Assembly: GCF_003990725.2 (NCBI RefSeq)
Contig: NZ_CP030064.1
Location: 248,001-312,000 of the forward strand
DNA: 64,000 nt
Direction: 5' to 3'
DNA from: Halorubrum sp. PV6
Lineage (GTDB): Archaea; Halobacteriota; Halobacteria; Halobacteriales; Haloferacaceae
This document shows positions 1-64,000 of the stretch, piece by piece (within the stretch, counting starts at the first letter, position 1; each line of letters begins with the position of its first letter). The notes beneath the pieces are model-generated. The model was not told where the DNA came from. It saw nothing but the letters and a program-made list of their open reading frames with translations, and did not search any database. The translations under genes were made by a program, and so were the position numbers.

Positions 1-2
1 TC

Positions 3-2087
3 GAGCCGAAGTACGAGCGGGCGCTCACCCGCCTGATCGACGCGAGCGCGGCGGCGCGGCGCCGGATCGACTACCACGCGCTGCGGGACCTCAGACTGCT
101 CGGCGACGTGACGCCGCTCGCCTTGGACGACCGGATCGAGGTGGCCGACGTCGGCGACGAGCGCGAACTGGTCGTCCACACCGAGACGTTCGCGCCCCTC
201 GAAACCGGCATCGACGCCGACGCCGAGCACGTCGAGCGGGTCGCCGCAGAGCGGCTCGCCCGGTACGCGGTCGACTTCGCGGGCCTGTCCGTCGACGTGG
301 TCGTCGCTCGCGAGCGGCTCCTCGGCTCGGACGCGTTCGAGACGAAGTACGCCGTCCGGGAGCCGGACCTCCTCCCCGGCGACGAGGCGCTGATAGCGGA
401 GTGTAAAGAGCGGATCTGGGAGACGACCGTCAACGGCGTCGTCGACGACCGCGAGGCGTTCGTCGCCGAACACGCCCGCCGGTTCCTCTCTCGACGGCTC
501 ACGGCGCGTAACACTCGCGCGTGGCTCGGCGCGGCGGCCCACCGCGTCCGCTCCGCGCTGGCCGACCGGGGCCTCGCCGTCCCGCCGGTCGACTCGCGGT
601 ACGCCCGCGATCGGCTCGACGACCTGGCGTACTACGTCCTCCGCGACTTCGTCGGCGAGGGCATCCTGACGGTGCCGATCCGCGACCCGAACTTAGAGGA
701 CGTCGAGGCCAACCGCGTCGGCGAGCGCGTGAAGGTCGTCCCTCGGCCGTCCATCGTGGCGCACGGCGACGGCGACGCGCCGACTCCGGACGCGGGCACC
801 CGCGTCCCGACGAACCTCGCGTTCGAGGACGAGACCGCGTTCGTCAACGTCGTCACCGGGCTGGCGGCCCGCGACGGCACCGAACTCAACGCGTCGACGC
901 CGTCGGCGAAGGTGAACCTCGACGTCGACGGCGTCGACGAGACGATCCGGTGTGCGGTCGCGCTCCCGGTCATCTCGGAGGGCGGCCCACACGTCTCGAT
1001 CCGCAAGCAGAGTGCGGACGCCTTGACGCCCGTCGACCTCATCGACCGCGGGACGCTCGGTCCCGACCTGGTCACGCTCCTGTGGCTGCTGTACGAACGC
1101 CGGGGCGTCGTCCTCTTCGCCGGGCCGACCGGCGTGGGGAAGACGACCCTGCTCAACGCCCACACCCCCTTCATCCCGTTCGACGACCGCCCCGTCTCGA
1201 TCGACGAGGGGTCCCGCGAGGTCCGGCTCCCGCACGAGACCGGCGTGTCGCTCACGACGCGCGACCACGAGGACGCGTACAAGGCCGTGAGCATGTCCGA
1301 ACTGATGGCCGAGGCGAACTACTTGAACCCCGACGTGGAGGTGATAGCCGAGATCAACACGCCCGCGAGCTTCGAGACCTTTGCGGAGACGCTCAACACC
1401 GGCCACGGCGTGATCGGGACCACTCACGCCGAAGACGTGGAGGCGCTCGTCAACCGGGTCATCGAGCGCGGGGTCCCGGCGTACCTCTTGCGAGAGGTCG
1501 ACGTGGTCGTCTTCCCCCAGCAGGTCGACGGCGAGCGCTACGTCTCGCGGGCGGTCGAACTGCTCTCCGAGGCGGAGTACGACGCCCTCGACCCCGAGGC
1601 GAAGCGCAGTCCGACGGGGAACCCCAGACACGGCGGCGCCGGCGTCATTGAAAAGGGAGCGGAACCCGTCTACTACAACACCATCGCGTGGCGCGACCCC
1701 GACGGCGCGTTCCGGTTTCCGGGTGCACCGGGCCGGTCCGACGCCGGCGGCGCCGGGTCCCCCTCCCGCGGCGCTTCGAGCGCTTCGAGCGCGTCGCGCG
1801 ACGACCGCCGCCTCCACGCCCTCGCCCGTATCGCCGATCACACCGACCGCGACCGCGCCGCCGTCGAGGCCGAGTTCGCGTCCAAGCGCCGGTACGTCGA
1901 GTACCTCGCGCGCGAGGGGGTCGACGACTTCGACGCGCTGTTCGAGTTCCTTGCGGACCTCCGGACCGACGAGGCCGCCACGGTCGAGCGCGCCGCCCGC
2001 ACGATGGGCGGCGGGGGCGCCGGCGGTTCGACGGCGCGAGAGCCGACGCCCGAAACCGAGCCCGCGACCGGGGAGGACCGCCCGTGA
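3..2087 (+). CDS. Type II/IV secretion (type IV pilus) ATPase, 5' partial
   Basis: The frame is open from the window edge, so the true start lies upstream. The protein is a hexameric secretion ATPase of the GspE/VirB11/PilB superfamily that powers pilin assembly at the cytoplasmic membrane. Walker A (GPTGVGKTTL) is encoded at about 1122-1151 and the Walker B-like DVEVIAEIN just after 1332, with GHGVIGTTHAEDVEALVNR at about 1401-1455 matching the His-box region. An Ala/Gly/Thr-rich acidic tail follows. The stop overlaps the next gene's GTG (GTGA), so the two are translationally coupled. ATPase plus platform is the usual haloarchaeal pilB-pilC pair. Pilus rather than archaellum is inferred from the TadC-type partner and the lack of fla/arl genes nearby. 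Confidence 0.9.
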   Translation, partial: EPKYERALTRLIDASAAARRRIDYHALRDLRLLGDVTPLALDDRIEVADVGDERELVVHTETFAPLETGIDADAEHVERVAAERLARYAVDFAGLSVDVVVARERLLGSDAFETKYAVREPDLLPGDEALIAECKERIWETTVNGVVDDREAFVAEHARRFLSRRLTARNTRAWLGAAAHRVRSALADRGLAVPPVDSRYARDRLDDLAYYVLRDFVGEGILTVPIRDPNLEDVEANRVGERVKVVPRPSIVAHGDGDAPTPDAGTRVPTNLAFEDETAFVNVVTGLAARDGTELNASTPSAKVNLDVDGVDETIRCAVALPVISEGGPHVSIRKQSADALTPVDLIDRGTLGPDLVTLLWLLYERRGVVLFAGPTGVGKTTLLNAHTPFIPFDDRPVSIDEGSREVRLPHETGVSLTTRDHEDAYKAVSMSELMAEANYLNPDVEVIAEINTPASFETFAETLNTGHGVIGTTHAEDVEALVNRVIERGVPAYLLREVDVVVFPQQVDGERYVSRAVELLSEAEYDALDPEAKRSPTGNPRHGGAGVIEKGAEPVYYNTIAWRDPDGAFRFPGAPGRSDAGGAGSPSRGASSASSASRDDRRLHALARIADHTDRDRAAVEAEFASKRRYVEYLAREGVDDFDALFEFLADLRTDEAATVERAARTMGGGGAGGSTAREPTPETEPATGEDRP

Positions 2088-4069
2088 CCGACTCGTCGCT
2101 CGGGCGCGCGGACGCCGGCGAGTCGCCGGGACGCGGCCGCGCGCTCGACGCCGCCGAGACCGACGGGTTCACCCGTGCCGCCGACGCCTCGGTGGTCGAC
2201 CGCGTGCTGTACGCCCTGTTCGCGCGGCACGCGAGCGACCGCCGGCACGACGCCGACCGGAAGCGCTACCGCGGCACCGCCCTCGACACGGGGTTCGAGA
2301 CCTACCTGTCGCGCGTGTACGGGCTCTCGTGGCTCGTCTGTCTCGTCGTCATCCTCCCGACGCTCCTCGTCGCCGCGTCGAGCGCCCCGAGCCTGCTCGC
2401 GGCGGCCGACGCCCGCCTCGGCGCGCGCGTGCCGGTCCCGTTCGGGTCGCTGTCGGCCGACCGCGTGGCGGTCGTCGTCGCCGGCGTCGCCGGGTTCCTC
2501 GCGAAGCGCGCGACGGTGCGGCTCGGCGGGCTCCACCTCCGGTGGCTCACCGTGACGCGCCGGACCGACATCGAGCGGACGCTCCCGCCCGCGGTCCGGT
2601 ACCTCGAACTGCTCGCGGCCGGGAGCGACGGCCCCCGAGAGATGGTCGCGAAGGCGGCCGCCGCCGACGCGTACGGCGCGACCGCCACCTCGCTCCGGAA
2701 GGCGCTCAACGCCGCGCGGCTCGCCGGGAGCCTCGACGAGGGGCTGCGCCGGGTCGCCCGCGACACCCCCTCGCGAGAGCTGCTCGCGCCGTTCCTGCTC
2801 AAGTTCCGCAAGCACGCGGCGACCGGCGACGCGGCGCTCGCGGAGTACCTCCGGACGGAGCGGCGGATGCTGGCTCACCGGCAGGACCGCGCTCGCAAGC
2901 GCGCCCGCCGGTTCCTCGAACTCCTCACCGAACTGTTCGTCGTCGTGTTGGTGTTGCCGGCGCTGCTCGTCATCGCCGCCACCGCGCTCACCGTCGTCGT
3001 CCCCGAGCTGCTCCCGCCGGTCGACACGCCGGTCGGGGTGGTGCCGACGCGGGCGGTCGTCCTCTACGGGGCCGTCTGCTTCCTCGTCGTCATCGGGCTC
3101 CTCGGCGCGGTCGCGGTCGGCACGCTCCGTCCCCCGAGCCAGCGCGCGAGCTACGACCTGCCGGCGACGCCCCGCGCTGTCGTCGCCTCCGCGGGGCGGA
3201 ACCCGGCGAGCGCGGCGGTGGTCTCGCTCCCGCCCGCCGCGCTGCTCGCCGTCGCGCTCGCGTTCGCCGGCTACACGCTCGTCAACGTGGGGCTCTTATC
3301 GTACGCCGCCTTCGCGGTCCCCGTCGGTGCGGTCGCCGGGAGACGCACCCGGATCGACGACGCGAAGGACCGCGAACTGGCGGACTTCGTCCACGCCGTC
3401 TCGGGTCACGTCGCGCAGGGCCGTCCCTTCCCGGCCGCCGTCGAGGCGGTCGCGCGCGACGCGGACCTCGGCGTGCTCGACGACGACGTGGCGGACCTCG
3501 CGTTCGCGCTCCGGTCGACGACCGCGACGGGAGACGCGACGCGAGCGGAGCAGGCCGCCGCGACGACGGGCTCGGTCGACGTTCGCGCGGCCGCCATCGA
3601 CCGGTTCGTCGAGCGCGTCGGCACCCCGCTCGCCGAGGGGACGCTCGACCTCGTCACCGACGCGTTAGACGCCGGTAGCGACGCGGACGCGGTGTTCGAG
3701 ACGCTCCGGATCGAGGTCGGGCGACTCTACAGCGAGCAGCGCGCGCTCCGCTCGTCGATGCACCCGTACGTCGCGGTCGGCTGGGCGGCGGCCGCGCTGG
3801 TCGCGGGGGTCGTCGCCGTCGTCAACACGCAGGTGATAGACACCGCGCGGCTCGCCGCGCTCGCCGGCGCGACGGACCTTGTGGCCGAACCGGAGACGGT
3901 GCTGCCGGAGTTAGAGCGGTTCCGCCTGTACGTCGTCACGCAGGCCACGATGCTCGCCTCCGGGTGGTTCGCCGGCACCGCCTCTCGCGGGCGGTACCAG
4001 GCGCTCTTCCACTCCGGCCTGCTCGTCGCGCTCTGTTACGCCGTCTTCACGGCCGGCGGGCTGCTCTGA
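2084..4069 (+). CDS. Type II secretion system F / TadC-like pilus platform membrane protein
   Basis: 661 residues if started at the GTG overlapping the ATPase stop. The same frame is open further upstream, but that stretch lies inside the ATPase gene and is rejected. It is the inner-membrane platform on which the pilus ATPase acts. Two T2SF repeats are visible: one around the hydrophobic segments near 2320-2400 and 2930-3130, the second around 3240-3330 and 3770-4060. Hydrophobic helices such as LVCLVVILPTLLVAASS and LFVVVLVLPALLVIAATAL alternate with charged cytoplasmic loops. The long size (two fused T2SF halves) is typical of haloarchaeal PilC. No prepilin gene lies in the window, so the cargo is unknown. 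Confidence 0.88.
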   Translation: MTDSSLGRADAGESPGRGRALDAAETDGFTRAADASVVDRVLYALFARHASDRRHDADRKRYRGTALDTGFETYLSRVYGLSWLVCLVVILPTLLVAASSAPSLLAAADARLGARVPVPFGSLSADRVAVVVAGVAGFLAKRATVRLGGLHLRWLTVTRRTDIERTLPPAVRYLELLAAGSDGPREMVAKAAAADAYGATATSLRKALNAARLAGSLDEGLRRVARDTPSRELLAPFLLKFRKHAATGDAALAEYLRTERRMLAHRQDRARKRARRFLELLTELFVVVLVLPALLVIAATALTVVVPELLPPVDTPVGVVPTRAVVLYGAVCFLVVIGLLGAVAVGTLRPPSQRASYDLPATPRAVVASAGRNPASAAVVSLPPAALLAVALAFAGYTLVNVGLLSYAAFAVPVGAVAGRRTRIDDAKDRELADFVHAVSGHVAQGRPFPAAVEAVARDADLGVLDDDVADLAFALRSTTATGDATRAEQAAATTGSVDVRAAAIDRFVERVGTPLAEGTLDLVTDALDAGSDADAVFETLRIEVGRLYSEQRALRSSMHPYVAVGWAAAALVAGVVAVVNTQVIDTARLAALAGATDLVAEPETVLPELERFRLYVVTQATMLASGWFAGTASRGRYQALFHSGLLVALCYAVFTAGGLL

Positions 4070-4136
4070 TCGGCTTCGCAAACGATCGTCGGGGCTCTCC
4101 GAGTCGCGACCGACCTCCCTACCCCCTCGCGACCGA

Positions 4137-4268
4137 TCACCCGCGCATCAGCCGGAGTACCTCGTCGACGACCTCCGGTTCGACGGCCGCGACGTACCGG
4201 CTTCCCGGCGTCAACGCCGTGTCCGGCTTCGAGATCCGGTTGCCGTCCTCGCCTCCGATGCCGATCGA
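4137..4268 (-). pseudogene. Possible C-terminal relic of a TrkA-C-like or similar domain
   Basis: On the minus strand a 43-codon open stretch ends in TGA at 4137-4139 and is closed upstream by an in-frame TAA at 4269-4271. It has no usable start; the only Met is three residues from the end. Its product reads naturally (IGGEDGNRISKPDTALTPGS, then RYVAAVEPEVVDEVLRLMRG), with haloarchaeal residue bias and a pattern like the last strand and helix of RCK-C/TrkA-C domains. I infer a 3' fragment left by deletion. Coding-like bias could also be chance in GC-rich DNA. Confidence 0.35.
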
Positions 4269-4285
4269 TTAAAGTGAACTTGTGC

Positions 4286-4305
4286 TAACCAACCGCTAGT
4301 GGTTA
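4286..4305. promoter_or_regulatory. Inverted repeat upstream of the cobalamin operon
   Basis: TAACCA (4286-4291) and TGGTTA (4300-4305) form a perfect 6-bp inverted repeat with an 8-nt spacer. It lies in the only AT-richer patch of the 294-bp gap and about 60 nt before the cobT start. The position suits an operator or promoter element for the nine-gene operon; the binding protein is unknown. The rest of the gap 4070-4363 holds the gene relic and nothing else I can recognise. Confidence 0.35.
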
Positions 4306-4363
4306 TCATCGACGCGGACGCCGACAGACGGGCTCGACGGACGCCGCGGTCCGGGGGCGTCGC

Positions 4364-5443
4364 GTGACCGACGCGACGCTCGCGGTCGTCGCCGGCGCGA
4401 CCGAGACGGCCGCCATCGAGGGCATAAGCGCCGCGGGCGCCGATCCGACGCTCCGCCGACACACGCCGAGCGCGGACCTCGAAATCGTCGCCGACGGCCG
4501 GCCCGGCGCCGACTCGCCCGTCCCGGTCAGCCCGTCCGGCTGTCCGACGCCGGCGGTCGTCACCCGCGCGGTCCGAGAACTCTCCGAAATACGCTTCGTC
4601 GGCGTCGCCGCCGGACTCGCCGTCCCGACCGCACCGGCCTCGGCGCCGACGCTCGACGCGAACGCGACCCCCGGCGGCGACGTCCGGACGGCGGAGCCGG
4701 TCCCCGACGCGGAAACCGTCTTCGAGCGCGGCCGCGAACTGGCCGGGCGAATCGGAGCCGACTCGGCCGCCGGCGACGCCCCCGGCGAACTCCTCGTCGG
4801 CGAGACGATTCCCGGCGGGACGACGACCGCGCTCGGCGTCCTGACCGCGCTCGGCGAGCGCCCGGTCGTCTCCTCGTCGCTGGCGGCGAACCCCGTCGCG
4901 CGGAAGCGGGCGGTCGTCGAGGAGGGGCTGGCCGCGAGCGGGCTCGCGCCCGGCGACGCGGCCGGCGACCCGGTCGAGGCGATCCGGCTGATGGGCGACC
5001 CCGTGCTCGCCGCGGCCGCGGGCCTCGTCGTCGGCGCCGTCGACCGCGGCGTCGACGTGACCCTCGCCGGGGGCACCCAGCTGGCGACGGTCGCCGCGCT
5101 GGCGCGCCACGCGGGCGTCGACCGGCGGCTCCCGCTGGCGACGACGACGTTCGTCGCCGACGATCCGACCGCCGACGTCGCGCGCCTCGCCGACGACCTG
5201 GACCTGGCGCTGACCGCGACCGATCCCGCCTTCGACGCGAGCGACCACCCGGCGATGCGGGCGTACGCCCGCGGCGAGGCGAAGGAGGGCGTCGGGATGG
5301 GCGGCGCGCTGGCGCTCGGCGACCGCGCGGGGGTCTCGAACGCCGCCCTGCGCGAGCGCGTCGCCGCGATCACCGACCGACTGCTCGCCGAACGCGGCGA
5401 CGAGCGAACCGCGGCGGACGCGGCGAGGGGTGACGCCCCGTGA
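4364..5443 (+). CDS. cobT: Archaeal CobT-like nicotinate-nucleotide:dimethylbenzimidazole phosphoribosyltransferase
   Basis: 359 residues from a GTG start. It belongs to the archaeal family formerly called UPF0284 (TIGR00303 type), assigned to activation of the lower-ligand base as alpha-ribazole phosphate. Family-like stretches include the glycine-rich [38 protein letters not shown] and [16 protein letters not shown] near the C terminus. It opens the cobalamin operon, and its stop overlaps the GTG of cbiA. Biochemical support for this archaeal family is thinner than for bacterial CobT, so the exact base used is not predictable here. Confidence 0.85.
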
Positions 5444-6750
5444 AGGGGGTCGTCCTCGGCGGGGTGCGCTCCGGGGTCGGCAAGACCGTCGCGACGCTCG
5501 CGGCGATCCGCGCGCTCGACGGCGCCGGGCGCGCAGTTCAGCCCGCGAAGGCCGGGCCCGACTTCATCGACCCGAGCCACCACGAACGCGTCGCGGGGCG
5601 CCCCTCGCGAACGCTCGACCTGTGGCTGCAGGGGGCGGACGGGCTCCGCCGGAACTACGCCCGCGGCGAGGGCGACGTCTGCGTCGTCGAGGGCGTGATG
5701 GGGCTGTACGACGGCGACGGGTCGAGCACGGCGGCGGTCGCCGAGGCGCTCGATCTGCCGGTCGTGCTCGTCGTCGACGCGAGCGCGGGCATGGAGAGCG
5801 TCGCCGCGACCGCGCTCGGCTTCCGGGCGTACGCGGAGCGCGCCGGCCGCGACGTCGACGTCGCCGGCGTGATCGCTCAGCGCGCGCACGGCGGCCGCCA
5901 CGAGGACGGGATCCGCGACGCGCTCCCGGACGAACTGGCCTACGTCGGTCGGATCCCGCCGAACGACGAGCTCTCCGTCCCCGAGCGCCACCTCGGGCTC
6001 CACATGGGCGCGGAGTCGCCGGTGCCCGAGGACGCCCTCGACGCGGCCGCCGAGGGGCTCCGAACCGAGCGCCTGCTCGACATCGCGCGCGAGCCGACCG
6101 GCGTCCCCGAGCCGACCGAACGGGCGGAGCCGACCGGCGACGACCGCCCCCGCGTCGCGGTCGCCCGCGACGACGCCTTCCGGTTCCTGTATCCCGCGAC
6201 CGTCGAGCGCCTGCGCGAGCGCGCGGTCGTCGAGCCGTTCGCGCCGACCGCGGGCGACCCGCTCCCGCCCTCTGACGGCGTCTATCTCCCCGGCGGCTAT
6301 CCGGAACTCCACGCCGCCGACCTCGCTCGGGGCCCGGCGCTCGACGACCTCGCAGCCGCGGCCGCCGAGGGCGTCCCGGTCCTCGGCGAGTGCGGCGGGC
6401 TGATGGCGCTCGCCGAGTCGCTGACGACCGCCGAGGGCGAGACGCACGCGATGGCTGGCGTCCTGCCGGCCGACGTGCGCATGCGCGACCGGTACCAGGC
6501 GCTCGATCACGTCGAACTGCGGGCGCGGCGGGACGCCCCGACTGCTGTGACGGGCGAGACCCTGCGGGGTCACGAGTTCCACTACTCGACCACGGATGTC
6601 GCCAGCGACGCGCGGTTCGCCTTCGACGTGGAGCGGGGGACCGGGATCGACGGCGACCGCGAGGGACTGATCGAACACCGAACGCTCGGAACGTACTGTC
6701 ACGTCCACCCGGAGAGCGGGGCGTTCGACGCGTTCCTCGACGGGCTGTGA
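5440..6750 (+). CDS. cbiA: Cobyrinate a,c-diamide synthase
   Basis: 436 residues; the GTG start overlaps the cobT stop. The enzyme amidates the a and c side chains of (co)byrinate using glutamine and ATP. The N-terminal P-loop amidoligase domain starts with [10 protein letters not shown], then [12 protein letters not shown] and [11 protein letters not shown], all typical of CbiA/CobB. The C-terminal class I glutaminase-like domain has the nucleophile motif GECGGLMAL (Cys at about nt 6391) and the late GHEFHYS and CHVHPES motifs. The length is normal for the family. It is coupled downstream to cbiB by another GTGA overlap. Confidence 0.93.
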
Positions 6751-7781
6751 CGACGATGGCGACCGGACCCCTGCTCGTCGCGCTGGCGCTCGCCGTCGCC
6801 CTCGACGCCGCGTTCGCGGAGCCGCCGACGCGGGTCCACCCCGTCGCCCTGTTCGGGTCGGTCGTCGGGCGCTTCGACCGGCCCTGGGCGCACCCGCGAG
6901 CCGTCGGCGTCGCGGTCGCGGGCGGACTCCCGCTCGCCGCCGCGGCGCTCGCGGGCGGGGTCGTCGCGGCCGCCGCGCTGTGCTCCACCGCGCTCGCCGC
7001 CCTCGTCGCGGGCGCGATCCTTTTTATATCCGTCAGCCTCCGGCTGCTCCTCTCGACGACGGCCGAGGTCGTCGAACTGAGCGAGACCGACCTCGCCGCC
7101 GCCCGAGAGGCGCTGCGCGCGCTCGCCGGCCGAGACGCGACCGACCTCTCGCCGGGGCAAGTCCGGAGCGCGGCGGTCGAGAGCGCGGCCGAGAACCTCG
7201 CCGACGGCTTCGTCGCGCCGCTTGCCGGGTTCGTCCTCGGCGCGACGCTCGGCGTCGCTCTCGGCGGCTCCGGCGGGTCCCTCCCGCTCGCCGCCGGGGT
7301 CGCCGGCGCGGCGTGGGTCAAGGCCGTGAACACGCTCGACTCGATGCTCGGCTATCGCTCGACGCCGACCGGGTGGGCGAGCGCCCGGCTCGACGACGCC
7401 GCGATGCTCCTCCCGGCCCGCGCGACCGCCGGCTGTCTCGCGGTCGCCGCCGGGTCGTTCGGGGCTCCTCGCCGGGCCGCGGCGTGGGCGCGGGCGCCGT
7501 CGTCGCCGAACTCCGGGTGGCCCATGGCGACCGCGGCCGCCGCGCTCGACGTGCGGCTGGCCAAGCCCGGCCACTACGTCCTCAACCCGGCCGCGAACTT
7601 CCCAGAGGTCGCCGACGGGGAGCGAGCGGTCCGGCTCGTGGGCGTCGGCGGCGGGGTCGCGGTCGTCGTCGCGGTCGGGTGGCTGGTCGCGGTCGGGTGG
7701 CTGGTCGCGGTCGGGTGGCGCCCCCCGACCGGCCGGGCGCTCGCGACCGACGTACTAATCGGGGTGGCTGGATGGTCCTGA
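6747..7781 (+). CDS. cbiB: Adenosylcobinamide-phosphate synthase
   Basis: 344 residues from the GTG overlapping the cbiA stop; ATG at 6756 is the alternative. The same frame is open back to 6390, but that is inside cbiA. This integral membrane enzyme attaches aminopropanol phosphate to adenosylcobyrate. EPPTRVHPVALFGSVVGRFD at the N terminus, ESAAENLADGFVAPL, AWVKAVNTLDSMLGYRS and KPGHYVLNPA are CbiB hallmarks. An 18-bp unit encoding VAVGWL is tandemly repeated near 7667-7720 in the last membrane helix. The start of cobS overlaps the 3' end by 10 bp. Confidence 0.93.
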   Translation: MTTMATGPLLVALALAVALDAAFAEPPTRVHPVALFGSVVGRFDRPWAHPRAVGVAVAGGLPLAAAALAGGVVAAAALCSTALAALVAGAILFISVSLRLLLSTTAEVVELSETDLAAAREALRALAGRDATDLSPGQVRSAAVESAAENLADGFVAPLAGFVLGATLGVALGGSGGSLPLAAGVAGAAWVKAVNTLDSMLGYRSTPTGWASARLDDAAMLLPARATAGCLAVAAGSFGAPRRAAAWARAPSSPNSGWPMATAAAALDVRLAKPGHYVLNPAANFPEVADGERAVRLVGVGGGVAVVVAVGWLVAVGWLVAVGWRPPTGRALATDVLIGVAGWS

Positions 7782-8560
7782 CCGCGCTCCGCGGCGCGCT
7801 CGGCTTCCTCACCCGGCTCCCGGTCGGCCGCGACGAGGAGGCGTGGGCGGCGTTCGCTCGGTCGCCGTGGACGTTCCCCGTCGTCGGGTACCTCACCGGC
7901 GCCGTGGCCGCGGCACCGCTGCTCTTGGCCGGGCCGCCCGCCTCGGTGCCCGCCCCGACGGTCGCGCTCGGCTTCGTCGTCGCGGTGTACGCGATCACCG
8001 GCATCGGCCACCTCGACGGCGTCGCGGACCTCGGAGACGCGGCGGTCGTCCACGGGGACCGCGAGGCGCGCCGCGCGGTGTTGAAGGACTCGGCGCTCGG
8101 CGTCGGCGGGACGGTCGCGCTCGCGCTCGTCGTCCTCGGACTGGCGACCGGCGCGCTCGGGCTGCTCGAACGCGGCCTCGCCGCCGACGCCGGGCGCGTC
8201 CCCCTCGCCGCCCTCGGGCTGGTCGTCACCGCGGAGGTCGGCGCGAAGGCGGCGACCGCGACGCTCGTCTGCGTCGGCGACGCGCCGCACGAGGGGCTCG
8301 GCTCCGCGCTGACCGACGAGTCTGGCTTAAAGGCGCTCCCGGCGGTCGCCGCGCTGGCGGCGCCGGCCGTCCTCCTCCCGTGGCCGCGGGTCCTTCCGGG
8401 GGTCGCGGCGCTCGGGGCCGCGCTGGCGACGGCGGCGGTCGTCGCCGCCTGGTCCCGCCGGCGGCTCGGGGGCGTCTCCGGCGACGTGCTGGGCGCGACG
8501 ACGGAGCTGGCTCGCGTCGCCGCGCTCCACGCGGGGGTGATCGCATGGACGTGCTGCTGA
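7772..8560 (+). CDS. cobS: Adenosylcobinamide-GDP ribazoletransferase (cobalamin synthase)
   Basis: 262 residues from the ATG inside the end of cbiB; longer readings of this frame fall in cbiB and are rejected. It joins activated adenosylcobinamide to alpha-ribazole (phosphate) in the membrane. LTALRGALGFLTRLPVGRD at the start, the metal-binding GIGHLDGVADLGDA and VLKDSALGVGGTVAL are CobS signatures, and five or six hydrophobic helices follow. The late GVSGDVLGATTELARV matches the C-terminal motif. The gene ends inside cobY, which starts 16 bp earlier, so the loop-assembly genes are tightly coupled. Confidence 0.93.
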   Translation: MVLTALRGALGFLTRLPVGRDEEAWAAFARSPWTFPVVGYLTGAVAAAPLLLAGPPASVPAPTVALGFVVAVYAITGIGHLDGVADLGDAAVVHGDREARRAVLKDSALGVGGTVALALVVLGLATGALGLLERGLAADAGRVPLAALGLVVTAEVGAKAATATLVCVGDAPHEGLGSALTDESGLKALPAVAALAAPAVLLPWPRVLPGVAALGAALATAAVVAAWSRRRLGGVSGDVLGATTELARVAALHAGVIAWTCC

Positions 8561-9207
8561 TGTGCGGCGGTCGCGGCACTCGCCTCGACGGAACGACGGA
8601 AAAACCCCTCCGGACCGTCGCGGGGCGGCCGATGGTCGACCGGGTCCTCGACGCGCTCGCGGCGAGCCGGGCCGAGACGACCCACGCCGTCGTCTCGCCG
8701 CACGCGACGCGAACCCGAGCGCACCTCGCGGAGCGGGCCGAGGACGCCGCGTCGCTCTCGGTCGTCGACGCGCCCGGAAACGGGTACGTCGCCGACCTGC
8801 GGTACGCGCTGGACGCGATCGACACGGCCGGCGCGCCAGTCCTCACCGTCGCCGCCGACCTCCCGCTGTTGGACGGCGCGGCGGTGAACGCGGTCCTCGC
8901 GGCCGCCCGCGCCGCCGACGGCGACTCGCTGACGGTGTGCGTGCCGGCCGCGAGGAAGCGCGAACTGGGCGTCAGCGCGGACGCGACGACCGAGATGGGC
9001 GGCCGCGAGGTCGTCCCCGCCGGCATAAACGTCGTCGGTGGGAGTGCGGCGGACGGCGACGAGGGCGACGGCGAGCGAGACGCCGGCGGCGCCGTCCACC
9101 TCACCGACGACGCGCGCGTCGCCGTTAACGTCAACTACCCGTCGGACGTGCGTACCGCAGAGCGACTCCTGAGGGCCGACACGGCAGGAGGCGACACCGA
9201 CACATGA
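8545..9207 (+). CDS. cobY: GTP:adenosylcobinamide-phosphate guanylyltransferase, archaeal type
   Basis: 220 residues. CobY is the archaeal replacement for the CobU nucleotidyltransferase and makes AdoCbi-GDP. It belongs to the MobA-like nucleotidyltransferase fold: LLMCGGRGTRLDGTTEKPL is the GTP-binding loop, and VLTVAADLPLLDG holds the metal-binding Asp. No CobU-type kinase is present, as expected for archaea that salvage through CbiZ. A short acidic Gly/Asp insertion near 9050-9090 looks like a haloadaptive loop. The stop overlaps the cobD start (ATGA). Confidence 0.92.
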   Translation: MDVLLMCGGRGTRLDGTTEKPLRTVAGRPMVDRVLDALAASRAETTHAVVSPHATRTRAHLAERAEDAASLSVVDAPGNGYVADLRYALDAIDTAGAPVLTVAADLPLLDGAAVNAVLAAARAADGDSLTVCVPAARKRELGVSADATTEMGGREVVPAGINVVGGSAADGDEGDGERDAGGAVHLTDDARVAVNVNYPSDVRTAERLLRADTAGGDTDT

Positions 9208-10265
9208 ACCTCGACACCGCGCTCGGCGTCGACCGCGAACCGCACGGCAGCAGCGACGACCCCGACCTGCTGGACTTCTCGGCGAACACCAACCCCGCGG
9301 TCCCGCCCGGCGTCGAGACCGTCTACCGCGAGGCGTTCGCGGACGCCCGGTCGTACCCGGCCGAACCGCCCGAGGCGTTCCGGGAGGCCGCGGCCGCGTA
9401 CGTCGACTGCGACCCGGAGGCGGTCGTGCCGACGCCAGGCGGGCTCGCCGCAATCAGAGCCGCCGTCGGGCTGGCCGTCGGGCCGGGCGACACCGCACTG
9501 CTTCCGGCGCCGAGTTTCGGGGAATACGCCCGCGAGGTCAGGCTGGAGGGCGGCGAGCCGGCGTTCGTCGACGCGGATGCGGTCCTCGACGCCGACCCGT
9601 CAGACCACGCGCTCGCGGTCGTCTGCGCGCCGAACAACCCGACCGGAACCGACTACGCGCGGGCGGATTTGGAGCGATTCGCGGCCCGGTGTCGCGCGGC
9701 CGACACCGTCCTGCTCGTCGACGAGGCGTTCCGCGGGTTCACCGACCGCCCCTCGCTCGCGGGGGCCGACGGCGTCGTCGTCGCCCGCTCGCTGACGAAG
9801 CTGTTCGGGCTCCCCGGCGTTCGGGCCGGGTTCGCCGTCGCGACGGGCGAACTCGCTGCGGGGCTGCGAGCCGTCCGGCGCCCCTGGAACGTGAGCGGGC
9901 CGGCGCTGGCGACCGGCGCGCACTGCATGCGCCAGACGGGGTTTATAAACGACACCCGCGAGCGGATCGAGGCGGAGCGCGCCCGGCTCCGGGCGCGACT
10001 CGCAGAGCGGTACGAGGTGGCCCCCTCCGAGGCGCCGTTTCTCCTGCTCGATGTCGGCCCCGACGGCCGCCCGGTCGAGCGGGTCGTCGCCGACGCCCGC
10101 GAGCGCGGCGTGGCGGTCCGGGACGCGACCACCTTCCGCGGCCTCGACGCCCACGTTCGGGTCGCGGTCCGCCGGCCCGACGAGAACGACCGACTGCTCG
10201 CGGCGCTGGGCGTCGGCGACGACTCCACGACCGACGCCGACACGGAGGCGGGACCGAATGTTTGA
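9204..10265 (+). CDS. cobD: Threonine-phosphate decarboxylase-like PLP enzyme
   Basis: 353 residues. A fold-type I aminotransferase-like protein of the HisC/CobD group: DFSANTNPAVPP at the N terminus, CAPNNPTGTDYARADL, LLVDEAFRGFTDRP and the PLP lysine in RSLTKLFGLPGVRAGFA. It would make (R)-1-amino-2-propanol phosphate, the CbiB substrate. HisC alone would look similar, but its place between cobY and cbiZ in a cobalamin operon makes CobD far more likely. It overlaps the next gene's ATG by 8 bp. Confidence 0.88.
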   Translation: MNLDTALGVDREPHGSSDDPDLLDFSANTNPAVPPGVETVYREAFADARSYPAEPPEAFREAAAAYVDCDPEAVVPTPGGLAAIRAAVGLAVGPGDTALLPAPSFGEYAREVRLEGGEPAFVDADAVLDADPSDHALAVVCAPNNPTGTDYARADLERFAARCRAADTVLLVDEAFRGFTDRPSLAGADGVVVARSLTKLFGLPGVRAGFAVATGELAAGLRAVRRPWNVSGPALATGAHCMRQTGFINDTRERIEAERARLRARLAERYEVAPSEAPFLLLDVGPDGRPVERVVADARERGVAVRDATTFRGLDAHVRVAVRRPDENDRLLAALGVGDDSTTDADTEAGPNV

Positions 10266-11040
10266 CGCGACCGTCCGCGACGGCGTCCTCAGAGTGTCCC
10301 GGCCGGCGACCCGCTGGCTCTCGACCGGCTGGAACGGGGGTCGCTCGCGGGCCGACGCCGCCGACAACGTCTCGGTCCCGGAGGGGTTCGACCGCACCGA
10401 CCTCGGCGCGTACCGAGCCGAGCGGCTTGCGCGCGCCGGGTTCGACGCCTCCGGGGACGCTCCGGTCCTCTTCACCGGCGTCGCGATGGACCACGCCCGA
10501 GGCGCCCGATACGGGCCGGTCGTCGCCTACGCCACGGTCGGCCTCTCGAACCCGGCGATGCTTCCGGTAGCGCCCGAGGGGGCGAGCGATCCGACGAACG
10601 ACCCGGCGAACCACCCGACGAACGACCCGGCGATCGACCCGACGGGCGCCGCGGCCCCGGACGAACGGCCCCCAGATGGCGGCTCTCCTCGGCCCGGCAC
10701 GGTCAACCTGATCGTCGGGACGAGCCGGTGCCTCGCGCCCGGCGCCGCGGAGAACCTCGTCGCGGTCGCGGCCGAGGCGAAGGCGGCGACGCTGCTGGCG
10801 ACGGCTGGCGTGCCGGGGACCACGAGCGACGCGGTCGTCGTCGGCGACGACCCGGAGGGGGAGCCGGCAGCGTTCTCGGGCAGCGCCACGCCCGTCGGCG
10901 CGGCGGCCCGCGTCTGCGTCCGGGACGCGGTACGTGCGAGCCTGCGGTCGCGGTATCCGGACGGCGAGACGCCCGGCCCGGCGGCCGACGCCGACCACGG
11001 CGTCGTCGCCGACGAGCGAGCAGCGGTATTTAACCCATGA
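10258..11040 (+). CDS. cbiZ: Adenosylcobinamide amidohydrolase
   Basis: 260 residues from the ATG at 10258; the frame is open upstream but that part lies in cobD. CbiZ cleaves the aminopropanol side chain of adenosylcobinamide (and of some complete corrinoids) to give adenosylcobyrate for re-entry via CbiB, so the operon can salvage foreign corrinoids. STGWNGGRSRADAADNVSVP near the start, LFTGVAMDHARGARYGPVVA and NLIVGTSRCLAPGAAENL are family-like. A low-complexity Asn/Asp/Pro/Thr insertion encoded at about 10588-10645 comes from short DNA repeats. The stop overlaps the cobA start (ATGA). Confidence 0.88.
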   Translation: MFDATVRDGVLRVSRPATRWLSTGWNGGRSRADAADNVSVPEGFDRTDLGAYRAERLARAGFDASGDAPVLFTGVAMDHARGARYGPVVAYATVGLSNPAMLPVAPEGASDPTNDPANHPTNDPAIDPTGAAAPDERPPDGGSPRPGTVNLIVGTSRCLAPGAAENLVAVAAEAKAATLLATAGVPGTTSDAVVVGDDPEGEPAAFSGSATPVGAAARVCVRDAVRASLRSRYPDGETPGPAADADHGVVADERAAVFNP

Positions 11041-11756
11041 CACACGACACCACAGACTCCGACGAGACGGACGCATCGACCGACGACCAGACTTCCGCGG
11101 CGCGGACCCCCGGCGGCGGGGCCGCCCCCGAACCGGCGCCGATCGAACCGGCCGCGCCCGACGAGTTCGGGCTCGTGCAGGCCTGGTGGGGCGACGGCAA
11201 GGGGAAGACCACGGCGGCGATGGGGATGGGCTTCCGGGCCGCGGGCCACGGCTACCGCGTCCACATGCTCCAGTTCATGAAGGGCGGCGCGGACAGCGTG
11301 GAGGGCGTCAGGGGCGAGTACAACGCCATCGCCGCGATGCCGGGGTTCACCTACGAGAACGCGGGCCACTACGGCTGGCACGGGCTGCTCGACGGCTCCG
11401 CGGACGACGAACACGAGGCGAAGGCGGGCGCGGCGTTCGAGCGCGCGACCGAACTCGTCGCGGGGGCCGGCGAGGCGGCCCTACGCGAGCCGCTCCCGCT
11501 CGACGGCGACCCGGACGACGGGGTCCACCTGCTGATCCTCGACGAGGTGCTGTACGCCGCCGACCGGGGGCTCGTCGACCCCGCCGACGTGGTCGACCTC
11601 GCCGAGTCGAAGCCCGACGACCTCGAACTCGTCCTCACCGGGAGCCACGCCGAGCCGGCGTACCTGGAGGGCGTCGCCGACCTGATAACGAACGTCCGGA
11701 AGGTGGCGCACCCGTTCGACGCGGGCCACCGCGCCCGGCGCGGAACGGAGTACTGA
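11037..11756 (+). CDS. cobA: Cob(I)alamin / corrinoid adenosyltransferase, CobA type
   Basis: 239 residues. The enzyme transfers the adenosyl group of ATP to Co(I) corrinoids. The P-loop [19 protein letters not shown] is the reversed-orientation Walker motif characteristic of CobA/CobO/BtuR, followed by [24 protein letters not shown] and [19 protein letters not shown]. The first 40 residues are an acidic, Ala/Pro-rich haloarchaeal extension. A 25-bp gap separates it from cbiP, the only real spacing inside the operon. Confidence 0.93.
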
Positions 11757-11781
11757 CGCCCGTGTCCCCCCGGAGGCGCCG

Positions 11782-13317
11782 ATGACGGAGACGGTCCTGA
11801 TCGCCGGCACCGCGAGCCACGCCGGGAAGAGCACGCTCGCGGCCGGTCTCTGCCGACTCCTCGCCCGCCGGGGCGTCTCGGTCGCGCCGTACAAGGCGCA
11901 GAACATGAGCAACAACGCGCAGGTCGCGCTCACCCCCGACGGCGACTGGGGCGAGATCGGCGTCTCGCAGTACGCGCAGGCGCGGGCCGCCCGCGTCCCG
12001 GCGACGACCGACATGAACCCCGTCCTGCTCAAGCCCCGCGGCGACGGCGAGAGCCAACTGGTGATAGACGGCGAGGCCGTCGGCCACTTCGCGGCGGGCG
12101 CGTACTACGACGACCACTGGGACGCGGCGCGGGACGCGGCGGTCGCGGCGCACCGCCGGCTGGCGGCCGATCACGACGTGGTCGTCGCCGAGGGCGCGGG
12201 GAGTATCGCCGAGATCAACCTCCACGACCGCGATCTCGCTAACGTGGAGTGTGCCCGCTTCGCCGACGCCGCCGTCCTGATTGCGGTCGACATCGAGCGC
12301 GGCGGCGCCTTCGCGAGCCTCTACGGCACCCTCGAACTCCTCCCGGACGACGTGCGCGAGCGGGTCGCCGGCGCGGTCATCACCAAGTTCCGCGGCGACC
12401 CGTCGCTGCTCAACTCCGGCATCGACGAGATAGAAGCCCGGACGGGCGTCCCCATCGTCGGCGTCGTCCCCCACGACGATCCGGGGCTCCCGGCCGAGGA
12501 CAGCCTCTCGCTCCCGGACGAGGCGGCCGGCGACCGCGGCGTTCTCGGCGGCGACGACGGGGTCCCCGAGGAGTCGTCGGTCCGGATCGCCGTGCCGCGC
12601 CTCGACCGCCTCTCGAACGCCACGGACCTGGCGCCGCTCGCGCGCGAACCCGGCGTCCGGGTGGCGCTCGTCCCGGCCGACCCGGCGATCGACGACCCGT
12701 TCGGCGACGCCGACGCGGTCGTGCTCCCCGGATCGAAGAACACGGTCGACGACCTGCTCGCGCTGCGCGAGGCGGGCGTCGACGAGGCGCTCGCCCGCTT
12801 CGAGGGGCCGGTCGTCGGGATCTGCGGCGGCTACCAGCTGCTCGGCGAGCGGCTCACCGGCGCCGATGCGGAGGGGACCGGGTCGCGCTCGGCGGTCGAC
12901 GGTATCGGCCTGCTCCCCGTCGAAACGCACTTCTCGCCGGACAAGCGCGTCGAGCGCGTGACGCGCGCCGTCGACGGCGTCGGCCCGCTGTCCGGCGCCT
13001 CCGGGACCGTGACCGGCTACGAGATCCACATGGGTCGGTCGTCGGCGACGGCCCCGGTCGCCCGCCCGTTGGGGCCGGAGAGCGCGGCCACCGACCGCGT
13101 CCTCGGGACGTACCTCCACGGGCTCTTCGAGGACGAGGCCGTCCGCGAGGCGTTCCTGACGACCGTCTTCGAGGCGGCGGGCAGGCCGCGGCTGACCCGC
13201 CGGTCCGAGTCGGACGCGAGCGCGTCCGGCGACAGGCGGTCGCCGTACGACCGCGCCGCCGACCTGTTCGCCGAGAACGTCGACCTCGCGGCCGCCGGGC
13301 TGGACGACCTCGCCTGA
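11782..13317 (+). CDS. cbiP: Cobyric acid synthase
   Basis: 511 residues. It amidates the b, d, e and g side chains of adenosylcobyrinate a,c-diamide, giving adenosylcobyrate. [19 protein letters not shown] is the N-terminal P-loop, then [11 protein letters not shown] and [19 protein letters not shown], all diagnostic. The C-terminal glutaminase-like domain has [17 protein letters not shown], the nucleophile motif [13 protein letters not shown], and GYEIHMGRS. It closes the operon. The next gene is 100 bp away behind its own promoter. Confidence 0.95.
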
Positions 13318-13389
13318 CGCCGCCCGAGACGTTTATAAATACCAGCGCGCGGCCCGCGCTCCGGGCCGACGGCCACCGGCGCCGGAAGG

Positions 13390-13396
13390 TATATTG
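13390..13396 (+). promoter_or_regulatory. TATA-like box of the thioredoxin gene
   Basis: TATATTG centred about 27 nt before the ATG at 13420 fits a leaderless haloarchaeal promoter. A stronger-looking TTTATAAAT at 13332-13340 is too far for a leaderless transcript and may be a second promoter just after cbiP. Confidence 0.45.
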
Positions 13397-13419
13397 TTTT
13401 GAATACCCAATACTGGGGC

Positions 13420-13899
13420 ATGAGCGACAGTGCAGACGCGGCCGACGGCGGCGACGCGGGCAAAAGCGAGCGCGAACGCATCCGCGAGCGCAAGCTCCGG
13501 GCGCTTCGCGAGGAGCTGGAACGCGACGGGGAGATCGGCAGCGACTCGTCTGACGGGGACGGCGGGACGCCGGCGGCGACGCCGAGCGAACCGATCGAGG
13601 TCGACGGCCCCGAGGCGTTCCGGCGGGTCGTCGACGAGCACGACGTGGTGTTGGTCGACTGCTACGCCGACTGGTGCGGGCCCTGTCAGATGATGGAGCC
13701 GACGATCGAGGCGCTCGCGAGCGACACCGACGCCGCCGTGGCGAAGGTCGACGTCGACGCCAACCCCGGCATCGCCCAGCAGCTCGGCGCGCGGAGCATC
13801 CCCACCCTCCTCGTCTACGCCGGCGGCGAGGCGGTGGACCGGTTCATGGGCGCACAGGACCGCGCGACGCTCGAATCGGCCATCGAACGCGCCGCCTGA
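13420..13899 (+). CDS. trxA: Thioredoxin with charged N-terminal extension
   Basis: 159 residues from the ATG at 13420; a TTG at 13399 would extend it but overlaps the TATA spacing. The C-terminal 105 residues are a thioredoxin fold with the redox-active YADWCGPCQMMEP and cis-Pro segment ARSIPTLLVYAGGE. It reduces disulfides in cytoplasmic proteins. The first 55 residues are unusual: a charged helix (SERERIRERKLRALREELE) that resembles the N-terminal helices of PDCD5-type proteins, then a Gly/Ser/Asp linker. This extension may add a binding partner or dimerisation; its role is unknown. Confidence 0.9.
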   Translation: MSDSADAADGGDAGKSERERIRERKLRALREELERDGEIGSDSSDGDGGTPAATPSEPIEVDGPEAFRRVVDEHDVVLVDCYADWCGPCQMMEPTIEALASDTDAAVAKVDVDANPGIAQQLGARSIPTLLVYAGGEAVDRFMGAQDRATLESAIERAA

Positions 13900-13981
13900 C
13901 CGGCGCGTCCCCGTCCCGATCCGGCCCCGCCACACGCCGCCCAGCGGTACCTATTTTTGCCGCGGCGGCGTGTCGCCGGCT

Positions 13982-14155
13982 ATGGTCTCCCGCGAGAACG
14001 CCGTCATCGGGACGTGTATCGCCCTCACCTTCGCGATCGCCCTCGCCGTCGAGTCGCTGCGCGTCTCGTATCCGGGCTGGGCGCCGCTCGCGCTGTTTCT
14101 CGGCGGCGGCGTCGTGGTTCCGACGATCATAAACGAGACGCTAGACCACAGATAG
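13982..14155 (+). CDS. Small membrane protein of unknown function
   Basis: 57 residues from the ATG at 13982, preceded by a T-rich box (CTATTTTTG) about 28 nt upstream. Two hydrophobic segments are visible (AVIGTCIALTFAIALAVES and APLALFLGGGVVVPTII), which suggests a two-helix membrane hairpin. I do not recognise the family. The gene stands alone between thioredoxin and the HemAT regulatory region. Confidence 0.6.
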   Translation: MVSRENAVIGTCIALTFAIALAVESLRVSYPGWAPLALFLGGGVVVPTIINETLDHR

Positions 14156-14292
14156 ACTATTTAAACAGACCCCGCGACCCGCACGGCGGCTCGTCCGTGT
14201 CGCGTGTGGGTCAACGACTCGTCGTGTCCGGGACACGCTCGTCGCGTCTGGAGCGTCGATGCCCGCGAGTCGCCTCCGAGCGGGTGCACAGG

Positions 14293-14316
14293 CCAATATC
14301 ACGCGTGAGATATTGG
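14293..14316. promoter_or_regulatory. Palindromic candidate operator of hemAT
   Basis: CCAATATC (14293-14300) and GATATTGG (14309-14316) are perfect inverted 8-mers, and the centre also contains the palindrome TCACGCGTGA. The site ends 10 nt before a TATA-like TTTTATATG at 14326-14334, itself about 25 nt from the hemAT ATG. This is the usual place for a repressor or activator site in archaea. The regulator is not identifiable. Confidence 0.5.
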
Positions 14317-14354
14317 TGCTATCGCTTTTATATGATAGCCGGTGAGCCCCCAGC

Positions 14355-16094
14355 ATGGCTACATCGGGAGAGTACGGGCACGAGGACTTCGGGAAGGGCG
14401 GGCTGAACGACCAGCTCGACGTCGACGGACTGGTCGACGATATCGGACTCGACGCCGAGGAGATCCAGTGGCGAAAGGAGTTCATCGGCTTCGACGAGGA
14501 AGACGAGCGGCGACTGGCTCGGTACGAGGACGCGTTCGCGGAGAACGCAGAGCAGATCGCGGACGACTTCTACGAGAACCTGACCGCCCACCAGCAGACC
14601 GTCGACGTGATAAGCCGGTCGGAGAAGGGGCTCGAACAGCTCAAACGGACGCAGTCGGCGTACCTCGTGACGCTCGCCGACGGCGACTACGGGTCGGAGT
14701 ACTTCGAGGACCGGGCGCGGATCGGGAAGATCCACGACATGCTGGAGATGCCGATGAAACACTACCTCGGCCAGTACGGCGTCTACTACGACCTCATCCT
14801 CCCGATCATCGGCGACAGGCTCACCGACTCGCTCACGGACCGGCTGGCCGACGAGGGCGTCGGCGAGGGCGTCAGCGAGGGCGTCGGCGACGCGGTCGAG
14901 GCGGCGGTCGAAGCGGAGGTCGACGACGCGGTCGAGGACCTGCTCTCTATCCTCCGGATCATCAACCTCGACATGCAGGTCGTCACTGACACGTACATCC
15001 AATCGTACAGCGAGAAGCTCTCCGAGGAGGTCGAGCGGAACAACCGCCTGATGGCCGAGGTGGAAGACGAGGTCCGCGAGCCGATCGCCGACCTGCGGGA
15101 GTCGGCCACTCACGTCGCCGACAGCGCCGGCGAGGTCGGCGAGGCGTCCGAAGACCAGTCACAGCGCGTCGAGGAGATCTCCTCGGAGGTGGCGAACCTC
15201 TCCGCGACCGTCGAGGAGGTGGCGTCGACCGCGGACGAGGTGGAGCGCACGAGCAGTCGGGCGGAGTCGATGGCCGACGACGGCCGCGAGGCGGCCGACG
15301 ACGCCGCGGCCGCCATGGACGACATCGGCGACGCCGTCGACGAGGTGGCGGAGGACGTGGAGGCGCTCCAGGACCGCGTCGAGGAGATAGACGAGTTCGT
15401 CGACGCGATCAACGGGATCGCCGACCAGACGAACCTGCTCGCGTTGAACGCCTCGATCGAGGCCGCGCGGGCGGGCGACGCCGGCGCCGGCTTCGGCGTC
15501 GTCGCCGACGAGATCAAATCCCTCGCGGAGGAGTCCCAACAGCACGCGAGCGACATCGAGGAGATGGTCGGCGGGATCCGCACCGACACCGACGACACCG
15601 TCGAGAGCCTCTCGGAGACGACCCAGCGGGTCGACGAGGGGAGCGAGCGCGTCGAAGACGCCACGGAGAGCCTGTCCGCCATCGCCGAGGCGGTGACGGA
15701 GACGGCGAACGGCATCGACGAGGTGTCGGACGTGACCGACGAGCAGGCCGCCGCGGCCGAAGAGATCGCCGCCACGATCGACGACGTGGTCGCGCAGTCG
15801 AACCGCATCACCGACGAGATGCAGGCGCTCGCGGCCGCGAGCGATCGACAGTCGGACGCCGTCGAATCGGTCGAACAGACCGTGCGCCGGCTGACGACGA
15901 GCGATCGGAACGAGGCCGACTCGACCGCGGTGTCCCGCACCGACGGCGGGCGGGTCTCGACCCCCCGACGCGGCGATCGGTCGGTTCCGGCGGGGCTTCC
16001 GGACGGAATGCCGCAGTTCGTCATCGACCAACTCTCCGACGAGCAGTTGCGCGCCGTCGCCGACGGGGAGCTGACGATGGACGACCTGCGGTGA
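14355..16094 (+). CDS. hemAT: Globin-coupled aerotaxis transducer (HemAT-like)
   Basis: 579 residues, no membrane segments, so a soluble sensor. The N-terminal 230 residues are a globin-coupled sensor domain: IQWRKEFIGFDEEDE, then DDFYENLTAHQQT, and the F-helix RIGKIHDMLEMPMKHYLGQY, where His127 is the likely heme ligand by analogy with HemAT. Between helices G and H there is a Gly/Val/Glu-rich insertion at about nt 14812-14940. The C-terminal half is a methyl-accepting signalling domain with the hairpin tip GIADQTNLLALNASIEAARAG. It binds O2 and signals through CheW and CheA to the archaellum; no che genes are in the window. Confidence 0.92.
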   Translation: MATSGEYGHEDFGKGGLNDQLDVDGLVDDIGLDAEEIQWRKEFIGFDEEDERRLARYEDAFAENAEQIADDFYENLTAHQQTVDVISRSEKGLEQLKRTQSAYLVTLADGDYGSEYFEDRARIGKIHDMLEMPMKHYLGQYGVYYDLILPIIGDRLTDSLTDRLADEGVGEGVSEGVGDAVEAAVEAEVDDAVEDLLSILRIINLDMQVVTDTYIQSYSEKLSEEVERNNRLMAEVEDEVREPIADLRESATHVADSAGEVGEASEDQSQRVEEISSEVANLSATVEEVASTADEVERTSSRAESMADDGREAADDAAAAMDDIGDAVDEVAEDVEALQDRVEEIDEFVDAINGIADQTNLLALNASIEAARAGDAGAGFGVVADEIKSLAEESQQHASDIEEMVGGIRTDTDDTVESLSETTQRVDEGSERVEDATESLSAIAEAVTETANGIDEVSDVTDEQAAAAEEIAATIDDVVAQSNRITDEMQALAAASDRQSDAVESVEQTVRRLTTSDRNEADSTAVSRTDGGRVSTPRRGDRSVPAGLPDGMPQFVIDQLSDEQLRAVADGELTMDDLR

Positions 16095-16189
16095 GCCGAT
16101 CGGTCCGTACGCTCCCGTAGGCGGTCGGTGCGTACGCTCCCGTAGGGGTCGCCCCTCCCTGCGGTGTCTCTCTCGACGAGCCGTCCTTT

Positions 16190-16360
16190 TTAAGACGTGA
16201 AGTAGGCGTCCGGTCCGTGGATCCCCCGAATTTCTCGGAGCGCGGCGGCGCCACACCGACCGCAGGCGTCCGCATCTCCGGGGGCCTCGGGGAGCGCGAA
16301 CACCGTCTCGCAGGCGTCGCAGGCGACGTACCGGAGCGCGAGCGACGGGGCGTCTGTCAT
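16190..16360 (-). CDS. Small zinc-ribbon protein, function unknown
   Basis: 56 residues from the ATG whose complement is at 16358-16360; longer starts upstream lack support. Two CxxC pairs, ACDACET and ACGRCGAA, form a typical rubredoxin-like or zinc-ribbon knuckle set. Such mini-proteins are abundant in haloarchaea and are sometimes regulators. It is convergent with hemAT and divergent from npdG. I do not know the family. Confidence 0.6.
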   Translation of the reverse strand: MTDAPSLALRYVACDACETVFALPEAPGDADACGRCGAAALREIRGIHGPDAYFTS

Positions 16361-16486
16361 GGGTCCGGTAGGCGACCGAGGCATATGAATCCGACCCGCA
16401 CGGCGGCGAGGCACGAACCCGGCCCGAACGGTGGCGAGGACGGCCGGTCACGCAACCCCTAAGACGCGAGCGACCGGACTGAACGT

Positions 16487-17155
16487 ATGAAGATAGCGAT
16501 ACTCGGCGGCACCGGCGACATCGGCGAGGGGTTGGCCCTCCGGCTGGCGGCCGACACGCCGCACCACGTCTCGATCGGGTCACGCGACGCGGAGAAGGCC
16601 GAGAACAAAGCCGAAGAGTACACCACGGAACTGGAGACCCGCGGCCTCGACGCCGAGGTGACCGGCGCCGCGAACGACGCTGCCGCCGCCGAGGCCCGGA
16701 TCGTCGTGTTAGCGGTCCCGCCGTATCACGTCGGTGACACGGTCGAGGCGGTCGCCGACGCGCTCGACCCCGGCGACGTGCTCGTCTCGCCGGCGACCGG
16801 GATGAAACGCGACGAGGAGGGGTTCCACTACCACAAGCCCGGCGCGGGCTCCGTGACGCGGATCGTCGCGGACGCCGCGCCGGAGGGCGTCGCCGTCGTC
16901 GGCGCGTTCCACAACCTCGCGGCGGCCCGGCTCGCGAACCTCGACGCCGACCTCGGGATCGACACGCTCGTGATCGGCGACGACGCGGACGCGAAACGGA
17001 CCGTCGTCGACGTGGCCGAGGGGATCGAGGGGTTACGCGCCCTCGACGCCGGCGGCCTCGCCAACGCGCCCGAGATCGAGGGGCTGACGCCGCTCCTGAT
17101 AAACGTCGCTCAGAACAACGACGGGCTCCACGACCTCGGCATCCAGTTCCGCTGA
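16487..17155 (+). CDS. npdG: NADPH-dependent F420 reductase
   Basis: 222 residues. It transfers hydride between reduced coenzyme F420 and NADP+. MKIAILGGTGDIGEGLALRL is the Rossmann NADP loop characteristic of Fno, with SIGSRDAEKAENKA as the phosphate-recognising segment. VVLAVPPYHVGDTV, AGSVTRIVADAAPEGV and GAFHNLAAARLANLD follow the family order. The length is normal. It probably has its own promoter in the 126-bp gap after the divergent zinc-ribbon gene. Confidence 0.92.
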   Translation: MKIAILGGTGDIGEGLALRLAADTPHHVSIGSRDAEKAENKAEEYTTELETRGLDAEVTGAANDAAAAEARIVVLAVPPYHVGDTVEAVADALDPGDVLVSPATGMKRDEEGFHYHKPGAGSVTRIVADAAPEGVAVVGAFHNLAAARLANLDADLGIDTLVIGDDADAKRTVVDVAEGIEGLRALDAGGLANAPEIEGLTPLLINVAQNNDGLHDLGIQFR

Positions 17156-17209
17156 GCCGTCCCCGGCGTTCCGTTAGGCCTTTGCGCGACCGGCTCCTCC
17201 GGGCAATAG

Positions 17210-18052
17210 ATGGAGTACCTGGAGCGCCGGGTCGCACTGGTCGAAGGACGGCTGGAGTCCGTTATCGACGAGATCGAGCCCGACGAGCTGTCCGATGAGG
17301 TCGGCCACGTCGTTCTCGCCGGCGGCAAGCGCGTCCGCCCCGCCGTGACGATCCTCGCCTGCGAGGCGTTCGACGGCGACCCCGATTCGGCCGTCGACTT
17401 CGCGGCCGGGATCGAGTTCGTCCACAACGCGTCGCTCGTGATCGACGATATCATCGACCGCTCCGAGGTGCGACGCGGCACGCCCTCTGCGTGGTCCGAG
17501 TACGGCTACGGTCCGGCTATCATCGCCAGCGACGGCCTCCTCGGCGAGGCGTTCGCGCTCTTTTCGACCGAGCCGCGCGCGATGCGGACCGTCGCCGAGG
17601 CGATGGTGGAACTCGGCGAGGGCGAGGCCACGGAGCTCGCCGCCCGCCCGACGACCGAAGCCGAGTACATGGAGCTCGCGCGGCGGAAGACCGGCGCCCT
17701 GTTCCGGGCCGCCGCCGAACTCGGGGCGATCGCCGGCGGCGCCGACCCGCACGCCGTCGACGCCTTCGGGGAGTACGCCGAGCGCGTCGGCGTCGCCTTC
17801 CAGATGCGCGACGACGTCTTGGACGCGACCGCCGACGCCGACGACCTCGGGAAGCCGACCGGCCAGGACGCGGAGATGGATCGCCCCTCGGTGGTACAGG
17901 TCACCTCGCTCACGCCCGACGAGATAGACGAGCGCGCCCGCGAGCAGTCAGACCTCGCCTTAGCCGCGCTGGAGGAGGCCGACCCCCCGGAGACGGAGGC
18001 GATCGAGTACCTCCGCGACCTCGCCGAGTTCGTCGTCGTGCGCGAGCGGTGA
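17210..18052 (+). CDS. Polyprenyl (geranylgeranyl-type) diphosphate synthase
   Basis: 280 residues. A trans-isoprenyl diphosphate synthase that condenses IPP with allylic diphosphates. GGKRVRPAVTILACEAF holds the IPP-binding residues, SLVIDDIIDRSEVRRG the first Asp-rich motif (DDxxD) and VAFQMRDDVLDATADADDLG the second. It likely supplies C20 or longer chains for archaeal lipids or quinones. Chain length cannot be read with confidence from the residues before the first motif (GIEFVHNASL). It lies downstream of npdG in the same direction with a 54-bp gap. Confidence 0.9.
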   Translation: MEYLERRVALVEGRLESVIDEIEPDELSDEVGHVVLAGGKRVRPAVTILACEAFDGDPDSAVDFAAGIEFVHNASLVIDDIIDRSEVRRGTPSAWSEYGYGPAIIASDGLLGEAFALFSTEPRAMRTVAEAMVELGEGEATELAARPTTEAEYMELARRKTGALFRAAAELGAIAGGADPHAVDAFGEYAERVGVAFQMRDDVLDATADADDLGKPTGQDAEMDRPSVVQVTSLTPDEIDERAREQSDLALAALEEADPPETEAIEYLRDLAEFVVVRER

Positions 18053-18080
18053 TCGCGAGGGCGCGGTAAAACCGGCGCAG

Positions 18081-18581
18081 CTAGGCGTCGCCGGTGTCCT
18101 GCGGGGGGAACAGCGGAACCGGGTCTTCGTGGTCGAACTCGATCCGCTCGTCCCCGGACAGCGGGTGGACGTACGTCGTCATCACGTCGCCGGCCCGAAC
18201 GCGGCTGAGCATCCGGTCCGCCTCGGTGACCCGGTAGTACAGCGGGAGACAGAGCGCGGCCTCGGTCGCCGTCGACCGGAACACCAGCGTGAGATAGACG
18301 ATCCCGTTTTCGTGCGCGCGAAACGCCTCGAACTCGTCGAACCCGTCTGCTTCGACCAGCTCCGTGAGCCGCTCGAACTCCTCGCCCGACACCAACACGT
18401 CGAGGCCGACCGCCTCGTCGGTCGAGTCGCCGGGCGCGGGGACGGGAACCACGTCGCCGGGGACCGGCGCGAACGCCGTCCATCCGCGCTCGCGGTACTC
18501 CGCTGCGGTCGCGCGACACTCTTCGATAACGGTCGTCCACGCGTCGTCGTCGTCGGCGAGTGGATGCTCTTCGACGTCCAT
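18081..18581 (-). CDS. Uncharacterised protein, copy 1 of a family flanking both peptide transporter operons
   Basis: 166 residues; the ATG complement is at 18579-18581, and longer readings run into the divergent operon. It is acidic and soluble. The segment ATAAEYRERGWTAFAPVPGD, followed by VVPVP, aligns with the product of 32149-32604, as do the later strand-rich parts (VYLTLVFRSTATEAALCLPL). I recall such proteins only as haloarchaeal domains of unknown function. It is transcribed away from the DppDF operon across 106 bp, the same arrangement as its paralogue at the other end of the locus. Confidence 0.8.
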   Translation of the reverse strand: MDVEEHPLADDDDAWTTVIEECRATAAEYRERGWTAFAPVPGDVVPVPAPGDSTDEAVGLDVLVSGEEFERLTELVEADGFDEFEAFRAHENGIVYLTLVFRSTATEAALCLPLYYRVTEADRMLSRVRAGDVMTTYVHPLSGDERIEFDHEDPVPLFPPQDTGDA

Positions 18582-18687
18582 GCACGCCGTAGGCGGCCGG
18601 CGGCGGGTAAACCTTCGCTCCCCTTTGCTCGACCCGGCTGCCCTCGCAAGCCAAAGGTATATGGATAGACGGTCGGAATGACGGCCC

Positions 18688-21390
18688 ATGCCGCCTCTAC
18701 TTTCGCTCTCTGACCTCAGAACACAGTTCTCGACGGAGCGGGGACAGGTGAAGGCCGTCGACGGCGTTGACCTGGAGATCCGCGAAGGCGAGACCGTCGG
18801 GCTCGTCGGCGAGTCCGGCTCCGGGAAAAGCGTCACCGCCCTGTCGACGATGGGGCTCGTCGACGACCCCGGCGAAATTGCGGGTGGGTCCGTCGAACTC
18901 ACGGACGCCCGCCTCGCCGACGAACTCCGCGAGCGCTACGACACGTCGCGCTTCGTCGACGGCGACACGATCGACCTCACCGCCGCGCCGGAGGAGGCGC
19001 TCCGGTTCGTTCGGGGCCGCGAAGTGAGCATGATCTTCCAAGACCCGATGACCTCGCTCAACCCCTCGGTGACCGTCGGCGATCAGGTCGCCGAGAGCCT
19101 CAGACTCCACCAGTACGGCGGGCGTCGCAAGGACTCGTGGTTCAACGCCGTCCGCGAGATCCTCCCGAAGATCAGCCGCGACATGGACGAGGAGGTCCGA
19201 CAGGAGACCATCGAGGTGTTAGAGGAAGTCGGGATTCCGGAGCCCGGCTCGCGGGTCGACGAGTACCCGCACGAGTTCTCCGGCGGCATGCGCCAGCGGG
19301 TGCTCATCGCGATCGCGTTGGCCTGTCAGCCGGGGCTGCTCGTCGCCGACGAGCCGACGACGGCGCTGGACGTGACCATCCAAGCGCAGATCCTCGACCT
19401 GATCGACGACCTCCAGAGCGACTTGGGGATGTCGGTGCTGATGATCACCCACGACCTCGGCGTGGTGGCCGAGACGTGCGACCGCGTCGCGGTGATGTAC
19501 GCCGGCGAGATCGTCGAAGAGGGGCCGGTCGAGGAGATATTCGGGAACCCGTCGCACCCGTACACGTACACGCTCTTGGAGTCGCTCCCGAGCGAGGAGA
19601 AGGACCGCCTCACTCCGATCGAGGGGAACGTCCCCGACCTCATCGATATGCCCGCCGGCTGCCACTTCGCGGCGCGGTGTCCGTGGGCGACCGACGAGTG
19701 TACGAGCGGCGAGATCCCGTACCTCCAACACGGCCCTCAAGACGTCGACCACCGCTCGAAATGCATCATGGAGTCGTTCGACAAAGACGAGTACGGCGAC
19801 GACACCGTCGCGCCCGGCCGCGACCGGTCCATCGGCGAGCCGCTCGTCGAGATCGACGGCTTACAGAAGTACTACGACCAGACCGACGGCGTCCTCGACC
19901 GCGTCCTCGGGGCCGACGACCGCAGCGTGAAAGCCGTCGACGGCATCGACTTCACGATCAACCGCGGCGAGACGCTGGGGCTCGTCGGCGAGTCCGGGTG
20001 TGGCAAGTCGACCGCCGGCCGAGCGCTGTTGCACCTCACCGAGCCGACGGACGGTCGGGTCGTCTTCGCCGGGACCGACCTCACCGACCTCGACGGGTCG
20101 GCGCTGCGCGAACAGCGGAAGAACCTCCAGATGATCTTCCAGGACCCGCTCTCGTCGCTCGACCCCCGCCAGACGGTCGGCCAGACGATCCGGGAGCCGC
20201 TGTCGATCCACGACCTGCCCGAGAGCGACCCGGCGGTGACGACCGAGGCAGAGGTTACCGTCTCGGGGATCGACCGCAGTCGCGTCGACGTGACCGTCGG
20301 CGACGAGATCGACGCGGTCGTCGGATCGGGAAGCGGCGTGGCGACGGCCCACGTCGACGTGACGGTCGCTGACGGCGAGGTCGACGTGGACGTGCGCGAA
20401 CACCTCGGCGTCGAGGGGACCGTCGAACGCACCGACGCGGGCGACGTAGAGCGGGTCTCCGTGACGGTCTCCGCGGGCGACACCGACCGGCTCAGGCGCC
20501 GGCGCCGCGTCCGCCAACTGCTGGAGGCGGTCGGCCTCGAAGTCGGACAGTACGACCGCTACCCGCACGAGATGTCCGGCGGCCAGCGCCAGCGCGTCGG
20601 CATCGCGCGGGCGCTCGCGGTCGATCCGGAGTTCATCGTCGCCGACGAGCCGGTTTCCGCGCTCGACGTGAGCGTGCAGGCGCAGATCCTCAACCTGATG
20701 GAGGACCTGCAAGACCGGTTCGACCTGACGTACCTGTTCATCGCGCACGACCTGTCCGTGGTCCGGCACATCTCCGACCGCGTCGCCGTCATGTACCTCG
20801 GCGAAATCGTCGAGGTGGCGACCACGGACGAACTCTTCGCGGACCCGCGACACCCGTACACGCAGGCGTTGCTCTCGGCGATTCCCGAACCGGACCCGAC
20901 CGCGAGCACCGACGACCGAATCATCCTCGAAGGCGACGTCCCCTCGCCGATCGACCCGCCCTCGGGGTGTCACTTCCGCACCAGGTGCCCGAAGGTCATC
21001 CCGCCGGACGACCTCGACATCGAACAGGAGACGTACCGGGAGGTCATGGACTTCCGCCAGCGCGTCGAGCGCGAAGGGATCGACGTCGAGACCATCCTCG
21101 ACGGGACGGACGCCGGGCAGGTCGCGGCCGACGGTGGCGCGGCGACCGCTGCGGCCGGCGGCGACGGGGCCTCCCGCGCCGCGGTCGAGGCCGTCCGTGA
21201 CGCGCAGTTCGACCGAAACCCGGACGGGCGCGCCGGCGAGGTCGTCGACCGCGCCATCCGACTCGTCCTCGACGGCGAGTGGGAGGAGGCCGCGAGCGTC
21301 CTCGCCGAGACGTTCACGAGCGTCTGCGAGCGCGAAGAGCCCACGCTGCCCGACGACGACCACCCGGCCGCGTGTCACCTCGTGGAGTAA
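18688..21390 (+). CDS. dppDF: Fused peptide ABC transporter ATPase (DppD-DppF in one chain)
   Basis: 900 residues with two full Opp/Dpp-type nucleotide-binding domains. Domain 1 has Walker [18 protein letters not shown], signature [16 protein letters not shown] and the C-terminal [15 protein letters not shown] cluster. Domain 2 has [33 protein letters not shown] and a second [10 protein letters not shown] region. Between its Q-loop and signature, domain 2 carries an extra beta-rich, Val/Asp-rich stretch, about residues 514-600 (nt 20227-20490). It drives import by the permeases encoded at 23397 and 24413 and is first in its operon, ahead of the binding protein, which has its own promoter. Confidence 0.92.
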
Positions 21391-21619
21391 GTTCCGACGC
21401 TCTGATATGTGGGGCCCACGGGTGCCGCGAGAACGTGTCACAAACCCGTATGGATCCGATCGGCAGGGCCCCTTTGATCACACCGTATCCGACGCACAGC
21501 CCATAAAAAGCGGCGGCCGAAGCGACTTCGTGGCCCCGTCGAAGCCGACATCCGCAGATCGCGTTCGCGTTATTCGACATTACAGTTATCAGAACAGTCT
21601 CGACTGTCCGTTCGGTAGG

Positions 21620-21626
21620 TTTATAC
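21620..21626 (+). promoter_or_regulatory. TATA-like box before the peptide-binding protein gene
   Basis: TTTATAC about 27 nt upstream of the ATG at 21650, inside an AT-rich patch (21616-21645). The 259-bp gap after dppDF holds no gene I can see, so dppA probably has its own promoter. Confidence 0.5.
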
Positions 21627-21649
21627 TATATACTCTATAGGATACACCC

Positions 21650-23374
21650 ATGTCATCCCGAGACACAAACGTTTCGCGGAGAAAATTCCTTGGCGCCGCC
21701 GGTGGCGCCGCAGTGACGGTCGGCCTCGCCGGCTGTTCCGGTAACGGCGGCGACGGTTCGGACGGGTCTGACGGTTCGGACGGGTCCGATGGCTCGGACG
21801 GTTCGGACGGATCTGACGGCTCCGACGGCGGCGAGACCACCCTGCTCCGGTACGGCCGGGGGAGCCACTCGCCGACGCTGGACTTCCAGAACAGTACGAG
21901 CGGTGAGGTCGCGAAGGTGACCGAGCAGATCTACGACACGCTGATCAACTTCGAGCCGGGCGCGTCGACGCTCACGGACGGGCTCGCCTCCGACTACTCG
22001 CTCGACGGCCAGACGGCGACGCTCACGCTGAAGGAGGGCGTCACCTTCCACAACGGCGAGGAGTTCACCGCGCAGGACTTCGTGGCGACGTACCGCCGCT
22101 TCGTCGACTCGGAGTACGAGTACTACGGCGGCGACGACTACGTCTCCGCGTACGGTCCCTTCACGCTCGGCAGCTGGATCGACGAGATCCAGACGGAGGG
22201 CGACTACGAACTGACGATCCAGCTCACGCAGACGTACGCGCCGTTCCTGCGCAACCTGGCGATGTTCGCGGCCGCGGTCCACTCCGAGGCCGCCATCGAG
22301 GAGTACGGTACCGACCTCTCCGAGAACGCGGTCGGGACCGGCCCGTTCCAGCTCGACACGCTCGACGACACCAACGAGCAGGTCCGTCTCTCCGCGTACG
22401 ACGACTACTGGGGCGAGGGCCCGGAGATCGACGAGGCCGTGTTCGTCACGGTCGGCGAAAACTCCACGCGCGCGCAGTCGCTCGCGAGCGGCGAACTCGA
22501 CATCATCGACGGGATCGGCGCGCAGTCGTCCCAGCAGGTCGATGGCGCCGACGGCGTCGAGCTCGTCCGCACCGAGGGGATCAACATCGGCTACATGGCG
22601 TTCAACATCGCGGCGGTCGAGCCGTTCCAGGATCGTCGCGTCCGCCAGGCCGTCAGCCACGCGATCAACACGGAAGCGATCGTCAACCAGATCTACTCCG
22701 GGTTCGCGACGCAGGCCAGCCAGCCGCTCCCGCCGAACGTAATGGGACACAACGACGACATCGACCCGTACCCGTACGATCTTGAGAAGGCACAGAGCCT
22801 GCTTGAGGAGGCGGGCTACGGCGACGGCTTCTCCTTCGAGCTGGCGACGTTCCAGAACCCCCGCGGCTACAACCCCTCGCCGATCCAGACGGCCGAGACG
22901 GTCGCGTCCAACCTCGGCGAGGTCGGCATCGAAGTCGAAATCAACCAGCAGTCGTTCTCGCCGTTCCTCGAGTACACCGCGCAGGGTCGTCACGACGCGT
23001 GTTTCCTCGGCTGGTACACCGACAACGCCGACCCGGACAACTTCGCGTACGTGCTGCTTCACCCGCAGGTCGACGACAGCGAACTCACCGAGGGACAGGA
23101 CTGGGTCAGCTTCGACACCGAGGGGTACAACACGAGCAACCGCTCGGCGTGGGCGAACCAGGAGTACATGGACCTCGTCGAAGAGGGCCAGCAGACGACC
23201 GCGGAAAGCGAGCGCGCGGAGCTGTACAACGAAGCGATGCAGGTCGCTCACGACGAGGCGCCGTGGGTGTACCTGGACTACGCCGAAGAGCTTCGGGGTG
23301 TCGCTAGCCGGGTCAACGGGTTCCAGGTCTCCGCCATCAGCGGTCCGTACCTGAACCTGGTCTCGCTGGAGTAG
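21650..23374 (+). CDS. dppA: Peptide ABC transporter substrate-binding lipoprotein (SBP_bac_5)
   Basis: 574 residues. A Tat signal peptide (SRRKFLGAAGGAAVTVGLAGC) ends in a lipobox whose Cys anchors the protein outside the membrane. An 18-residue-plus Gly-Ser-Asp repeat linker follows. The mature part is a normal-order family 5 binding protein: LTLKEGVTFHNGEEFTAQDF, RQAVSHAINTEAIVNQIYSG, DPYPYDLEKAQSLLEEAGYG and the C-terminal APWVYLDYAEELRGVASRVN. Substrate is probably oligopeptides or nickel-like chelates; peptides are more usual. It precedes the two permeases. Confidence 0.9.
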   Translation: MSSRDTNVSRRKFLGAAGGAAVTVGLAGCSGNGGDGSDGSDGSDGSDGSDGSDGSDGSDGGETTLLRYGRGSHSPTLDFQNSTSGEVAKVTEQIYDTLINFEPGASTLTDGLASDYSLDGQTATLTLKEGVTFHNGEEFTAQDFVATYRRFVDSEYEYYGGDDYVSAYGPFTLGSWIDEIQTEGDYELTIQLTQTYAPFLRNLAMFAAAVHSEAAIEEYGTDLSENAVGTGPFQLDTLDDTNEQVRLSAYDDYWGEGPEIDEAVFVTVGENSTRAQSLASGELDIIDGIGAQSSQQVDGADGVELVRTEGINIGYMAFNIAAVEPFQDRRVRQAVSHAINTEAIVNQIYSGFATQASQPLPPNVMGHNDDIDPYPYDLEKAQSLLEEAGYGDGFSFELATFQNPRGYNPSPIQTAETVASNLGEVGIEVEINQQSFSPFLEYTAQGRHDACFLGWYTDNADPDNFAYVLLHPQVDDSELTEGQDWVSFDTEGYNTSNRSAWANQEYMDLVEEGQQTTAESERAELYNEAMQVAHDEAPWVYLDYAEELRGVASRVNGFQVSAISGPYLNLVSLE

Positions 23375-23396
23375 TCGGTCACTTCAGTCACCCTCG

Positions 23397-24416
23397 ATGT
23401 TTCCAAAGCGATTCGTCCTCAAACGGCTGCTGTTACTCGTCCCGGTCCTGATCGGAGTGGCGACGCTGGTGTTCTCCGTGCTCCACCTCTCGCCGGGAGA
23501 CCCGGCGCTCACCATCGCCGGGGAGCGCGCGAGCCAGGAGTTCGTCGAGCGCATCCGGTCCGACCTCGGACTCAACGACCCGATATGGGTCCAGTACGTC
23601 GACTTCCTCGGGAACGTCGTTCGGTTCGACTTCGGGGAGTCGTACATCATCAACCGGAACACGACCGTCCGGGAAGTGCTCTCGAACACGCTCCCCGTCA
23701 CGCTCGAACTGGCGCTGTACGGGCAGCTGTTCGGTATCCTGTTCGGTATCCCGCTCGGCGTTCTGAGCGCGGTCAAACAGGACACCTTCACCGACCACGC
23801 CACCCGTGTCGGCGCGCTCGCCGGCATCAGCGTCCCGATCTTCTGGAGCGGGCCGCTGCTGATCCTGCTCTTCGCGCAGGTCCTCGGCGTCCTTCCGACC
23901 AGCGGCCGGATCTCGTCGGTGTACAACGTCGCCGAGATCAGCGTGACCGGGATGGTGACTATCGACACGCTGATCGCCGGCAACTGGGAGATGTTCCGGT
24001 CGGCGGTCAGACACATGTTCCTGCCGTCGATCGTCATCGGCGTCTACTCGATGGCGCTCATCTCGCGGATGATGCGCTCGTCGATGCTGGAGGTCGTCAG
24101 GCAAGACTACATGCGAACCGCCCGCGCGAAGGGGCAAGGGGCGAAAATAACCGTCCTGAAACACGGGTTCCGCAACGCGTTGATCCCCGTCGTTACGATC
24201 ATCGGGATCCAGTTCGGCGGGCTGCTCGGCGGCGCCGTGCTGACCGAGACCGTGTTCGCGATCGGCGGGATCGGGACGCTCCTCGTCGAGGCGATCGAGG
24301 TCGGTGACTACCCGATCGTGCAGGGGACTGTCCTCACGTTCGCGTTCCTGTTTACCCTCGTGAACCTCGTCGTCGACATCACCTACTCGTACCTCGATCC
24401 GAGGATCCAACAATGA
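23397..24416 (+). CDS. dppB: Peptide ABC transporter permease, DppB type
   Basis: 339 residues, with six or so membrane helices. FVLKRLLLLVPVLIGVATLV and FSVLHLSPGDPA are the typical DppB/OppB opening, and the EAA loop is seen as YMRTARAKGQGAKITVLKHG. It forms the pore with the product of the next gene, whose ATG overlaps its stop (ATGA). A 22-bp gap follows the binding protein gene, consistent with one transcript. Confidence 0.92.
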   Translation: MFPKRFVLKRLLLLVPVLIGVATLVFSVLHLSPGDPALTIAGERASQEFVERIRSDLGLNDPIWVQYVDFLGNVVRFDFGESYIINRNTTVREVLSNTLPVTLELALYGQLFGILFGIPLGVLSAVKQDTFTDHATRVGALAGISVPIFWSGPLLILLFAQVLGVLPTSGRISSVYNVAEISVTGMVTIDTLIAGNWEMFRSAVRHMFLPSIVIGVYSMALISRMMRSSMLEVVRQDYMRTARAKGQGAKITVLKHGFRNALIPVVTIIGIQFGGLLGGAVLTETVFAIGGIGTLLVEAIEVGDYPIVQGTVLTFAFLFTLVNLVVDITYSYLDPRIQQ

Positions 24417-25342
24417 GCACGGAAACACTCAGAGACGGCGAGGGAGAGACGACGAGCCGCGGGATCGTCGACCGCGTTCGCGCCTCGCCGTTCCTCTCTC
24501 AGCTACTGTCGAACCGCCTCGCGCTGACCGGGATCGCGATCATCGTCGCGATGATCGTGATCGCGGTGTACGCCCGCCTGACGCTCGATCTCGAGGTCAT
24601 CTCTCGGTCGCAGCTCGGGACGAACCCGAACCGCGCCGCGCCGAGCCTGGGGTACCCGTTCGGGACCGACGGGCAGGCCCGCGACCTGCTCCCGCGCGTC
24701 GGATACGGCGCGTGGTACGCGATGCTGTTCGGAACGGTGACCGTCGGCGCCTCGACCGTGTTAGGGGTCGGTCTCGGCATTATCGCCGCCTACTACGGTG
24801 ACATCACCGACAACGTGATCATGCGGACGATGGACGTGCTGTTGGCGTTCCCCTCGCTGCTCTTGGCGCTCGCGCTCGTGTCCATCTTCCCGGACGAACT
24901 CGGCCTGTGGCGCGCGGTCGCGGCGCTGACGCTCGTGTACACGCCCCGGTTCGCCCGCGTCGTCCGCGGAGCGGCGCTCACGGTGTTAGAAAACGAGTAC
25001 ATCGACGCGACGGTCGCGCTCGGCGCCACCGACCCGCGAGTGCTGGTTCGGCACGTGCTGCCGAACTGTCTCGCGCCGATCACCGTCCAATCGACGCTGA
25101 ACTTCGGGCTCGCGATCATCGACCTGGCGGCGCTGTCGTTCCTCGGATTCGGCGCGTCGGCCGGGACGCCCTCGTGGGGACTCATGCTCTCGAACGGCGT
25201 GAATCAGGGCCTCCTCACCGGCGTCTGGTGGTGGTCGTTCTTCCCCGGCCTGTTCCTCGCGTTGACCGTCCTCGGGTTCAACCTGCTCGGGGACGGGATG
25301 CGAGACGCACTCGACCCCCGGATGCGGGAAGCGGTCGACTAA
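24413..25342 (+). CDS. dppC: Peptide ABC transporter permease, DppC type
   Basis: 309 residues. After a polar N terminus, SNRLALTGIAIIVAMIVIAV is helix 1. PFGTDGQARDLLPRVGYGAW is the periplasmic-loop motif of DppC, where haloarchaeal and bacterial proteins usually read GTDxxGRD. The EAA region is NEYIDATVALGATDPRVLVR. It pairs with DppB and is coupled to it by ATGA. Only 3 bp separate its stop from the next small gene, which therefore looks like part of the operon. Confidence 0.92.
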   Translation: MSTETLRDGEGETTSRGIVDRVRASPFLSQLLSNRLALTGIAIIVAMIVIAVYARLTLDLEVISRSQLGTNPNRAAPSLGYPFGTDGQARDLLPRVGYGAWYAMLFGTVTVGASTVLGVGLGIIAAYYGDITDNVIMRTMDVLLAFPSLLLALALVSIFPDELGLWRAVAALTLVYTPRFARVVRGAALTVLENEYIDATVALGATDPRVLVRHVLPNCLAPITVQSTLNFGLAIIDLAALSFLGFGASAGTPSWGLMLSNGVNQGLLTGVWWWSFFPGLFLALTVLGFNLLGDGMRDALDPRMREAVD

Positions 25343-25345
25343 CCC

Positions 25346-25693
25346 GTGTCGCTGGCGCTGGCCGTCCGTGAGCGCGGGCGGCTCGTCGGCGGCGGCGCCG
25401 TCGTCGGTGCGCTCGCAACGCCGCTCCTCGTCGGCGGGCTCGTCGCCGGCGCGGGGTACGTCCCGCTCGCGGCCGCGGAGCTGGCGTTCGCGTTCGGCGG
25501 CTTCTGGTTCGGCTTCGCGCTCCTCGGGTGGGCCGGGTCCGTCGCGTCCGGAGAAGCGATCGAGGCCGCACAGGAGCATCTCGACGTCGGGTCCGGCTGG
25601 ACCGAACGCCGTTCTCGGCGCGCGATGGCGCGCGTCGGCGGCTTCGGTGCCGGGATGATGATCGTTGCGCCGGTCGTCGGGACCGTCGTCTAA
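25346..25693 (+). CDS. Small membrane protein ending the first peptide transporter operon
   Basis: 115 residues from a GTG 3 bp after dppC. Four hydrophobic stretches are seen (GGGAVVGALATPLLVGGLVA, PLAAAELAFAFGGFWFGFALLGW and, near the end, GGFGAGMMIVAPVVGTVV). A polar segment with SGWTERRSRRAM lies between helices 3 and 4. I do not recognise it. Coupling to dppC suggests an accessory role in transport, but a read-through passenger is possible. It converges on the second operon across 22 bp. Confidence 0.65.
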   Translation: MSLALAVRERGRLVGGGAVVGALATPLLVGGLVAGAGYVPLAAAELAFAFGGFWFGFALLGWAGSVASGEAIEAAQEHLDVGSGWTERRSRRAMARVGGFGAGMMIVAPVVGTVV

Positions 25694-25715
25694 CGCGTCG
25701 GAACCGACGCTTCGC

Positions 25716-27038
25716 TTATAAATCCACGCCCGGCGCGTCGCGGTCGGCTTCCCATTCTTCGCGCGCCGCCTCCACGTCGTCCGGCTGTTCGCCCAGCAGG
25801 CACGCCGCGGGGTGGTCGCCCGCCGGCAACGCGGGCTCGACCGCCTCGCACGGCGACTGGTAGCGCTCCCGCAGCGTCGCCGCCGCGGTCTCGCGCTCTC
25901 CCTCGGCGAGCGCCCGAATCGCCTCGCGGACCGTCTCCTCGTCCGCGTCGGGCAGCGCCGTGTCGAACGCTTCGGTATAAATCGAGTCGGCGAACGCCGC
26001 CCGGTCCTCGCGGGTCGGGTCGCCGACCTGTTCCCACCGGAGGGCGACGTCGATGTCGCCGTTCTCGATCCGCGTGCGCAGTTCGCCGATTTCGCGGAAC
26101 GTCTCCTGCGGTATCGAAAGCCCCGGCGGCTGGATCAGCTCCGGGCACCGGGTCCGGAACGAACACCCGGAGGGCGGGTTCCGCGGCGAGGGCACGTCGC
26201 CGCGTATCGTCTCGATAGTGCGGTCCTGCTCGCCGGTCTCCGCCCGCGGCACGGAGTCTAAGAGCGCCTTCGTGTACGGGTGATCCGGGTCCTCGAATAT
26301 CTCCTCCGTGGGTCCGACTTCGACGACCTTCCCGAGGTACATGACGGCGACGCGGTCGGAGATGTGCCGGACCACGGACAGGTCGTGTGCGATGAACAGG
26401 TACGTCAGGTCGCGTTCCGCCTGCATGTCCGCGAGCAGGTTCAACACCTGCGCCTGCACGCTCACGTCGAGCGCGGAGACCGGCTCGTCGAGGACGATGA
26501 ACTCTGGATCGATGGCGAGCGCGCGGGCGAACCCGATGCGCTGGCGCTGACCGCCGGAGAACTCGTGGGGGTAGCGGTCGATCTGGTCCGCGGAGAGCCC
26601 GACCTCTTCGAGCAGCGACTCGGCGCGCTGCCGGCGCTCGTCCCCGGTCCCCACGCCGTGGATCGCGAGCGGCTCCGTGATTATCTCGCCGGCGGTCATC
26701 CGCGGGTCGAGACTGGAGAACGGGTCCTGGAACATCACCTGCGCCCGTCGCCTGAACGCGTCCATGTCGGCGCCGGAGAGGTCGAACACGGGGTCGCCGT
26801 CGAACGTCACCGACCCGCCCGTCGGCTCGCGGAGCCGCATCAGCGTCTCCGCGAGCGTCGATTTCCCGCACCCGGACTCGCCGACGACGCCGAGCGTCTC
26901 GCCTTCGCGGACCTCGAAGGAGACGCCGTCGACCGCCCGCACCGCCTCCGGCTCCGCGCCGGTCAGCCGGTCTAACAGCGTGTCGTTCTCGTAGTAGTAC
27001 TTCTCGAGACCGTCGACGGTGACGAGCGGGTCAGTCAT
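25716..27038 (-). CDS. dppF: Peptide ABC transporter ATPase, DppF type
   Basis: 440 residues. Walker A is [17 protein letters not shown], the Q-loop [16 protein letters not shown], the signature [16 protein letters not shown] and Walker [15 protein letters not shown]. The oligopeptide-type C-terminal extension has [16 protein letters not shown], then a tail ending in the [12 protein letters not shown] motif also found at the end of DppDF, so the two systems share this haloarchaeal C-terminal domain. It ends the second operon and starts inside dppD (8-bp overlap). Confidence 0.93.
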
Positions 27039-28254
27039 CGCTTTCCTCCGTGGTCGGGGTGGGGTCGTCGCTCGCGCCCCTCGCGGCGTCTGCCGGCCTC
27101 GCGAGGCGCCCCTCGGGGACCGCGTCGACCTCGCTGTAGTCGCGCCCGGCGAGAACGCAGCGAGCCCGGTGGCCGTCGCCCACCTCGTACTCCGGCGGCC
27201 GGGTGAGACAGTCCGTCATGGCCTTCGGACAGCGGTCGGCGAAGTAACACCGGTCGGGCATGTTCGCGTCGACGAGGTCCGGCACGTTGCCCGCGATGGG
27301 TTCGAGCCGGTCGCCCGGCCGGTCGATATCCGGCACCGACCCCAACAACCCCTTCGTGTACGGGTGGACCGGGTCGTCGAACACGTCTTCGAGCGTCCCG
27401 CGCTCGACCACCTCGCCGGCGTACATCACGCTCACCCGGTCGGCGACGCGGGCGATGACGCCCAAGTTGTGGGTGATGAGGACGACGCTCATATCCAGCG
27501 TCTCCTGGAGGTCGGCCAGCAGGTCGAGGATCTGCGCCTGGATGGTCACGTCCAGCGCCGTCGTCGGCTCGTCGGCGACGAGCAGGTCCGGATCGCCCGC
27601 GAGCGCCTGTGCGATCATCGCCCGCTGTAACATCCCGCCGGAGAACTGGTGTGGATACTCCTCCGCGCGCTCGGCGGGGTCCGGGATGCCGACGCGTTCG
27701 AGCAGCTCGACCGCGCGGTCCCAGCTCGCCTCGGTGGTGTACGAGCGGTCGGGGAGGACGCTGTCGAGGAGCAGGCGTCCCAGCCCGTACCCCTGGGTCC
27801 GCGCTCGCGTCGAGCGCGGGTTCGCGCTCGCCCGCCGCTGTACCTCCGCCGCCTCGGCGATCTGCTCGCCGACCGTGAGCGCGGGGTTGAAACTGCTCAT
27901 CGGGTCTTGGAAGATCATGCTGAAGGCGGACCCGCGGAGCGACCGCCGCTCCGCCTCGGAGAGCCGGCGGAGGTCGACGAAGTCGCCGTCGACCGCCTCA
28001 GGCTGGTCGCCCCCGACCCGCTCTGCGAGGTCGGGGTTGTTGTACCAGATCTCGCCGCCCGTGATCGCCCCCGGCGACTCGACCAGATCGATGAGCGAGA
28101 GCCCGGTGACGGACTTCCCGCTGCCGGACTCGCCGACGACGCCGAGGACGGAGCCGGCCTCGACGGTGAACGAGACGCCCTCGACCGCGTTTATCTGCCC
28201 CTCCTCGGTGAAAAAGCGCGTCGAGAGGTCGCGGACGCGAAGCAGGTCGGTCAC
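27031..28254 (-). CDS. dppD: Peptide ABC transporter ATPase, DppD type
   Basis: 407 residues from a GTG overlapping the dppC stop (GTGA). Walker A is [17 protein letters not shown], the signature [16 protein letters not shown], Walker [14 protein letters not shown]. An insertion between Walker A and the Q-loop ([18 protein letters not shown]) is shared in position with domain 1 of DppDF. The C-terminal [14 protein letters not shown] region is the oligopeptide-transporter extension. It works as a heterodimer with DppF. Confidence 0.93.
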
Positions 28255-29270
28255 GGCGCACCCCCCTGCCCCTCGATGTCCGGATCGAGGGCGTCGCGCA
28301 GCCAGTCGCCGATCAGATTAATGCCGACGACGGCGGCGACGATGGCGAGGCCGGGGACGGTCGCGATCCACCACGACGAGGAGAGGTACTGCCGCCCCTG
28401 CGCGATGTCGAAGCCCCACGAGAGCTGTGCCCCGGAGAAGCCGAGGAACGACAGCGCCGACTCGAGGAGGATGATCGCGGCGATCTGTATCGTCGCGAGC
28501 ACTAAGATCGGCGTCAGGCTGTTCGGCAACACGTGTCTGAGGATGATGTGGAGGTCGCTGCCGCCCATCGAGCGCGCGGCCTTGACGTACTCCTGATCGC
28601 GGACCGAGAGCGCCTCGCCCCGCGCGACGCGGGCGAACCACACCCAGTTGACGAGCGCGACGACGACGATCACGGTCCCCGGCAACACGATGTCCCCCGG
28701 CATCGTCTCGGGCGCGATACCGGTGGCGACCAGCGGGTCGGGGATCCGCAGCGACGCCTGCCCCCACAGCCCGATGAGCGCGATCGCGAGGACGAGCGAC
28801 GGGAACGCCAACATGACGTCGGCAAACCGCATCAGCGCGTCGTCGATCCGCCCGCCGTAGTAGCCGGCCGTGATCCCGACGGTGACGCCGAGGACGACGG
28901 CGATCGCGGTGCCGAACAGCCCGACCAGCAGGGACGTGCGCGCCCCGAACATCGTTCGCGAGAGCACGTCGCGGCCGAGCGAGTCGGTCCCGAGCGGGTG
29001 TTCCGCCGTGGTGTTGACGGCGACCTGCTCTTCGACGATCTGCACCTCGCCGTCGACCATCTCGGTACTCGTTTGGTTCTCCGTCGCCGTGAATCCGATC
29101 GGCGGGATGTTCGCGTTATCGAGGTTCTGGTCTTCCGGGTCGTGTGGCGCCAACAGGGGCGCGAAGAGCGCGGTCACGATGATGACGACGACGATTGCGA
29201 TGCCGAGTTTGGCGAGCAGGCTTCGAGAGAGTTCGCTCCGGAGGTTCCGGCGCGTTCGGGGGGCGATCAT
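28251..29270 (-). CDS. dppC: Peptide ABC transporter permease, DppC type
   Basis: 339 residues from the ATG at 29270, which overlaps the stop of a 26-codon micro-ORF; a GTG at 29294 is the alternative. LLAKLGIAIVVVIIVTALFA is helix 1 and LAPHDPEDQNLDNANIPPIG the DppC periplasmic start. HPLGTDSLGRDVLSRTMFGA is the canonical GTDxxGRD motif, and the EAA loop is KAARSMGGSDLHIILRHVLP. An Asn/Thr/Glu-rich extracellular insertion at about 29010-29090 (ATENQTSTEMVDGEVQIVEE) is longer than in the first operon's DppC. Confidence 0.92.
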   Translation of the reverse strand: MIAPRTRRNLRSELSRSLLAKLGIAIVVVIIVTALFAPLLAPHDPEDQNLDNANIPPIGFTATENQTSTEMVDGEVQIVEEQVAVNTTAEHPLGTDSLGRDVLSRTMFGARTSLLVGLFGTAIAVVLGVTVGITAGYYGGRIDDALMRFADVMLAFPSLVLAIALIGLWGQASLRIPDPLVATGIAPETMPGDIVLPGTVIVVVALVNWVWFARVARGEALSVRDQEYVKAARSMGGSDLHIILRHVLPNSLTPILVLATIQIAAIILLESALSFLGFSGAQLSWGFDIAQGRQYLSSSWWIATVPGLAIVAAVVGINLIGDWLRDALDPDIEGQGGAP

Positions 29271-29347
29271 CGGTCGACCACCCCGGCTGTCCACACCGCG
29301 CCGGACAGTCCGTGTGTCTCACGGCGCGAGCGACGGCGGTCCGCCAT
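29267..29347 (-). CDS. 26-codon micro-ORF between dppB and dppC
   Basis: It starts in a TGATG overlap with the dppB stop and ends in an ATGA overlap with the dppC start, so every junction is coupled. The product (MADRRRSRRETHGLSG and ten more residues) is Arg-rich and looks like no known protein. It may simply carry ribosomes across a 76-bp gap. Both overlaps could also be chance. Confidence 0.35.
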   Translation of the reverse strand: MADRRRSRRETHGLSGAVWTAGVVDR

Positions 29348-30366
29348 CAGCGCGCCACCCGCGGGTTGAGATACGCGTACAGCGCGTCGACGAAGATGTT
29401 GATCAACACGAACCCCGTCCCGATCACGATCAGCGACCCCTGTATCAGCGGCCAGTCGCGGACGTTGATCGAGTTGATGACGAGCGTCCCGAGCCCCGGC
29501 CACGAGAACACGGACTCGGTGATCACCGCGCCGCCGATCAGCGTCCCCAGCTGGAGCCCCAGAACCGTCACGATCGGGATGAGCGTGTTCTGTAGCGCGT
29601 GTTTGTACTGGATCAGCGACTCCGGGAGCCCCTTCGCGCGCGCCGCCCGGACGTACGGCTGTCCGAGCTCCTCTATCATCCCGCTCCGAGTGAGTCGGGT
29701 GATGAGGGCGGTGAAATACGTCCCGAGCGTCACCGCCGGCAACGCGATGTGCCACAGCCACGTTCGGAGGCCGTCGAGGAAGGCGCCGACGTCCATCGGG
29801 ACCGAGATTCCGTTCTCGAAGGTCACGAGGAACCCGAACGTCTCGACGAAGCCGATCGGTCTGCGGCTCGTCGGGAACAGGTCGAACTGCACCGACAACA
29901 CCAGGATGAGCATGATCCCGAGCCAGAAGTTCGGCGTCGAGATGCCGACCAGCGAGAACAGCGTCGCTCCATAGTCGGCCGGCTCGCGCCGACGCGTCGC
30001 GCTGATGACGCCGAGCGGAATCGCGATGACGACGGCGACGACGGTCGCCGCGACCGCCAGTTCGACCGTGGCCGGCACCCGAGCGAAGACGACGGTACTC
30101 GCCTCCGTCCCCCGGAGGTACGAGAATCCCATGTTCCCTTGGAGGAGACCGAGGATGTACTCGGCGTACTGGACGTACAGCGGCTGATCGAGGCCCAACT
30201 CCGCGGCTATCTGTGCGCGAAGCTCGGCGCTCGCGTCCAGCGGGGCGACGAACGTCACCGGGTTCCCCGGCGTGATGAACCGCAGCAGGAACACCGCGGT
30301 CACGACGCCCCACACGACGAGCACGCCTTGGATCCCGCGTTTCAGGAGGAACCGTCCCAGCGCCAT
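29347..30366 (-). CDS. dppB: Peptide ABC transporter permease, DppB type
   Basis: 339 residues. FLLKRGIQGVLVVWGVVTAV and FLLRFITPGNPVTFVAP form the family's first helix and loop; YVRAARAKGLPESLIQYKHA is the EAA motif, followed by IPIVTVLGLQLGTLIGGAVI. The last helix is FVLINIFVDALYAYLNPRV, the standard DppB ending. It starts 6 bp after the binding protein gene and is coupled to the micro-ORF and dppC. Confidence 0.92.
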   Translation of the reverse strand: MALGRFLLKRGIQGVLVVWGVVTAVFLLRFITPGNPVTFVAPLDASAELRAQIAAELGLDQPLYVQYAEYILGLLQGNMGFSYLRGTEASTVVFARVPATVELAVAATVVAVVIAIPLGVISATRRREPADYGATLFSLVGISTPNFWLGIMLILVLSVQFDLFPTSRRPIGFVETFGFLVTFENGISVPMDVGAFLDGLRTWLWHIALPAVTLGTYFTALITRLTRSGMIEELGQPYVRAARAKGLPESLIQYKHALQNTLIPIVTVLGLQLGTLIGGAVITESVFSWPGLGTLVINSINVRDWPLIQGSLIVIGTGFVLINIFVDALYAYLNPRVAR

Positions 30367-30372
30367 CGGGCC

Positions 30373-32025
30373 TTAGCTTCCGCCCGGCAGGTTCTGGGAC
30401 TCGGCCATGAGTTCGTCGACCTCCTCGTCTTCCCGGTAGCTGGAGAGCGCCCCGTCGGACGTGAGGAGGGGAATGATCGTCTGGCTGGCGTCGAAGGTCG
30501 TGTTCCCCCAGCCGAGCAGGTAGAAGTGCGGGAAGTTCTCCAGTTCGCCGCTCGTCACCTCGCCCGCGAGCGAGGCGAAGTCGCGCTGCTCGACGTCACA
30601 GGAGACGTTCGAGAGCTCGTTGATCTGGCTGGCGACCGCCTGGGCGATCTGTACGTCGCGCAGGTAGCGCCCGACGGGCGTTTCGAGGGTGATCTCGGCG
30701 CCCGCGTGGCCGGACTCCTCGACCAGCCGTTCCGCCTCCTCGACGTCTTGCGGGTACGGGCTGACGTCTTCGTTGTCTCCGACGAACCCTTCGAGGGTCG
30801 GCTGGCCGGTCGCGTCGGCGAACCCCTGTAGGATGTTCTCGATGATGCTGTCTAAGTCGATGGCGTAGTTCATCGCCTGTCGGAACTCGGGACTGGAGAA
30901 CGGCTCCACGTCGTACCGCATGGCGTTGAACACGACCCTGGTACTCGGCACCGCCGTGACCGCCGTGGTGTCCTCGTCGCGGACGCGACTCACCTCCTGT
31001 GGCGGAACGTTGACGATGAGGTCGGTCTCGCCGGCGAGAAGTTCCGAGACGCGCGTACTCGACTCGCTCGCCGCCTGGATCGTCAGCTCTTCGACCTCCG
31101 GCGTGCCGCCCCAGTAGTCCTCGTACGCCTCGTACACCACCTGCACGTCCTGTTCGTACTCGACGACCCGGAACGGGCCGGTCCCGTTCATGTCGGAGTT
31201 GATCGCCGAGGACTCCCGCGACTCGATCCAGTCTTCCTGCACGACCTTACAGTACGAGGCGAACTGCGAGAAGACGGTCGGATTGATCCCGTCCGAGATC
31301 ACTTCGACGCCGCCGTCGACGACCTCGGCGCCCGTCACGCCGGCGAGTTGGTCCCGCTGCGGGCTCGCGATCCCGCCGACGTTCTCGTCGACGACGCGGT
31401 TGATGCTGTACGAGACGTCCGACGGCTGGAGGGTGTCGCCGTTGTGGAAGGTGACGCCGTCGCGGATCTCGAACCGGACGCGGCCCTCCTCCAGTCGCTC
31501 GTAGTCGGTCGCGAGCGCGTCGATGACGTCGCCGTCGGCGTTGCGGCCGAGGACGCCGTCGTACGACTGGATCACGATGTTGTCGGTCGGCGTCTCGCGG
31601 TGGTCGTGGGGGTCGAGCCCGGAGTCCATCGACGACTGCGTGATCGTGACGGACGGGTCGCCCTCCGCCACCGAGATGGCCTGCGCCTCGATCCGCTCGT
31701 CACGGCGGGCGTCCCATTCGAGGCGGCTCGCGATGCCGTACACGCTGTACTGGCGGTTGAGGTAGACCCACGGGGCGCGCTGGTTGAGCCGGAGGTTCGC
31801 CCGCTGGAGGTGTTCCTCGCGCGTCTCCGGCTCGGGGAGTTCCTCTCCGTCGCTGCCGTCGCTCCCGTCGCTGCCATCGCTTCCGTCGCTCCCGTCGCTG
31901 CCATCGCTTCCGTCGCTCCCGTCGCCGCCGTTTCCGGTGCAGCCGGCTACGCCGACGGCGGCTGCGGTGCCGCCGACGTACGTGAGGTACGTTCGTCGGT
32001 TCATATTTTCGTCGTCCTGTGACAT
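30373..32025 (-). CDS. dppA: Peptide ABC transporter substrate-binding lipoprotein, apparently circularly permuted
   Basis: 550 residues from the ATG at 32025 (543 from ATG at 32004, which starts the Tat motif MNRRTYLTYVGG). The lipobox is VGVAGC, then a long Gly-Ser-Asp linker. The segment after the linker (about nt 31695-31830), APWVYLNRQYSVYGIASRLE, matches the C-terminal end of the other binding protein (APWVYLDYAEELRGVASRVN). The usual N-terminal part (DALATDYERLEEGRVRFEIR, GVTFHNGD) comes only after it, and the chain stops at ELMAESQNLPGGS where that C-terminal piece would normally follow. So the last segment seems moved to the front. Otherwise it is a standard SBP_bac_5 and first gene of its operon. 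Confidence 0.88.
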   Translation of the reverse strand: MSQDDENMNRRTYLTYVGGTAAAVGVAGCTGNGGDGSDGSDGSDGSDGSDGSDGSDGSDGEELPEPETREEHLQRANLRLNQRAPWVYLNRQYSVYGIASRLEWDARRDERIEAQAISVAEGDPSVTITQSSMDSGLDPHDHRETPTDNIVIQSYDGVLGRNADGDVIDALATDYERLEEGRVRFEIRDGVTFHNGDTLQPSDVSYSINRVVDENVGGIASPQRDQLAGVTGAEVVDGGVEVISDGINPTVFSQFASYCKVVQEDWIESRESSAINSDMNGTGPFRVVEYEQDVQVVYEAYEDYWGGTPEVEELTIQAASESSTRVSELLAGETDLIVNVPPQEVSRVRDEDTTAVTAVPSTRVVFNAMRYDVEPFSSPEFRQAMNYAIDLDSIIENILQGFADATGQPTLEGFVGDNEDVSPYPQDVEEAERLVEESGHAGAEITLETPVGRYLRDVQIAQAVASQINELSNVSCDVEQRDFASLAGEVTSGELENFPHFYLLGWGNTTFDASQTIIPLLTSDGALSSYREDEEVDELMAESQNLPGGS

Positions 32026-32037
32026 ATCCTCACAGAT

Positions 32038-32067
32038 ACCACCACGAGACATAAGAACTGTGGTGGT
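32038..32067. promoter_or_regulatory. Inverted repeat in the divergent promoter of the second peptide operon
   Basis: ACCACCAC (32038-32045) and GTGGTGGT (32060-32067) form a perfect 8-bp inverted repeat with a 14-nt spacer. It sits 13 nt upstream of the binding protein ATG at 32025 and 82 nt before the divergent gene at 32149. The spacer carries a weak TATA-like TTCTTATG on the minus strand. A dimeric regulator could control the operon here. Confidence 0.45.
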
Positions 32068-32148
32068 TCCCCGATGGGTGACACGAATCGCCGCCCCTCG
32101 CGTCCGCGCCGAGGAAGGTTTAATCCCGCGCGGCGTCGCTGTCCCCGT

Positions 32149-32604
32149 ATGAGCAGGTCCGGTCTCGGCGAGCAGTGGCAGCGCGTGTTCGACGACACCG
32201 AAGCGACCGCGGCGGCGTACCGCGACCGCGGCTGGGATGCGATCGCGCTCCACCCCGGTGACGTGAACCCGGTTCCCGACGCGGCGCGGCTCCACGTCTT
32301 GCTCCCCGGCGCGGAGTTCGACGAGGCGAACGCTCTCCTCGACGGGGTGACGGTCGACTCGGTCCAGGTGTACGCGGCGTCGGGCGAGACCGCCAGTTAC
32401 CGACTCGTCGTCGCGGAGTGTACAGCGCCCGAACTCGCCGTCTGCATTCCAACGTTCGTGCGCGACGCGGACCGCGAGGCGATAGAGACGGCCGCGACCG
32501 ACGCGGGGGAACTGGTCGTTCGCCTTCGTCCCCTCGACGACCGCGACCACGTCGACGTCGCCGTCGACGACCCGGAACTCTTCTTCGCGGCGCCGAGCGA
32601 GTAG
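32149..32604 (+). CDS. Uncharacterised protein, copy 2 of the family flanking the peptide transporter operons
   Basis: 151 residues from the ATG at 32149, with TTTAATC about 30 nt upstream as promoter. ATAAAYRDRGWDAIALHPGD, followed by VNPVPDA, aligns with the product of 18081-18581, and the later ETASYRLVVAECTAPELAVC corresponds to that protein's beta-strand region. No catalytic motif is evident, and no membrane segment. It is divergent from the second operon. Family function is unknown to me; repeated linkage to Dpp operons suggests a related role. Confidence 0.8.
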   Translation: MSRSGLGEQWQRVFDDTEATAAAYRDRGWDAIALHPGDVNPVPDAARLHVLLPGAEFDEANALLDGVTVDSVQVYAASGETASYRLVVAECTAPELAVCIPTFVRDADREAIETAATDAGELVVRLRPLDDRDHVDVAVDDPELFFAAPSE

Positions 32605-32733
32605 GGGGAGACGCACGCAGCGCGACCGCCCGCTCGCGGCCGCCGTCGGCGCTCGCGCCCCAGTCACGTTCGTGGGTATCGATCTCGCCGACGACTTCGA
32701 CGTATTCATACTTGTGCGATCACGATCATCGGC

Positions 32734-33447
32734 ATGAACCGAGCAGAGAAGGCGGCCCTCCAACTGCAGGCGGTCGCCGTGCTGCGGATGTTAAAAGAGA
32801 CGCGCACCTACGAGGAGCTGTCCGACGTGACCGGACTGCCCGCCGGCGACTTAAATCGATACGTCAACGGGCACGTCCTCCCCGGCACCGACCGCGCCAG
32901 CGAGGTCGTCGAGGCGGTCGGCCGCGACGCGCTCGCCGACGAACTCCTCGCCCGCGTCGAGTTCGACGACGAGGGGTACGTCGACAACTCCGGGGTCGTC
33001 TTCGACCAGTCGTTCCTCGATTTGGTCGCGCCCGTCGCCGCCGAGACGTTCGCGTTCGAGTCGCCGGACGTGGTGCTCACGGCCGCCACGGACGGGATCA
33101 CCGTCGGTGCGGCGATGGCCTCCTTCTTCGACGCGCGGCTCGCGTACGCCAAGAAGTCGAAGGAGACGGCGGTCGAGGAGTTCATCGAGTCGCGCCAGCG
33201 GCTCGCCTCCGGTATCGAACTCACCTACTACCTCCCCGCGAGCGCGGTCGACGCCGGCGACACCGTCCTGGTCGTCGACGATCTGATCCGGTCGGGCGAG
33301 ACCCAAGAACTCCTCCTGGACATCGCCCTCCAAGCCGACGCCGACGTCACCGGCGTGTTCACGCTCATCGCCGTCGGCGACGAGGGGATGGAGCGTGCGC
33401 GCGAGATAACCGACGCTCCCGTGGGCGCGCTGACGACCTTCGAGTAG
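32734..33447 (+). CDS. HTH-phosphoribosyltransferase transcriptional regulator (purine-type)
   Basis: 237 residues. The first 70 residues look like a helix-turn-helix (TYEELSDVTGLPAGDLNRYV), the rest is a type I phosphoribosyltransferase fold with the PRPP-binding loop VLVVDDLIRSGETQELLLD. Such fusions (bacterial PurR, haloarchaeal GfcR and relatives) sense PRPP or nucleotides and are usually not enzymes. The next gene is a purine permease, so control of purine uptake is the best guess. An actual salvage PRTase activity cannot be excluded from sequence alone. Confidence 0.82.
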   Translation: MNRAEKAALQLQAVAVLRMLKETRTYEELSDVTGLPAGDLNRYVNGHVLPGTDRASEVVEAVGRDALADELLARVEFDDEGYVDNSGVVFDQSFLDLVAPVAAETFAFESPDVVLTAATDGITVGAAMASFFDARLAYAKKSKETAVEEFIESRQRLASGIELTYYLPASAVDAGDTVLVVDDLIRSGETQELLLDIALQADADVTGVFTLIAVGDEGMERAREITDAPVGALTTFE

Positions 33448-33538
33448 GCGCTGCCGCGCCATGCGGCGGGGGTCGGCGGGCTCAAATACGCACGTTCGCG
33501 CATTTATTTCTCTCTACTAACGTTTTAAATCGAAATTA

Positions 33539-33556
33539 TATACACAAATTTGTATA
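33539..33556. promoter_or_regulatory. Inverted repeat upstream of the purine permease
   Basis: TATACA (33539-33544) and TGTATA (33551-33556) form a perfect 6-bp inverted repeat with a 6-nt spacer, in an AT-rich stretch 60-77 nt before the permease ATG at 33616. It may be the binding site of the HTH-PRTase regulator encoded just upstream, or part of the promoter itself. Confidence 0.4.
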
Positions 33557-33615
33557 CTTCTCGCCCGCGTTCAGCAACGCTTATTACCCGATCACGGGGT
33601 AGCCACACCTGTTCA

Positions 33616-34995
33616 ATGGGGCTCACAGACACGCTGTCGGCGCAGTTCGACGTAGACGAGCACGGCTCCGACGTCCGTACGGAACTGGTCGCGGGGCTCA
33701 CCACGTTCCTCGCGATGAGCTACATCATCGTGGTGAATCCCGCGATCCTCTCGGCCGCGATCCAGATCGAGGGGTACGGACAGGGCGAGGTGTTCCAGAT
33801 GATCGCCATCGCGACCATCCTCTCCGCGGCCATCGGAACGGCCGTGATGGCGCTGTACGCCAACCGACCGTTCGGGCTCGCGCCCGGACTGGGGCTCAAC
33901 GCCTTCTTCGCGTTCACCGTCGTCCTCGGGCTCGGCATCCCGTGGCAGACGGCCCTCGCCGCGGTGTTCGTTGAGGGGGTCCTGTTCATGCTCCTGACCG
34001 CGGTCGGCGCGCGCGAGTACGTCATCCAACTGTTCCCCGAGCCGGTGAAGCGCTCGGTCGGCGCCGGTATCGGTCTGTTCCTGCTTTTCATCGGCCTCCA
34101 AGAGCTCCAGATCGTCGTCCCCGACGACGCGACGCTCGTCACGCTCGGCGGCGTCTTCGCGAACCCGTGGGCGATCCTCGGCCTGCTCGGTCTCGTGTTC
34201 ACGTTCGCGCTGTGGGCCCGCGGGATCACGGGCTCGATCGTGATCGGCATCCTGACGACCGCCGTCGCCGGCTGGGGGCTCACCCTCGCGGGCGTCTTCC
34301 AGCGCGGCGTCATCACGCCCGAAACGCTCCCGAGCGCGCAGTACGACATCACCCCGCTCGCCGGGGCGTTCGTCGACGGACTGGGACAGATCGAGCCAAC
34401 CACGTTCGTCTTAGTCGTGTTCACGTTCTTCTTCGTCGACTTCTTCGACACCGCCGGCACGCTCATCGGCGTCTCGCAGTTCGGTGACTTCCTCGACGAG
34501 GACGGTGACCTCCCCGACATGGACAAGCCGCTGATGGCCGACGCGGTGGGGACGACCGCCGGCGCGGTGCTCGGCACTTCCACGGTGACGACGTACATCG
34601 AGTCGTCGACCGGCGTCGAGGAGGGCGGGCGCACAGGCCTGACCGCGCTCGTCGTCGCGCTGCTGTTCGTCGCCTCGCTCGCGGTGATCCCCGTTGTCGC
34701 CGCCATCCCCGAGTACGCCTCCTTCATCGCGCTGATCGTCGTCGGCGTGATGATGCTGCAGGGCCTCGTCGAGGTCGACTGGTCGAACCCGGCGTGGGCG
34801 GTCTCCGCGGGCCTGACGGTCACCGTGATGCCGTTCGCCTACTCCATCGCCGACGGATTGGCCGCCGGTATCATCGCCTACCCTCTCATCAAACTCGCCA
34901 TCGGCGAGTACGACGACGTCGCACTCGGTCAGTACGTCATCGCGGCGCTGCTCGTCGTCTACTACGTCCTGCAGACGCGCGGCGTCATCCTCTGA
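33616..34995 (+). CDS. NCS2 / AzgA-type purine permease
   Basis: 459 residues from the ATG at 33616; the frame is open to 33550 but that part overlaps the AT-rich control region. About twelve to fourteen membrane helices. VRTELVAGLTTFLAMSYIIV, APGLGLNAFFAFTVVLGLG and TFFFVDFFDTAGTLIGVSQF are hallmarks of the AzgA branch, which imports hypoxanthine, guanine or adenine with protons. TVTTYIESSTGVEEGGRTGL follows as expected. The neighbouring regulator supports purine over uracil as substrate. Confidence 0.9.
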   Translation: MGLTDTLSAQFDVDEHGSDVRTELVAGLTTFLAMSYIIVVNPAILSAAIQIEGYGQGEVFQMIAIATILSAAIGTAVMALYANRPFGLAPGLGLNAFFAFTVVLGLGIPWQTALAAVFVEGVLFMLLTAVGAREYVIQLFPEPVKRSVGAGIGLFLLFIGLQELQIVVPDDATLVTLGGVFANPWAILGLLGLVFTFALWARGITGSIVIGILTTAVAGWGLTLAGVFQRGVITPETLPSAQYDITPLAGAFVDGLGQIEPTTFVLVVFTFFFVDFFDTAGTLIGVSQFGDFLDEDGDLPDMDKPLMADAVGTTAGAVLGTSTVTTYIESSTGVEEGGRTGLTALVVALLFVASLAVIPVVAAIPEYASFIALIVVGVMMLQGLVEVDWSNPAWAVSAGLTVTVMPFAYSIADGLAAGIIAYPLIKLAIGEYDDVALGQYVIAALLVVYYVLQTRGVIL

Positions 34996-35167
34996 TCGGG
35001 GGCGACGCCGGAACGCCGTTTAAACTGGGGCGGAACGTCATTGAAATCAGAGCGGATCGGCTTTTAACCCAAGACGGAACGAGCTTATAAACCAGAGACA
35101 GCGCCCGTGCGCGACGCGCGCATGGCCCACCGCACTTCTTTACCCGTCTGTCCCGTACTCCACACCG

Positions 35168-35422
35168 ATGACGGATCTGACGCTCTACGAACTGGAAGGC
35201 TGTCCGTACTGCGCGAAGGTCAAGACCGTGCTCGGCGACCTGGACCTCGACTACGAGTCGGTGATGGTCCCACGCTCGCACGGCGAGCGCACCGAGGTCG
35301 AAGCGATCAGCGGGCAGACAGGCGTCCCCGTCCTCGTCGACGAGGCGAACGGGATCGAGGGGATGGCCGAGAGCGACGACATCGTCGAGTACCTCGAAGA
35401 GACGTACGGCGACGCGAGTTAA
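35168..35422 (+). CDS. Glutaredoxin-like protein
   Basis: 84 residues. Thioredoxin fold with the dithiol motif ELEGCPYCAKVKTVL and the cis-Pro segment QTGVPVLVDEANGIEGMAES. Haloarchaea mostly use gamma-glutamylcysteine rather than glutathione, so the partner thiol is inferred to differ from bacterial glutaredoxins. It stands alone, 172 bp after the permease. That gap holds several TATA-like stretches (near 35065 and 35088) but no gene I can see. Confidence 0.88.
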   Translation: MTDLTLYELEGCPYCAKVKTVLGDLDLDYESVMVPRSHGERTEVEAISGQTGVPVLVDEANGIEGMAESDDIVEYLEETYGDAS

Positions 35423-35541
35423 CTCGGCTCGCGCGCAACGCGGCAACGAAGCAACACAGCAACGCGACGACCCGATCCCGCGGCCGACCCGCCGCCGGCC
35501 GATCGGGAGACTATTTATCCGACGGCTGCCACGCTCCCAGC

Positions 35542-35940
35542 GTGCGACTCATCCACCGACGCGCTCCGTCCGCCGACGAACCGGCCGACGGCGCGTCGTC
35601 AGCCCGCGAGCCCGCCGTCACGTCGACGACGCTCGCCAGCGACGTCGACGTGGCGCGGTCGGCGCTCGAACAGGGCCGCGGCCTGATGTTCCGGCGGTCG
35701 ATCCCCGACGACTACGCGCTCGTCTTCCCCTTCGACGCCCCGGACACCCAGTGGCTCCACATGCTGTTCGTCCCGTTCGCGATCGACGCGCTGTGGCTCG
35801 TCGACGGCGAGGTGACGCGGACGAAGCGGCTCGCCCCGTTCGTCGGCTTGGGCCGCGGCCGCGCCGACACGGTGGTCGAGCTCCCCGCCGGCGCTGCCGA
35901 CGCGGTCGCCGTCGGCGACGAGATTCGACTCGTCGACTGA
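35542..35940 (+). CDS. DUF192 family protein
   Basis: 132 residues from the GTG at 35542; an earlier start is not supported because the gap before it is not coding-like. The DUF192 core is clear: GRGLMFRRSIPDDYALVFPF, WLHMLFVPFAIDALWLVDGE, then VVELPAGAADAVAVGDEIRL. Family proteins are small beta-rich domains, often secreted in bacteria; function is unknown. There is no signal peptide, so it is probably cytoplasmic. A TATA-like CTATTTATC lies about 30 nt upstream. Confidence 0.8.
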   Translation: MRLIHRRAPSADEPADGASSAREPAVTSTTLASDVDVARSALEQGRGLMFRRSIPDDYALVFPFDAPDTQWLHMLFVPFAIDALWLVDGEVTRTKRLAPFVGLGRGRADTVVELPAGAADAVAVGDEIRLVD

Positions 35941-35959
35941 CGCGGGGCGGCGGGCCGCC

Positions 35960-37372
35960 TCACCCGTCGTCCGGGGTTCGAAACTCCATCTCGATCCGCG
36001 TGCCGCCGGTCGACGCTGAGCTGATGTCGAACGAGCCGCCGCCCGCCGTGACGATCCAGTTGACGTACCAGAGGCCGAGCCCGCTCGCGTGTTCCAACGG
36101 GGTCTCCTCGCCGGTGAGGACCGACCGCTCGGCCGGCGGAATTCCCGGCCCGTCGTCGGTGACGACCAGCGACGTCCACGACTCGCTCGGCAGCTCGGCG
36201 GCCGTGATCTCGACGTGCGGGGTCTCCGTCTCGCTGTGCCGGATCGCGTTCTCGACGAGCTCTGCGATCGCCTCGGCGAGGTACCCGATTGCCGACACCG
36301 TGATCCCGTCGGGCACGTCGACCTCGATTTCGGCCTCGTCGTACAGGTCCTCCGGGAGCGAGAAGAGCGCCTCCTCGACCGCCTCGGCGAGGTCGACGCG
36401 GCCGGGAGTCGGTCGGTCGGCGAGCAGTCGCTCGACGCGCCGCGAGGTCTCGCCGACGCGGAGCAGGCGCTCGGCGGTGCGGACGACGCGCTCTAACTCG
36501 GCCGCAAGCTCCGGGTCGTCGACGGCCTCTCTCGCCCGCTCCGTGAACCCGGTCACCACGTTGAGATCGTTCCGGAAGTTGTGGCGCAACACCCGCGTCA
36601 GCACGGCGAGCCGCTCCTCGCGGATCGACGCCTCCGTGAGGTCCTCGCCGACACCGATCGCGCCCACGACCTCGCCGCCGTCGACGATCGGTCCGACGAC
36701 GAGGCGATACGGGGTGCGCTCGCCGGACCGGGTGACCAGCGTCGCCTCGCACTCGGCGGGCACCTGATCGCGGTACACGCGGGTGAGCGCCTCCGAGACG
36801 GCGTCGCGCGTCTCGTCGTCGAAGAGCGCCGTCACGTCGGTCCCCGACAGCGACTCGCCGTCGCGGCCGGTGTCGTCGGCGAGGCGGGCGTTCCAGCGTG
36901 CGACCGTTCCGTCAGCGCGACACTGGAACAGCGCGGCCGGCACCGTCGAGGCCATCGTGTCGACGACGCGCCGCTGCGACCGGAGCCGTTCTTCGGCGGT
37001 CACCCGGTCGGTCACGTCGGTCAGCCCGACGAGCAGCCACTCCTCGTCCGCGATCGTCGTCCGCGTGACGGAAAGCGACAGGCGGCGTCGCTGGCGGGGC
37101 CCGCCCGTCTCCCACTCGAACTCGGTGACGCCCGCGTCCGCCTCGTCGACGACGGCGGCGACGGGCCGGCCGTCGACCGTCTCGCCGGACTCGGCGAGGT
37201 CGGTGAGCCCCATCAGGGTGAGCGTCCCGCGGTCCTGGCCGAGCAACTCGGCCGCCGGCGCGTTCACGGCTCGGATCGCGTGTCCCGCCGGATCGCAGGC
37301 CAGCGTCGGGGTCGGGACCGCGTCTACGAACGCCCGCACCACGTCTGGTGTCGTCTCGCCGTCACGATCCAT
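35960..37372 (-). CDS. PAS-domain sensor histidine kinase
   Basis: 470 residues from the ATG at 37372; an ATG at 37402 would fall on the TATA-like TTTATATG, so the shorter start is chosen. No membrane helices, so a cytoplasmic sensor. Two PAS domains lie at about residues 13-120 and 125-235. The H-box is VLTRVLRHNFRNDLNVVTGF with the phospho-accepting His, the N-box ELVENAIRHS, and VTDDGPGIPPAERS with SGLGLWYVNWIVTAGGG are the G-boxes. The LRHNFRNDLNV pattern is the common haloarchaeal HisKA type. No response regulator is adjacent. Confidence 0.9.
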   Translation of the reverse strand: MDRDGETTPDVVRAFVDAVPTPTLACDPAGHAIRAVNAPAAELLGQDRGTLTLMGLTDLAESGETVDGRPVAAVVDEADAGVTEFEWETGGPRQRRRLSLSVTRTTIADEEWLLVGLTDVTDRVTAEERLRSQRRVVDTMASTVPAALFQCRADGTVARWNARLADDTGRDGESLSGTDVTALFDDETRDAVSEALTRVYRDQVPAECEATLVTRSGERTPYRLVVGPIVDGGEVVGAIGVGEDLTEASIREERLAVLTRVLRHNFRNDLNVVTGFTERAREAVDDPELAAELERVVRTAERLLRVGETSRRVERLLADRPTPGRVDLAEAVEEALFSLPEDLYDEAEIEVDVPDGITVSAIGYLAEAIAELVENAIRHSETETPHVEITAAELPSESWTSLVVTDDGPGIPPAERSVLTGEETPLEHASGLGLWYVNWIVTAGGGSFDISSASTGGTRIEMEFRTPDDG

Positions 37373-37435
37373 CTTGTACCCCGGCCGACGGACTCGGGAC
37401 ATATAAACAGCGAGGACTGTTCGCCACGAGACAGA

Positions 37436-40030
37436 TTAGTCGGCGTTCGCCTGCCAGTCGCGAACCGTGTCGGGGCCGACGCCGTCGATGTCGGCGGCCA
37501 GGTCGTCTGGGTCCACCGATTTGAGCGTGTCGACGCCGTCGACGCCGGCATCTTTCAGCTTCTCCGCGGTCTTCTCGCCGATGCCGTCGACGGTCTCTAA
37601 CTCCGACCCCGCCTGCCGGGCGCTGAACTCGCGGTAGTTGCAGATCGGGCAGCCCAGTTCCCACGGCTCGTCGCCGGAGTGGACCCGGAGGTGCGGGAGG
37701 CCGTGCTCCTCGCAGGTCTCGTCGGTGACCTCTATCTCGCCGCGGCGGGGGAGCGGCAGCGAGTAGTCGCAGTCGGGGTAGCGCGTACAGCCGACGAGCC
37801 GGGAGCCGGAGCGGAGGCGCTTGATAGCCAACTCCCCCCCGTGCTCTTCTCCGCAGTCGGGACACGCACCGATCACCTCGTCTTCCTTCTCGTCGGCCTC
37901 GTCGGCCTTGCACTGCGGGCACCCGTGGACGAACGTCTTCCGGCCCGCGAGCATCTTCACGTGGCCGAGATCGTGGTCCTCGCAGGTCTCGTCCAAGATG
38001 AGCGGCTTCCCCGTCGAGGGGAGCGGGAGGGTGTACTCGCAGTCGGGGTAGCCGTCACAGCCGACGAAGTACGACCCCTGTCGCGACTTCCGGACGAGCA
38101 GGTCCTCGCCGCATTCGGGGCAGGGACCGAGCGTCTTGTCCGCCTTCATCGACTTCTGGAGGTGGTCGCCGACGGCCTCGCGGGACTCGGTGAGATCCTC
38201 GAACACGCGGTCGAGGAGTTCGCGCGAGGCAGCCGTCACCTCGTCGTACCCCTTCTCACCGGCCGCGATAGACTGCATGTCGCGTTCGAGCTGGGCGGTC
38301 ATCTCCTCGCTGACGATGTGCTCGGCGAACTCCTCGGCGGCCTCCACGACCGCCTCCGCGAGACGAGTCGGGCGCGGCGGGTCACTCTCGATGTAGTTGC
38401 GATCGTACAGCTTTTCGAGGGTGCGGTGGCGAGTCGCCTTCGTGCCGACCCCGCGCTTCTCCATCTCCTCGATGAGCCGGGACTGGCCGTATCTGCGCGG
38501 CGGTTGGGTCTCCTTGGCGTCCGTCTGCCGGTCGGTGAGCGCGAGCGTCTCGCCGACTTCCACGTCCGGAACGATCCGCTCGTCGCTGGAGCGGTACGGA
38601 TACACGTCGTGGTACCCCGCCTCCAGGAGGCGCTTCCCGTTGGCCTTCAGCCGGAGCCCGCCGTCGGCGGCGAGGTCCCCGGCACCGCTCGCCTCGTCCG
38701 GATCGCGAAGGGCGGCGACCCCGTCCGCGCGTCGGGCGATCTCGGTCGCCTCGCCGTTGGCGAGCGCGACGACGCGGAGCCGTTCCCACGTCGCGGGCTC
38801 GGCGCAGGTCGCGAAAAAGCGGCGCACGACGAGCTCGTACACCTCCCACTCGTCCTCGGAGAGGTCGGACGCGGAGGGGAGCTCTCCGGTCGGGTGGATC
38901 GGCGGGTGGTCGGTCGTCTGCTTGTCGCCTTCGGTGGGTGCTATCTCGTCTTGATCGAGCAGCTGCTTCGCGTCGTCGCCGAACGCCGAGGCCGCGGAGA
39001 GCTCCTCGATCAGCTCTCGCGGCTCCAGGTCCTCGGGGTACACCGTGTTGTCCGTCCGGGGGTAGGTGACGTAGCCGGCGGTGTACAGGTCCTCCGCGAG
39101 CGACATCGCGCGCTGGGCGGAGTAGCCGAGCGACCCCGCCGCCCGGATGAACGCCGTGGTGTTGAACGGCGTCGGCGGCTCGTCGGTGCGGGTGCGGCGG
39201 CGCACGTCGTCGACGATTGCCTCGTCGGCCGCCCCGAGCGCTTCCGTGAGGACCTCGCTGACCTCGCCGTCCCAGACGCGTTGGGCCTCGTTGCCCTCGT
39301 CGTTTAAATAGAAGTACTGCGCTTCGAACGGGTCGCCGCCGGACTTGGTCAGGCTCCCCGACAGCTCCCAGTAGGCCTCGGGGTCGAACGCCTGTATCTC
39401 GCGTTCGCGGTCGACGATCAGTTTGAGCGTCGGGCCCTGGACCCGCCCCACCGAGATGAAGTCGTCGCCGAGCTGGCGGGCCGAAAGCGAGAGGAAGCGG
39501 GTGAGCGCCGCGCCCCACGTCAGGTCGATCACCTGCCGCGCCTCCCCGGCGGCGGCCAGATCGAAGTCGAGTTCGTCGGGGTTCGCGAACGCCTCCGTCA
39601 CCTCGTTTTCGGTGATCGAGGAGAATCGGACCCGGTCGACCGGGGCGTCCTCGTTGACCTCGCGGACCAGTTCGTACGCCTCTTTCCCGATCAGTTCGCC
39701 CTCGCGGTCGTAGTCGGTCGCGATGACGACGCGCGAGGCGTTGCGCGCGAGCTTCCGGAGCGCGCGGACGATTCCCTCCTGCGTCGGCGATTTCGTGACC
39801 GGCGCGTCGATGAGTTCCACCGGCTCGACGTCGCGCCAGTCGTTGTACTCGGCGGGGAAGTCGACGCCGACGACGTGACCGGAGAGGCCGATACACCGCT
39901 TGCCGCCCCACTTGTACACGTTCACGTCGTTCTCCCGCTCGGCGGTTGCGGACTCGCCGCTCAGGATGTCGGCGATGCGACGCGCCGCGTTGTCCTTCTC
40001 CGTGATTATCAGTTCGGGGCCGCGACTCAT
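37436..40030 (-). CDS. topA: DNA topoisomerase I (type IA)
   Basis: 864 residues from the ATG at 40030. It relaxes negative supercoils by single-strand passage. The Toprim domain starts with ELIITEKDNAARRIADILSG, and VVIATDYDREGELIGKEAYE carries the metal-binding acidic set. AGYVTYPRTDNTVYPEDL holds the catalytic Tyr (about residue 323). The C terminus has three zinc-ribbon units (CPECGEDLLVRKSRQGSYF and two more) and then a helix-hairpin-helix domain with VDGIGEKTAEKLKDAG and DGVGPDTVRDW, a common archaeal add-on. Single gene with its own promoter. Confidence 0.95.
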   Translation of the reverse strand: MSRGPELIITEKDNAARRIADILSGESATAERENDVNVYKWGGKRCIGLSGHVVGVDFPAEYNDWRDVEPVELIDAPVTKSPTQEGIVRALRKLARNASRVVIATDYDREGELIGKEAYELVREVNEDAPVDRVRFSSITENEVTEAFANPDELDFDLAAAGEARQVIDLTWGAALTRFLSLSARQLGDDFISVGRVQGPTLKLIVDREREIQAFDPEAYWELSGSLTKSGGDPFEAQYFYLNDEGNEAQRVWDGEVSEVLTEALGAADEAIVDDVRRRTRTDEPPTPFNTTAFIRAAGSLGYSAQRAMSLAEDLYTAGYVTYPRTDNTVYPEDLEPRELIEELSAASAFGDDAKQLLDQDEIAPTEGDKQTTDHPPIHPTGELPSASDLSEDEWEVYELVVRRFFATCAEPATWERLRVVALANGEATEIARRADGVAALRDPDEASGAGDLAADGGLRLKANGKRLLEAGYHDVYPYRSSDERIVPDVEVGETLALTDRQTDAKETQPPRRYGQSRLIEEMEKRGVGTKATRHRTLEKLYDRNYIESDPPRPTRLAEAVVEAAEEFAEHIVSEEMTAQLERDMQSIAAGEKGYDEVTAASRELLDRVFEDLTESREAVGDHLQKSMKADKTLGPCPECGEDLLVRKSRQGSYFVGCDGYPDCEYTLPLPSTGKPLILDETCEDHDLGHVKMLAGRKTFVHGCPQCKADEADEKEDEVIGACPDCGEEHGGELAIKRLRSGSRLVGCTRYPDCDYSLPLPRRGEIEVTDETCEEHGLPHLRVHSGDEPWELGCPICNYREFSARQAGSELETVDGIGEKTAEKLKDAGVDGVDTLKSVDPDDLAADIDGVGPDTVRDWQANAD

Positions 40031-40120
40031 TGCCACGAGATACGCCGTTCCCCCGTCTAAAGGTTTCGTGATATAGTATAAGATCGCCCGCACGCGCGGT
40101 TGTGCGCGCCAGTCAGCGAC

Positions 40121-41299
40121 TCACTCCTCGGCGTCTTCGTCCGGCTCGGTCGGGACGCCGCCGAGGTTCCCGTCCTCGTCGAACAGCTTCGCGCGGAGGA
40201 AGCGCGTCCGGTAGCGGTTCGCCCCCTCCTTCGTGTCCGCCTCGCGGATCTCGTCGGTCCGGCCGTCGGCGACGGCGTCGATGATCGATTCGACCTGTTC
40301 TTTCTCGCTCGGGGTGAGGTCGAACTCGTAGGTCCGGGGCTGTTCGCTCTCCAGCCGCGTCCACTTGCGCGCGGCCGAGACGACGACCGAACAGGGCTCG
40401 CGGCAGGGGAACGCCCCGTCGCCGCCGTCGACGTCAAGGTCGGTCTCGTCGTCGTACTGCCACTCGCGGCGTTTCAGACACTGCGAGTCGTCACAGCAGG
40501 CCTCCGCGACCCAGTTGACGTGTTCGTACCCCTCGCCGCGGTCCCACGTCTTCACGACGCCGTAGATGCCGGACTGCCGCTCCATCGTCTCGCGCCAGTG
40601 GGTCACGTCGAGCTCGCCCTCGCGCTCGCGGTGCCAGTTGGCGACCGTCGCGGGGTAGATGGTCTCGATCGTCTCGTAGGCGTCGCGCGGGCCGAGGTCG
40701 GGGAACACCCAGCCACCGGCCAGCGTCGGCGCCGTCTTGAGCGGTCGGTACCGCCCCCGCTCGTCGAGCGTCACCAGGTCGCGGGCGTCGAGCGGGTCGT
40801 CGTAGGCGTCGAGGTCGCCGACGGGCGTCCCGGCGTCCGCCTCGTGGCGAACGTCGTACCGGCGCTCGCCCCGGTCGGTTATCGTGGCCGTAACCTTTAG
40901 TTCGCCCCACGCGCGCTCGATCCCCTGGGCGAGGGCGGCGTACCGGCTCGCCACCGTCTCGCCGTCGGCGTCTTCGATCCACCGGAGGAACGCGCGACGC
41001 GGACCGAACTCGCCGACGACGCGCTCGAAGGCGTACCAGTCCGTCACCGCGGGAGCGCGTTCGACGAGCGCGGCGTGGAGGTCGCGTTCGCTCAGCCCGG
41101 TTCGCGCGTCGCCGCCGGCGGGGTCGACGGTGTAGCCGTCGTCGTCGACGCCGACCGCGAACCCCTCGAACCGGATCTGGTCGCCGGGGTCGCGGTCCGC
41201 GAGCGCGTCGAGGACCGCGTCGAAGGCGTCGCTCGGGAGGTCGATGTCGGGGACTGCGAACTCGTCGTCTCGCCCGGCGTCCGGAGCGGTTTCGGACAC
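40121..41299 (-). CDS. DR2241-family protein with a predicted Fe-S binding site
   Basis: 392 residues from a GTG. The protein matches the DR2241 family as I know it, which carries a predicted 4Fe-4S domain; here the Cys set is ACCDDSQCLKRREW and AFPCREPCSVVVSAARKW in the C-terminal third. Function is unproven, but the gene starts only 2 bp after cbiX on the same transcript, so a role in sirohydrochlorin or corrinoid metal chemistry is likely. It is acidic, soluble and of ordinary length for the family. Confidence 0.75.
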   Translation of the reverse strand: MSETAPDAGRDDEFAVPDIDLPSDAFDAVLDALADRDPGDQIRFEGFAVGVDDDGYTVDPAGGDARTGLSERDLHAALVERAPAVTDWYAFERVVGEFGPRRAFLRWIEDADGETVASRYAALAQGIERAWGELKVTATITDRGERRYDVRHEADAGTPVGDLDAYDDPLDARDLVTLDERGRYRPLKTAPTLAGGWVFPDLGPRDAYETIETIYPATVANWHREREGELDVTHWRETMERQSGIYGVVKTWDRGEGYEHVNWVAEACCDDSQCLKRREWQYDDETDLDVDGGDGAFPCREPCSVVVSAARKWTRLESEQPRTYEFDLTPSEKEQVESIIDAVADGRTDEIREADTKEGANRYRTRFLRAKLFDEDGNLGGVPTEPDEDAEE

Positions 41300-41301
41300 G
41301 G

Positions 41302-42171
41302 TCAGTCCCCCGCGGCGACGCGGGTGGTCTCGCGCACGTCGTCAAGTGCGGTGCCGATGTCCGCGCCGGCGTCGGCGGCGCGCTCCAGTATCACGTCGGC
41401 CATCAGGGGCTCGGTGCCGACCGCGCCCGCGTACCAGATCCGGGTGCCGTCGACCTCGGTGGGTACGTCGTACCCCTGCGTGTGGTCCTCACAGAGCCCC
41501 ACGTCCTCCGGGATGTCCTCCTGGGTGTGGTAGCCGTCGGCGATGAAGAGGGGGACCAAGACGACGTCGTCGCTCTCGAAGAACTCGGGGAGGTCGTCGA
41601 CTTCGGGGTCTTCGTCCATGTAGAGCGCCCGCACCTCGTCGAAGCGGTCGCGCTCGGCGATGCGGTCGGCGTGGTACTCGATCGCCTTCGCGGAGTTCTC
41701 GTTGCGCTCGGTGCCGTGGCCGACGACGGCGAGGCCGAAGTCGTCGCCCACGTCGGGGTCGCCGGTGACCGACTCCGCCCGCCGGACGATCACGTCGGTC
41801 ATCGCGCGGTGGGTCCCGACCGGCCCGCAGTAGTGGACCTCACGGTCGATGTCCTCGGCGACGAGGGTCGCTTGGTCGGCGGAGAGGCCGTCGGAGTCCC
41901 ACTCCGCCACGTCCCAGCCGTCGAGCCGAAGTTCGCGGGGGATCACCTGTTCGGTGAAGTACCCCTCGGAGATGAAAAGCGGGACCACGTACACCTCGTC
42001 GCCTTCGACGGTGCGGAGGACCTCGCGGAAGTGCGGCTCCTCCTTCCAGAAGCCGGTTTTCACCTCGTCGAACGCGCCGGTTTCGCGGATGGTGTCCGCG
42101 TGGTCGTACGTCGGCGCGCTCGACTCCGGATTGAGGTGCGAGCCGTGTGCGACGATGACGAGCGACTGCAT
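41302..42171 (-). CDS. cbiX: Sirohydrochlorin cobaltochelatase, two-domain CbiX
   Basis: 289 residues. Two CbiX repeats: the first has SLVIVAHGSHLNPES and VVPLFISEGYFTEQVIPREL, the second LAVVGHGTERNENSAKA and VPLFIADGYHTQEDIPED. The His residues in the GH-G/S loops and the His/Glu around GYHTQED bind the metal. It inserts cobalt into sirohydrochlorin, starting the anaerobic corrin pathway. The second copy within one chain is typical of archaeal long CbiX. It lies 28 kb from the cobalamin operon. Confidence 0.9.
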   Translation of the reverse strand: MQSLVIVAHGSHLNPESSAPTYDHADTIRETGAFDEVKTGFWKEEPHFREVLRTVEGDEVYVVPLFISEGYFTEQVIPRELRLDGWDVAEWDSDGLSADQATLVAEDIDREVHYCGPVGTHRAMTDVIVRRAESVTGDPDVGDDFGLAVVGHGTERNENSAKAIEYHADRIAERDRFDEVRALYMDEDPEVDDLPEFFESDDVVLVPLFIADGYHTQEDIPEDVGLCEDHTQGYDVPTEVDGTRIWYAGAVGTEPLMADVILERAADAGADIGTALDDVRETTRVAAGD

Positions 42172-42357
42172 ATCTTTGCTGGGGGCGCGCCGCTCTTATG
42201 GACTTCGGAGCGTGCGGGGACGCGGGAATTCACTCGCCTTACTCGTCTCAGTTGTCTCACTCGCCTCACTCGTCTCTCCCCTTCGACGCTCCCCCTGCGA
42301 CGCCGGACACCCATCCCGACCGAAATCGCCATGACGACCCGGCCCGCAGGTCCGGCC

Positions 42358-42879
42358 ATGTCTCTCGCAGCCGACACCCGCGACGCGGTCCGGGCCCGGC
42401 CGTTCGTCCTCGACGCGCTCCGCGCCGGGGTGTTGAACCACAGCGCCGCCGCCGCGTGGCTCGCCGACGCGGCCGACCTCGGCGACGACGGCGACGCCGA
42501 CGCCGAGGCCATCGCGACCGCGCTCCGCCGGTTCCGCGAGGAGCTGCCCGCCTACGCGACCGCGGCGCGCACGGCCAGCGTGTCGATGCGCAGCGGGGTC
42601 GGCGTCGTCGACGCCGGCGGACTCGGCGACGCCGCCCCCCTCCTCCGCGTCGGCGGCGCCGCGGTCGTCTCGGAGGGGGGCGACACGGCCATCCTCGCCA
42701 CCGGCGACGTCGACGCCGGCGCCCTCGCGACCGTTCTCCGCCGCCTCGGCGCCGTCGACGTCGCCGTCGCGGCCGCGGGGGTCGCCGGAGACGCGCTCAT
42801 CGTCGTCGTGGGACGGCGCGACGGCGCGACCGCGGTCCGAGTCGTCGAGGACGCGCTGGCCGCGGCGCCGAACGAGTGA
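42358..42879 (+). CDS. Uncharacterised haloarchaeal protein
   Basis: 173 residues from the ATG at 42358 (another ATG at 42331 adds nine). It starts SLAADTRDAVRARPFVLDAL and NHSAAAAWLADAADL, an all-alpha N terminus, followed by a glycine/alanine-rich half, LLRVGGAAVVSEGGDTAILA and VAVAAAGVAGDALIVVVGRR, that resembles an ACT-like or small alpha/beta fold. I cannot place the family. The 5' region 42180-42330 contains short CTCACTCG-type repeats. It is divergent from cbiX and followed 1 bp later by the next gene. Confidence 0.72.
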   Translation: MSLAADTRDAVRARPFVLDALRAGVLNHSAAAAWLADAADLGDDGDADAEAIATALRRFREELPAYATAARTASVSMRSGVGVVDAGGLGDAAPLLRVGGAAVVSEGGDTAILATGDVDAGALATVLRRLGAVDVAVAAAGVAGDALIVVVGRRDGATAVRVVEDALAAAPNE

Positions 42880-42880
42880 G

Positions 42881-43237
42881 GTGTCTGCGGACGCGATCAG
42901 TCCCGTGAACCACGTTCCCGACGACGCGCTCGCGGCGCTCGACGCGTTCGGCGACGGACACCTCCGCGGCGACCCCCCGCCGGTCCGAGAGCGGCTTCGC
43001 TCGGACCTCCGCCTTCGGATCGACCGGGTCGACGAGGGGACCGCGCGCTGCCGATTCGAGACGGAGCACACGCGAACGCCGCCGACCCTCCGGGACCGCG
43101 GCTCGTTCCTCACGACGTACGTCGACGGCGTGGACGACCGGCTCCGCGCGTGGGGGATCGAACCGCCCGACGCGTACGAGTACGTCGAGACGGTCGGCGG
43201 GTGGCACCGATACGCCGGGACGCTGCGGCTGCCGTGA
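42881..43237 (+). CDS. Uncharacterised protein downstream of the previous gene
   Basis: 118 residues from a GTG 1 bp after the previous stop; another GTG at about 42904 is possible. It is acidic and soluble. WGIEPPDAYEYVETVGGWHR, then YAGTLRLP, is a distinctive C terminus. No membrane segment or metal site is obvious. It likely shares a transcript with 42358-42879. I do not recognise it. Confidence 0.65.
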   Translation: MSADAISPVNHVPDDALAALDAFGDGHLRGDPPPVRERLRSDLRLRIDRVDEGTARCRFETEHTRTPPTLRDRGSFLTTYVDGVDDRLRAWGIEPPDAYEYVETVGGWHRYAGTLRLP

Positions 43238-43356
43238 GCGTCGGAATCCGGGAACGCCGTCGGGACTTATTTTTCGCGCGCCTCCAGCCAATCTCCCGTT
43301 CCTCGCGACCGCCCGACCCCGCACGCTTTTTTAATGCGGTCTGATACGTACAGTCG

Positions 43357-44163
43357 ATGAACGCCGTCACGCTCGGTCCCGCCGGCACGTACTCACACCG
43401 TGCGGCGCGGGCCGTCGCCGCAGAGGTGTCGTTCCGCGAGTCGGTCACCGCCATCGTCGACGCCGTCGCGGCCGGCGAGTACGAGCGGGGAGTCGTCCCC
43501 ATCGAGAACAGCATCGAGGGCTCCGTCACGGAGAGCCTCGACGCGCTGGCTAATCACGACGTGGCGGTTACCCGCGAGGTCGTCACCCCGATCCGCCACG
43601 CCCTCCTCGCGCAGGGGCCGGAGTTCGAGGTCGTCGCCAGCCACTCGCAGGCGCTCGCGCAGTGTCGCAACTGGCTGGAAGCCGAGTACCCCGACGCGGG
43701 GCTCGAAGCGGTCGCGTCCACCGCCCGCGGCGTCGAACGCGCCCGCGACGACGCCCGCGTCGCCGGCATCGGCCACCCGGACAACGCCGGCGACGACCTC
43801 TCTATCCTCGCCGAGGACATCCAGGACCGCACCTCGAACGCGACCCGGTTCCTCGTCGTCGCGCCCGAGTCCGCCCGCTCGGACGCGGGCGGGAAGACCA
43901 CCCTCATCGTCTATCCCAACGCGAACTACCCCGGCCTCCTCCTCGAACTGCTGGAGGCCTTTGCCGACCGCAACCTCAACCTCTCGCGGATCGAGTCGCG
44001 GCCGAGCGGGGAGCGACTCGGCGACTACCTGTTCCACTTCGACGTCGACGCCGGCCTCTACGAGGCCCACATGGCGAAGGCGGTCGGAGATATCGAGGCC
44101 ATCGCCGACAAGGGGTGGGTGCGCGTGCTGGGGTCGTACGACACCGAGCATGTGCTCGAGTGA
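43357..44163 (+). CDS. pheA: Prephenate dehydratase
   Basis: 268 residues, with a TATA-like TTTTTTAAT about 30 nt upstream. It converts prephenate to phenylpyruvate in phenylalanine synthesis. The catalytic domain has TLGPAGTYSHRAARAVAAEV, GVVPIENSIEGSVTESLDAL and RTSNATRFLVVAPE, where the Thr of the TRF motif is essential in the family. The C-terminal ACT domain starts at about residue 180 and carries NLNLSRIESRPSGERLGDYL (ESRP binds phenylalanine for feedback control). It is monofunctional, without a chorismate mutase part. Confidence 0.94.
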   Translation: MNAVTLGPAGTYSHRAARAVAAEVSFRESVTAIVDAVAAGEYERGVVPIENSIEGSVTESLDALANHDVAVTREVVTPIRHALLAQGPEFEVVASHSQALAQCRNWLEAEYPDAGLEAVASTARGVERARDDARVAGIGHPDNAGDDLSILAEDIQDRTSNATRFLVVAPESARSDAGGKTTLIVYPNANYPGLLLELLEAFADRNLNLSRIESRPSGERLGDYLFHFDVDAGLYEAHMAKAVGDIEAIADKGWVRVLGSYDTEHVLE

Positions 44164-44318
44164 CTGGCGACCGCGACCCGGCTCTCAGTTATAAGTAACC
44201 GCAGGGAACCGCGCCCGGCGCTCCCCACGCCGGTCGCTCCGTTTAAAAACCGGACGCCGAGAGCGACGCGGGCCGCGAGGCGGACGGACTTATATTTGCG
44301 CCGCTCACACCTCGATCC

Positions 44319-44936
44319 ATGACCGAGAACGGGGACGCGCTCGACGCCGACCTCAGAGTGCCGTCCTGCGAGCGCTGTCCGGCGCTCGTCGAGTCGCGGA
44401 GCCGGATCGTCGACGGCGTCGGCCGGGCCGACGCCGACCTGCTGTTCGTCGGCGAGGGACCGGGCGCAACCGAAGACGAGCGGGGCGAACCGTTCGTCGG
44501 ACGCTCCGGCGACGTGCTCGACGACGCGCTCCGCGACGCCGGCCTCGCGCGCTCCGACGTGCGAATCACCAACTGCGTGCGGTGCCGCCCGCCGGACAAC
44601 CGAGACCCCACGACCGAGGAGCTGGCGAACTGCCGCGGGCACCTCGAAAGCGAAATCGACCGGCTCGACCCCGAACTGATCGTGACGCTCGGCAAGGTCC
44701 CGAGCGAACACCTGCTCGACCGGTCGGTGGCGATCACCTCGGAATCGGGCGACGTGGTCGACGCCCGGATCGGCGGCGCGGCGCGCCGCGTCCTCCTCTC
44801 CGTCCACCCGGCCGCGACGCTGTACGACCGGAGCCAACGCGACGGGTTCTTCGAGACCATCGCGAGCGCGAGCGAACTGAGCGGCGCGGGCGGAGTGACC
44901 GACGGCGACGGGCAGTCGCGACTCGGGGACTATTGA
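44319..44936 (+). CDS. Uracil-DNA glycosylase, family 4
   Basis: 205 residues with a TATA-like CTTATATTT about 28 nt upstream. It removes uracil arising from cytosine deamination, important in GC-rich DNA. Motif A is FVGEGPGATEDERGEPFVGR, motif B SVHPAATLYD. The four 4Fe-4S cysteines appear as SCERCPALVE and, after motif A, the CVRCRPPDNRDPTTEELANC segment. Length and order fit family 4 enzymes. It stands alone. Confidence 0.92.
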   Translation: MTENGDALDADLRVPSCERCPALVESRSRIVDGVGRADADLLFVGEGPGATEDERGEPFVGRSGDVLDDALRDAGLARSDVRITNCVRCRPPDNRDPTTEELANCRGHLESEIDRLDPELIVTLGKVPSEHLLDRSVAITSESGDVVDARIGGAARRVLLSVHPAATLYDRSQRDGFFETIASASELSGAGGVTDGDGQSRLGDY

Positions 44937-45070
44937 GCGCCGGGGCGATCGCGGATCGGCCGCAGCGGCCCGCTCTGTGAGCCGAGACGCCTCGCCACGA
45001 CGCTGATCAATAATGATATATATAGTACACATAGAAAACGATTAGTCGCGTCGCTCACAGTACCATCCGT

Positions 45071-46141
45071 ATGTCCGACAACAGGTGGTCGGCGGACCGG
45101 CGAAGCTTCGTTAAAACGGCGGGCGCGGGCGGTGTGGTCGCGTTGGCGGGTTGTTCTGGCGGTGGCGGCGACGGGTCCGACGGGAGCGGTGGCTCCGGCG
45201 GGAGCGACGGCTCTGACGGGAGTAACGGCGCTTCCGCGGGCGAGACGGACGACGTCCCCTCCGCGCAGTTCATCCTGAACCCGGCCGAGGCCGACGTGGA
45301 GATCGAACAGCAGTACCAGCCGATGTTCGAGTACCTCGAATCCGAGGTCGAAGTCGAGATCGAATCCGACCGCGCGGCGAGCTACACCGCGACGCTGCAG
45401 GCGATGCGGAACGATCAAGGGGAGATCGCGGACATCTCGCCGTCGGCCGTCATCGCCGGCGAGGACATCCTCGACATCGTCGGCGTCCGGATCGCGTACG
45501 GCGCGGCGCGGTACTTCTCGACGACCACGACGACGCCCGACAGCGGGATCGAGTCGCTCGCCGACCTCGAAGGCGAACTGATCTACATGGGGGACATCCT
45601 CTCCGTCTCCGGGACGCTCGTTCCCCTCACGATGCTGCAGAACGCGGGGCTCGACATCGGGAACGCCCCGGACGGCGACGCGGTCGACTTCGACGCGGAG
45701 TACTCCGATCACACCACGGCGCGCGAGCAGATGGTCCAGCGCGACGACGTGATGGCGGCGACGACCGGCGCGTTCTCGTCGGCCCCGTACATCCCGCAGG
45801 AGCAGTTCGAGGAGATGTCGCAGGACTTCGTCGACATCTCGGCGGAGTACGAGGGCGCCGGCGACGAAATCGAGTCGTCCGGGACGGAGCTCCAGCTGCT
45901 CGCGGTGTCCGACCCGATCCCGCGCGCACCGCTGGCGACGCGGGCCAGCTGGGACGACCCGGTCAAGGCCGACATCGAGGAGGCCATCCTGAACGTGACC
46001 GAAGACGACCTCAGCCACGGCGACGACTACGACGGCGAGCCGCTCTGGTTCACCGGCGTCCAAGAGGGGAGCATCGATGACTACGAGCCGATTCGGGACG
46101 TGCTCGACCAGCTCGGCCTCGAATTCGAAGACCTTTCGTAA
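45071..46141 (+). CDS. phnD: Phosphonate-type ABC transporter substrate-binding lipoprotein
   Basis: 356 residues. DRRSFVKTAGAGGVVALAGC is a Tat signal with lipobox, followed by a Gly/Ser/Asp linker. The mature domain is PhnD-like: YQPMFEYLESEVEVEIESDR, YTATLQAMRNDQGEIADISP, SGTLVPLTMLQNAGLDIG and a late ISAEYEGAGDEIE. It could bind phosphonate, phosphite or phosphate. A TATATATAG stretch at 45016-45024 lies about 46 nt upstream. It heads an operon with phnC and phnE. Confidence 0.87.
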   Translation: MSDNRWSADRRSFVKTAGAGGVVALAGCSGGGGDGSDGSGGSGGSDGSDGSNGASAGETDDVPSAQFILNPAEADVEIEQQYQPMFEYLESEVEVEIESDRAASYTATLQAMRNDQGEIADISPSAVIAGEDILDIVGVRIAYGAARYFSTTTTTPDSGIESLADLEGELIYMGDILSVSGTLVPLTMLQNAGLDIGNAPDGDAVDFDAEYSDHTTAREQMVQRDDVMAATTGAFSSAPYIPQEQFEEMSQDFVDISAEYEGAGDEIESSGTELQLLAVSDPIPRAPLATRASWDDPVKADIEEAILNVTEDDLSHGDDYDGEPLWFTGVQEGSIDDYEPIRDVLDQLGLEFEDLS

Positions 46142-46168
46142 ACACCTCACAACCCCTCTTTACATCTA

Positions 46169-46972
46169 ATGAGTCGCATCACAGTCGACGGGCTCGCGAA
46201 GCGGTTCGGCGACACCGTGGCGCTCGACGACGTCTCGTTCGAGGTCCCTCAGGGCGAGTTCGTCATCGTCCTCGGCGTCTCCGGCTCCGGGAAGTCGACG
46301 CTGCTCCGGTGTATGAACGCGCTCGAAACCCCCACCGAGGGGGAGATCCGCGTCGGCGACGAGCCCGTGACCAGTCCCCGCGACGACATCGCGATGATCT
46401 TCCAGCAACACAACATCATCGACCAGATGACCGCGTACTCCAACGCGCTCACCGGGTCGCTCAACCGGAACACGTTCATCGACTCGCTGTTCCAGCGTCA
46501 GGACGAAGCAGACAAACTCCAGGCGCTGGAGGCGCTTCACACCGTGGGACTGCTCGATCAGGCCCAACAGAGCGCAAAGCGCATGTCCGGCGGGCAACAG
46601 CAGCGCGTCGGCATCGCCCGTGCGCTGGTTCAAGACCCCACGATTCTGCTGGCCGACGAGCCGGTCGCGAGCCTCGATCCGGGCTCCTCACAGCAGGTCA
46701 TGGGGTACCTCCGGACCGCCGCGCGAAAGCGCGACCTGACCGCCGTCATCAGCCTTCACCAGGTGAACCTCGCGCGGAAGTTCGGTGAGCGGTTCATCGG
46801 CCTCCGCGACGGCGAGAAGGTGTTCGACGGCTACCGCGACGAGTTCGACATGGACGTGATAGACGAGATATACGGCGACATCGACACCGAGGGGATGTTC
46901 GCGCCCGACGCCGACCGAACCGCCGACGAGGCGTCGTCGACGGTCGTCTCCGACGGGGGGACCGAACAGTGA
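46169..46972 (+). CDS. phnC: Phosphonate-type ABC transporter ATPase
   Basis: 267 residues. Walker A is LGVSGSGKSTLLRCMNALET, signature [16 protein letters not shown] and Walker B ILLADEPVASLDPGSS. QQHNIIDQMTAYSNALTGSL is the PhnC-typical segment after the Q-loop. The C-terminal tail after DEIYGDIDTEGMFA is acidic and haloarchaeal. The stop overlaps the phnE start (GTGA), and the gap after phnD is 27 bp, so the three genes form one unit. Confidence 0.92.
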   Translation: MSRITVDGLAKRFGDTVALDDVSFEVPQGEFVIVLGVSGSGKSTLLRCMNALETPTEGEIRVGDEPVTSPRDDIAMIFQQHNIIDQMTAYSNALTGSLNRNTFIDSLFQRQDEADKLQALEALHTVGLLDQAQQSAKRMSGGQQQRVGIARALVQDPTILLADEPVASLDPGSSQQVMGYLRTAARKRDLTAVISLHQVNLARKFGERFIGLRDGEKVFDGYRDEFDMDVIDEIYGDIDTEGMFAPDADRTADEASSTVVSDGGTEQ

Positions 46973-47937
46973 GCTTCGACGACGCCGTCCGCGAGCGCTA
47001 CGAGGCCATCGTCCTCGCTCGCCGCGTCAAGGCGCTCGTGATGGGAGTTGGGCTGCTCGTGCTCGGTGCGGTGTTCTACTACGCGCTCACTTCCGTCGGC
47101 TTCTTCGCCGCCAACATTCCCGAGTACTTCCCGAACTTCCTCAACGCGCTCCGCGACTTCTTCCCCTTCTTAGCGCCCTCGTTCCCGTTCATCGACCCGA
47201 CCGGGTTCCTCGACTACTGGGCGTTCATCGAGGAACGGAACCTCATCTGGGGCGGGTTCGGCGGCGACACGCCGCTGCTCGGCGAGGCGGGGATCACCCT
47301 CGCGATGGGCTTTGCCGGCACCGTCATGGGGTTTCCGCTCGCGCTGCTGTTCGGCATTCTGGGCTCGGGCCGCGTGACGCCGTTCCCCTTTAACTTCATC
47401 TTCCGCGGGCTCATGTCGTCGATCCGCGCCATCCCCGCGCTCGTGTGGGGGCTCATCTACATCCCGCTCGGCGGGATCGGCCCCGTCACCGCGACGCTCG
47501 CGATCGCGACCGACACCATCGGCAACCTCGGTCGCCTCTTCACCGACGAGCTAGAGGAGATCGAAGACGGCCCCATCGAGGCGATGGAGACGACCGGGGC
47601 GAACAAGCCGCAGACGATCACCTTCGGAATGTTATCGCAGGTGACGACGCCGTACATCGCCTGGACGCTATACATCTTCGAGATCAACGTCCGGATCGCC
47701 GTCTCGCTCGGTATCATCGGCGGCGGCGGACTCGGCAACGTGCTCTCCGTCCAGCAGGGGCTGTTCGCGTTCACCAACATGATGGCGACGATCCTCGTCA
47801 TCCTCGTGTTGATCATCTCCGTGGAGGTCTTCTCACAGCGGATCCGCTCCGCGCTCCGCGAGGGCGACGAGGCGCAGGGGCTCGTGGCGCTACTCCTGGG
47901 CTTCCCGCAGCGCATGGCCGAGGCGGCGCTGAAGTGA
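46969..47937 (+). CDS. phnE: Phosphonate-type ABC transporter permease
   Basis: 322 residues from the GTG overlapping phnC. After a first helix (VMGVGLLVLGAVFYYALTSV) comes a long external loop, then five more helices. MSSIRAIPALVWGLIYIPLG and ELEEIEDGPIEAMETTGANK (the EAA loop) match PhnE, as does GIIGGGGLGNVLSVQQGLFA near the end. It probably acts as a homodimer. No phn C-P lyase genes are in the window, so the transported compound may be a different phosphorus species. Confidence 0.9.
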   Translation: MSFDDAVRERYEAIVLARRVKALVMGVGLLVLGAVFYYALTSVGFFAANIPEYFPNFLNALRDFFPFLAPSFPFIDPTGFLDYWAFIEERNLIWGGFGGDTPLLGEAGITLAMGFAGTVMGFPLALLFGILGSGRVTPFPFNFIFRGLMSSIRAIPALVWGLIYIPLGGIGPVTATLAIATDTIGNLGRLFTDELEEIEDGPIEAMETTGANKPQTITFGMLSQVTTPYIAWTLYIFEINVRIAVSLGIIGGGGLGNVLSVQQGLFAFTNMMATILVILVLIISVEVFSQRIRSALREGDEAQGLVALLLGFPQRMAEAALK

Positions 47938-48070
47938 CGCGGCCGCCGCACTGAACGCGGGCGCTCCGCGTCCGCCGTGGTGCGTCGCTCGCACGCCCGG
48001 CACCGCCCCGCGACCGGCGCCCGACCGTCACAAGGGAAACCGCTTTTTCCGTCCCCCTCACAGGGGAGGT

Positions 48071-48730
48071 ATGAGCACCTTCGAACCGCCCGCGGAGACG
48101 CTGGCGGACGTCGTCTTGGTCGACTACGGCCTCGGCAACCTGCGGTCCGCGACCCGCGGGCTCGAACGCGCCGGCGCCGCGGTCGAGATAACCGACGACC
48201 CCGAGGCGTTCGCGGCCGCCGACGGCGTCGTCCTGCCGGGCGTCGGCGCGTTCCGCGAGGGGATGGAAAACGCCGGTCCGCTCCGCGAGGCGCTGACGGA
48301 CCACGCCGAGGCGGGCCGCCCGCTCTTCGGGATCTGTCTCGGGATGCAGATGCTCCTCACGTCCAGCGAGGAGGCCGACCACGAGGGCGAAGGCGAGGTG
48401 ACGGGGCTCGATCTGGTCTCCGGCACCAACGTCCGGTTCGAGGTCGACAGGAAGGTCCCTCACATGGGCTGGAACGAACTCGATGTCGAGCGGGACCACC
48501 CGATAGTCGAGGGCGTCGACGGGGAGTACGCCTACTTCGTCCACTCCTACTACGCCGAGCCAGACGACCCGGACGCGGTGGTCGCCACCGCGGACTACGG
48601 CGTCGACTTCCCCGCCGTCGTCGCCAACGAGGCCGGCAACGTGTTCGGCACTCAGTTCCACCCGGAAAAGAGCGGGGAGACGGGGCTCCGTATTCTGCGA
48701 AACTTCGTCGGGTACTGCGCGGAGCAGTAG
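48071..48730 (+). CDS. hisH: Imidazole glycerol phosphate synthase glutaminase subunit
   Basis: 219 residues. It supplies ammonia to HisF in histidine synthesis. VVLVDYGLGNLRSATRGLER is the HisH start, FGICLGMQMLLTSSEEADHE the nucleophile elbow with the catalytic Cys, and VFGTQFHPEKSGETGLRILR carries the His and Glu of the triad. RKVPHMGWNELDVERDHPIV is HisH-specific. A GGAGGT lies directly before the ATG but is too close for a Shine-Dalgarno site. No other his gene is near. Confidence 0.94.
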   Translation: MSTFEPPAETLADVVLVDYGLGNLRSATRGLERAGAAVEITDDPEAFAAADGVVLPGVGAFREGMENAGPLREALTDHAEAGRPLFGICLGMQMLLTSSEEADHEGEGEVTGLDLVSGTNVRFEVDRKVPHMGWNELDVERDHPIVEGVDGEYAYFVHSYYAEPDDPDAVVATADYGVDFPAVVANEAGNVFGTQFHPEKSGETGLRILRNFVGYCAEQ

Positions 48731-48765
48731 GCGGCGGCGTCTACGACGGAGACTGTCGTCGAGAG

Positions 48766-49779
48766 TTACAGCCCGTCGTACGGGCCGGGCTTCGCGGCGG
48801 TGAGCCGGTCGACCTGCTCGTCAGCGAGGTCGATTTCGGCGGCCGCGAGGTTCTCCGCGAGCTGGTCGGTCGTGCGCGCGCCGACGATGGGCGCGGTGAC
48901 GCCGTCGCGGTGGGCGAGCCACGCGAGCGCGGTCTGAGCGGGGGTCGCGTCGACCTCGTCGGCGACGGCGTCGAGTTCGTCGTGGAGGTCGAAGTTCGCC
49001 TCGGTGAGGTACGCCTCCTGGAAGCGGCTCGACTCGACGGCCTTCGACTCCTCGGGAAGGTCCGCGTCGCGGTCGTACTTTCCGGTCAAAAAGCCCTGTC
49101 CGAGCGGGCTCCACGGCGAGACGGCCAGATTCTGGTGGCGCGCGAACTCAAGGTAGTCGCCCTCGACCTCGCGGTCGACGAGGTTGTAGCGCGGCTGGAG
49201 CACGGTGAACGGCTCCCACCCCTCGCTCCGGGCGATCTCGTTGGCGCGGGCGACCTTCCACGCGTTCGGGCGGAGCGTGGAGGCGCCGAGGTAGTGGACC
49301 TTGCCGGACTCGACGAGCCCGTTGAGCGTCTTCATCAGCTCGCGGGCCGGCGTCTCGTCGTCCCAGCGGTGGATGTAGAGGACGTCGAGGTAGTCGGTGT
49401 CGAGCCTGTCGAAGAGGGCGTCGACGCGGTGCCGGATATTCTTCCGATTCGTCCCGCGGCTGTTCGGGTCGCCGTCGCGGATCTGCCAGTACACCTTCGA
49501 GGCGATCGTGTAGCGCTCGCGGTCGCGCTCGGCGAGCCAGTCGCCGATCCAGCGCTCGCAGTCGCCGCCGCCGTACACGTCGGCGGTGTCGATGTAGCGC
49601 CCGCCGGCGGCCTCGTACCCGTCGAGCAGTTCGTGTGCGCGGGCCTCGTCTATCTCCACGTTGCCCGCCTCGGTCACGCGGCCGAACCGCCACGTGCCGA
49701 GCTGCAGCTCGCTGGTCCGGAGGCCGGTCCGACCGAGCGGGACCGTATCGAGGTCGATGTCGTCGAGTGCTGGCGTCAT
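48766..49779 (-). CDS. Aldo/keto reductase
   Basis: 337 residues. A TIM-barrel NADPH oxidoreductase. The catalytic residues are seen as RYIDTADVYGGG (Asp, Tyr), IASKVYWQIR (Lys) and DVLYIHRWDDETPARELM (His), and SPLGQGFLTGKYDRDADLPE with VGARTTDQLAENLAAAEIDL forms the cofactor-binding part. It is closest in feel to the YajO/KCNAB group. The substrate is unknown. It ends 36 bp from hisH in opposite orientation and starts 90 bp downstream of the carS stop. Confidence 0.9.
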   Translation of the reverse strand: MTPALDDIDLDTVPLGRTGLRTSELQLGTWRFGRVTEAGNVEIDEARAHELLDGYEAAGGRYIDTADVYGGGDCERWIGDWLAERDRERYTIASKVYWQIRDGDPNSRGTNRKNIRHRVDALFDRLDTDYLDVLYIHRWDDETPARELMKTLNGLVESGKVHYLGASTLRPNAWKVARANEIARSEGWEPFTVLQPRYNLVDREVEGDYLEFARHQNLAVSPWSPLGQGFLTGKYDRDADLPEESKAVESSRFQEAYLTEANFDLHDELDAVADEVDATPAQTALAWLAHRDGVTAPIVGARTTDQLAENLAAAEIDLADEQVDRLTAAKPGPYDGL

Positions 49780-49868
49780 CTCTCGGTCGGTAGTGGCCGT
49801 CGCCGCAAAAACCCACAGCTAGCGGACGCGATGTGTGACCGTTCGGCGAGGGCGGCGCGGGCGGGCGG

Positions 49869-50411
49869 CTACCACGGCTCGTTTTTTACGCCGACCGCGT
49901 AGGCGCCGACGTTCGTGACGACGTGGAGGACCGGGGTCATCACTACCACGACGACGAGGACGGCCGGGGTGAACACCGCGAGCGCCCAGTCGGTGTCGAC
50001 GACGAAGACGGCGGCGAGCGCGACGACGACGAAGTCGAGCTGGTCGAGTCCGGGAAACGCCGCGCCGCGCTCTCGCCCCGACCGACGCTTGAGGAAGGAG
50101 GCGCCGATGTCGCCGCACATCGCGCCGAACGCGAGCGCGACGGCGGCCGGGAGCGCGAACGTCGGGAGGTCGACGCCGAGGGCGGCGCTCGCGGGCGCGG
50201 CGAGGCGGTTGAGCGCGAGCGCGACGGCGACGCCGGCGAGGGTTCCGACCGCGGTGCCGCGCCACGTCTTGCCGTCGCCGAGCAGGCGCGCGCCGCGCCA
50301 CTCGCGGCCGCCGTCGATTGGGCGGCCGCCGCCCGCGAGCACGGCGGCGTTGTTCGGCACGTACGCGGGCAACATCGCCCAGAACGCGGTCGCGACGAGC
50401 GAACCGATCAT
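49869..50411 (-). CDS. carS: CDP-2,3-bis-(O-geranylgeranyl)-sn-glycerol synthase (CDP-archaeol synthase)
   Basis: 180 residues from the ATG at 50411. It is a membrane CTP transferase in archaeal phospholipid synthesis. The family signature is visible: [18 protein letters not shown], then [40 protein letters not shown] and [14 protein letters not shown]. Four to five helices. It is divergent from the DUF502 gene over 90 bp that contains a TATA-like palindrome GGGTTTATAAATCCC, which could serve both genes. Confidence 0.93.
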
Positions 50412-50430
50412 ACCCGCACCTGCGCCCGTG

Positions 50431-50448
50431 GCGGGTTTATAAATCCCG
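50431..50448. promoter_or_regulatory. TATA-like palindrome between carS and the DUF502 gene
   Basis: GGGTTTATAAATCCC sits in the 90-bp divergent gap, about 25 nt from the carS ATG on the minus strand. A second A/T element, CATTTAAG, at about 50469-50476 is about 29 nt before the other gene's ATG, so each gene may have its own box. Confidence 0.45.
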
Positions 50449-50501
50449 GATCGCGGCGTAGAAGCCCATTTAAGCGTCGCCGACAGATGACGATTCGATA
50501 G

Positions 50502-51224
50502 ATGTCCACGTGGAAACGCGACTTCGCCAGCGGCCTCATCGTGTTGGCGCCCCTCCTCGTCCTCCTCCTCGTCCTCCAGTGGATCTACCGGTATATCGCG
50601 TCGATCCCGCTGATCGAAGCGCTCCAGCCCACGGTCATCCCCGCGTGGCTCGAACCCGCCTCGCGAGTGGTCATCGCGATGGCCGTATTCGTGACGGTCG
50701 TCCTCGCGGTCGGCTACTTCATGCGGACGACGCTCGGACGGCTGGCTGAGTCCGCCGTCGACGGCGCGATAAACCGGATCCCGGCGCTTCGCGTGGTGTA
50801 CAACGCGTCGAAACTGGCGATCGAAACGGCCGTCTCCGGCACCGACGAACTGCAGAGCCCGGTCTACATCGAGACGTGGCCGGGGATCCGCATGACGGCG
50901 TTCCGGACCGGCAAGAAGACGCGCGACGGGAAGATTGTCCTCTTTATGCCGACCGCACCCAACATCACCACCGGGTTCGTCATCGAGGTTGAACCGGAGC
51001 GCGTCGAAGAGACGGGCGAGACCGTCGAAGAGGGGATGACGCGGGTCCTCTCGGCGGGCTTCGCCGAGTCGGCCCACCAGGTTCCCGTCGAAGAAGAAGG
51101 GCCGTCCGATGGCGCCTCTCGGCGACCGGGCGGCATCGGCGACATCCACACCGACGGGGCGCCGGGCGAAACGGAGCGCCCGTCGGCGGACGGGGGCGAC
51201 GACGGGACCGGATCACGCCCGTAG
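50502..51224 (+). CDS. DUF502 family membrane protein
   Basis: 240 residues. Two hydrophobic helices at the N terminus ([20 protein letters not shown] and [20 protein letters not shown]), then [20 protein letters not shown], the most conserved part of DUF502 (COG2928). [20 protein letters not shown] and [20 protein letters not shown] follow. Function is unknown in the family; it is widely conserved in bacteria and haloarchaea. The last 45 residues are a low-complexity Gly/Asp/Glu tail. Confidence 0.85.
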
Positions 51225-51239
51225 CCGGCGGCGACGTTT

Positions 51240-52169
51240 TTAAACGTAGGTGAACCAGTCGTCGTGGTCGTCCGTCTCCCGCTCCACCAGATCGAAGAAG
51301 GCGTTCTGTAACTCCTCCGTGACCGGGCCGCGCGTGCCCGCGCCGATCTCCGTGTCGTCGACCGACCGGATCGGCGTGACCTCGGCGGCGGAGCCGGTGA
51401 AGAACAGCTCGTCGGCGGTGTACAGCTGTCCCCGCGAGATGATGGCCTCGTCGTGGACGGTGTAGCCGCGCTCTTCCGCCAGTTGGATGACGGTGTCGCG
51501 AGTGATCCCTTCGAGGATCGACTGCGCGAGGCCGGTCGTGTATATCTCGCCGTCGTTGACCATGAAGATGTTCTCGCCCGGCCCCTCGGCGACGTTACCC
51601 TCCTTATTTAAGACGATGGCCTCGACGTAGCCGTTCCGGCGGGCCTCCTCGCCCGCGAGCATGGAGTTGACGTACAGCCCCGTGGTCTTCACGTTCGTCG
51701 GCACCTGCGAGGAGGCGTGTTTCCGCCACGAGGAGACCATCACGTCGACGCCGTCGTTGAGCGCCTCCTCACCGAGATACGCGCCCCACGGCCACGCCGC
51801 GATCACGAGATCCGTCGGGCAGTCTTTCGGCGAGACGCCCAGCGAGTCGTACCCGTAGTAGGCGATCGGCCGGATATACCCCGATTCGAGGTCCTGGCGG
51901 TCGAGCAGTTCGAGGACCGCCTCGGTGATCTCCTCGCGGGAGTGTTCGATCTCCATGTCGTACATCTTCGCGGAGTCGAACAGGCGGTCGAGGTGTTCTT
52001 CCCAGCGGAAGATCGCCGGTCCCTTCTCGGTCTCGTAACAGCGGACGCCTTCGAACACGCCGCTCCCGTAGTGGAGCGCGTGGGTCAGAACGTGGGTCGT
52101 CGCGTCCTCCCAGTCGAGGAACTCCCCGTTCTTCCAGATCGTGTCGACGTCCATCTCGTCAAATCCCAT
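51240..52169 (-). CDS. ilvE: Branched-chain amino acid aminotransferase
   Basis: 309 residues. Fold-type IV PLP enzyme for the last step of Val, Leu and Ile synthesis. IWKNGEFLDWEDATTHVLTH, then HYGSGVFEGVRCY, is the usual start. SSWRKHASSQVPTNVKTTGL contains the PLP lysine, and EAIVLNKEGNVAEGPGENIF and ELFFTGSAAEVTPIRSVDD are BCAT signatures. A TATA-like GATTTAAGCC lies about 25 nt upstream on the minus strand. It ends 15 bp from the DUF502 gene, converging on it. Confidence 0.93.
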   Translation of the reverse strand: MGFDEMDVDTIWKNGEFLDWEDATTHVLTHALHYGSGVFEGVRCYETEKGPAIFRWEEHLDRLFDSAKMYDMEIEHSREEITEAVLELLDRQDLESGYIRPIAYYGYDSLGVSPKDCPTDLVIAAWPWGAYLGEEALNDGVDVMVSSWRKHASSQVPTNVKTTGLYVNSMLAGEEARRNGYVEAIVLNKEGNVAEGPGENIFMVNDGEIYTTGLAQSILEGITRDTVIQLAEERGYTVHDEAIISRGQLYTADELFFTGSAAEVTPIRSVDDTEIGAGTRGPVTEELQNAFFDLVERETDDHDDWFTYV

Positions 52170-52290
52170 ACGCGGAGGTTGCGGCGGTCGGGCTTAAATC
52201 TGTGACATGCGGAGAACGCGACTGTTACGTGCCACGTGTCGCTGGGGTCCCCGCCGTTCGCTGACAAATCGTTGCTACGTGAGCGACGGG

Positions 52291-52427
52291 GACCACCGCC
52301 GAAGCCCCAGCCGCTCGGTTATAACTCGTCGCTGGCGGATCGGCGGTGACCACCGCCGAAGCCCCAGCCGCTCGGTTATAACTCGTCGCTGGCGGATCGG
52401 CGGTGACCACCGCCGAAGCCCCAGCCG
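52291..52427. repeat. 57-bp tandem repeat, two full copies and part of a third
   Basis: Units begin at 52291, 52348 and 52405 with GACCACCGCCGAAGCCCCAG and are identical over two full periods; the third ends after 23 nt. Each junction forms a hairpin CGGCGGT-gacc-ACCGCCG, and each unit carries a TATA-like GGTTATAAC. The repeat is in the non-coding gap between ilvE and ribB. Its role (regulatory RNA, transcription stop or selfish repeat) cannot be told from sequence. Confidence 0.85.
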
Positions 52428-52670
52428 CGAGGACTCGCGCACCTCGCTGCGGTCCGCAGTCGCTCACTTCGTTCGCTCCTTGCGGTCCTTACGTCGGTGT
52501 GCTTCGTCCTCGCGGCCGCCCCTTCGAATCCCACCCGACCGCACAGCACCGCACCTCACGCCTCCCCAGCCTCGTCGCTCCCTTCGGTCGCGACTCCCTC
52601 GCACGCGCTCCTCGCGGTCGCCGGGGGCGACCGTTCGGAGGCGCGCGCCGGCAGCCGGTGTTCCGCTCGT
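52428..52670. other. Non-coding stretch with short inverted and direct repeats
   Basis: After the tandem repeat the sequence has the CGCTCACTTCGTTCGCTCC and CTCCCTTCGGTCGCGAC types of small hairpins that are scattered through haloarchaeal genomes. Reading frames here are open only because of high GC. No gene is supported. Confidence 0.6.
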
Positions 52671-53375
52671 TTATGTAAGCGCCTGGACGAGGTCGGACCC
52701 CTCAACGTACGGAATTCCGCGTCGGTGCGCGTACGCCTCGGCGTCGGCGGGCGCCAGCGCGTCGCCCGTCTCGTCGTCGAGCATCTCACAGACCACGGCG
52801 GCGGGGGCGGCGCCGACCGCCTCGGCCATCGCGAGCCCGAGCTCCGTGTGGCCGGTCCGGCCCGCGAGCCCGTCGCGGTCGCCTCGCAGGACGTGCACGT
52901 GGCCGGGTGCGCGGAACTCCGACGCGAAGGCCTCCGGGCCGTACCCCGCGGGGTCGTCGTCGACGGCCGCGGCCGCGCCCGCGAGTTCCACGATGGTCCG
53001 CGCGCGGTCCGCGTCGGTGATCCCCGTGAACGTCTCGCGGTGGTTCACGGGCAGCGAGAACGAGGAGCGGTCGTCGTAGTCTGGGTCGTCGTCGACCGCG
53101 GGGTGATCGAGCGCGTCGGCGAGGAACGGCAGGTCGAACGCGTCGCCGACCGCGTCGCTCACCGCCACGCAGATCAGCCCGCCCGCGTCGTTGCGCATGT
53201 GCGCGACGGCCGCCTCGTCGACGGCGCCGGCCGGATACACGATGTCGGTCTCGCCCTCGCGGTCGGCGAAGTCGTGGACGCAGACCGGGTCGCCGGCGCG
53301 GAACGCCTCCAGCGCTCGCGTGACCGAGTCGGCGTCCGCGCTCGCCCCGTCGTCGCCGTCGGTGTCGGCGCGCAT
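52671..53375 (-). CDS. ribB: 3,4-dihydroxy-2-butanone-4-phosphate synthase
   Basis: 234 residues. It converts ribulose 5-phosphate to the four-carbon unit of riboflavin. The acidic loop FADREGETDIVYPAGAVDEA holds the metal and substrate binding Glu and Asp, and GLAGRTGHTELGLAMAEAVG carries the late His and Glu. AHMRNDAGGLICVAVS is also family-like. It is the usual archaeal single-domain form without GTP cyclohydrolase II. Its ATG overlaps the ribK stop (TGATG), so the two genes are one unit. Confidence 0.93.
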   Translation of the reverse strand: MRADTDGDDGASADADSVTRALEAFRAGDPVCVHDFADREGETDIVYPAGAVDEAAVAHMRNDAGGLICVAVSDAVGDAFDLPFLADALDHPAVDDDPDYDDRSSFSLPVNHRETFTGITDADRARTIVELAGAAAAVDDDPAGYGPEAFASEFRAPGHVHVLRGDRDGLAGRTGHTELGLAMAEAVGAAPAAVVCEMLDDETGDALAPADAEAYAHRRGIPYVEGSDLVQALT

Positions 53376-54127
53376 CAGGCGACCTCCGTCTCCGGCTCCC
53401 CCTGCTCGTCGGGGGCGTCCGCGCGGCTCGTGGCGGTCACTCTGACCTCCACCGCGTCGCCGTCATCGAGGTCGAGCACGTCGCGGAGCCGCTCCGGGGC
53501 GATCAGTTCGAGCTGGTCGTCGTCGTGGTGGGTCCGGTCCGGGACGATGGCGTGGACCGTCTCGTAGCGCTCCTCGCCCGCGACGAGCGTGACGCCGTAA
53601 CAGGACGCCGCGCCGTAGGTGCGGTCGTCGCCTTCCCACGCGTCGATGGGGACCGCGTCGATGCCGGCCATCTCGCCGCGCCGGCGGACGCTCTCCGCGG
53701 CGAGGTCCACGTTGAGCGTCCCGGCGAACGGCTCGTAGCCGAGTCGCGCCCGGAACTGCTCGGCGTAGCCGGGGAGGGTGATGTAGTGGCGGCCCTCGCC
53801 CATGCCGCCGGTGACCGCGCCGCGGAGGACGAGCTCCACGTCACGCTCGAACAGCCGGCGGTAGTCGGCGTACTCGCCGCGGAGGGCGGCCTCGCCCGCG
53901 TCGGTGACGCGGACCCACTGGCCGTCGCTCACCACGTCGCGCTCGATGAACCCCGCCGCTTCGAGCGTTTGGAGCCGCCGCGAGGCGGTTTGGGTCGAGG
54001 CGTCGAGCCGGTCGCCGAGCGCCGCACACGACACCTTCGTTTCGGTCAGGCCGCCGACGAGCCCGACGTGTTTCAGGGCCGCGATGGCGGCCGGGTCGGG
54101 ATCCGTCGCTGCCGTCGCTTCTGCCAT
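53375..54127 (-). CDS. ribK: CTP-dependent riboflavin kinase with N-terminal HTH (RbkR-like)
   Basis: 250 residues from the ATG at 54127; an earlier start at 54196 would cross the presumed promoter. The first 85 residues are a winged helix ([33 protein letters not shown]). The rest is the archaeal DUF120 riboflavin kinase: [40 protein letters not shown] and [18 protein letters not shown]. Archaeal proteins with this fusion (RbkR) both make FMN and regulate riboflavin genes. The coupling to ribB fits a feedback-controlled operon. Confidence 0.9.
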
Positions 54128-54183
54128 ACGCAAAACTGGGTCGTCCGCACGCAAAAGGGTAACGGATGTGAGATGCGTTCCAG

Positions 54184-54200
54184 AAACGTTATTCACGTTT
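54184..54200. promoter_or_regulatory. Inverted repeat upstream of ribK-ribB
   Basis: AAACGT (54184-54189) and ACGTTT (54195-54200) form a perfect 6-bp inverted repeat with a 5-nt spacer, 57-73 nt upstream of the ribK ATG. The octamer ACGCAAAA also occurs twice between it and the start. A self-regulation site for the HTH of RbkR is a reasonable guess. Confidence 0.4.
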
Positions 54201-54377
54201 GCAGTGGAACGATCGCTCGACGAGCCCGCAGTCGATCAGCCGTTGTTCGCCCCGCTACCTAACGCCGTCGGTCCCGGCGGTCGGGAGTCGCGTCGGCCGC
54301 TCATCGAGTGCGAAGGACCCGCGTGCGCCTCGCCGAAAGGTAAGGTACAAATACGAACGGCGATTGCTTCCGGATGC

Positions 54378-54449
54378 GGGCTCGTAGATCAGCGGCAGAT
54401 CGCTTCCTTCGCAAGGAAGAGGCCCGGGGTTCAAATCCCCGCGAGTCCA
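54378..54449 (+). tRNA. tRNA-Ala, anticodon CGC
   Basis: 72 nt, folding as a full cloverleaf. The acceptor stem is GGGCTCG with CGAGTCC, including the G3-U70 pair that identifies alanine tRNAs. The D arm is GATC with GATC, the anticodon arm CTTCC-TTCGCAA-GGAAG (anticodon CGC, reading GCG), and the T arm CGGGG-TTCAAAT-CCCCG. No intron and no encoded CCA. Its 3' end is the left attachment site of the insertion that follows. Confidence 0.95.
54436..54449 (+). repeat. Attachment site (left), inside tRNA-Ala
   Basis: TCCCCGCGAGTCCA, the last 14 nt of the tRNA, recurs at 56397-56410. The match extends less perfectly leftward (GGTTCAAA on both sides, with a 2-nt difference at 56395-56396). A tRNA 3' end repeated in the same direction is the classic mark of tyrosine-recombinase integration. 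Confidence 0.8.
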
Positions 54450-54606
54450 TTCACTTCGTGAAGCCGCCGAATGACTGTATTATTGACTTAGCTGGTCTCC
54501 TGCTTCACCCCCGTGTTCTAGCTCTTCTATTGAATACCTATGATTTGGTCTAACGCCCGAGCTTACCGCCAACATTTGATTCAGTAGAGAGGTTATGGGT
54601 GGGTAA

Positions 54607-54777
54607 TCATGCGTTTTCCAGAAAGTCTCCAACGGTGACGACACGGCAGCCCTCTATTATCCGCCCTCTTACGACGAACCGTTTGTACACTTGTGGTCTG
54701 ACCGACAGAGCTACTGAAACAAACTCTATTACTGGTGCATCTCGCACTGGAGTTAACTTATATACTAGATAGCTCAC
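54607..54777 (-). CDS. Possible small ORF in the tRNA-Ala element
   Basis: 56 residues from a GTG at 54777, or 83 from an ATG at 54858 that would overlap the divergent gene's start. The C-terminal part (PQVYKRFVVRGRIIEGCRVV and TVGDFLENA) reads like the end of a globular protein. It might be a real small gene or the 3' remnant of an older one. The rest of 54450-54829 shows only AT-rich DNA with a TTATATACTAG box near 54758. Confidence 0.3.
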   Translation of the reverse strand: MSYLVYKLTPVRDAPVIEFVSVALSVRPQVYKRFVVRGRIIEGCRVVTVGDFLENA

Positions 54778-54829
54778 CGTCACAAGGTATTTGCAAGAGT
54801 GGTGAAATAGATAAATTGACGAGTAGAAT

Positions 54830-55537
54830 ATGATTGTGGATGTCTGGAGTATCGTCACAACCTCCCTTTTCAGAATAGTTGCATCCCTGCTCGCAACGGG
54901 TTTGGTTGTATTCTTCCGACACAGAATTTGGCGGTCTATTCTCCGAGGCTATCACTACCTCTTCGATACTCGGGCTAGTATCAAGATCCGTCGAATTGAT
55001 CGATATGAGTCTGACCCTTCCAAGACTCCAGATCACAGCGTTTTCGAGGATCTGAAGAGTAACGTAGACGGGCTTAAAATCGAAGGCATTTCTGAGGATA
55101 AAATCAGGATCACTGTACCCGAAATCAACGCTACGATCGATGTCTTGGTTGAGAGAGACTTAGATATAGATCCCAGTATGGCTGCTCTCCCTGGTCAGGT
55201 AGGCGAGAAGGTGGGCTACAAGGTTATTGTAGAAACAGAGCCTTCAATGAGCTTTGGATACCGGACATACGATGACCTGAGCAAATTTGAGTATATCTCA
55301 GATAACATTGCTAAACAGGTCGGAAAAACATGTTTTGCTGGTGATGATCCGACAGAGTCATTTGTAACTGGGGAATTAGACACCAGAGTTCCGATCAAAC
55401 GTCATGATGTCAATGACCGCGAACTAGGAATGCGTGCTAGGTTTGAGGATTCTACAATGACATTTAACCTGGATAATCCGAACCAACTCACACGGGGGAT
55501 TCGGCGGTACTTCCAACCGCTCACCTTGCGTAACTGA
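54830..55537 (+). CDS. Orphan membrane-anchored protein of the tRNA-Ala element
   Basis: 235 residues. One N-terminal helix (SLFRIVASLLATGLVVFF) followed by RHRIWRSI suggests the soluble part is cytoplasmic. That part is mixed alpha/beta with Asp/Glu/Lys (KIRRIDRYESDPSKTPDHSV and KIRITVPEINATIDVLVERD), no obvious catalytic or metal motif, and an Arg/Lys-rich end. I do not recognise a family. Its 3' end overlaps the convergent gene by 17 bp, and its base composition is unlike that of the chromosome. Confidence 0.78.
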   Translation: MIVDVWSIVTTSLFRIVASLLATGLVVFFRHRIWRSILRGYHYLFDTRASIKIRRIDRYESDPSKTPDHSVFEDLKSNVDGLKIEGISEDKIRITVPEINATIDVLVERDLDIDPSMAALPGQVGEKVGYKVIVETEPSMSFGYRTYDDLSKFEYISDNIAKQVGKTCFAGDDPTESFVTGELDTRVPIKRHDVNDRELGMRARFEDSTMTFNLDNPNQLTRGIRRYFQPLTLRN

Positions 55538-56210
55538 GCATCACGTCGTTGACGAAGTTTAGGTAGGCTTCCTGTGGATAGGTACCGGGAGAAACAACCT
55601 GCACCCAACCGTCGCGGCCAATTTTGAGCTTAAGAGAGTCTCCATTGTAATCGATCTTTGGTCCGATTACGCTTTTATTTGAAGTTCGCTTAAACGGGTC
55701 GCCCATCTCCACATCGTTCTCTATGTCCTCACCGTAGAGCAGACCGGACTCGACTCGTCCTGATCGTTCGTCAAAGCCCCCTACCCAGTGGCCATCAAAA
55801 TCAGCCAATATTTGATGTAGATCAAATCTAATTCGTTTGATATTCATGCCAATTGCATCAGCAATCAGATCAAAAGCGAATGTCCCACCTGAGTTTTTGA
55901 CGACAATTAGGTCATCACTGTCTGGGCGCGAAACAGCCCAGAAGTCTGTAACATGCCATTCTGGCTCATGAGAGTTCGTTATACGAATTTCTCCAGAGCT
56001 GTCCACGTTTGGCGTTTCTTTCCTTTCCAGCTGTTGCTCCGCGGCTTGCCCTTGGTGGGCGATTGAGTTTTGCTGGAGGCTTATCAACTCATGACGTGTA
56101 TTAATTACGGAGTCCAGCTTGAACTCCTGTTTCTGCGTTGTATCTTTATGATCGGAGATCTTGCTTACATCGCCTGCCGTGGTGGCGATGTACCCAGTAG
56201 TGAACGTCAT
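55521..56210 (-). CDS. Orphan soluble protein of the tRNA-Ala element
   Basis: 229 residues, no signal or membrane helix. Residues 1-70 are polar and Gln-rich and may be helical (QQNSIAHQGQAAEQQLERKE). Residues 75-229 look like a compact beta-rich domain: HEPEWHVTDFWAVSRPDSDD, RFDLHQILADFDGHWVGGFD and DSLKLKIGRDGWVQVVSPGT. No known enzyme motif. It runs toward the gene at 54830 and overlaps its end by 17 bp. An AT-rich leader (56211-56300) could hold its promoter. Confidence 0.78.
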   Translation of the reverse strand: MTFTTGYIATTAGDVSKISDHKDTTQKQEFKLDSVINTRHELISLQQNSIAHQGQAAEQQLERKETPNVDSSGEIRITNSHEPEWHVTDFWAVSRPDSDDLIVVKNSGGTFAFDLIADAIGMNIKRIRFDLHQILADFDGHWVGGFDERSGRVESGLLYGEDIENDVEMGDPFKRTSNKSVIGPKIDYNGDSLKLKIGRDGWVQVVSPGTYPQEAYLNFVNDVMLSYAR

Positions 56211-56327
56211 TTATAGTGTAAATGTAACTGTGTGACTTAGTAATAATTCTGACGACAAGTTGTATATTGGCGTACTCAATAATTATAAATTAAATTATAT
56301 TTCTTCACCGGTGCGTCGGTGTTGAGT
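56211..56327. other. AT-rich leader of the element's right end
   Basis: The stretch is dominated by A and T (AATTATAAATTAAATTATAT near 56280-56300) and should contain the promoter of the minus-strand gene at 56210. No ORF or RNA is recognisable. Confidence 0.4.
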
Positions 56328-56398
56328 GATGTTTGAACCCTGCCAGCCGCGCGCAGCGAACACCGTGAGCGAGTACGTCTGGCTCTGGTTCAAACATC
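56328..56398. repeat. Inverted repeat next to the right attachment site
   Basis: GATGTTTGAACC (56328-56339) and GGTTCAAACATC (56387-56398) are perfect 12-bp inverted copies with 47 nt between. The right arm overlaps the first 2 nt of the attachment copy. The arms resemble the T arm of a tRNA (GGTTCAAA), so the left arm may be a tRNA piece in the opposite direction. It could form a long hairpin at the element boundary. Confidence 0.7.
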
Positions 56399-56410
56399 CC
56401 CGCGAGTCCA
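56397..56410 (+). repeat. Attachment site (right), copy of the tRNA-Ala 3' end
   Basis: TCCCCGCGAGTCCA repeats 54436-54449 exactly. To its right normal haloarchaeal base composition returns within about 10 nt, which places the junction here. Confidence 0.8.
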
Positions 56411-56500
56411 CTTCCGCAGCTCGACCGCGTCACCTCACGTTCTTGTCGGTCGTCTCGCCCGTGGGAAGCGGTTAAATACTCTGAGTGAGTCGATTCCGGT

Positions 56501-56635
56501 ATGAGCGTCTCTGAAATCCTCGAAGGAGAGAACCTCTCGCACCGGCAGATGGGCGTGATAATGGTCGGGTGGATACTGCTGGTCTCCGTCGTCGCCGTCG
56601 GTCTGCTGTGGTACACGGCCGTCAACTTCGTCTGA
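56501..56635 (+). CDS. Small single-helix membrane protein
   Basis: 44 residues with TTAAATA at 56472-56478 as a well-placed promoter. The N terminus is polar (MSVSEILEGENLSHRQMG), then one helix VIMVGWILLVSVVAVGLLWY and a short tail. I cannot name it, but its composition and promoter look like a true haloarchaeal gene. It lies outside the integrated element. Confidence 0.65.
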   Translation: MSVSEILEGENLSHRQMGVIMVGWILLVSVVAVGLLWYTAVNFV

Positions 56636-56735
56636 TCGGTGCGTCGCGGCCCGCGACCGACTCGCTGGTCGTCGCCGCAGTCGAAGCGCCTGCTGCGACG
56701 CGGAGCGCCATCGGCCCGTGCTGCGCGTCGGTCGC

Positions 56736-58037
56736 TCAGACGGTGTGTTTCGCTTCTTCGGGGTCGTCGACGACCTCGACGCCGCGGTTGTTGACGGCGT
56801 GGGGGTCAAGTCCGACCTCCTGGAGGAACTGCTTGTAGAGCCGTTCCGCCGTCTCGCCGTCCTTTTGCTTGTCGCTCGCGTGATCGCAGAGTTCGACGAG
56901 CGTCTCCGGCACGTCGTTTTCGTGGACGATCCAGTGGTTGATCGTGTCCGAGAGCCGCCGGATGGGCGACGTGAAGTGCCCGTAGATGTCGAAGTTGAGC
57001 GCGTGGTGGCCCCCGAACGGGTCGTTCATGTACTTCGCGCGCGGCATGACCTTCAGGACGGCGCGCTGGATCTTGTTCAGCTGGCGACCGGGCGACTCCT
57101 CTAAGGCGGCGTTGACGGCCTTCCGCGGGTCGTCGCCCCACGCGTCGCCGGGGATGGACACCGAGTCGAGCTCCTGGATCTCTTTTAAGGCCTCGTTCCA
57201 CTGGTCGGGGGTCGGCTGCGGGTGGACGCGGTACATCGCCTCGACGCCGCGGTCCCACATCAGGGTGTGCGTGACCGCCTTGTTCGCCTTCAGCATCGAC
57301 TCCTCGATGATGGTGTGTGCGCGGTCCCGGCGGGGGTTCAACACGAGCGACCCGTCTTCCTTGCGCTGCTCGTGCATCCGGTCGGCGAGCTCGAAGGCGA
57401 GTTCGTTCTCCTCGCCGAGCGGGAGCGAGGGGTCTTCGAGCCGCTCTTCGCACTGCTTGTAGGTGAGCCGCTCGTCCGAGTTGATGACGGATTTATAAAT
57501 ATCGATGTTCTCGAAGGAGAGCGTCTCGTCGTCGATCTCCATCTCGACGGTGTGCGCGAGCCGGTCCTCGTTCGGGACGAGCGAGCAGACGGTCTCCGCG
57601 AGCACCGGCGGGAGCATGTGGATGGTGTAGTCGGGGAGGTAGACGGTGTTGGACCGCTGGACCGCCTCTTCCCACATCGCGGTGTCGGGCGTGACGTAGT
57701 GGGTCACGTCGGCGATGTGGACCCACAGCCGGTAGGCGCCCTCCTCGCGTTCGATCGAGATGGCGTCGTCGAAGTCCTGCGCGTCGACCGGGTCCGTGGT
57801 CCACGTCGTCAGGTCCCGCAGGTCCGCGCGCTCGTCGATCTCCGACTCGATCTCGTCGTACACGCCCTCGGTCCGCGCCTCGGCCTCCCGGAGCACTTCG
57901 CTCGGGAACTCGTCGCGGATCTCGAACTCCTCGAACAGCTCCGTCCGCCTTTCGGCGAGGCGGTCGGCCAACTCCGGCGTGATCGTCACGGGACCTTGGT
58001 CCTCTGCGGACCCCGGTTTCGGCTCGTCGTCTGACAT
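56736..58037 (-). CDS. RNB-domain exoribonuclease (RNase R/II catalytic domain only)
   Basis: 433 residues. The catalytic domain is clear: TTDPVDAQDFDDAISIEREE holds the metal-binding Asp residues, then LWVHIADVTHYVTPDTAMWE and YLPDYTIHMLPPVLAETVCS, with HFTSPIRRLSDTINHWIVHE late in the domain. The cold-shock and S1 RNA-binding domains of bacterial RNase R are absent, as in other haloarchaeal members. It degrades RNA from the 3' end. It is a single gene; the 85-bp gap before the minus-strand gene at 58127 could hold its promoter. Confidence 0.93.
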   Translation of the reverse strand: MSDDEPKPGSAEDQGPVTITPELADRLAERRTELFEEFEIRDEFPSEVLREAEARTEGVYDEIESEIDERADLRDLTTWTTDPVDAQDFDDAISIEREEGAYRLWVHIADVTHYVTPDTAMWEEAVQRSNTVYLPDYTIHMLPPVLAETVCSLVPNEDRLAHTVEMEIDDETLSFENIDIYKSVINSDERLTYKQCEERLEDPSLPLGEENELAFELADRMHEQRKEDGSLVLNPRRDRAHTIIEESMLKANKAVTHTLMWDRGVEAMYRVHPQPTPDQWNEALKEIQELDSVSIPGDAWGDDPRKAVNAALEESPGRQLNKIQRAVLKVMPRAKYMNDPFGGHHALNFDIYGHFTSPIRRLSDTINHWIVHENDVPETLVELCDHASDKQKDGETAERLYKQFLQEVGLDPHAVNNRGVEVVDDPEEAKHTV

Positions 58038-58126
58038 ACTGCGATTAACGCGGGTCCGTTAGAAAGGCCTGTCGGGGAGGCGAGGCGACGGCGTCGGCTG
58101 CGGCGGGTCCAGCGGTCGGGGGTGCG

Positions 58127-58435
58127 CTACCGATCGCGTTCCGAGCGCTCGGGCGACTCGCTGGCGTCGCCGACGGCGTCGGCGTAGCGGTCGAGGAACT
58201 CCTCGCGAGAGAGCCCGTCCGATTCGATAGAGAGGATAAGCGATTCGAGCCCGTCTCGCGGCTGGTGACAGATGTCGTCGTCACAGTCGGTACAGAGGTG
58301 CTCGAACTCCTTGTCGCGCCGGTTCCAGCGGTCCCCTTCCTTGTCGTACTCGCGCGCGTCCTCGCGCAGCACCGAGTCGCCGCACGCGATACAGATCACG
58401 GTCCGCCGGTCCCGGTTTTTCCGGGCGCGCCACAT
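58127..58435 (-). CDS. Uncharacterised zinc-binding protein
   Basis: 102 residues from the ATG at 58435 (GTG at 58444 is possible). Two Cys pairs, VICIACGDSVLRED and HLCTDCDDDICHQPRDGLES, the second with an extra Cys and His, indicate a zinc-finger fold. REYDKEGDRWNRRDKEFEHL between them is the recognisable core of a haloarchaeal family whose role I do not know. It lies next to the Kef pair but in the opposite direction. Confidence 0.7.
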   Translation of the reverse strand: MWRARKNRDRRTVICIACGDSVLREDAREYDKEGDRWNRRDKEFEHLCTDCDDDICHQPRDGLESLILSIESDGLSREEFLDRYADAVGDASESPERSERDR

Positions 58436-58565
58436 ACTCTGCACCTCGAACCGGGCGCACTTAGCGTTTGGTGCGCGGCAGACGCTCGTCGGACGGCCCG
58501 CCGCGTCCCGTTCTGGCGCCGGGCTGAACTACAGGACTAATACGGTGGCCTCGCTTCTGGGAGAC

Positions 58566-59045
58566 ATGACGATCACAGAGTCCGACCTTCCGGGCGTCGG
58601 CAAGAAGTTCGAGATCGAACTCGACGACGGCGAGATGGTCGTCGTCATCCACAACACGGGCAAACGAGAGGTGTTCCGTCGCGCCGACCCGAGCGCCGAC
58701 TCCGAGCGCGTGTTCGAGTTCAGCGACGACCTCGCCCGGACGATCGGCTCGATCATCGAGGGCGCCTACTTCCAGCCGGTCGAGCCGGACACCCAGGAGA
58801 CGACGCTGCCGGGCGGTATCCTCCTCGAGTGGTACGAACTCCCGCCAGGGTCGCCCCTCGTCGGCGAGACGTTGGAGGGCGCCGACATCGGGAACCGAAC
58901 CGGCCTCGCCGTCGTCGCGATCCAGCGCGCCGACGACGTGATCGACAGCCCCGGCGCCGAGACCACGCTCCGCGAGGGCGACACGCTGATCGGCGTGGGA
59001 ACGCCGGCGGACTGCGAGGCGTTCGAAGCGATCCTCACCGAATGA
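58566..59045 (+). CDS. Regulatory subunit of a K+/H+ antiporter (TrkA-C type)
   Basis: 159 residues. The C-terminal 75 residues are a TrkA-C/RCK-C ligand-binding domain (SPLVGETLEGADIGNRTGLA, VVAIQRADD and GDTLIGVGTPADCEAF). The N-terminal half is a separate small domain (DLPGVGKKFEIELDDGEMVV), seen in stand-alone subunits that gate Kef-type antiporters. The partner gene starts 48 bp later. It may sense nucleotides to control potassium flux in this salt-loving cell. Confidence 0.85.
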   Translation: MTITESDLPGVGKKFEIELDDGEMVVVIHNTGKREVFRRADPSADSERVFEFSDDLARTIGSIIEGAYFQPVEPDTQETTLPGGILLEWYELPPGSPLVGETLEGADIGNRTGLAVVAIQRADDVIDSPGAETTLREGDTLIGVGTPADCEAFEAILTE

Positions 59046-59093
59046 GCGAGCGACTCAGCGCGCGCCGGCCGCGCGGCGCCGAGGTGAGCGTCG

Positions 59094-60338
59094 GTGGCTG
59101 ACGCCCTCCTCGAACTCGGGGTGATGTTCGTCGCGATCGCCGGGGTCGGTGCGCTCGCGGACCGGCTCGGCCAGTCAGTGATCCCCTTCTACATCGTCGC
59201 CGGGATGGTGCTCGGCGAGTTCGTCTTGGGGCAGGTCGCGCTCCCGGTCGTCGGCACCGCCTACATCGCCGCCTCGGAGTTCATCACGGTCGGCGCCGAA
59301 CTCGGCATCGTCTTTCTCCTCTTTTTCCTCGGCTTAGAGTTCAACCTCGACCGACTGCTCGCGCGGCGGACGGAGATCGGCACCGCCGGAACGATCGACC
59401 TGGCGAACTTCGGCGTCGGCTTCGTCCTCGGCTGGCTCGTCTTCGGCGCGTTCCTGCCGGCGTTCCTGATCGCGGGCATCGTGTACATCTCCTCGTCGGC
59501 GGTGATCACGAAGTCGCTCATCGACCTCGGCTGGATCGCCAACGACGAGGCGGAGCCGATGCTCGGCACGCTCGTCTACGAGGACCTGTTCATCGCGGTG
59601 TACCTCGCGGTCGCGGCCGCGCTCGCGCTCGGCGGCGGCGACGTGGGCGCGGCCCTCACCGACATCGGGATCGCCGTCGGGTTCATCCTCGGCCTCCTCG
59701 CGCTCGTCCGGTTCGGCACGCCCGCGTTCGAGCGACTCGTCAAGACCGACAACCGCGAGTTCGTCGCGCTCCGGTCTATCGCCGCCGTGGTCGTCGTCGC
59801 GGGCGGCGCGCTCGCGCTCGGCGTCAGCGAAGCGGTCGCGGCCTTCTTCGTCGGGATGGCGTTCGCCTCGACCGACCGCGCTCACGACATCGAGGCGCTG
59901 CTCGAACCCGTCCGCGACACGTTCGCGGCGGTGTTCTTTTTCTGGATCGGCTTGGTCACCGACCCGTCCCTGTTCGGGGGCGTGGCGGGACTGATCGCGC
60001 TCGCGGTGGTCGTGACGACGCCGACGAAGCTCGTCACCGGCTACCTCGCCGGCCGCGCGTTCGATCTGGACGCCCGCCGGTCGACGCGGGTGGCGCTCGG
60101 CATGACCACCCGGGGGGAGTTCTCGCTCATCATCGCGACGGTCGCGGTGACGGCGGGCGAGGCCGGCGCGTTCGACCCCGCGCTCGCGGAGACGATCAAC
60201 GCGTTCGCGGTCGGCTACGTCCTCGTGATGGCCATCCTCGGGACGACGCTGATGCAGTACTCGGGCCCGTTCGAGTCGGTCGCGACCGCGTGGCTGGAGC
60301 GCTCGGCGCCGGCGGAGGGCGGCCAGACCGCGGACTGA
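59094..60338 (+). CDS. Kef/CPA2-type K+/H+ or Na+/H+ antiporter
   Basis: 414 residues from a GTG, with about twelve membrane helices. It has the CPA2 pattern: AGMVLGEFVLGQVALPVVGT, LGIVFLLFFLGLEFNLDRLL, IVYISSSAVITKSLIDLGW, and FAAVFFFWIGLVTDPSLFGG. There is no C-terminal RCK domain; regulation appears to be delegated to the upstream subunit. The ion is probably K+ or Na+ in exchange for protons. Confidence 0.9.
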   Translation: MADALLELGVMFVAIAGVGALADRLGQSVIPFYIVAGMVLGEFVLGQVALPVVGTAYIAASEFITVGAELGIVFLLFFLGLEFNLDRLLARRTEIGTAGTIDLANFGVGFVLGWLVFGAFLPAFLIAGIVYISSSAVITKSLIDLGWIANDEAEPMLGTLVYEDLFIAVYLAVAAALALGGGDVGAALTDIGIAVGFILGLLALVRFGTPAFERLVKTDNREFVALRSIAAVVVVAGGALALGVSEAVAAFFVGMAFASTDRAHDIEALLEPVRDTFAAVFFFWIGLVTDPSLFGGVAGLIALAVVVTTPTKLVTGYLAGRAFDLDARRSTRVALGMTTRGEFSLIIATVAVTAGEAGAFDPALAETINAFAVGYVLVMAILGTTLMQYSGPFESVATAWLERSAPAEGGQTAD

Positions 60339-60453
60339 GCTCCCGCGCAGAGCGCCGCCGCTCGGGAGTGATATATATTGGTTCGTAGCAGTCCCGACTG
60401 CACCGATCCGGTACTGGTACGGGCGTAGTATGCAGTAGCGGTACAGCCCCCTA

Positions 60454-60460
60454 TTATAAA
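60454..60460 (+). promoter_or_regulatory. TATA-like box of pstS
   Basis: TTATAAA about 34 nt before the pstS ATG, with a second box, GTTTAAT, at 60464-60470. The 155-bp gap is AT-richer than its flanks and should hold the phosphate-responsive promoter. No phosphate operator is recognisable. Confidence 0.45.
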
Positions 60461-60493
60461 CGTGTTTAATAGAAAACCGCCTGTTCACACCTG

Positions 60494-61681
60494 ATGTCTG
60501 GTAATTCGGGCCGTCAGGCTGGCGCGGTATCACGCCGAAAGTATCTCCTCTCGTCGGCCGCCATCGGGGCGGCCGGCCTCGCAGGGTGCAGCGGTAACAG
60601 CGGAAGCGACGGAAGCGACGGCGGCGACGGAAGCGACGGCAGCGACGGCAGCGACGGCAGCGACAGCAGCAACACGATCGAATCCGAGTCGTCGGCGCCG
60701 GCGACGGTGACCGCCGAGGGGTCGTCGACGGTGTACCCCATCTCGAACAAGGGGAGCTCCTACTGGAACTCGAACTCGCCCGCGAGCGACGGCGAGTACT
60801 GGGGCTCCAACAGCGAAGGATCGGTCGCCGGCTGGGACCAGATCGAGACCGACATGAACATCGCCGACTACTTCGCGAGCCTGTACGGCTTCGAGCCGAG
60901 CGGCGAGCGGTCGAACCCGCCTTTCGCCACCCGCGTGGCGCTGAGCCACTCGGGGACCGGCTGTGAGGCGGTCCGCGACGGCCTCGTCGACATCGGGAAC
61001 TCCTCGGGACCGATCACCGCGGAGCTCGACATCAGCGAGTCGGAGCGCGACGAGAACTACGTCGACCACGTCGTCGGGCGTGACGGCCAGCCCGTCTTCG
61101 TCAGCCAGGAGATCTACGACGCCGGCGTCGAACAGCTCACCGGCGATCAGATCCGCGGCATCTACCAGGGCGACATCACCAACTGGAGCGACGTCGGCGG
61201 CCCCGACCGGGAGATCTTCGTGGTCGGCCGCGCCGAGGGTTCGGGAACCGACACCTCGTTCCGACTGAACATGCTTGGCGACGCCGACGCGCCGATGGAC
61301 GTCGACTCGCGGTTCGGCCAGAACCAGCAGGTCCAACAGGTCCTCCAAGACAACGACAACGCCATCGGCTACATGGCGCTCGCGTTCGCGGGCTCGGGCA
61401 TTCAGGCGATCGCCATCGACTTCGAGGGCACCGTCTACCGTCCCGATGCCGACGCCGAGAACACCATCTTCGACTCCGAGTACCCGCTGAACCGGGACCT
61501 GCACATGTACACCCGGATCAACGACGAGACGCCGAGCGGGACGGACATGCGTGAGGCCGCGTTCCTCAACATGTTCCTGACCGAGTTCGGCCAGAAGACG
61601 TTCGTCGAGGACGTCAACTACATCACGCTGCCGACGTCCGACATCGAATCCGAGCGCGCCAAGCTCCCCGACCAGGCGTAA
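60494..61681 (+). CDS. pstS: Phosphate ABC transporter substrate-binding lipoprotein
   Basis: 395 residues. SRRKYLLSSAAIGAAGLAGC is a Tat signal with lipobox, then a Gly/Ser/Asp linker. The mature domain is PstS: VTAEGSSTVYPISNKGSSYW, VRDGLVDIGNSSGPITAELD, IYQGDITNWSDVGGPDREIF and GRAEGSGTDTSFRLNMLGDA. It captures phosphate outside the membrane and feeds PstC and PstA. Its closeness to them (46 bp) indicates one operon, probably induced by phosphate starvation. Confidence 0.93.
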   Translation: MSGNSGRQAGAVSRRKYLLSSAAIGAAGLAGCSGNSGSDGSDGGDGSDGSDGSDGSDSSNTIESESSAPATVTAEGSSTVYPISNKGSSYWNSNSPASDGEYWGSNSEGSVAGWDQIETDMNIADYFASLYGFEPSGERSNPPFATRVALSHSGTGCEAVRDGLVDIGNSSGPITAELDISESERDENYVDHVVGRDGQPVFVSQEIYDAGVEQLTGDQIRGIYQGDITNWSDVGGPDREIFVVGRAEGSGTDTSFRLNMLGDADAPMDVDSRFGQNQQVQQVLQDNDNAIGYMALAFAGSGIQAIAIDFEGTVYRPDADAENTIFDSEYPLNRDLHMYTRINDETPSGTDMREAAFLNMFLTEFGQKTFVEDVNYITLPTSDIESERAKLPDQA

Positions 61682-61727
61682 CCACCTCGGCTTCGCGGAC
61701 GCTCGCTTCGCGGCCCGGCCCCATTCT

Positions 61728-62855
61728 ATGTCATCCATTACCCCCAAAACTGATTGGCGCGATAGCATCGACCGACGGCTGACGAGAACACAGGAGTTCA
61801 TCGACGACACCGACCCGGCGGCGCTGGCCGTGGTCGCCGTCGCGATGGGGTCGCTTTTGGCCGCCTTCGTCGGATTCCTCCTCGCGTCGCCGTGGACCGC
61901 CGTCCCGCTCGGGGCGTTCCTCGTCGCCAGCGGCTACGGCTGGGTGCGCCACCAGGCGCTCGTCGCGCGCGCCGTCACGTTCGCCATGACGACGGTGACG
62001 CTCGTGACGCTCGGCCTCATCGTCGTGTTCATCTTCGCCGAATCCATCCCGGCGTTTCAGTACGAGTCGGCGCGGGTGTTCGGCGTCTCGGTCCCGGGGC
62101 TCGGCATGTTCACGCAGGCCCGGTGGGACGCCGTCTCGGACCCCGTCCGCTACTCCCTGCTGCCGATGATCCACGGAACGGTGATGGTGACGGGCATCGC
62201 GACGCTCGTGGCGGCTCCGCTCGGCGTCTCCGCGGCGCTTTTCATCGCCGAGATCGCCCCGCCGCGGGTCCGCGAGCTCGTCAAGCCCGGCATCGAGGTG
62301 CTGGCGGGCATCCCCTCCATCGTCTACGGGTTCATCGGATTTACCGTCATCAACCCGTGGGCGGGCGGCGCGTTCGCCCTCAACGGCGGGTCGACGTACC
62401 TGTTCGTGGGCATCGTGGTCGGGCTGATGGCGTTGCCCACCGTCGTTTCGGTCGCTGAAGACGCCCTGACGAGCGTTCCGGACGTGATGAAAGACGGGTC
62501 GCTCGCGCTCGGGGCGACCGACTGGCAGTCGATGACCGCGATCACGCTTCCCGCGGCCTTTTCAGGCGTCTCGGCGGCGGTCCTCCTCGGCGTGGGACGG
62601 GCCATCGGCGAGACCATGGCCGCGACGGTGATGCTGGCCGGCGTCCCGCGGATCAGCGAGCCGCTTATAAACGTCTTCTACGGCTACGAGACGCTCACCT
62701 CGCTCATCGCGCGCGGCTACGGGAGCGCGAACGGGGTACACGAGAGCGCGCTGTTCGCTGCCGGCGTCGTCCTGTTCGTGACCGTGTTGTGTCTAAGTCT
62801 CGCGTCGCAGTACATCGAGGCGCGCATGCGGCGCCGCCTCGGAGGTGCGGAATGA
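61728..62855 (+). CDS. pstC: Phosphate ABC transporter permease PstC
   Basis: 375 residues. After two N-terminal helices (LAVVAVAMGSLLAAFVGFLL and TFAMTTVTLVTLGLIVVFIF) comes the binding-protein-dependent permease domain with MIHGTVMVTGIATLVAAPLG, PGIEVLAGIPSIVYGFIGFT and AFSGVSAAVLLGVGRAIGET. It is coupled to pstA by an ATGA overlap. Confidence 0.92.
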   Translation: MSSITPKTDWRDSIDRRLTRTQEFIDDTDPAALAVVAVAMGSLLAAFVGFLLASPWTAVPLGAFLVASGYGWVRHQALVARAVTFAMTTVTLVTLGLIVVFIFAESIPAFQYESARVFGVSVPGLGMFTQARWDAVSDPVRYSLLPMIHGTVMVTGIATLVAAPLGVSAALFIAEIAPPRVRELVKPGIEVLAGIPSIVYGFIGFTVINPWAGGAFALNGGSTYLFVGIVVGLMALPTVVSVAEDALTSVPDVMKDGSLALGATDWQSMTAITLPAAFSGVSAAVLLGVGRAIGETMAATVMLAGVPRISEPLINVFYGYETLTSLIARGYGSANGVHESALFAAGVVLFVTVLCLSLASQYIEARMRRRLGGAE

Positions 62856-64000
62856 GCCGTTCCACCCAGACCGCGCTCGTCCGCGACGACCGCACGGTCT
62901 ACGAGGCCGTCGCGGGGCTGACCGTGGGGCTCTCTGGCGTCGCGTTCACGCTCGCGCTGGCGGCGCTGTTCGACGTCGTCGGCATCGGCGATCCCATCGC
63001 CGGCGTCTCCCTGTCGGTGGTGTTCGGCGGGCTGCTGCTCGCGCTCGGCGGGGCCGTCGTCGGCTTCGGGGTCGCGTCGCGGTTCGGCTACGTCGACACG
63101 GCTCCCCAGTCCAGCGCGGGCGTCGTCGCCGCGGGGGCGTTCACGGCCATCTGGTTCGCCATCGGCGCGGTCGTCTCCGGCGCCTTCGGGCTCGGGACGG
63201 TCGCCCGGCTCGGGGCCGGCACGGCGGTCGGCGGCGTCGCGTTCGCCGCGACGGCGTTCCCGCGCGAGGACATCGGCTCGACGGTCCCCGCCGGCCTCGT
63301 CGGCGGCCTCGCCGGGGCGCTGCTCGTCTCCGGCGCGGTCGGCCCGTCGTGGACCCAGCCGCTCTCCGGGTACAACGCGACGCTGTTCGGCGACGTCGTC
63401 GTCCCCGCGGTGGTGCTCTTCGCCTCGCTGGTCGTCGGCTGGAGCGCGGCGAAGGCGTACGGCGGGTTCGGCGCCCGCGGCCGCAACGTCGGCGCGTACG
63501 TCCTCATCTACCTCATCGTCGGCTCCATCCTGACGGTGCTCGTCGGGCTCGTCGCCTTCGTCGCCGCGAAGGGGATCCCCGGCCTGTTCAACGGGGTCTC
63601 CCTCGGAGGGTCGACGCTCGTCAGCTGGCCGTTCCTGACCAACGGCGCCGGGCTGTTGGCCGACATCGCGGGGGTGTTCCCCGCGCTCGTCGGGACGATC
63701 TGGCTGGTCATCGGGGCGGTCCTCTTCGCCGTCCCAACCGGCGTCGGCGCGGCCGTGTTCCTCAGCGAATACGCCGAGCAGGGCCGGTTCACGAGCGTCG
63801 TCGAGGTGGCGACGAACGGGCTCTGGAGCACCCCGAGCATCGTGTTCGGCCTGTTCGGCGCCGCGTTCCTGATCCCCCGCTTCGGCAACCAGAAGTCGCT
63901 GATAGCCGGGATGCTGACGCTCGGCTTCATGCTGCTGCCGCTGGTCCTGATCACCAGTCGGGAGGCCATCCTCGCGGTGCCCGACGAGTACCGCGACGCC
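62852..64000 (+). CDS. pstA: Phosphate ABC transporter permease PstA, 3' partial
   Basis: The frame is open to the window edge (383 codons visible). The ATG overlaps the pstC stop. The first 200 residues are an extra hydrophobic region with about five helices (GLTVGLSGVAFTLALAALFD, SVVFGGLLLALGGAVVGFGV and others) not found in standard PstA. The true domain begins at about residue 205 (YVLIYLIVGSILTVLVGLVA) and shows FPALVGTIWLVIGAVLFAVP, GAAVFLSEYAEQGRFTSVVE and NGLWSTPSIVFGLFGAAFLI. pstB should follow outside the window. Confidence 0.9.
   Translation, partial: MSRSTQTALVRDDRTVYEAVAGLTVGLSGVAFTLALAALFDVVGIGDPIAGVSLSVVFGGLLLALGGAVVGFGVASRFGYVDTAPQSSAGVVAAGAFTAIWFAIGAVVSGAFGLGTVARLGAGTAVGGVAFAATAFPREDIGSTVPAGLVGGLAGALLVSGAVGPSWTQPLSGYNATLFGDVVVPAVVLFASLVVGWSAAKAYGGFGARGRNVGAYVLIYLIVGSILTVLVGLVAFVAAKGIPGLFNGVSLGGSTLVSWPFLTNGAGLLADIAGVFPALVGTIWLVIGAVLFAVPTGVGAAVFLSEYAEQGRFTSVVEVATNGLWSTPSIVFGLFGAAFLIPRFGNQKSLIAGMLTLGFMLLPLVLITSREAILAVPDEYRDA

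Follow-up and report, generated by a model that had tools for sequence, protein, structure and literature searches.

Archaeal viruses and plasmids integrate chiefly at the 3' ends of tRNA genes, and a duplicate of the tRNA end is the usual sign by which an island is identified. Structure is conserved above sequence in the attC site of integrons, an imperfect long hairpin at the recombination boundary. Archaeal attachment sites range from acceptor-only (SNJ2) to larger ones (PMC8371274). In Haloquadratum walsbyi, a 6.7-kb region without an integrase extends behind tRNA-Thr up to a partial tRNA copy and was read as prophage-related (PMC3119063); deletions between 22-bp and 43-bp partial tRNA repeats were also reported in Haloquadratum, together with small mobile repeats, MITEs and PATEs, which are short, palindromic and transposase-free (PMC3119063). 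For Halorubrum ezzemoulense, 'homeocassettes' and integrase islands have been described that are of low GC, lie near tRNAs and carry unknown and restriction-modification genes (PMC11078007).

Here we explored a locus behind tRNA-Ala(CGC) of Halorubrum sp. PV6, within a 64-kb stretch of DNA that spans G000:C1:248001-312000 and was analysed as a whole (hereafter the window). Like the archaeal tRNA-targeting integrative elements (tyrosine recombinase; SNJ2, pNOB8, and SSV types), the window holds foreign DNA directly 3' of an intact tRNA, and integrase-bearing islands occur at tRNA-Ala(CGC) itself in relatives; unlike those elements, the insert carries no integrase, and its far-end repeat belongs to a pre-existing hairpin. 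The H. walsbyi tRNA-Thr region similarly runs from a tRNA to a partial copy with no integrase nearby, yet the copy there spans 57 nt with 5 mismatches, whereas that of the window is a 22-nt tail folded into a hairpin. The H. ezzemoulense islands share low G+C, a position near tRNAs and unknown genes with our locus, and neither the hairpin nor the gene pair reported here is described in the portions of that study at hand (PMC11078007). The hairpin itself, like the Haloquadratum MITEs and PATEs, is a short palindromic, transposase-free repeat of haloarchaea, but it is tied to a position downstream of tRNA genes, carries the tRNA's own end and is class-wide.

Results

The intact tRNA-Ala(CGC) gene occupies positions 54378-54449 on the forward strand (ARAGORN; Rfam RF00005, 66.4 bits). 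Its last 14 nt, TCCCCGCGAGTCCA (54436-54449), recur at 56397-56410 on the same strand, where they form the 3' tail of a hairpin unit. An earlier note on this DNA had pointed out this recurrence, and the match is indeed exact; no other exact copy exists in the window, and the sole further one in the 3.04-Mb genome lies in tRNA-Ala(GGC). The likeness exceeds 14 nt, since GGTTCAAATCCCCGCGAGTCCA (from 54428) corresponds to GGTTCAAA-CA-TCCCCGCGAGTCCA (from 56387), that is, 22 nt plus a 2-nt insertion. Both flanks are conserved. On the left, a putative HTH and RibK-like gene (53375-54196, reverse strand) retains 79-90% DNA identity beside tRNA-Ala(CGC) in most relatives whose locus was compared; on the right, a putative small membrane ORF (56501-56636, forward) and a putative RNase R-like gene (56736-58037, reverse), all three being named from sequence, keep the same position in relatives, with 76-93% DNA identity over 56501-58037.

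The DNA in between is horizontally acquired. Its G+C content is approximately 0.45-0.48, against 0.65-0.70 in the flanks, and the GC3 of its genes (0.48 and 0.51) is the lowest among the 45 long ORFs of the window (median 0.91), in line with the AT-richness and deviating codon use noted earlier. The site is also variably occupied in relatives, as the comparison with related Halorubrum proposed in the earlier note makes clear: two genomes have the hairpin but no insert (G024 and G022), two have neither (G019 and G004), with the right flank conserved as in the window in all four, and other cargo is present in G014 and G047. The gene pair of the insert was not found at the tRNA-Ala(CGC) locus in 52 other Halorubrum genomes. 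At the left end, 54450-54590 (forward) is common to other Halorubrum and represents either the left end of an island or a lineage-specific tRNA trailer: the G014 integrase island at tRNA-Ala(CGC) has matching sequence at its left end, and the same ~140 nt also stand behind tRNA-Ala(CGC) in G005 and G034 and behind the second tRNA-Ala copy of G043. In the latter genome (L048 5681-7098) the second tRNA-Ala(CGC) is complete, is accompanied by its upstream sequence and the 140-nt trailer, and adjoins a type I restriction locus. On the right side, the AT-rich non-coding DNA at 56211-56325 was compared with the regions upstream of hairpins in relatives; the terminator-like stem-loop that usually precedes the hairpin is absent.

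Two convergent genes overlapping by 17 nt fill the insert: ORF A (235 aa; 54830-55537, forward) and ORF B (229 aa; 55521-56210, reverse). They had been noted as genes without known family, and neither has a match in Pfam or NCBIfam; profiles against PDB sequences gave nothing useful. ORF A is predicted to comprise an N-terminal membrane helix followed by an alpha/beta domain, and its AlphaFold2 model (pLDDT 73) shows the N-terminal helix. The best Foldseek matches of ORF A were TBP-like, with TM-scores of only 0.23-0.30, and for this reason the likeness was not used; the model of ORF B (pLDDT 39) was discarded. ORF B belongs to the unannotated family phrog_18169 (PHROGs, 4.8e-11) and has a distant relative in the tailed virus MFTV1 (27% identity, E 1e-3). 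Plasmid and phage records contained only distant relatives of ORF B, and viral contigs queried with ORF A, ORF B, and a B relative yielded none. PADLOC gave no significant match for either ORF, the best being Cas8b at E 0.036 over 51 residues. The absence of an integrase from the segment, also remarked upon earlier, holds: neither ORF matches one, and no further gene-sized candidate was identified in the insert. Viral structural or replication hallmark genes are likewise absent, A and B being the only genes present.

The two genes are adjacent and convergent in four haloarchaeal genomes: this one, G036 (Halorubrum sp. Atlit-26R), G162, and G126. In Atlit-26R the pair stands alone just upstream of tRNA-Leu(CAA), with no integrase and no tRNA-end repeat at its left end; internal segments of this tRNA-Leu(CAA) are repeated directly downstream of it, beside the pair (L093 8340-8640). 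The region around the pair in G162 is provirus-like: both an integrase (phrog_1, 2e-29) and a gene resembling a terminase (phrog_2666, 1e-72) lie nearby. The ORF B family is wide (53/394 genomes) and common among haloarchaea, and its members often adjoin integrases, wHTH regulators, or a recurrent ~350-aa protein. A distant homologue of B (27%) is also encoded by the genome under study, within an element that has an integrase (L096 5807-9028; G000:C1:1339806-1343027); its ~359-aa partner gene is found again next to B homologues of other genera.

The hairpin unit at the far end spans 85 nt (56326-56410, forward; covariance model R1, 89.9 bits). It consists of a left arm, GATGTTTGAACC (56328-56339), an inner stem GCCAG/CTGGC, and a right arm, GGTTCAAACATC (56387-56398), after which the copied acceptor 3' strand follows, all on the forward strand. 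Aligned copies form one long hairpin, in which the left arm is the reverse complement of the tRNA T-arm and is followed by the inner stem, and the 3' half is made of the T-arm (right arm) and then the acceptor 3' strand. Among 120 distinct sequences, 21 of the 24 base pairs show compensatory changes on both sides. Standard pairs occupy 96% of pair cells, compared with 24-40% in slid controls. Fitting the alignment to the structure raises the paired fraction, but by itself it cannot generate the 308 compensatory cells. The window copy displays this covariation directly, because the 2-nt insertion that breaks tRNA identity in its right arm is matched in the opposite arm (GATGTTTGAACC/GGTTCAAACATC). 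GU cells outnumber AC cells (73 to 27), which points mildly to folding of the tRNA strand as a single strand, but much of the excess derives from positions whose other side is fixed by the tRNA copy. Pairing of the left flank with the acceptor copy was considered as a further feature and is not claimed, the excess over shuffles being small (mean run 4.09 vs 3.77). No Rfam 15 model matches 56326-56410 at E up to 1. A reading as an intrinsic terminator was rejected, as no U run follows the hairpin, the acceptor copy being succeeded by CTTCCGC; T-rich stretches stand directly behind the tRNA in many relatives.

The hairpin is a host-resident family in Halobacteria. When the segment from tRNA to repeat was searched against 53 Halorubrum genomes, the tRNA matched in all, and the last 79 nt recurred separately, beside tRNA-Ala genes and elsewhere. 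With R1, the hairpin was found in 52/53 Halorubrum genomes and in 131 of 147 Halobacteria genomes (50/56 genera). A phylum-wide draw of 295 genomes gave 51 positives, all Halobacteria (51 of the 53 drawn), and the ~240 genomes of other classes gave none under stricter filters, with which weak matches could be missed. The genome under study holds eight copies at E <= 1e-3; one of these follows tRNA-Gly(GCC), and its arms and tail correspond to that tRNA. Linkage to tRNA genes is tight: 98/104 copies have a tRNA upstream on the same strand, at a median gap of 58 nt, and 23 isoacceptors are represented. The longest exact match between the 3' part of a hairpin and the last 24 nt of its own tRNA has a median of 22 nt; matches of at least 18 nt occur in 69 of the 98 copies, against 5 of 8,568 pairings with other tRNAs. 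Upstream stretches of 6 kb were inspected at 40 further Halorubrum loci: in nearly all of them a tRNA lies no more than ~350 nt from the hairpin, and no cargo was seen in between. Phage records gave no hairpin match and the plasmid collection few, one of them tRNA-linked on a large replicon; the 828-kb plasmid record of Natronorubrum bangense JCM 10635 has a hairpin behind tRNA-Val(CAC), unannotated there. Tandem short units, each ending in the tRNA 3' end, occur at L039 1115-1594, L044, L045, L167, and L189; in Halorubrum they measure ~87 and 130 bp, with up to four repeats behind tRNA-Ala(CGC) in Atlit-26R. The catalogued hairpin copies are window 56326-56410, L006 1977-2060, and L104-L259.

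Relatives with islands at tRNA sites reveal how the hairpin and the cargo are arranged. G014 carries a 4.9-kb island at tRNA-Ala(CGC) with an integrase (PF00589, 1.2e-5); the island's own copy of the tRNA end (6420-6449) is followed by an intact hairpin (6497-6580). G047 has a 17-kb island at the same tRNA with an integrase-like gene and a type IIG restriction enzyme, again with its own tRNA-end copy (17504-17560) and then the hairpin (17697-17780). A viral contig terminates in a partial tRNA-Gly, the hairpin lying outside, beyond the partial tRNA. The hairpin is resident, islands being inserted in the space that separates it from the tRNA. One further insert shares the anatomy of the window: in G003 (L054 1406-3214) 1.8 kb with two genes extend from tRNA-Ala(GGC) to a hairpin that they abut directly, with neither an integrase nor a second tRNA end. 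One of its genes, a candidate defence gene, encodes a nucleotidyltransferase domain (PF01909, 9e-11; PADLOC candidate PDC-M05A, 6e-18), and the partner gene beside it is a possible HEPN.

Discussion

Our findings favour, with a probability of roughly 0.65, a model where 54450 to ~56325 is the decayed, integrase-less remnant of an island 3' of tRNA-Ala(CGC), with the displaced hairpin supplying the 14-nt repeat. The island would have entered directly 3' of the tRNA and so shifted the resident hairpin, which normally lies 30-150 nt behind the tRNA and in relatives without an insert about 50-130 nt behind it, 1.9 kb away. Subsequent loss would have removed the island's right end and attR as well as the terminator-like stem before the hairpin, as suggested by the direct junction of cargo and hairpin, which lacks both this stem and another tRNA end; the remnant would keep a convergent gene pair that moves between haloarchaeal mobile elements. 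The tRNA end and the hairpin tail may, moreover, recombine with each other and so delete the intervening DNA without an integrase; the two loci with neither hairpin nor insert (G019 and G004) look like products of such loss, for which the deletions reported between partial tRNA repeats in Haloquadratum are a precedent (PMC3119063). Among the proposals of the earlier note (minimal element, satellite, or remains of a larger island), the last fits best. An origin of the repeat by duplication of an attachment site during integration is not supported: a hairpin with such a repeat as its tail is equally present behind tRNAs without an insert, and the true islands of G014 and G047 have their own second tRNA-end copy, with the hairpin further out. 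We class the insert with the known integrase-poor remnants of tRNA islands, as a new member with uncharacterised cargo.

Some observations temper the model. Since G005 and G034 have the left ~140 nt without any island, these could be native trailer DNA. The window and G003 being two alike cases, 'decay of the right end' looks a little too convenient as an explanation. The two genes could just as well have come by homologous recombination. A larger ancestor, with both genes and an integrase at tRNA-Ala(CGC), was not found among the genomes searched.

An alternative that we regard as unlikely sees a minimal element, in which the hairpin and tRNA end are the element's own attR, formed when a 1.96-kb circle was integrated at the tRNA by an integrase acting in trans. 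The exactness of the 14-nt repeat agrees with it, as does the anatomy of the window and G003, where cargo and hairpin adjoin and a further tRNA-end copy is missing. The genome also encodes G014-type integrases elsewhere (32-38% identity), and because three of them are intact, a satellite mobilised in trans is possible as judged from the gene content. Yet the hairpin with its tail stands behind tRNA-Ala(CGC) and many other tRNAs without an insert, nearly all of the 40 further loci have a tRNA within ~350 nt of it and none was seen with cargo between, no phage record matches, the few plasmid matches include the tRNA-linked one above, and clean islands bear their own tRNA-end copy inside of the hairpin.

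It is also improbable that the pair never belonged to an island and came as stand-alone cargo, through homologous or illegitimate recombination into a recombination-prone tRNA neighbourhood. The solitary pair upstream of tRNA-Leu(CAA) in Atlit-26R, lacking both integrase and left tRNA-end repeat, speaks for such a route; against it stands the likeness of the left 140 nt to the left end of an island at tRNA-Ala(CGC) that does carry an integrase. Finally, integron-like cassettes, with the tRNA end as anchor and an attC-like hairpin at the 3' end of each cassette, are highly improbable: the hairpin is modular, keeps structure more than sequence and abuts cargo in two genomes (window and G003), and the tandem short units share the tRNA 3' end as their terminus, but nearly all hairpins stand directly behind a tRNA, cargo-bearing units are rare, the tail is copied from the adjacent tRNA, and neither gene cassette arrays nor a dedicated, IntI-type integrase with cassettes each ending in such a site was found with the hairpins, the insert included.

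Of greater weight than the insert is the hairpin family, which deserves to be pursued. We consider it quite likely that it constitutes an undescribed element of Halobacteria: a 24-bp hairpin that carries the 3' end of its own tRNA in the right arm and tail, with the complement in the left arm, and that probably acts as RNA in tRNA read-through transcripts, in termination, 3' processing, or protection, besides providing a spare copy of the integration site. The family appears undescribed, as a literature search, with most subscription papers outside its reach, retrieved no paper describing it.

Regarding the cargo, ORFs A and B make up a conserved mobile pair of small size, and relatives hold restriction and candidate defence genes at the site; the two genes may plausibly serve in conflicts with other elements. 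In Halobacteria, where resident hairpins repeat the 3' end of many tRNAs, a duplicated tRNA end is an unsafe mark of an island. Should the hairpin be a functional RNA, it would represent a class-wide, tRNA-specific structured element, whose role is open to test in a model haloarchaeon.
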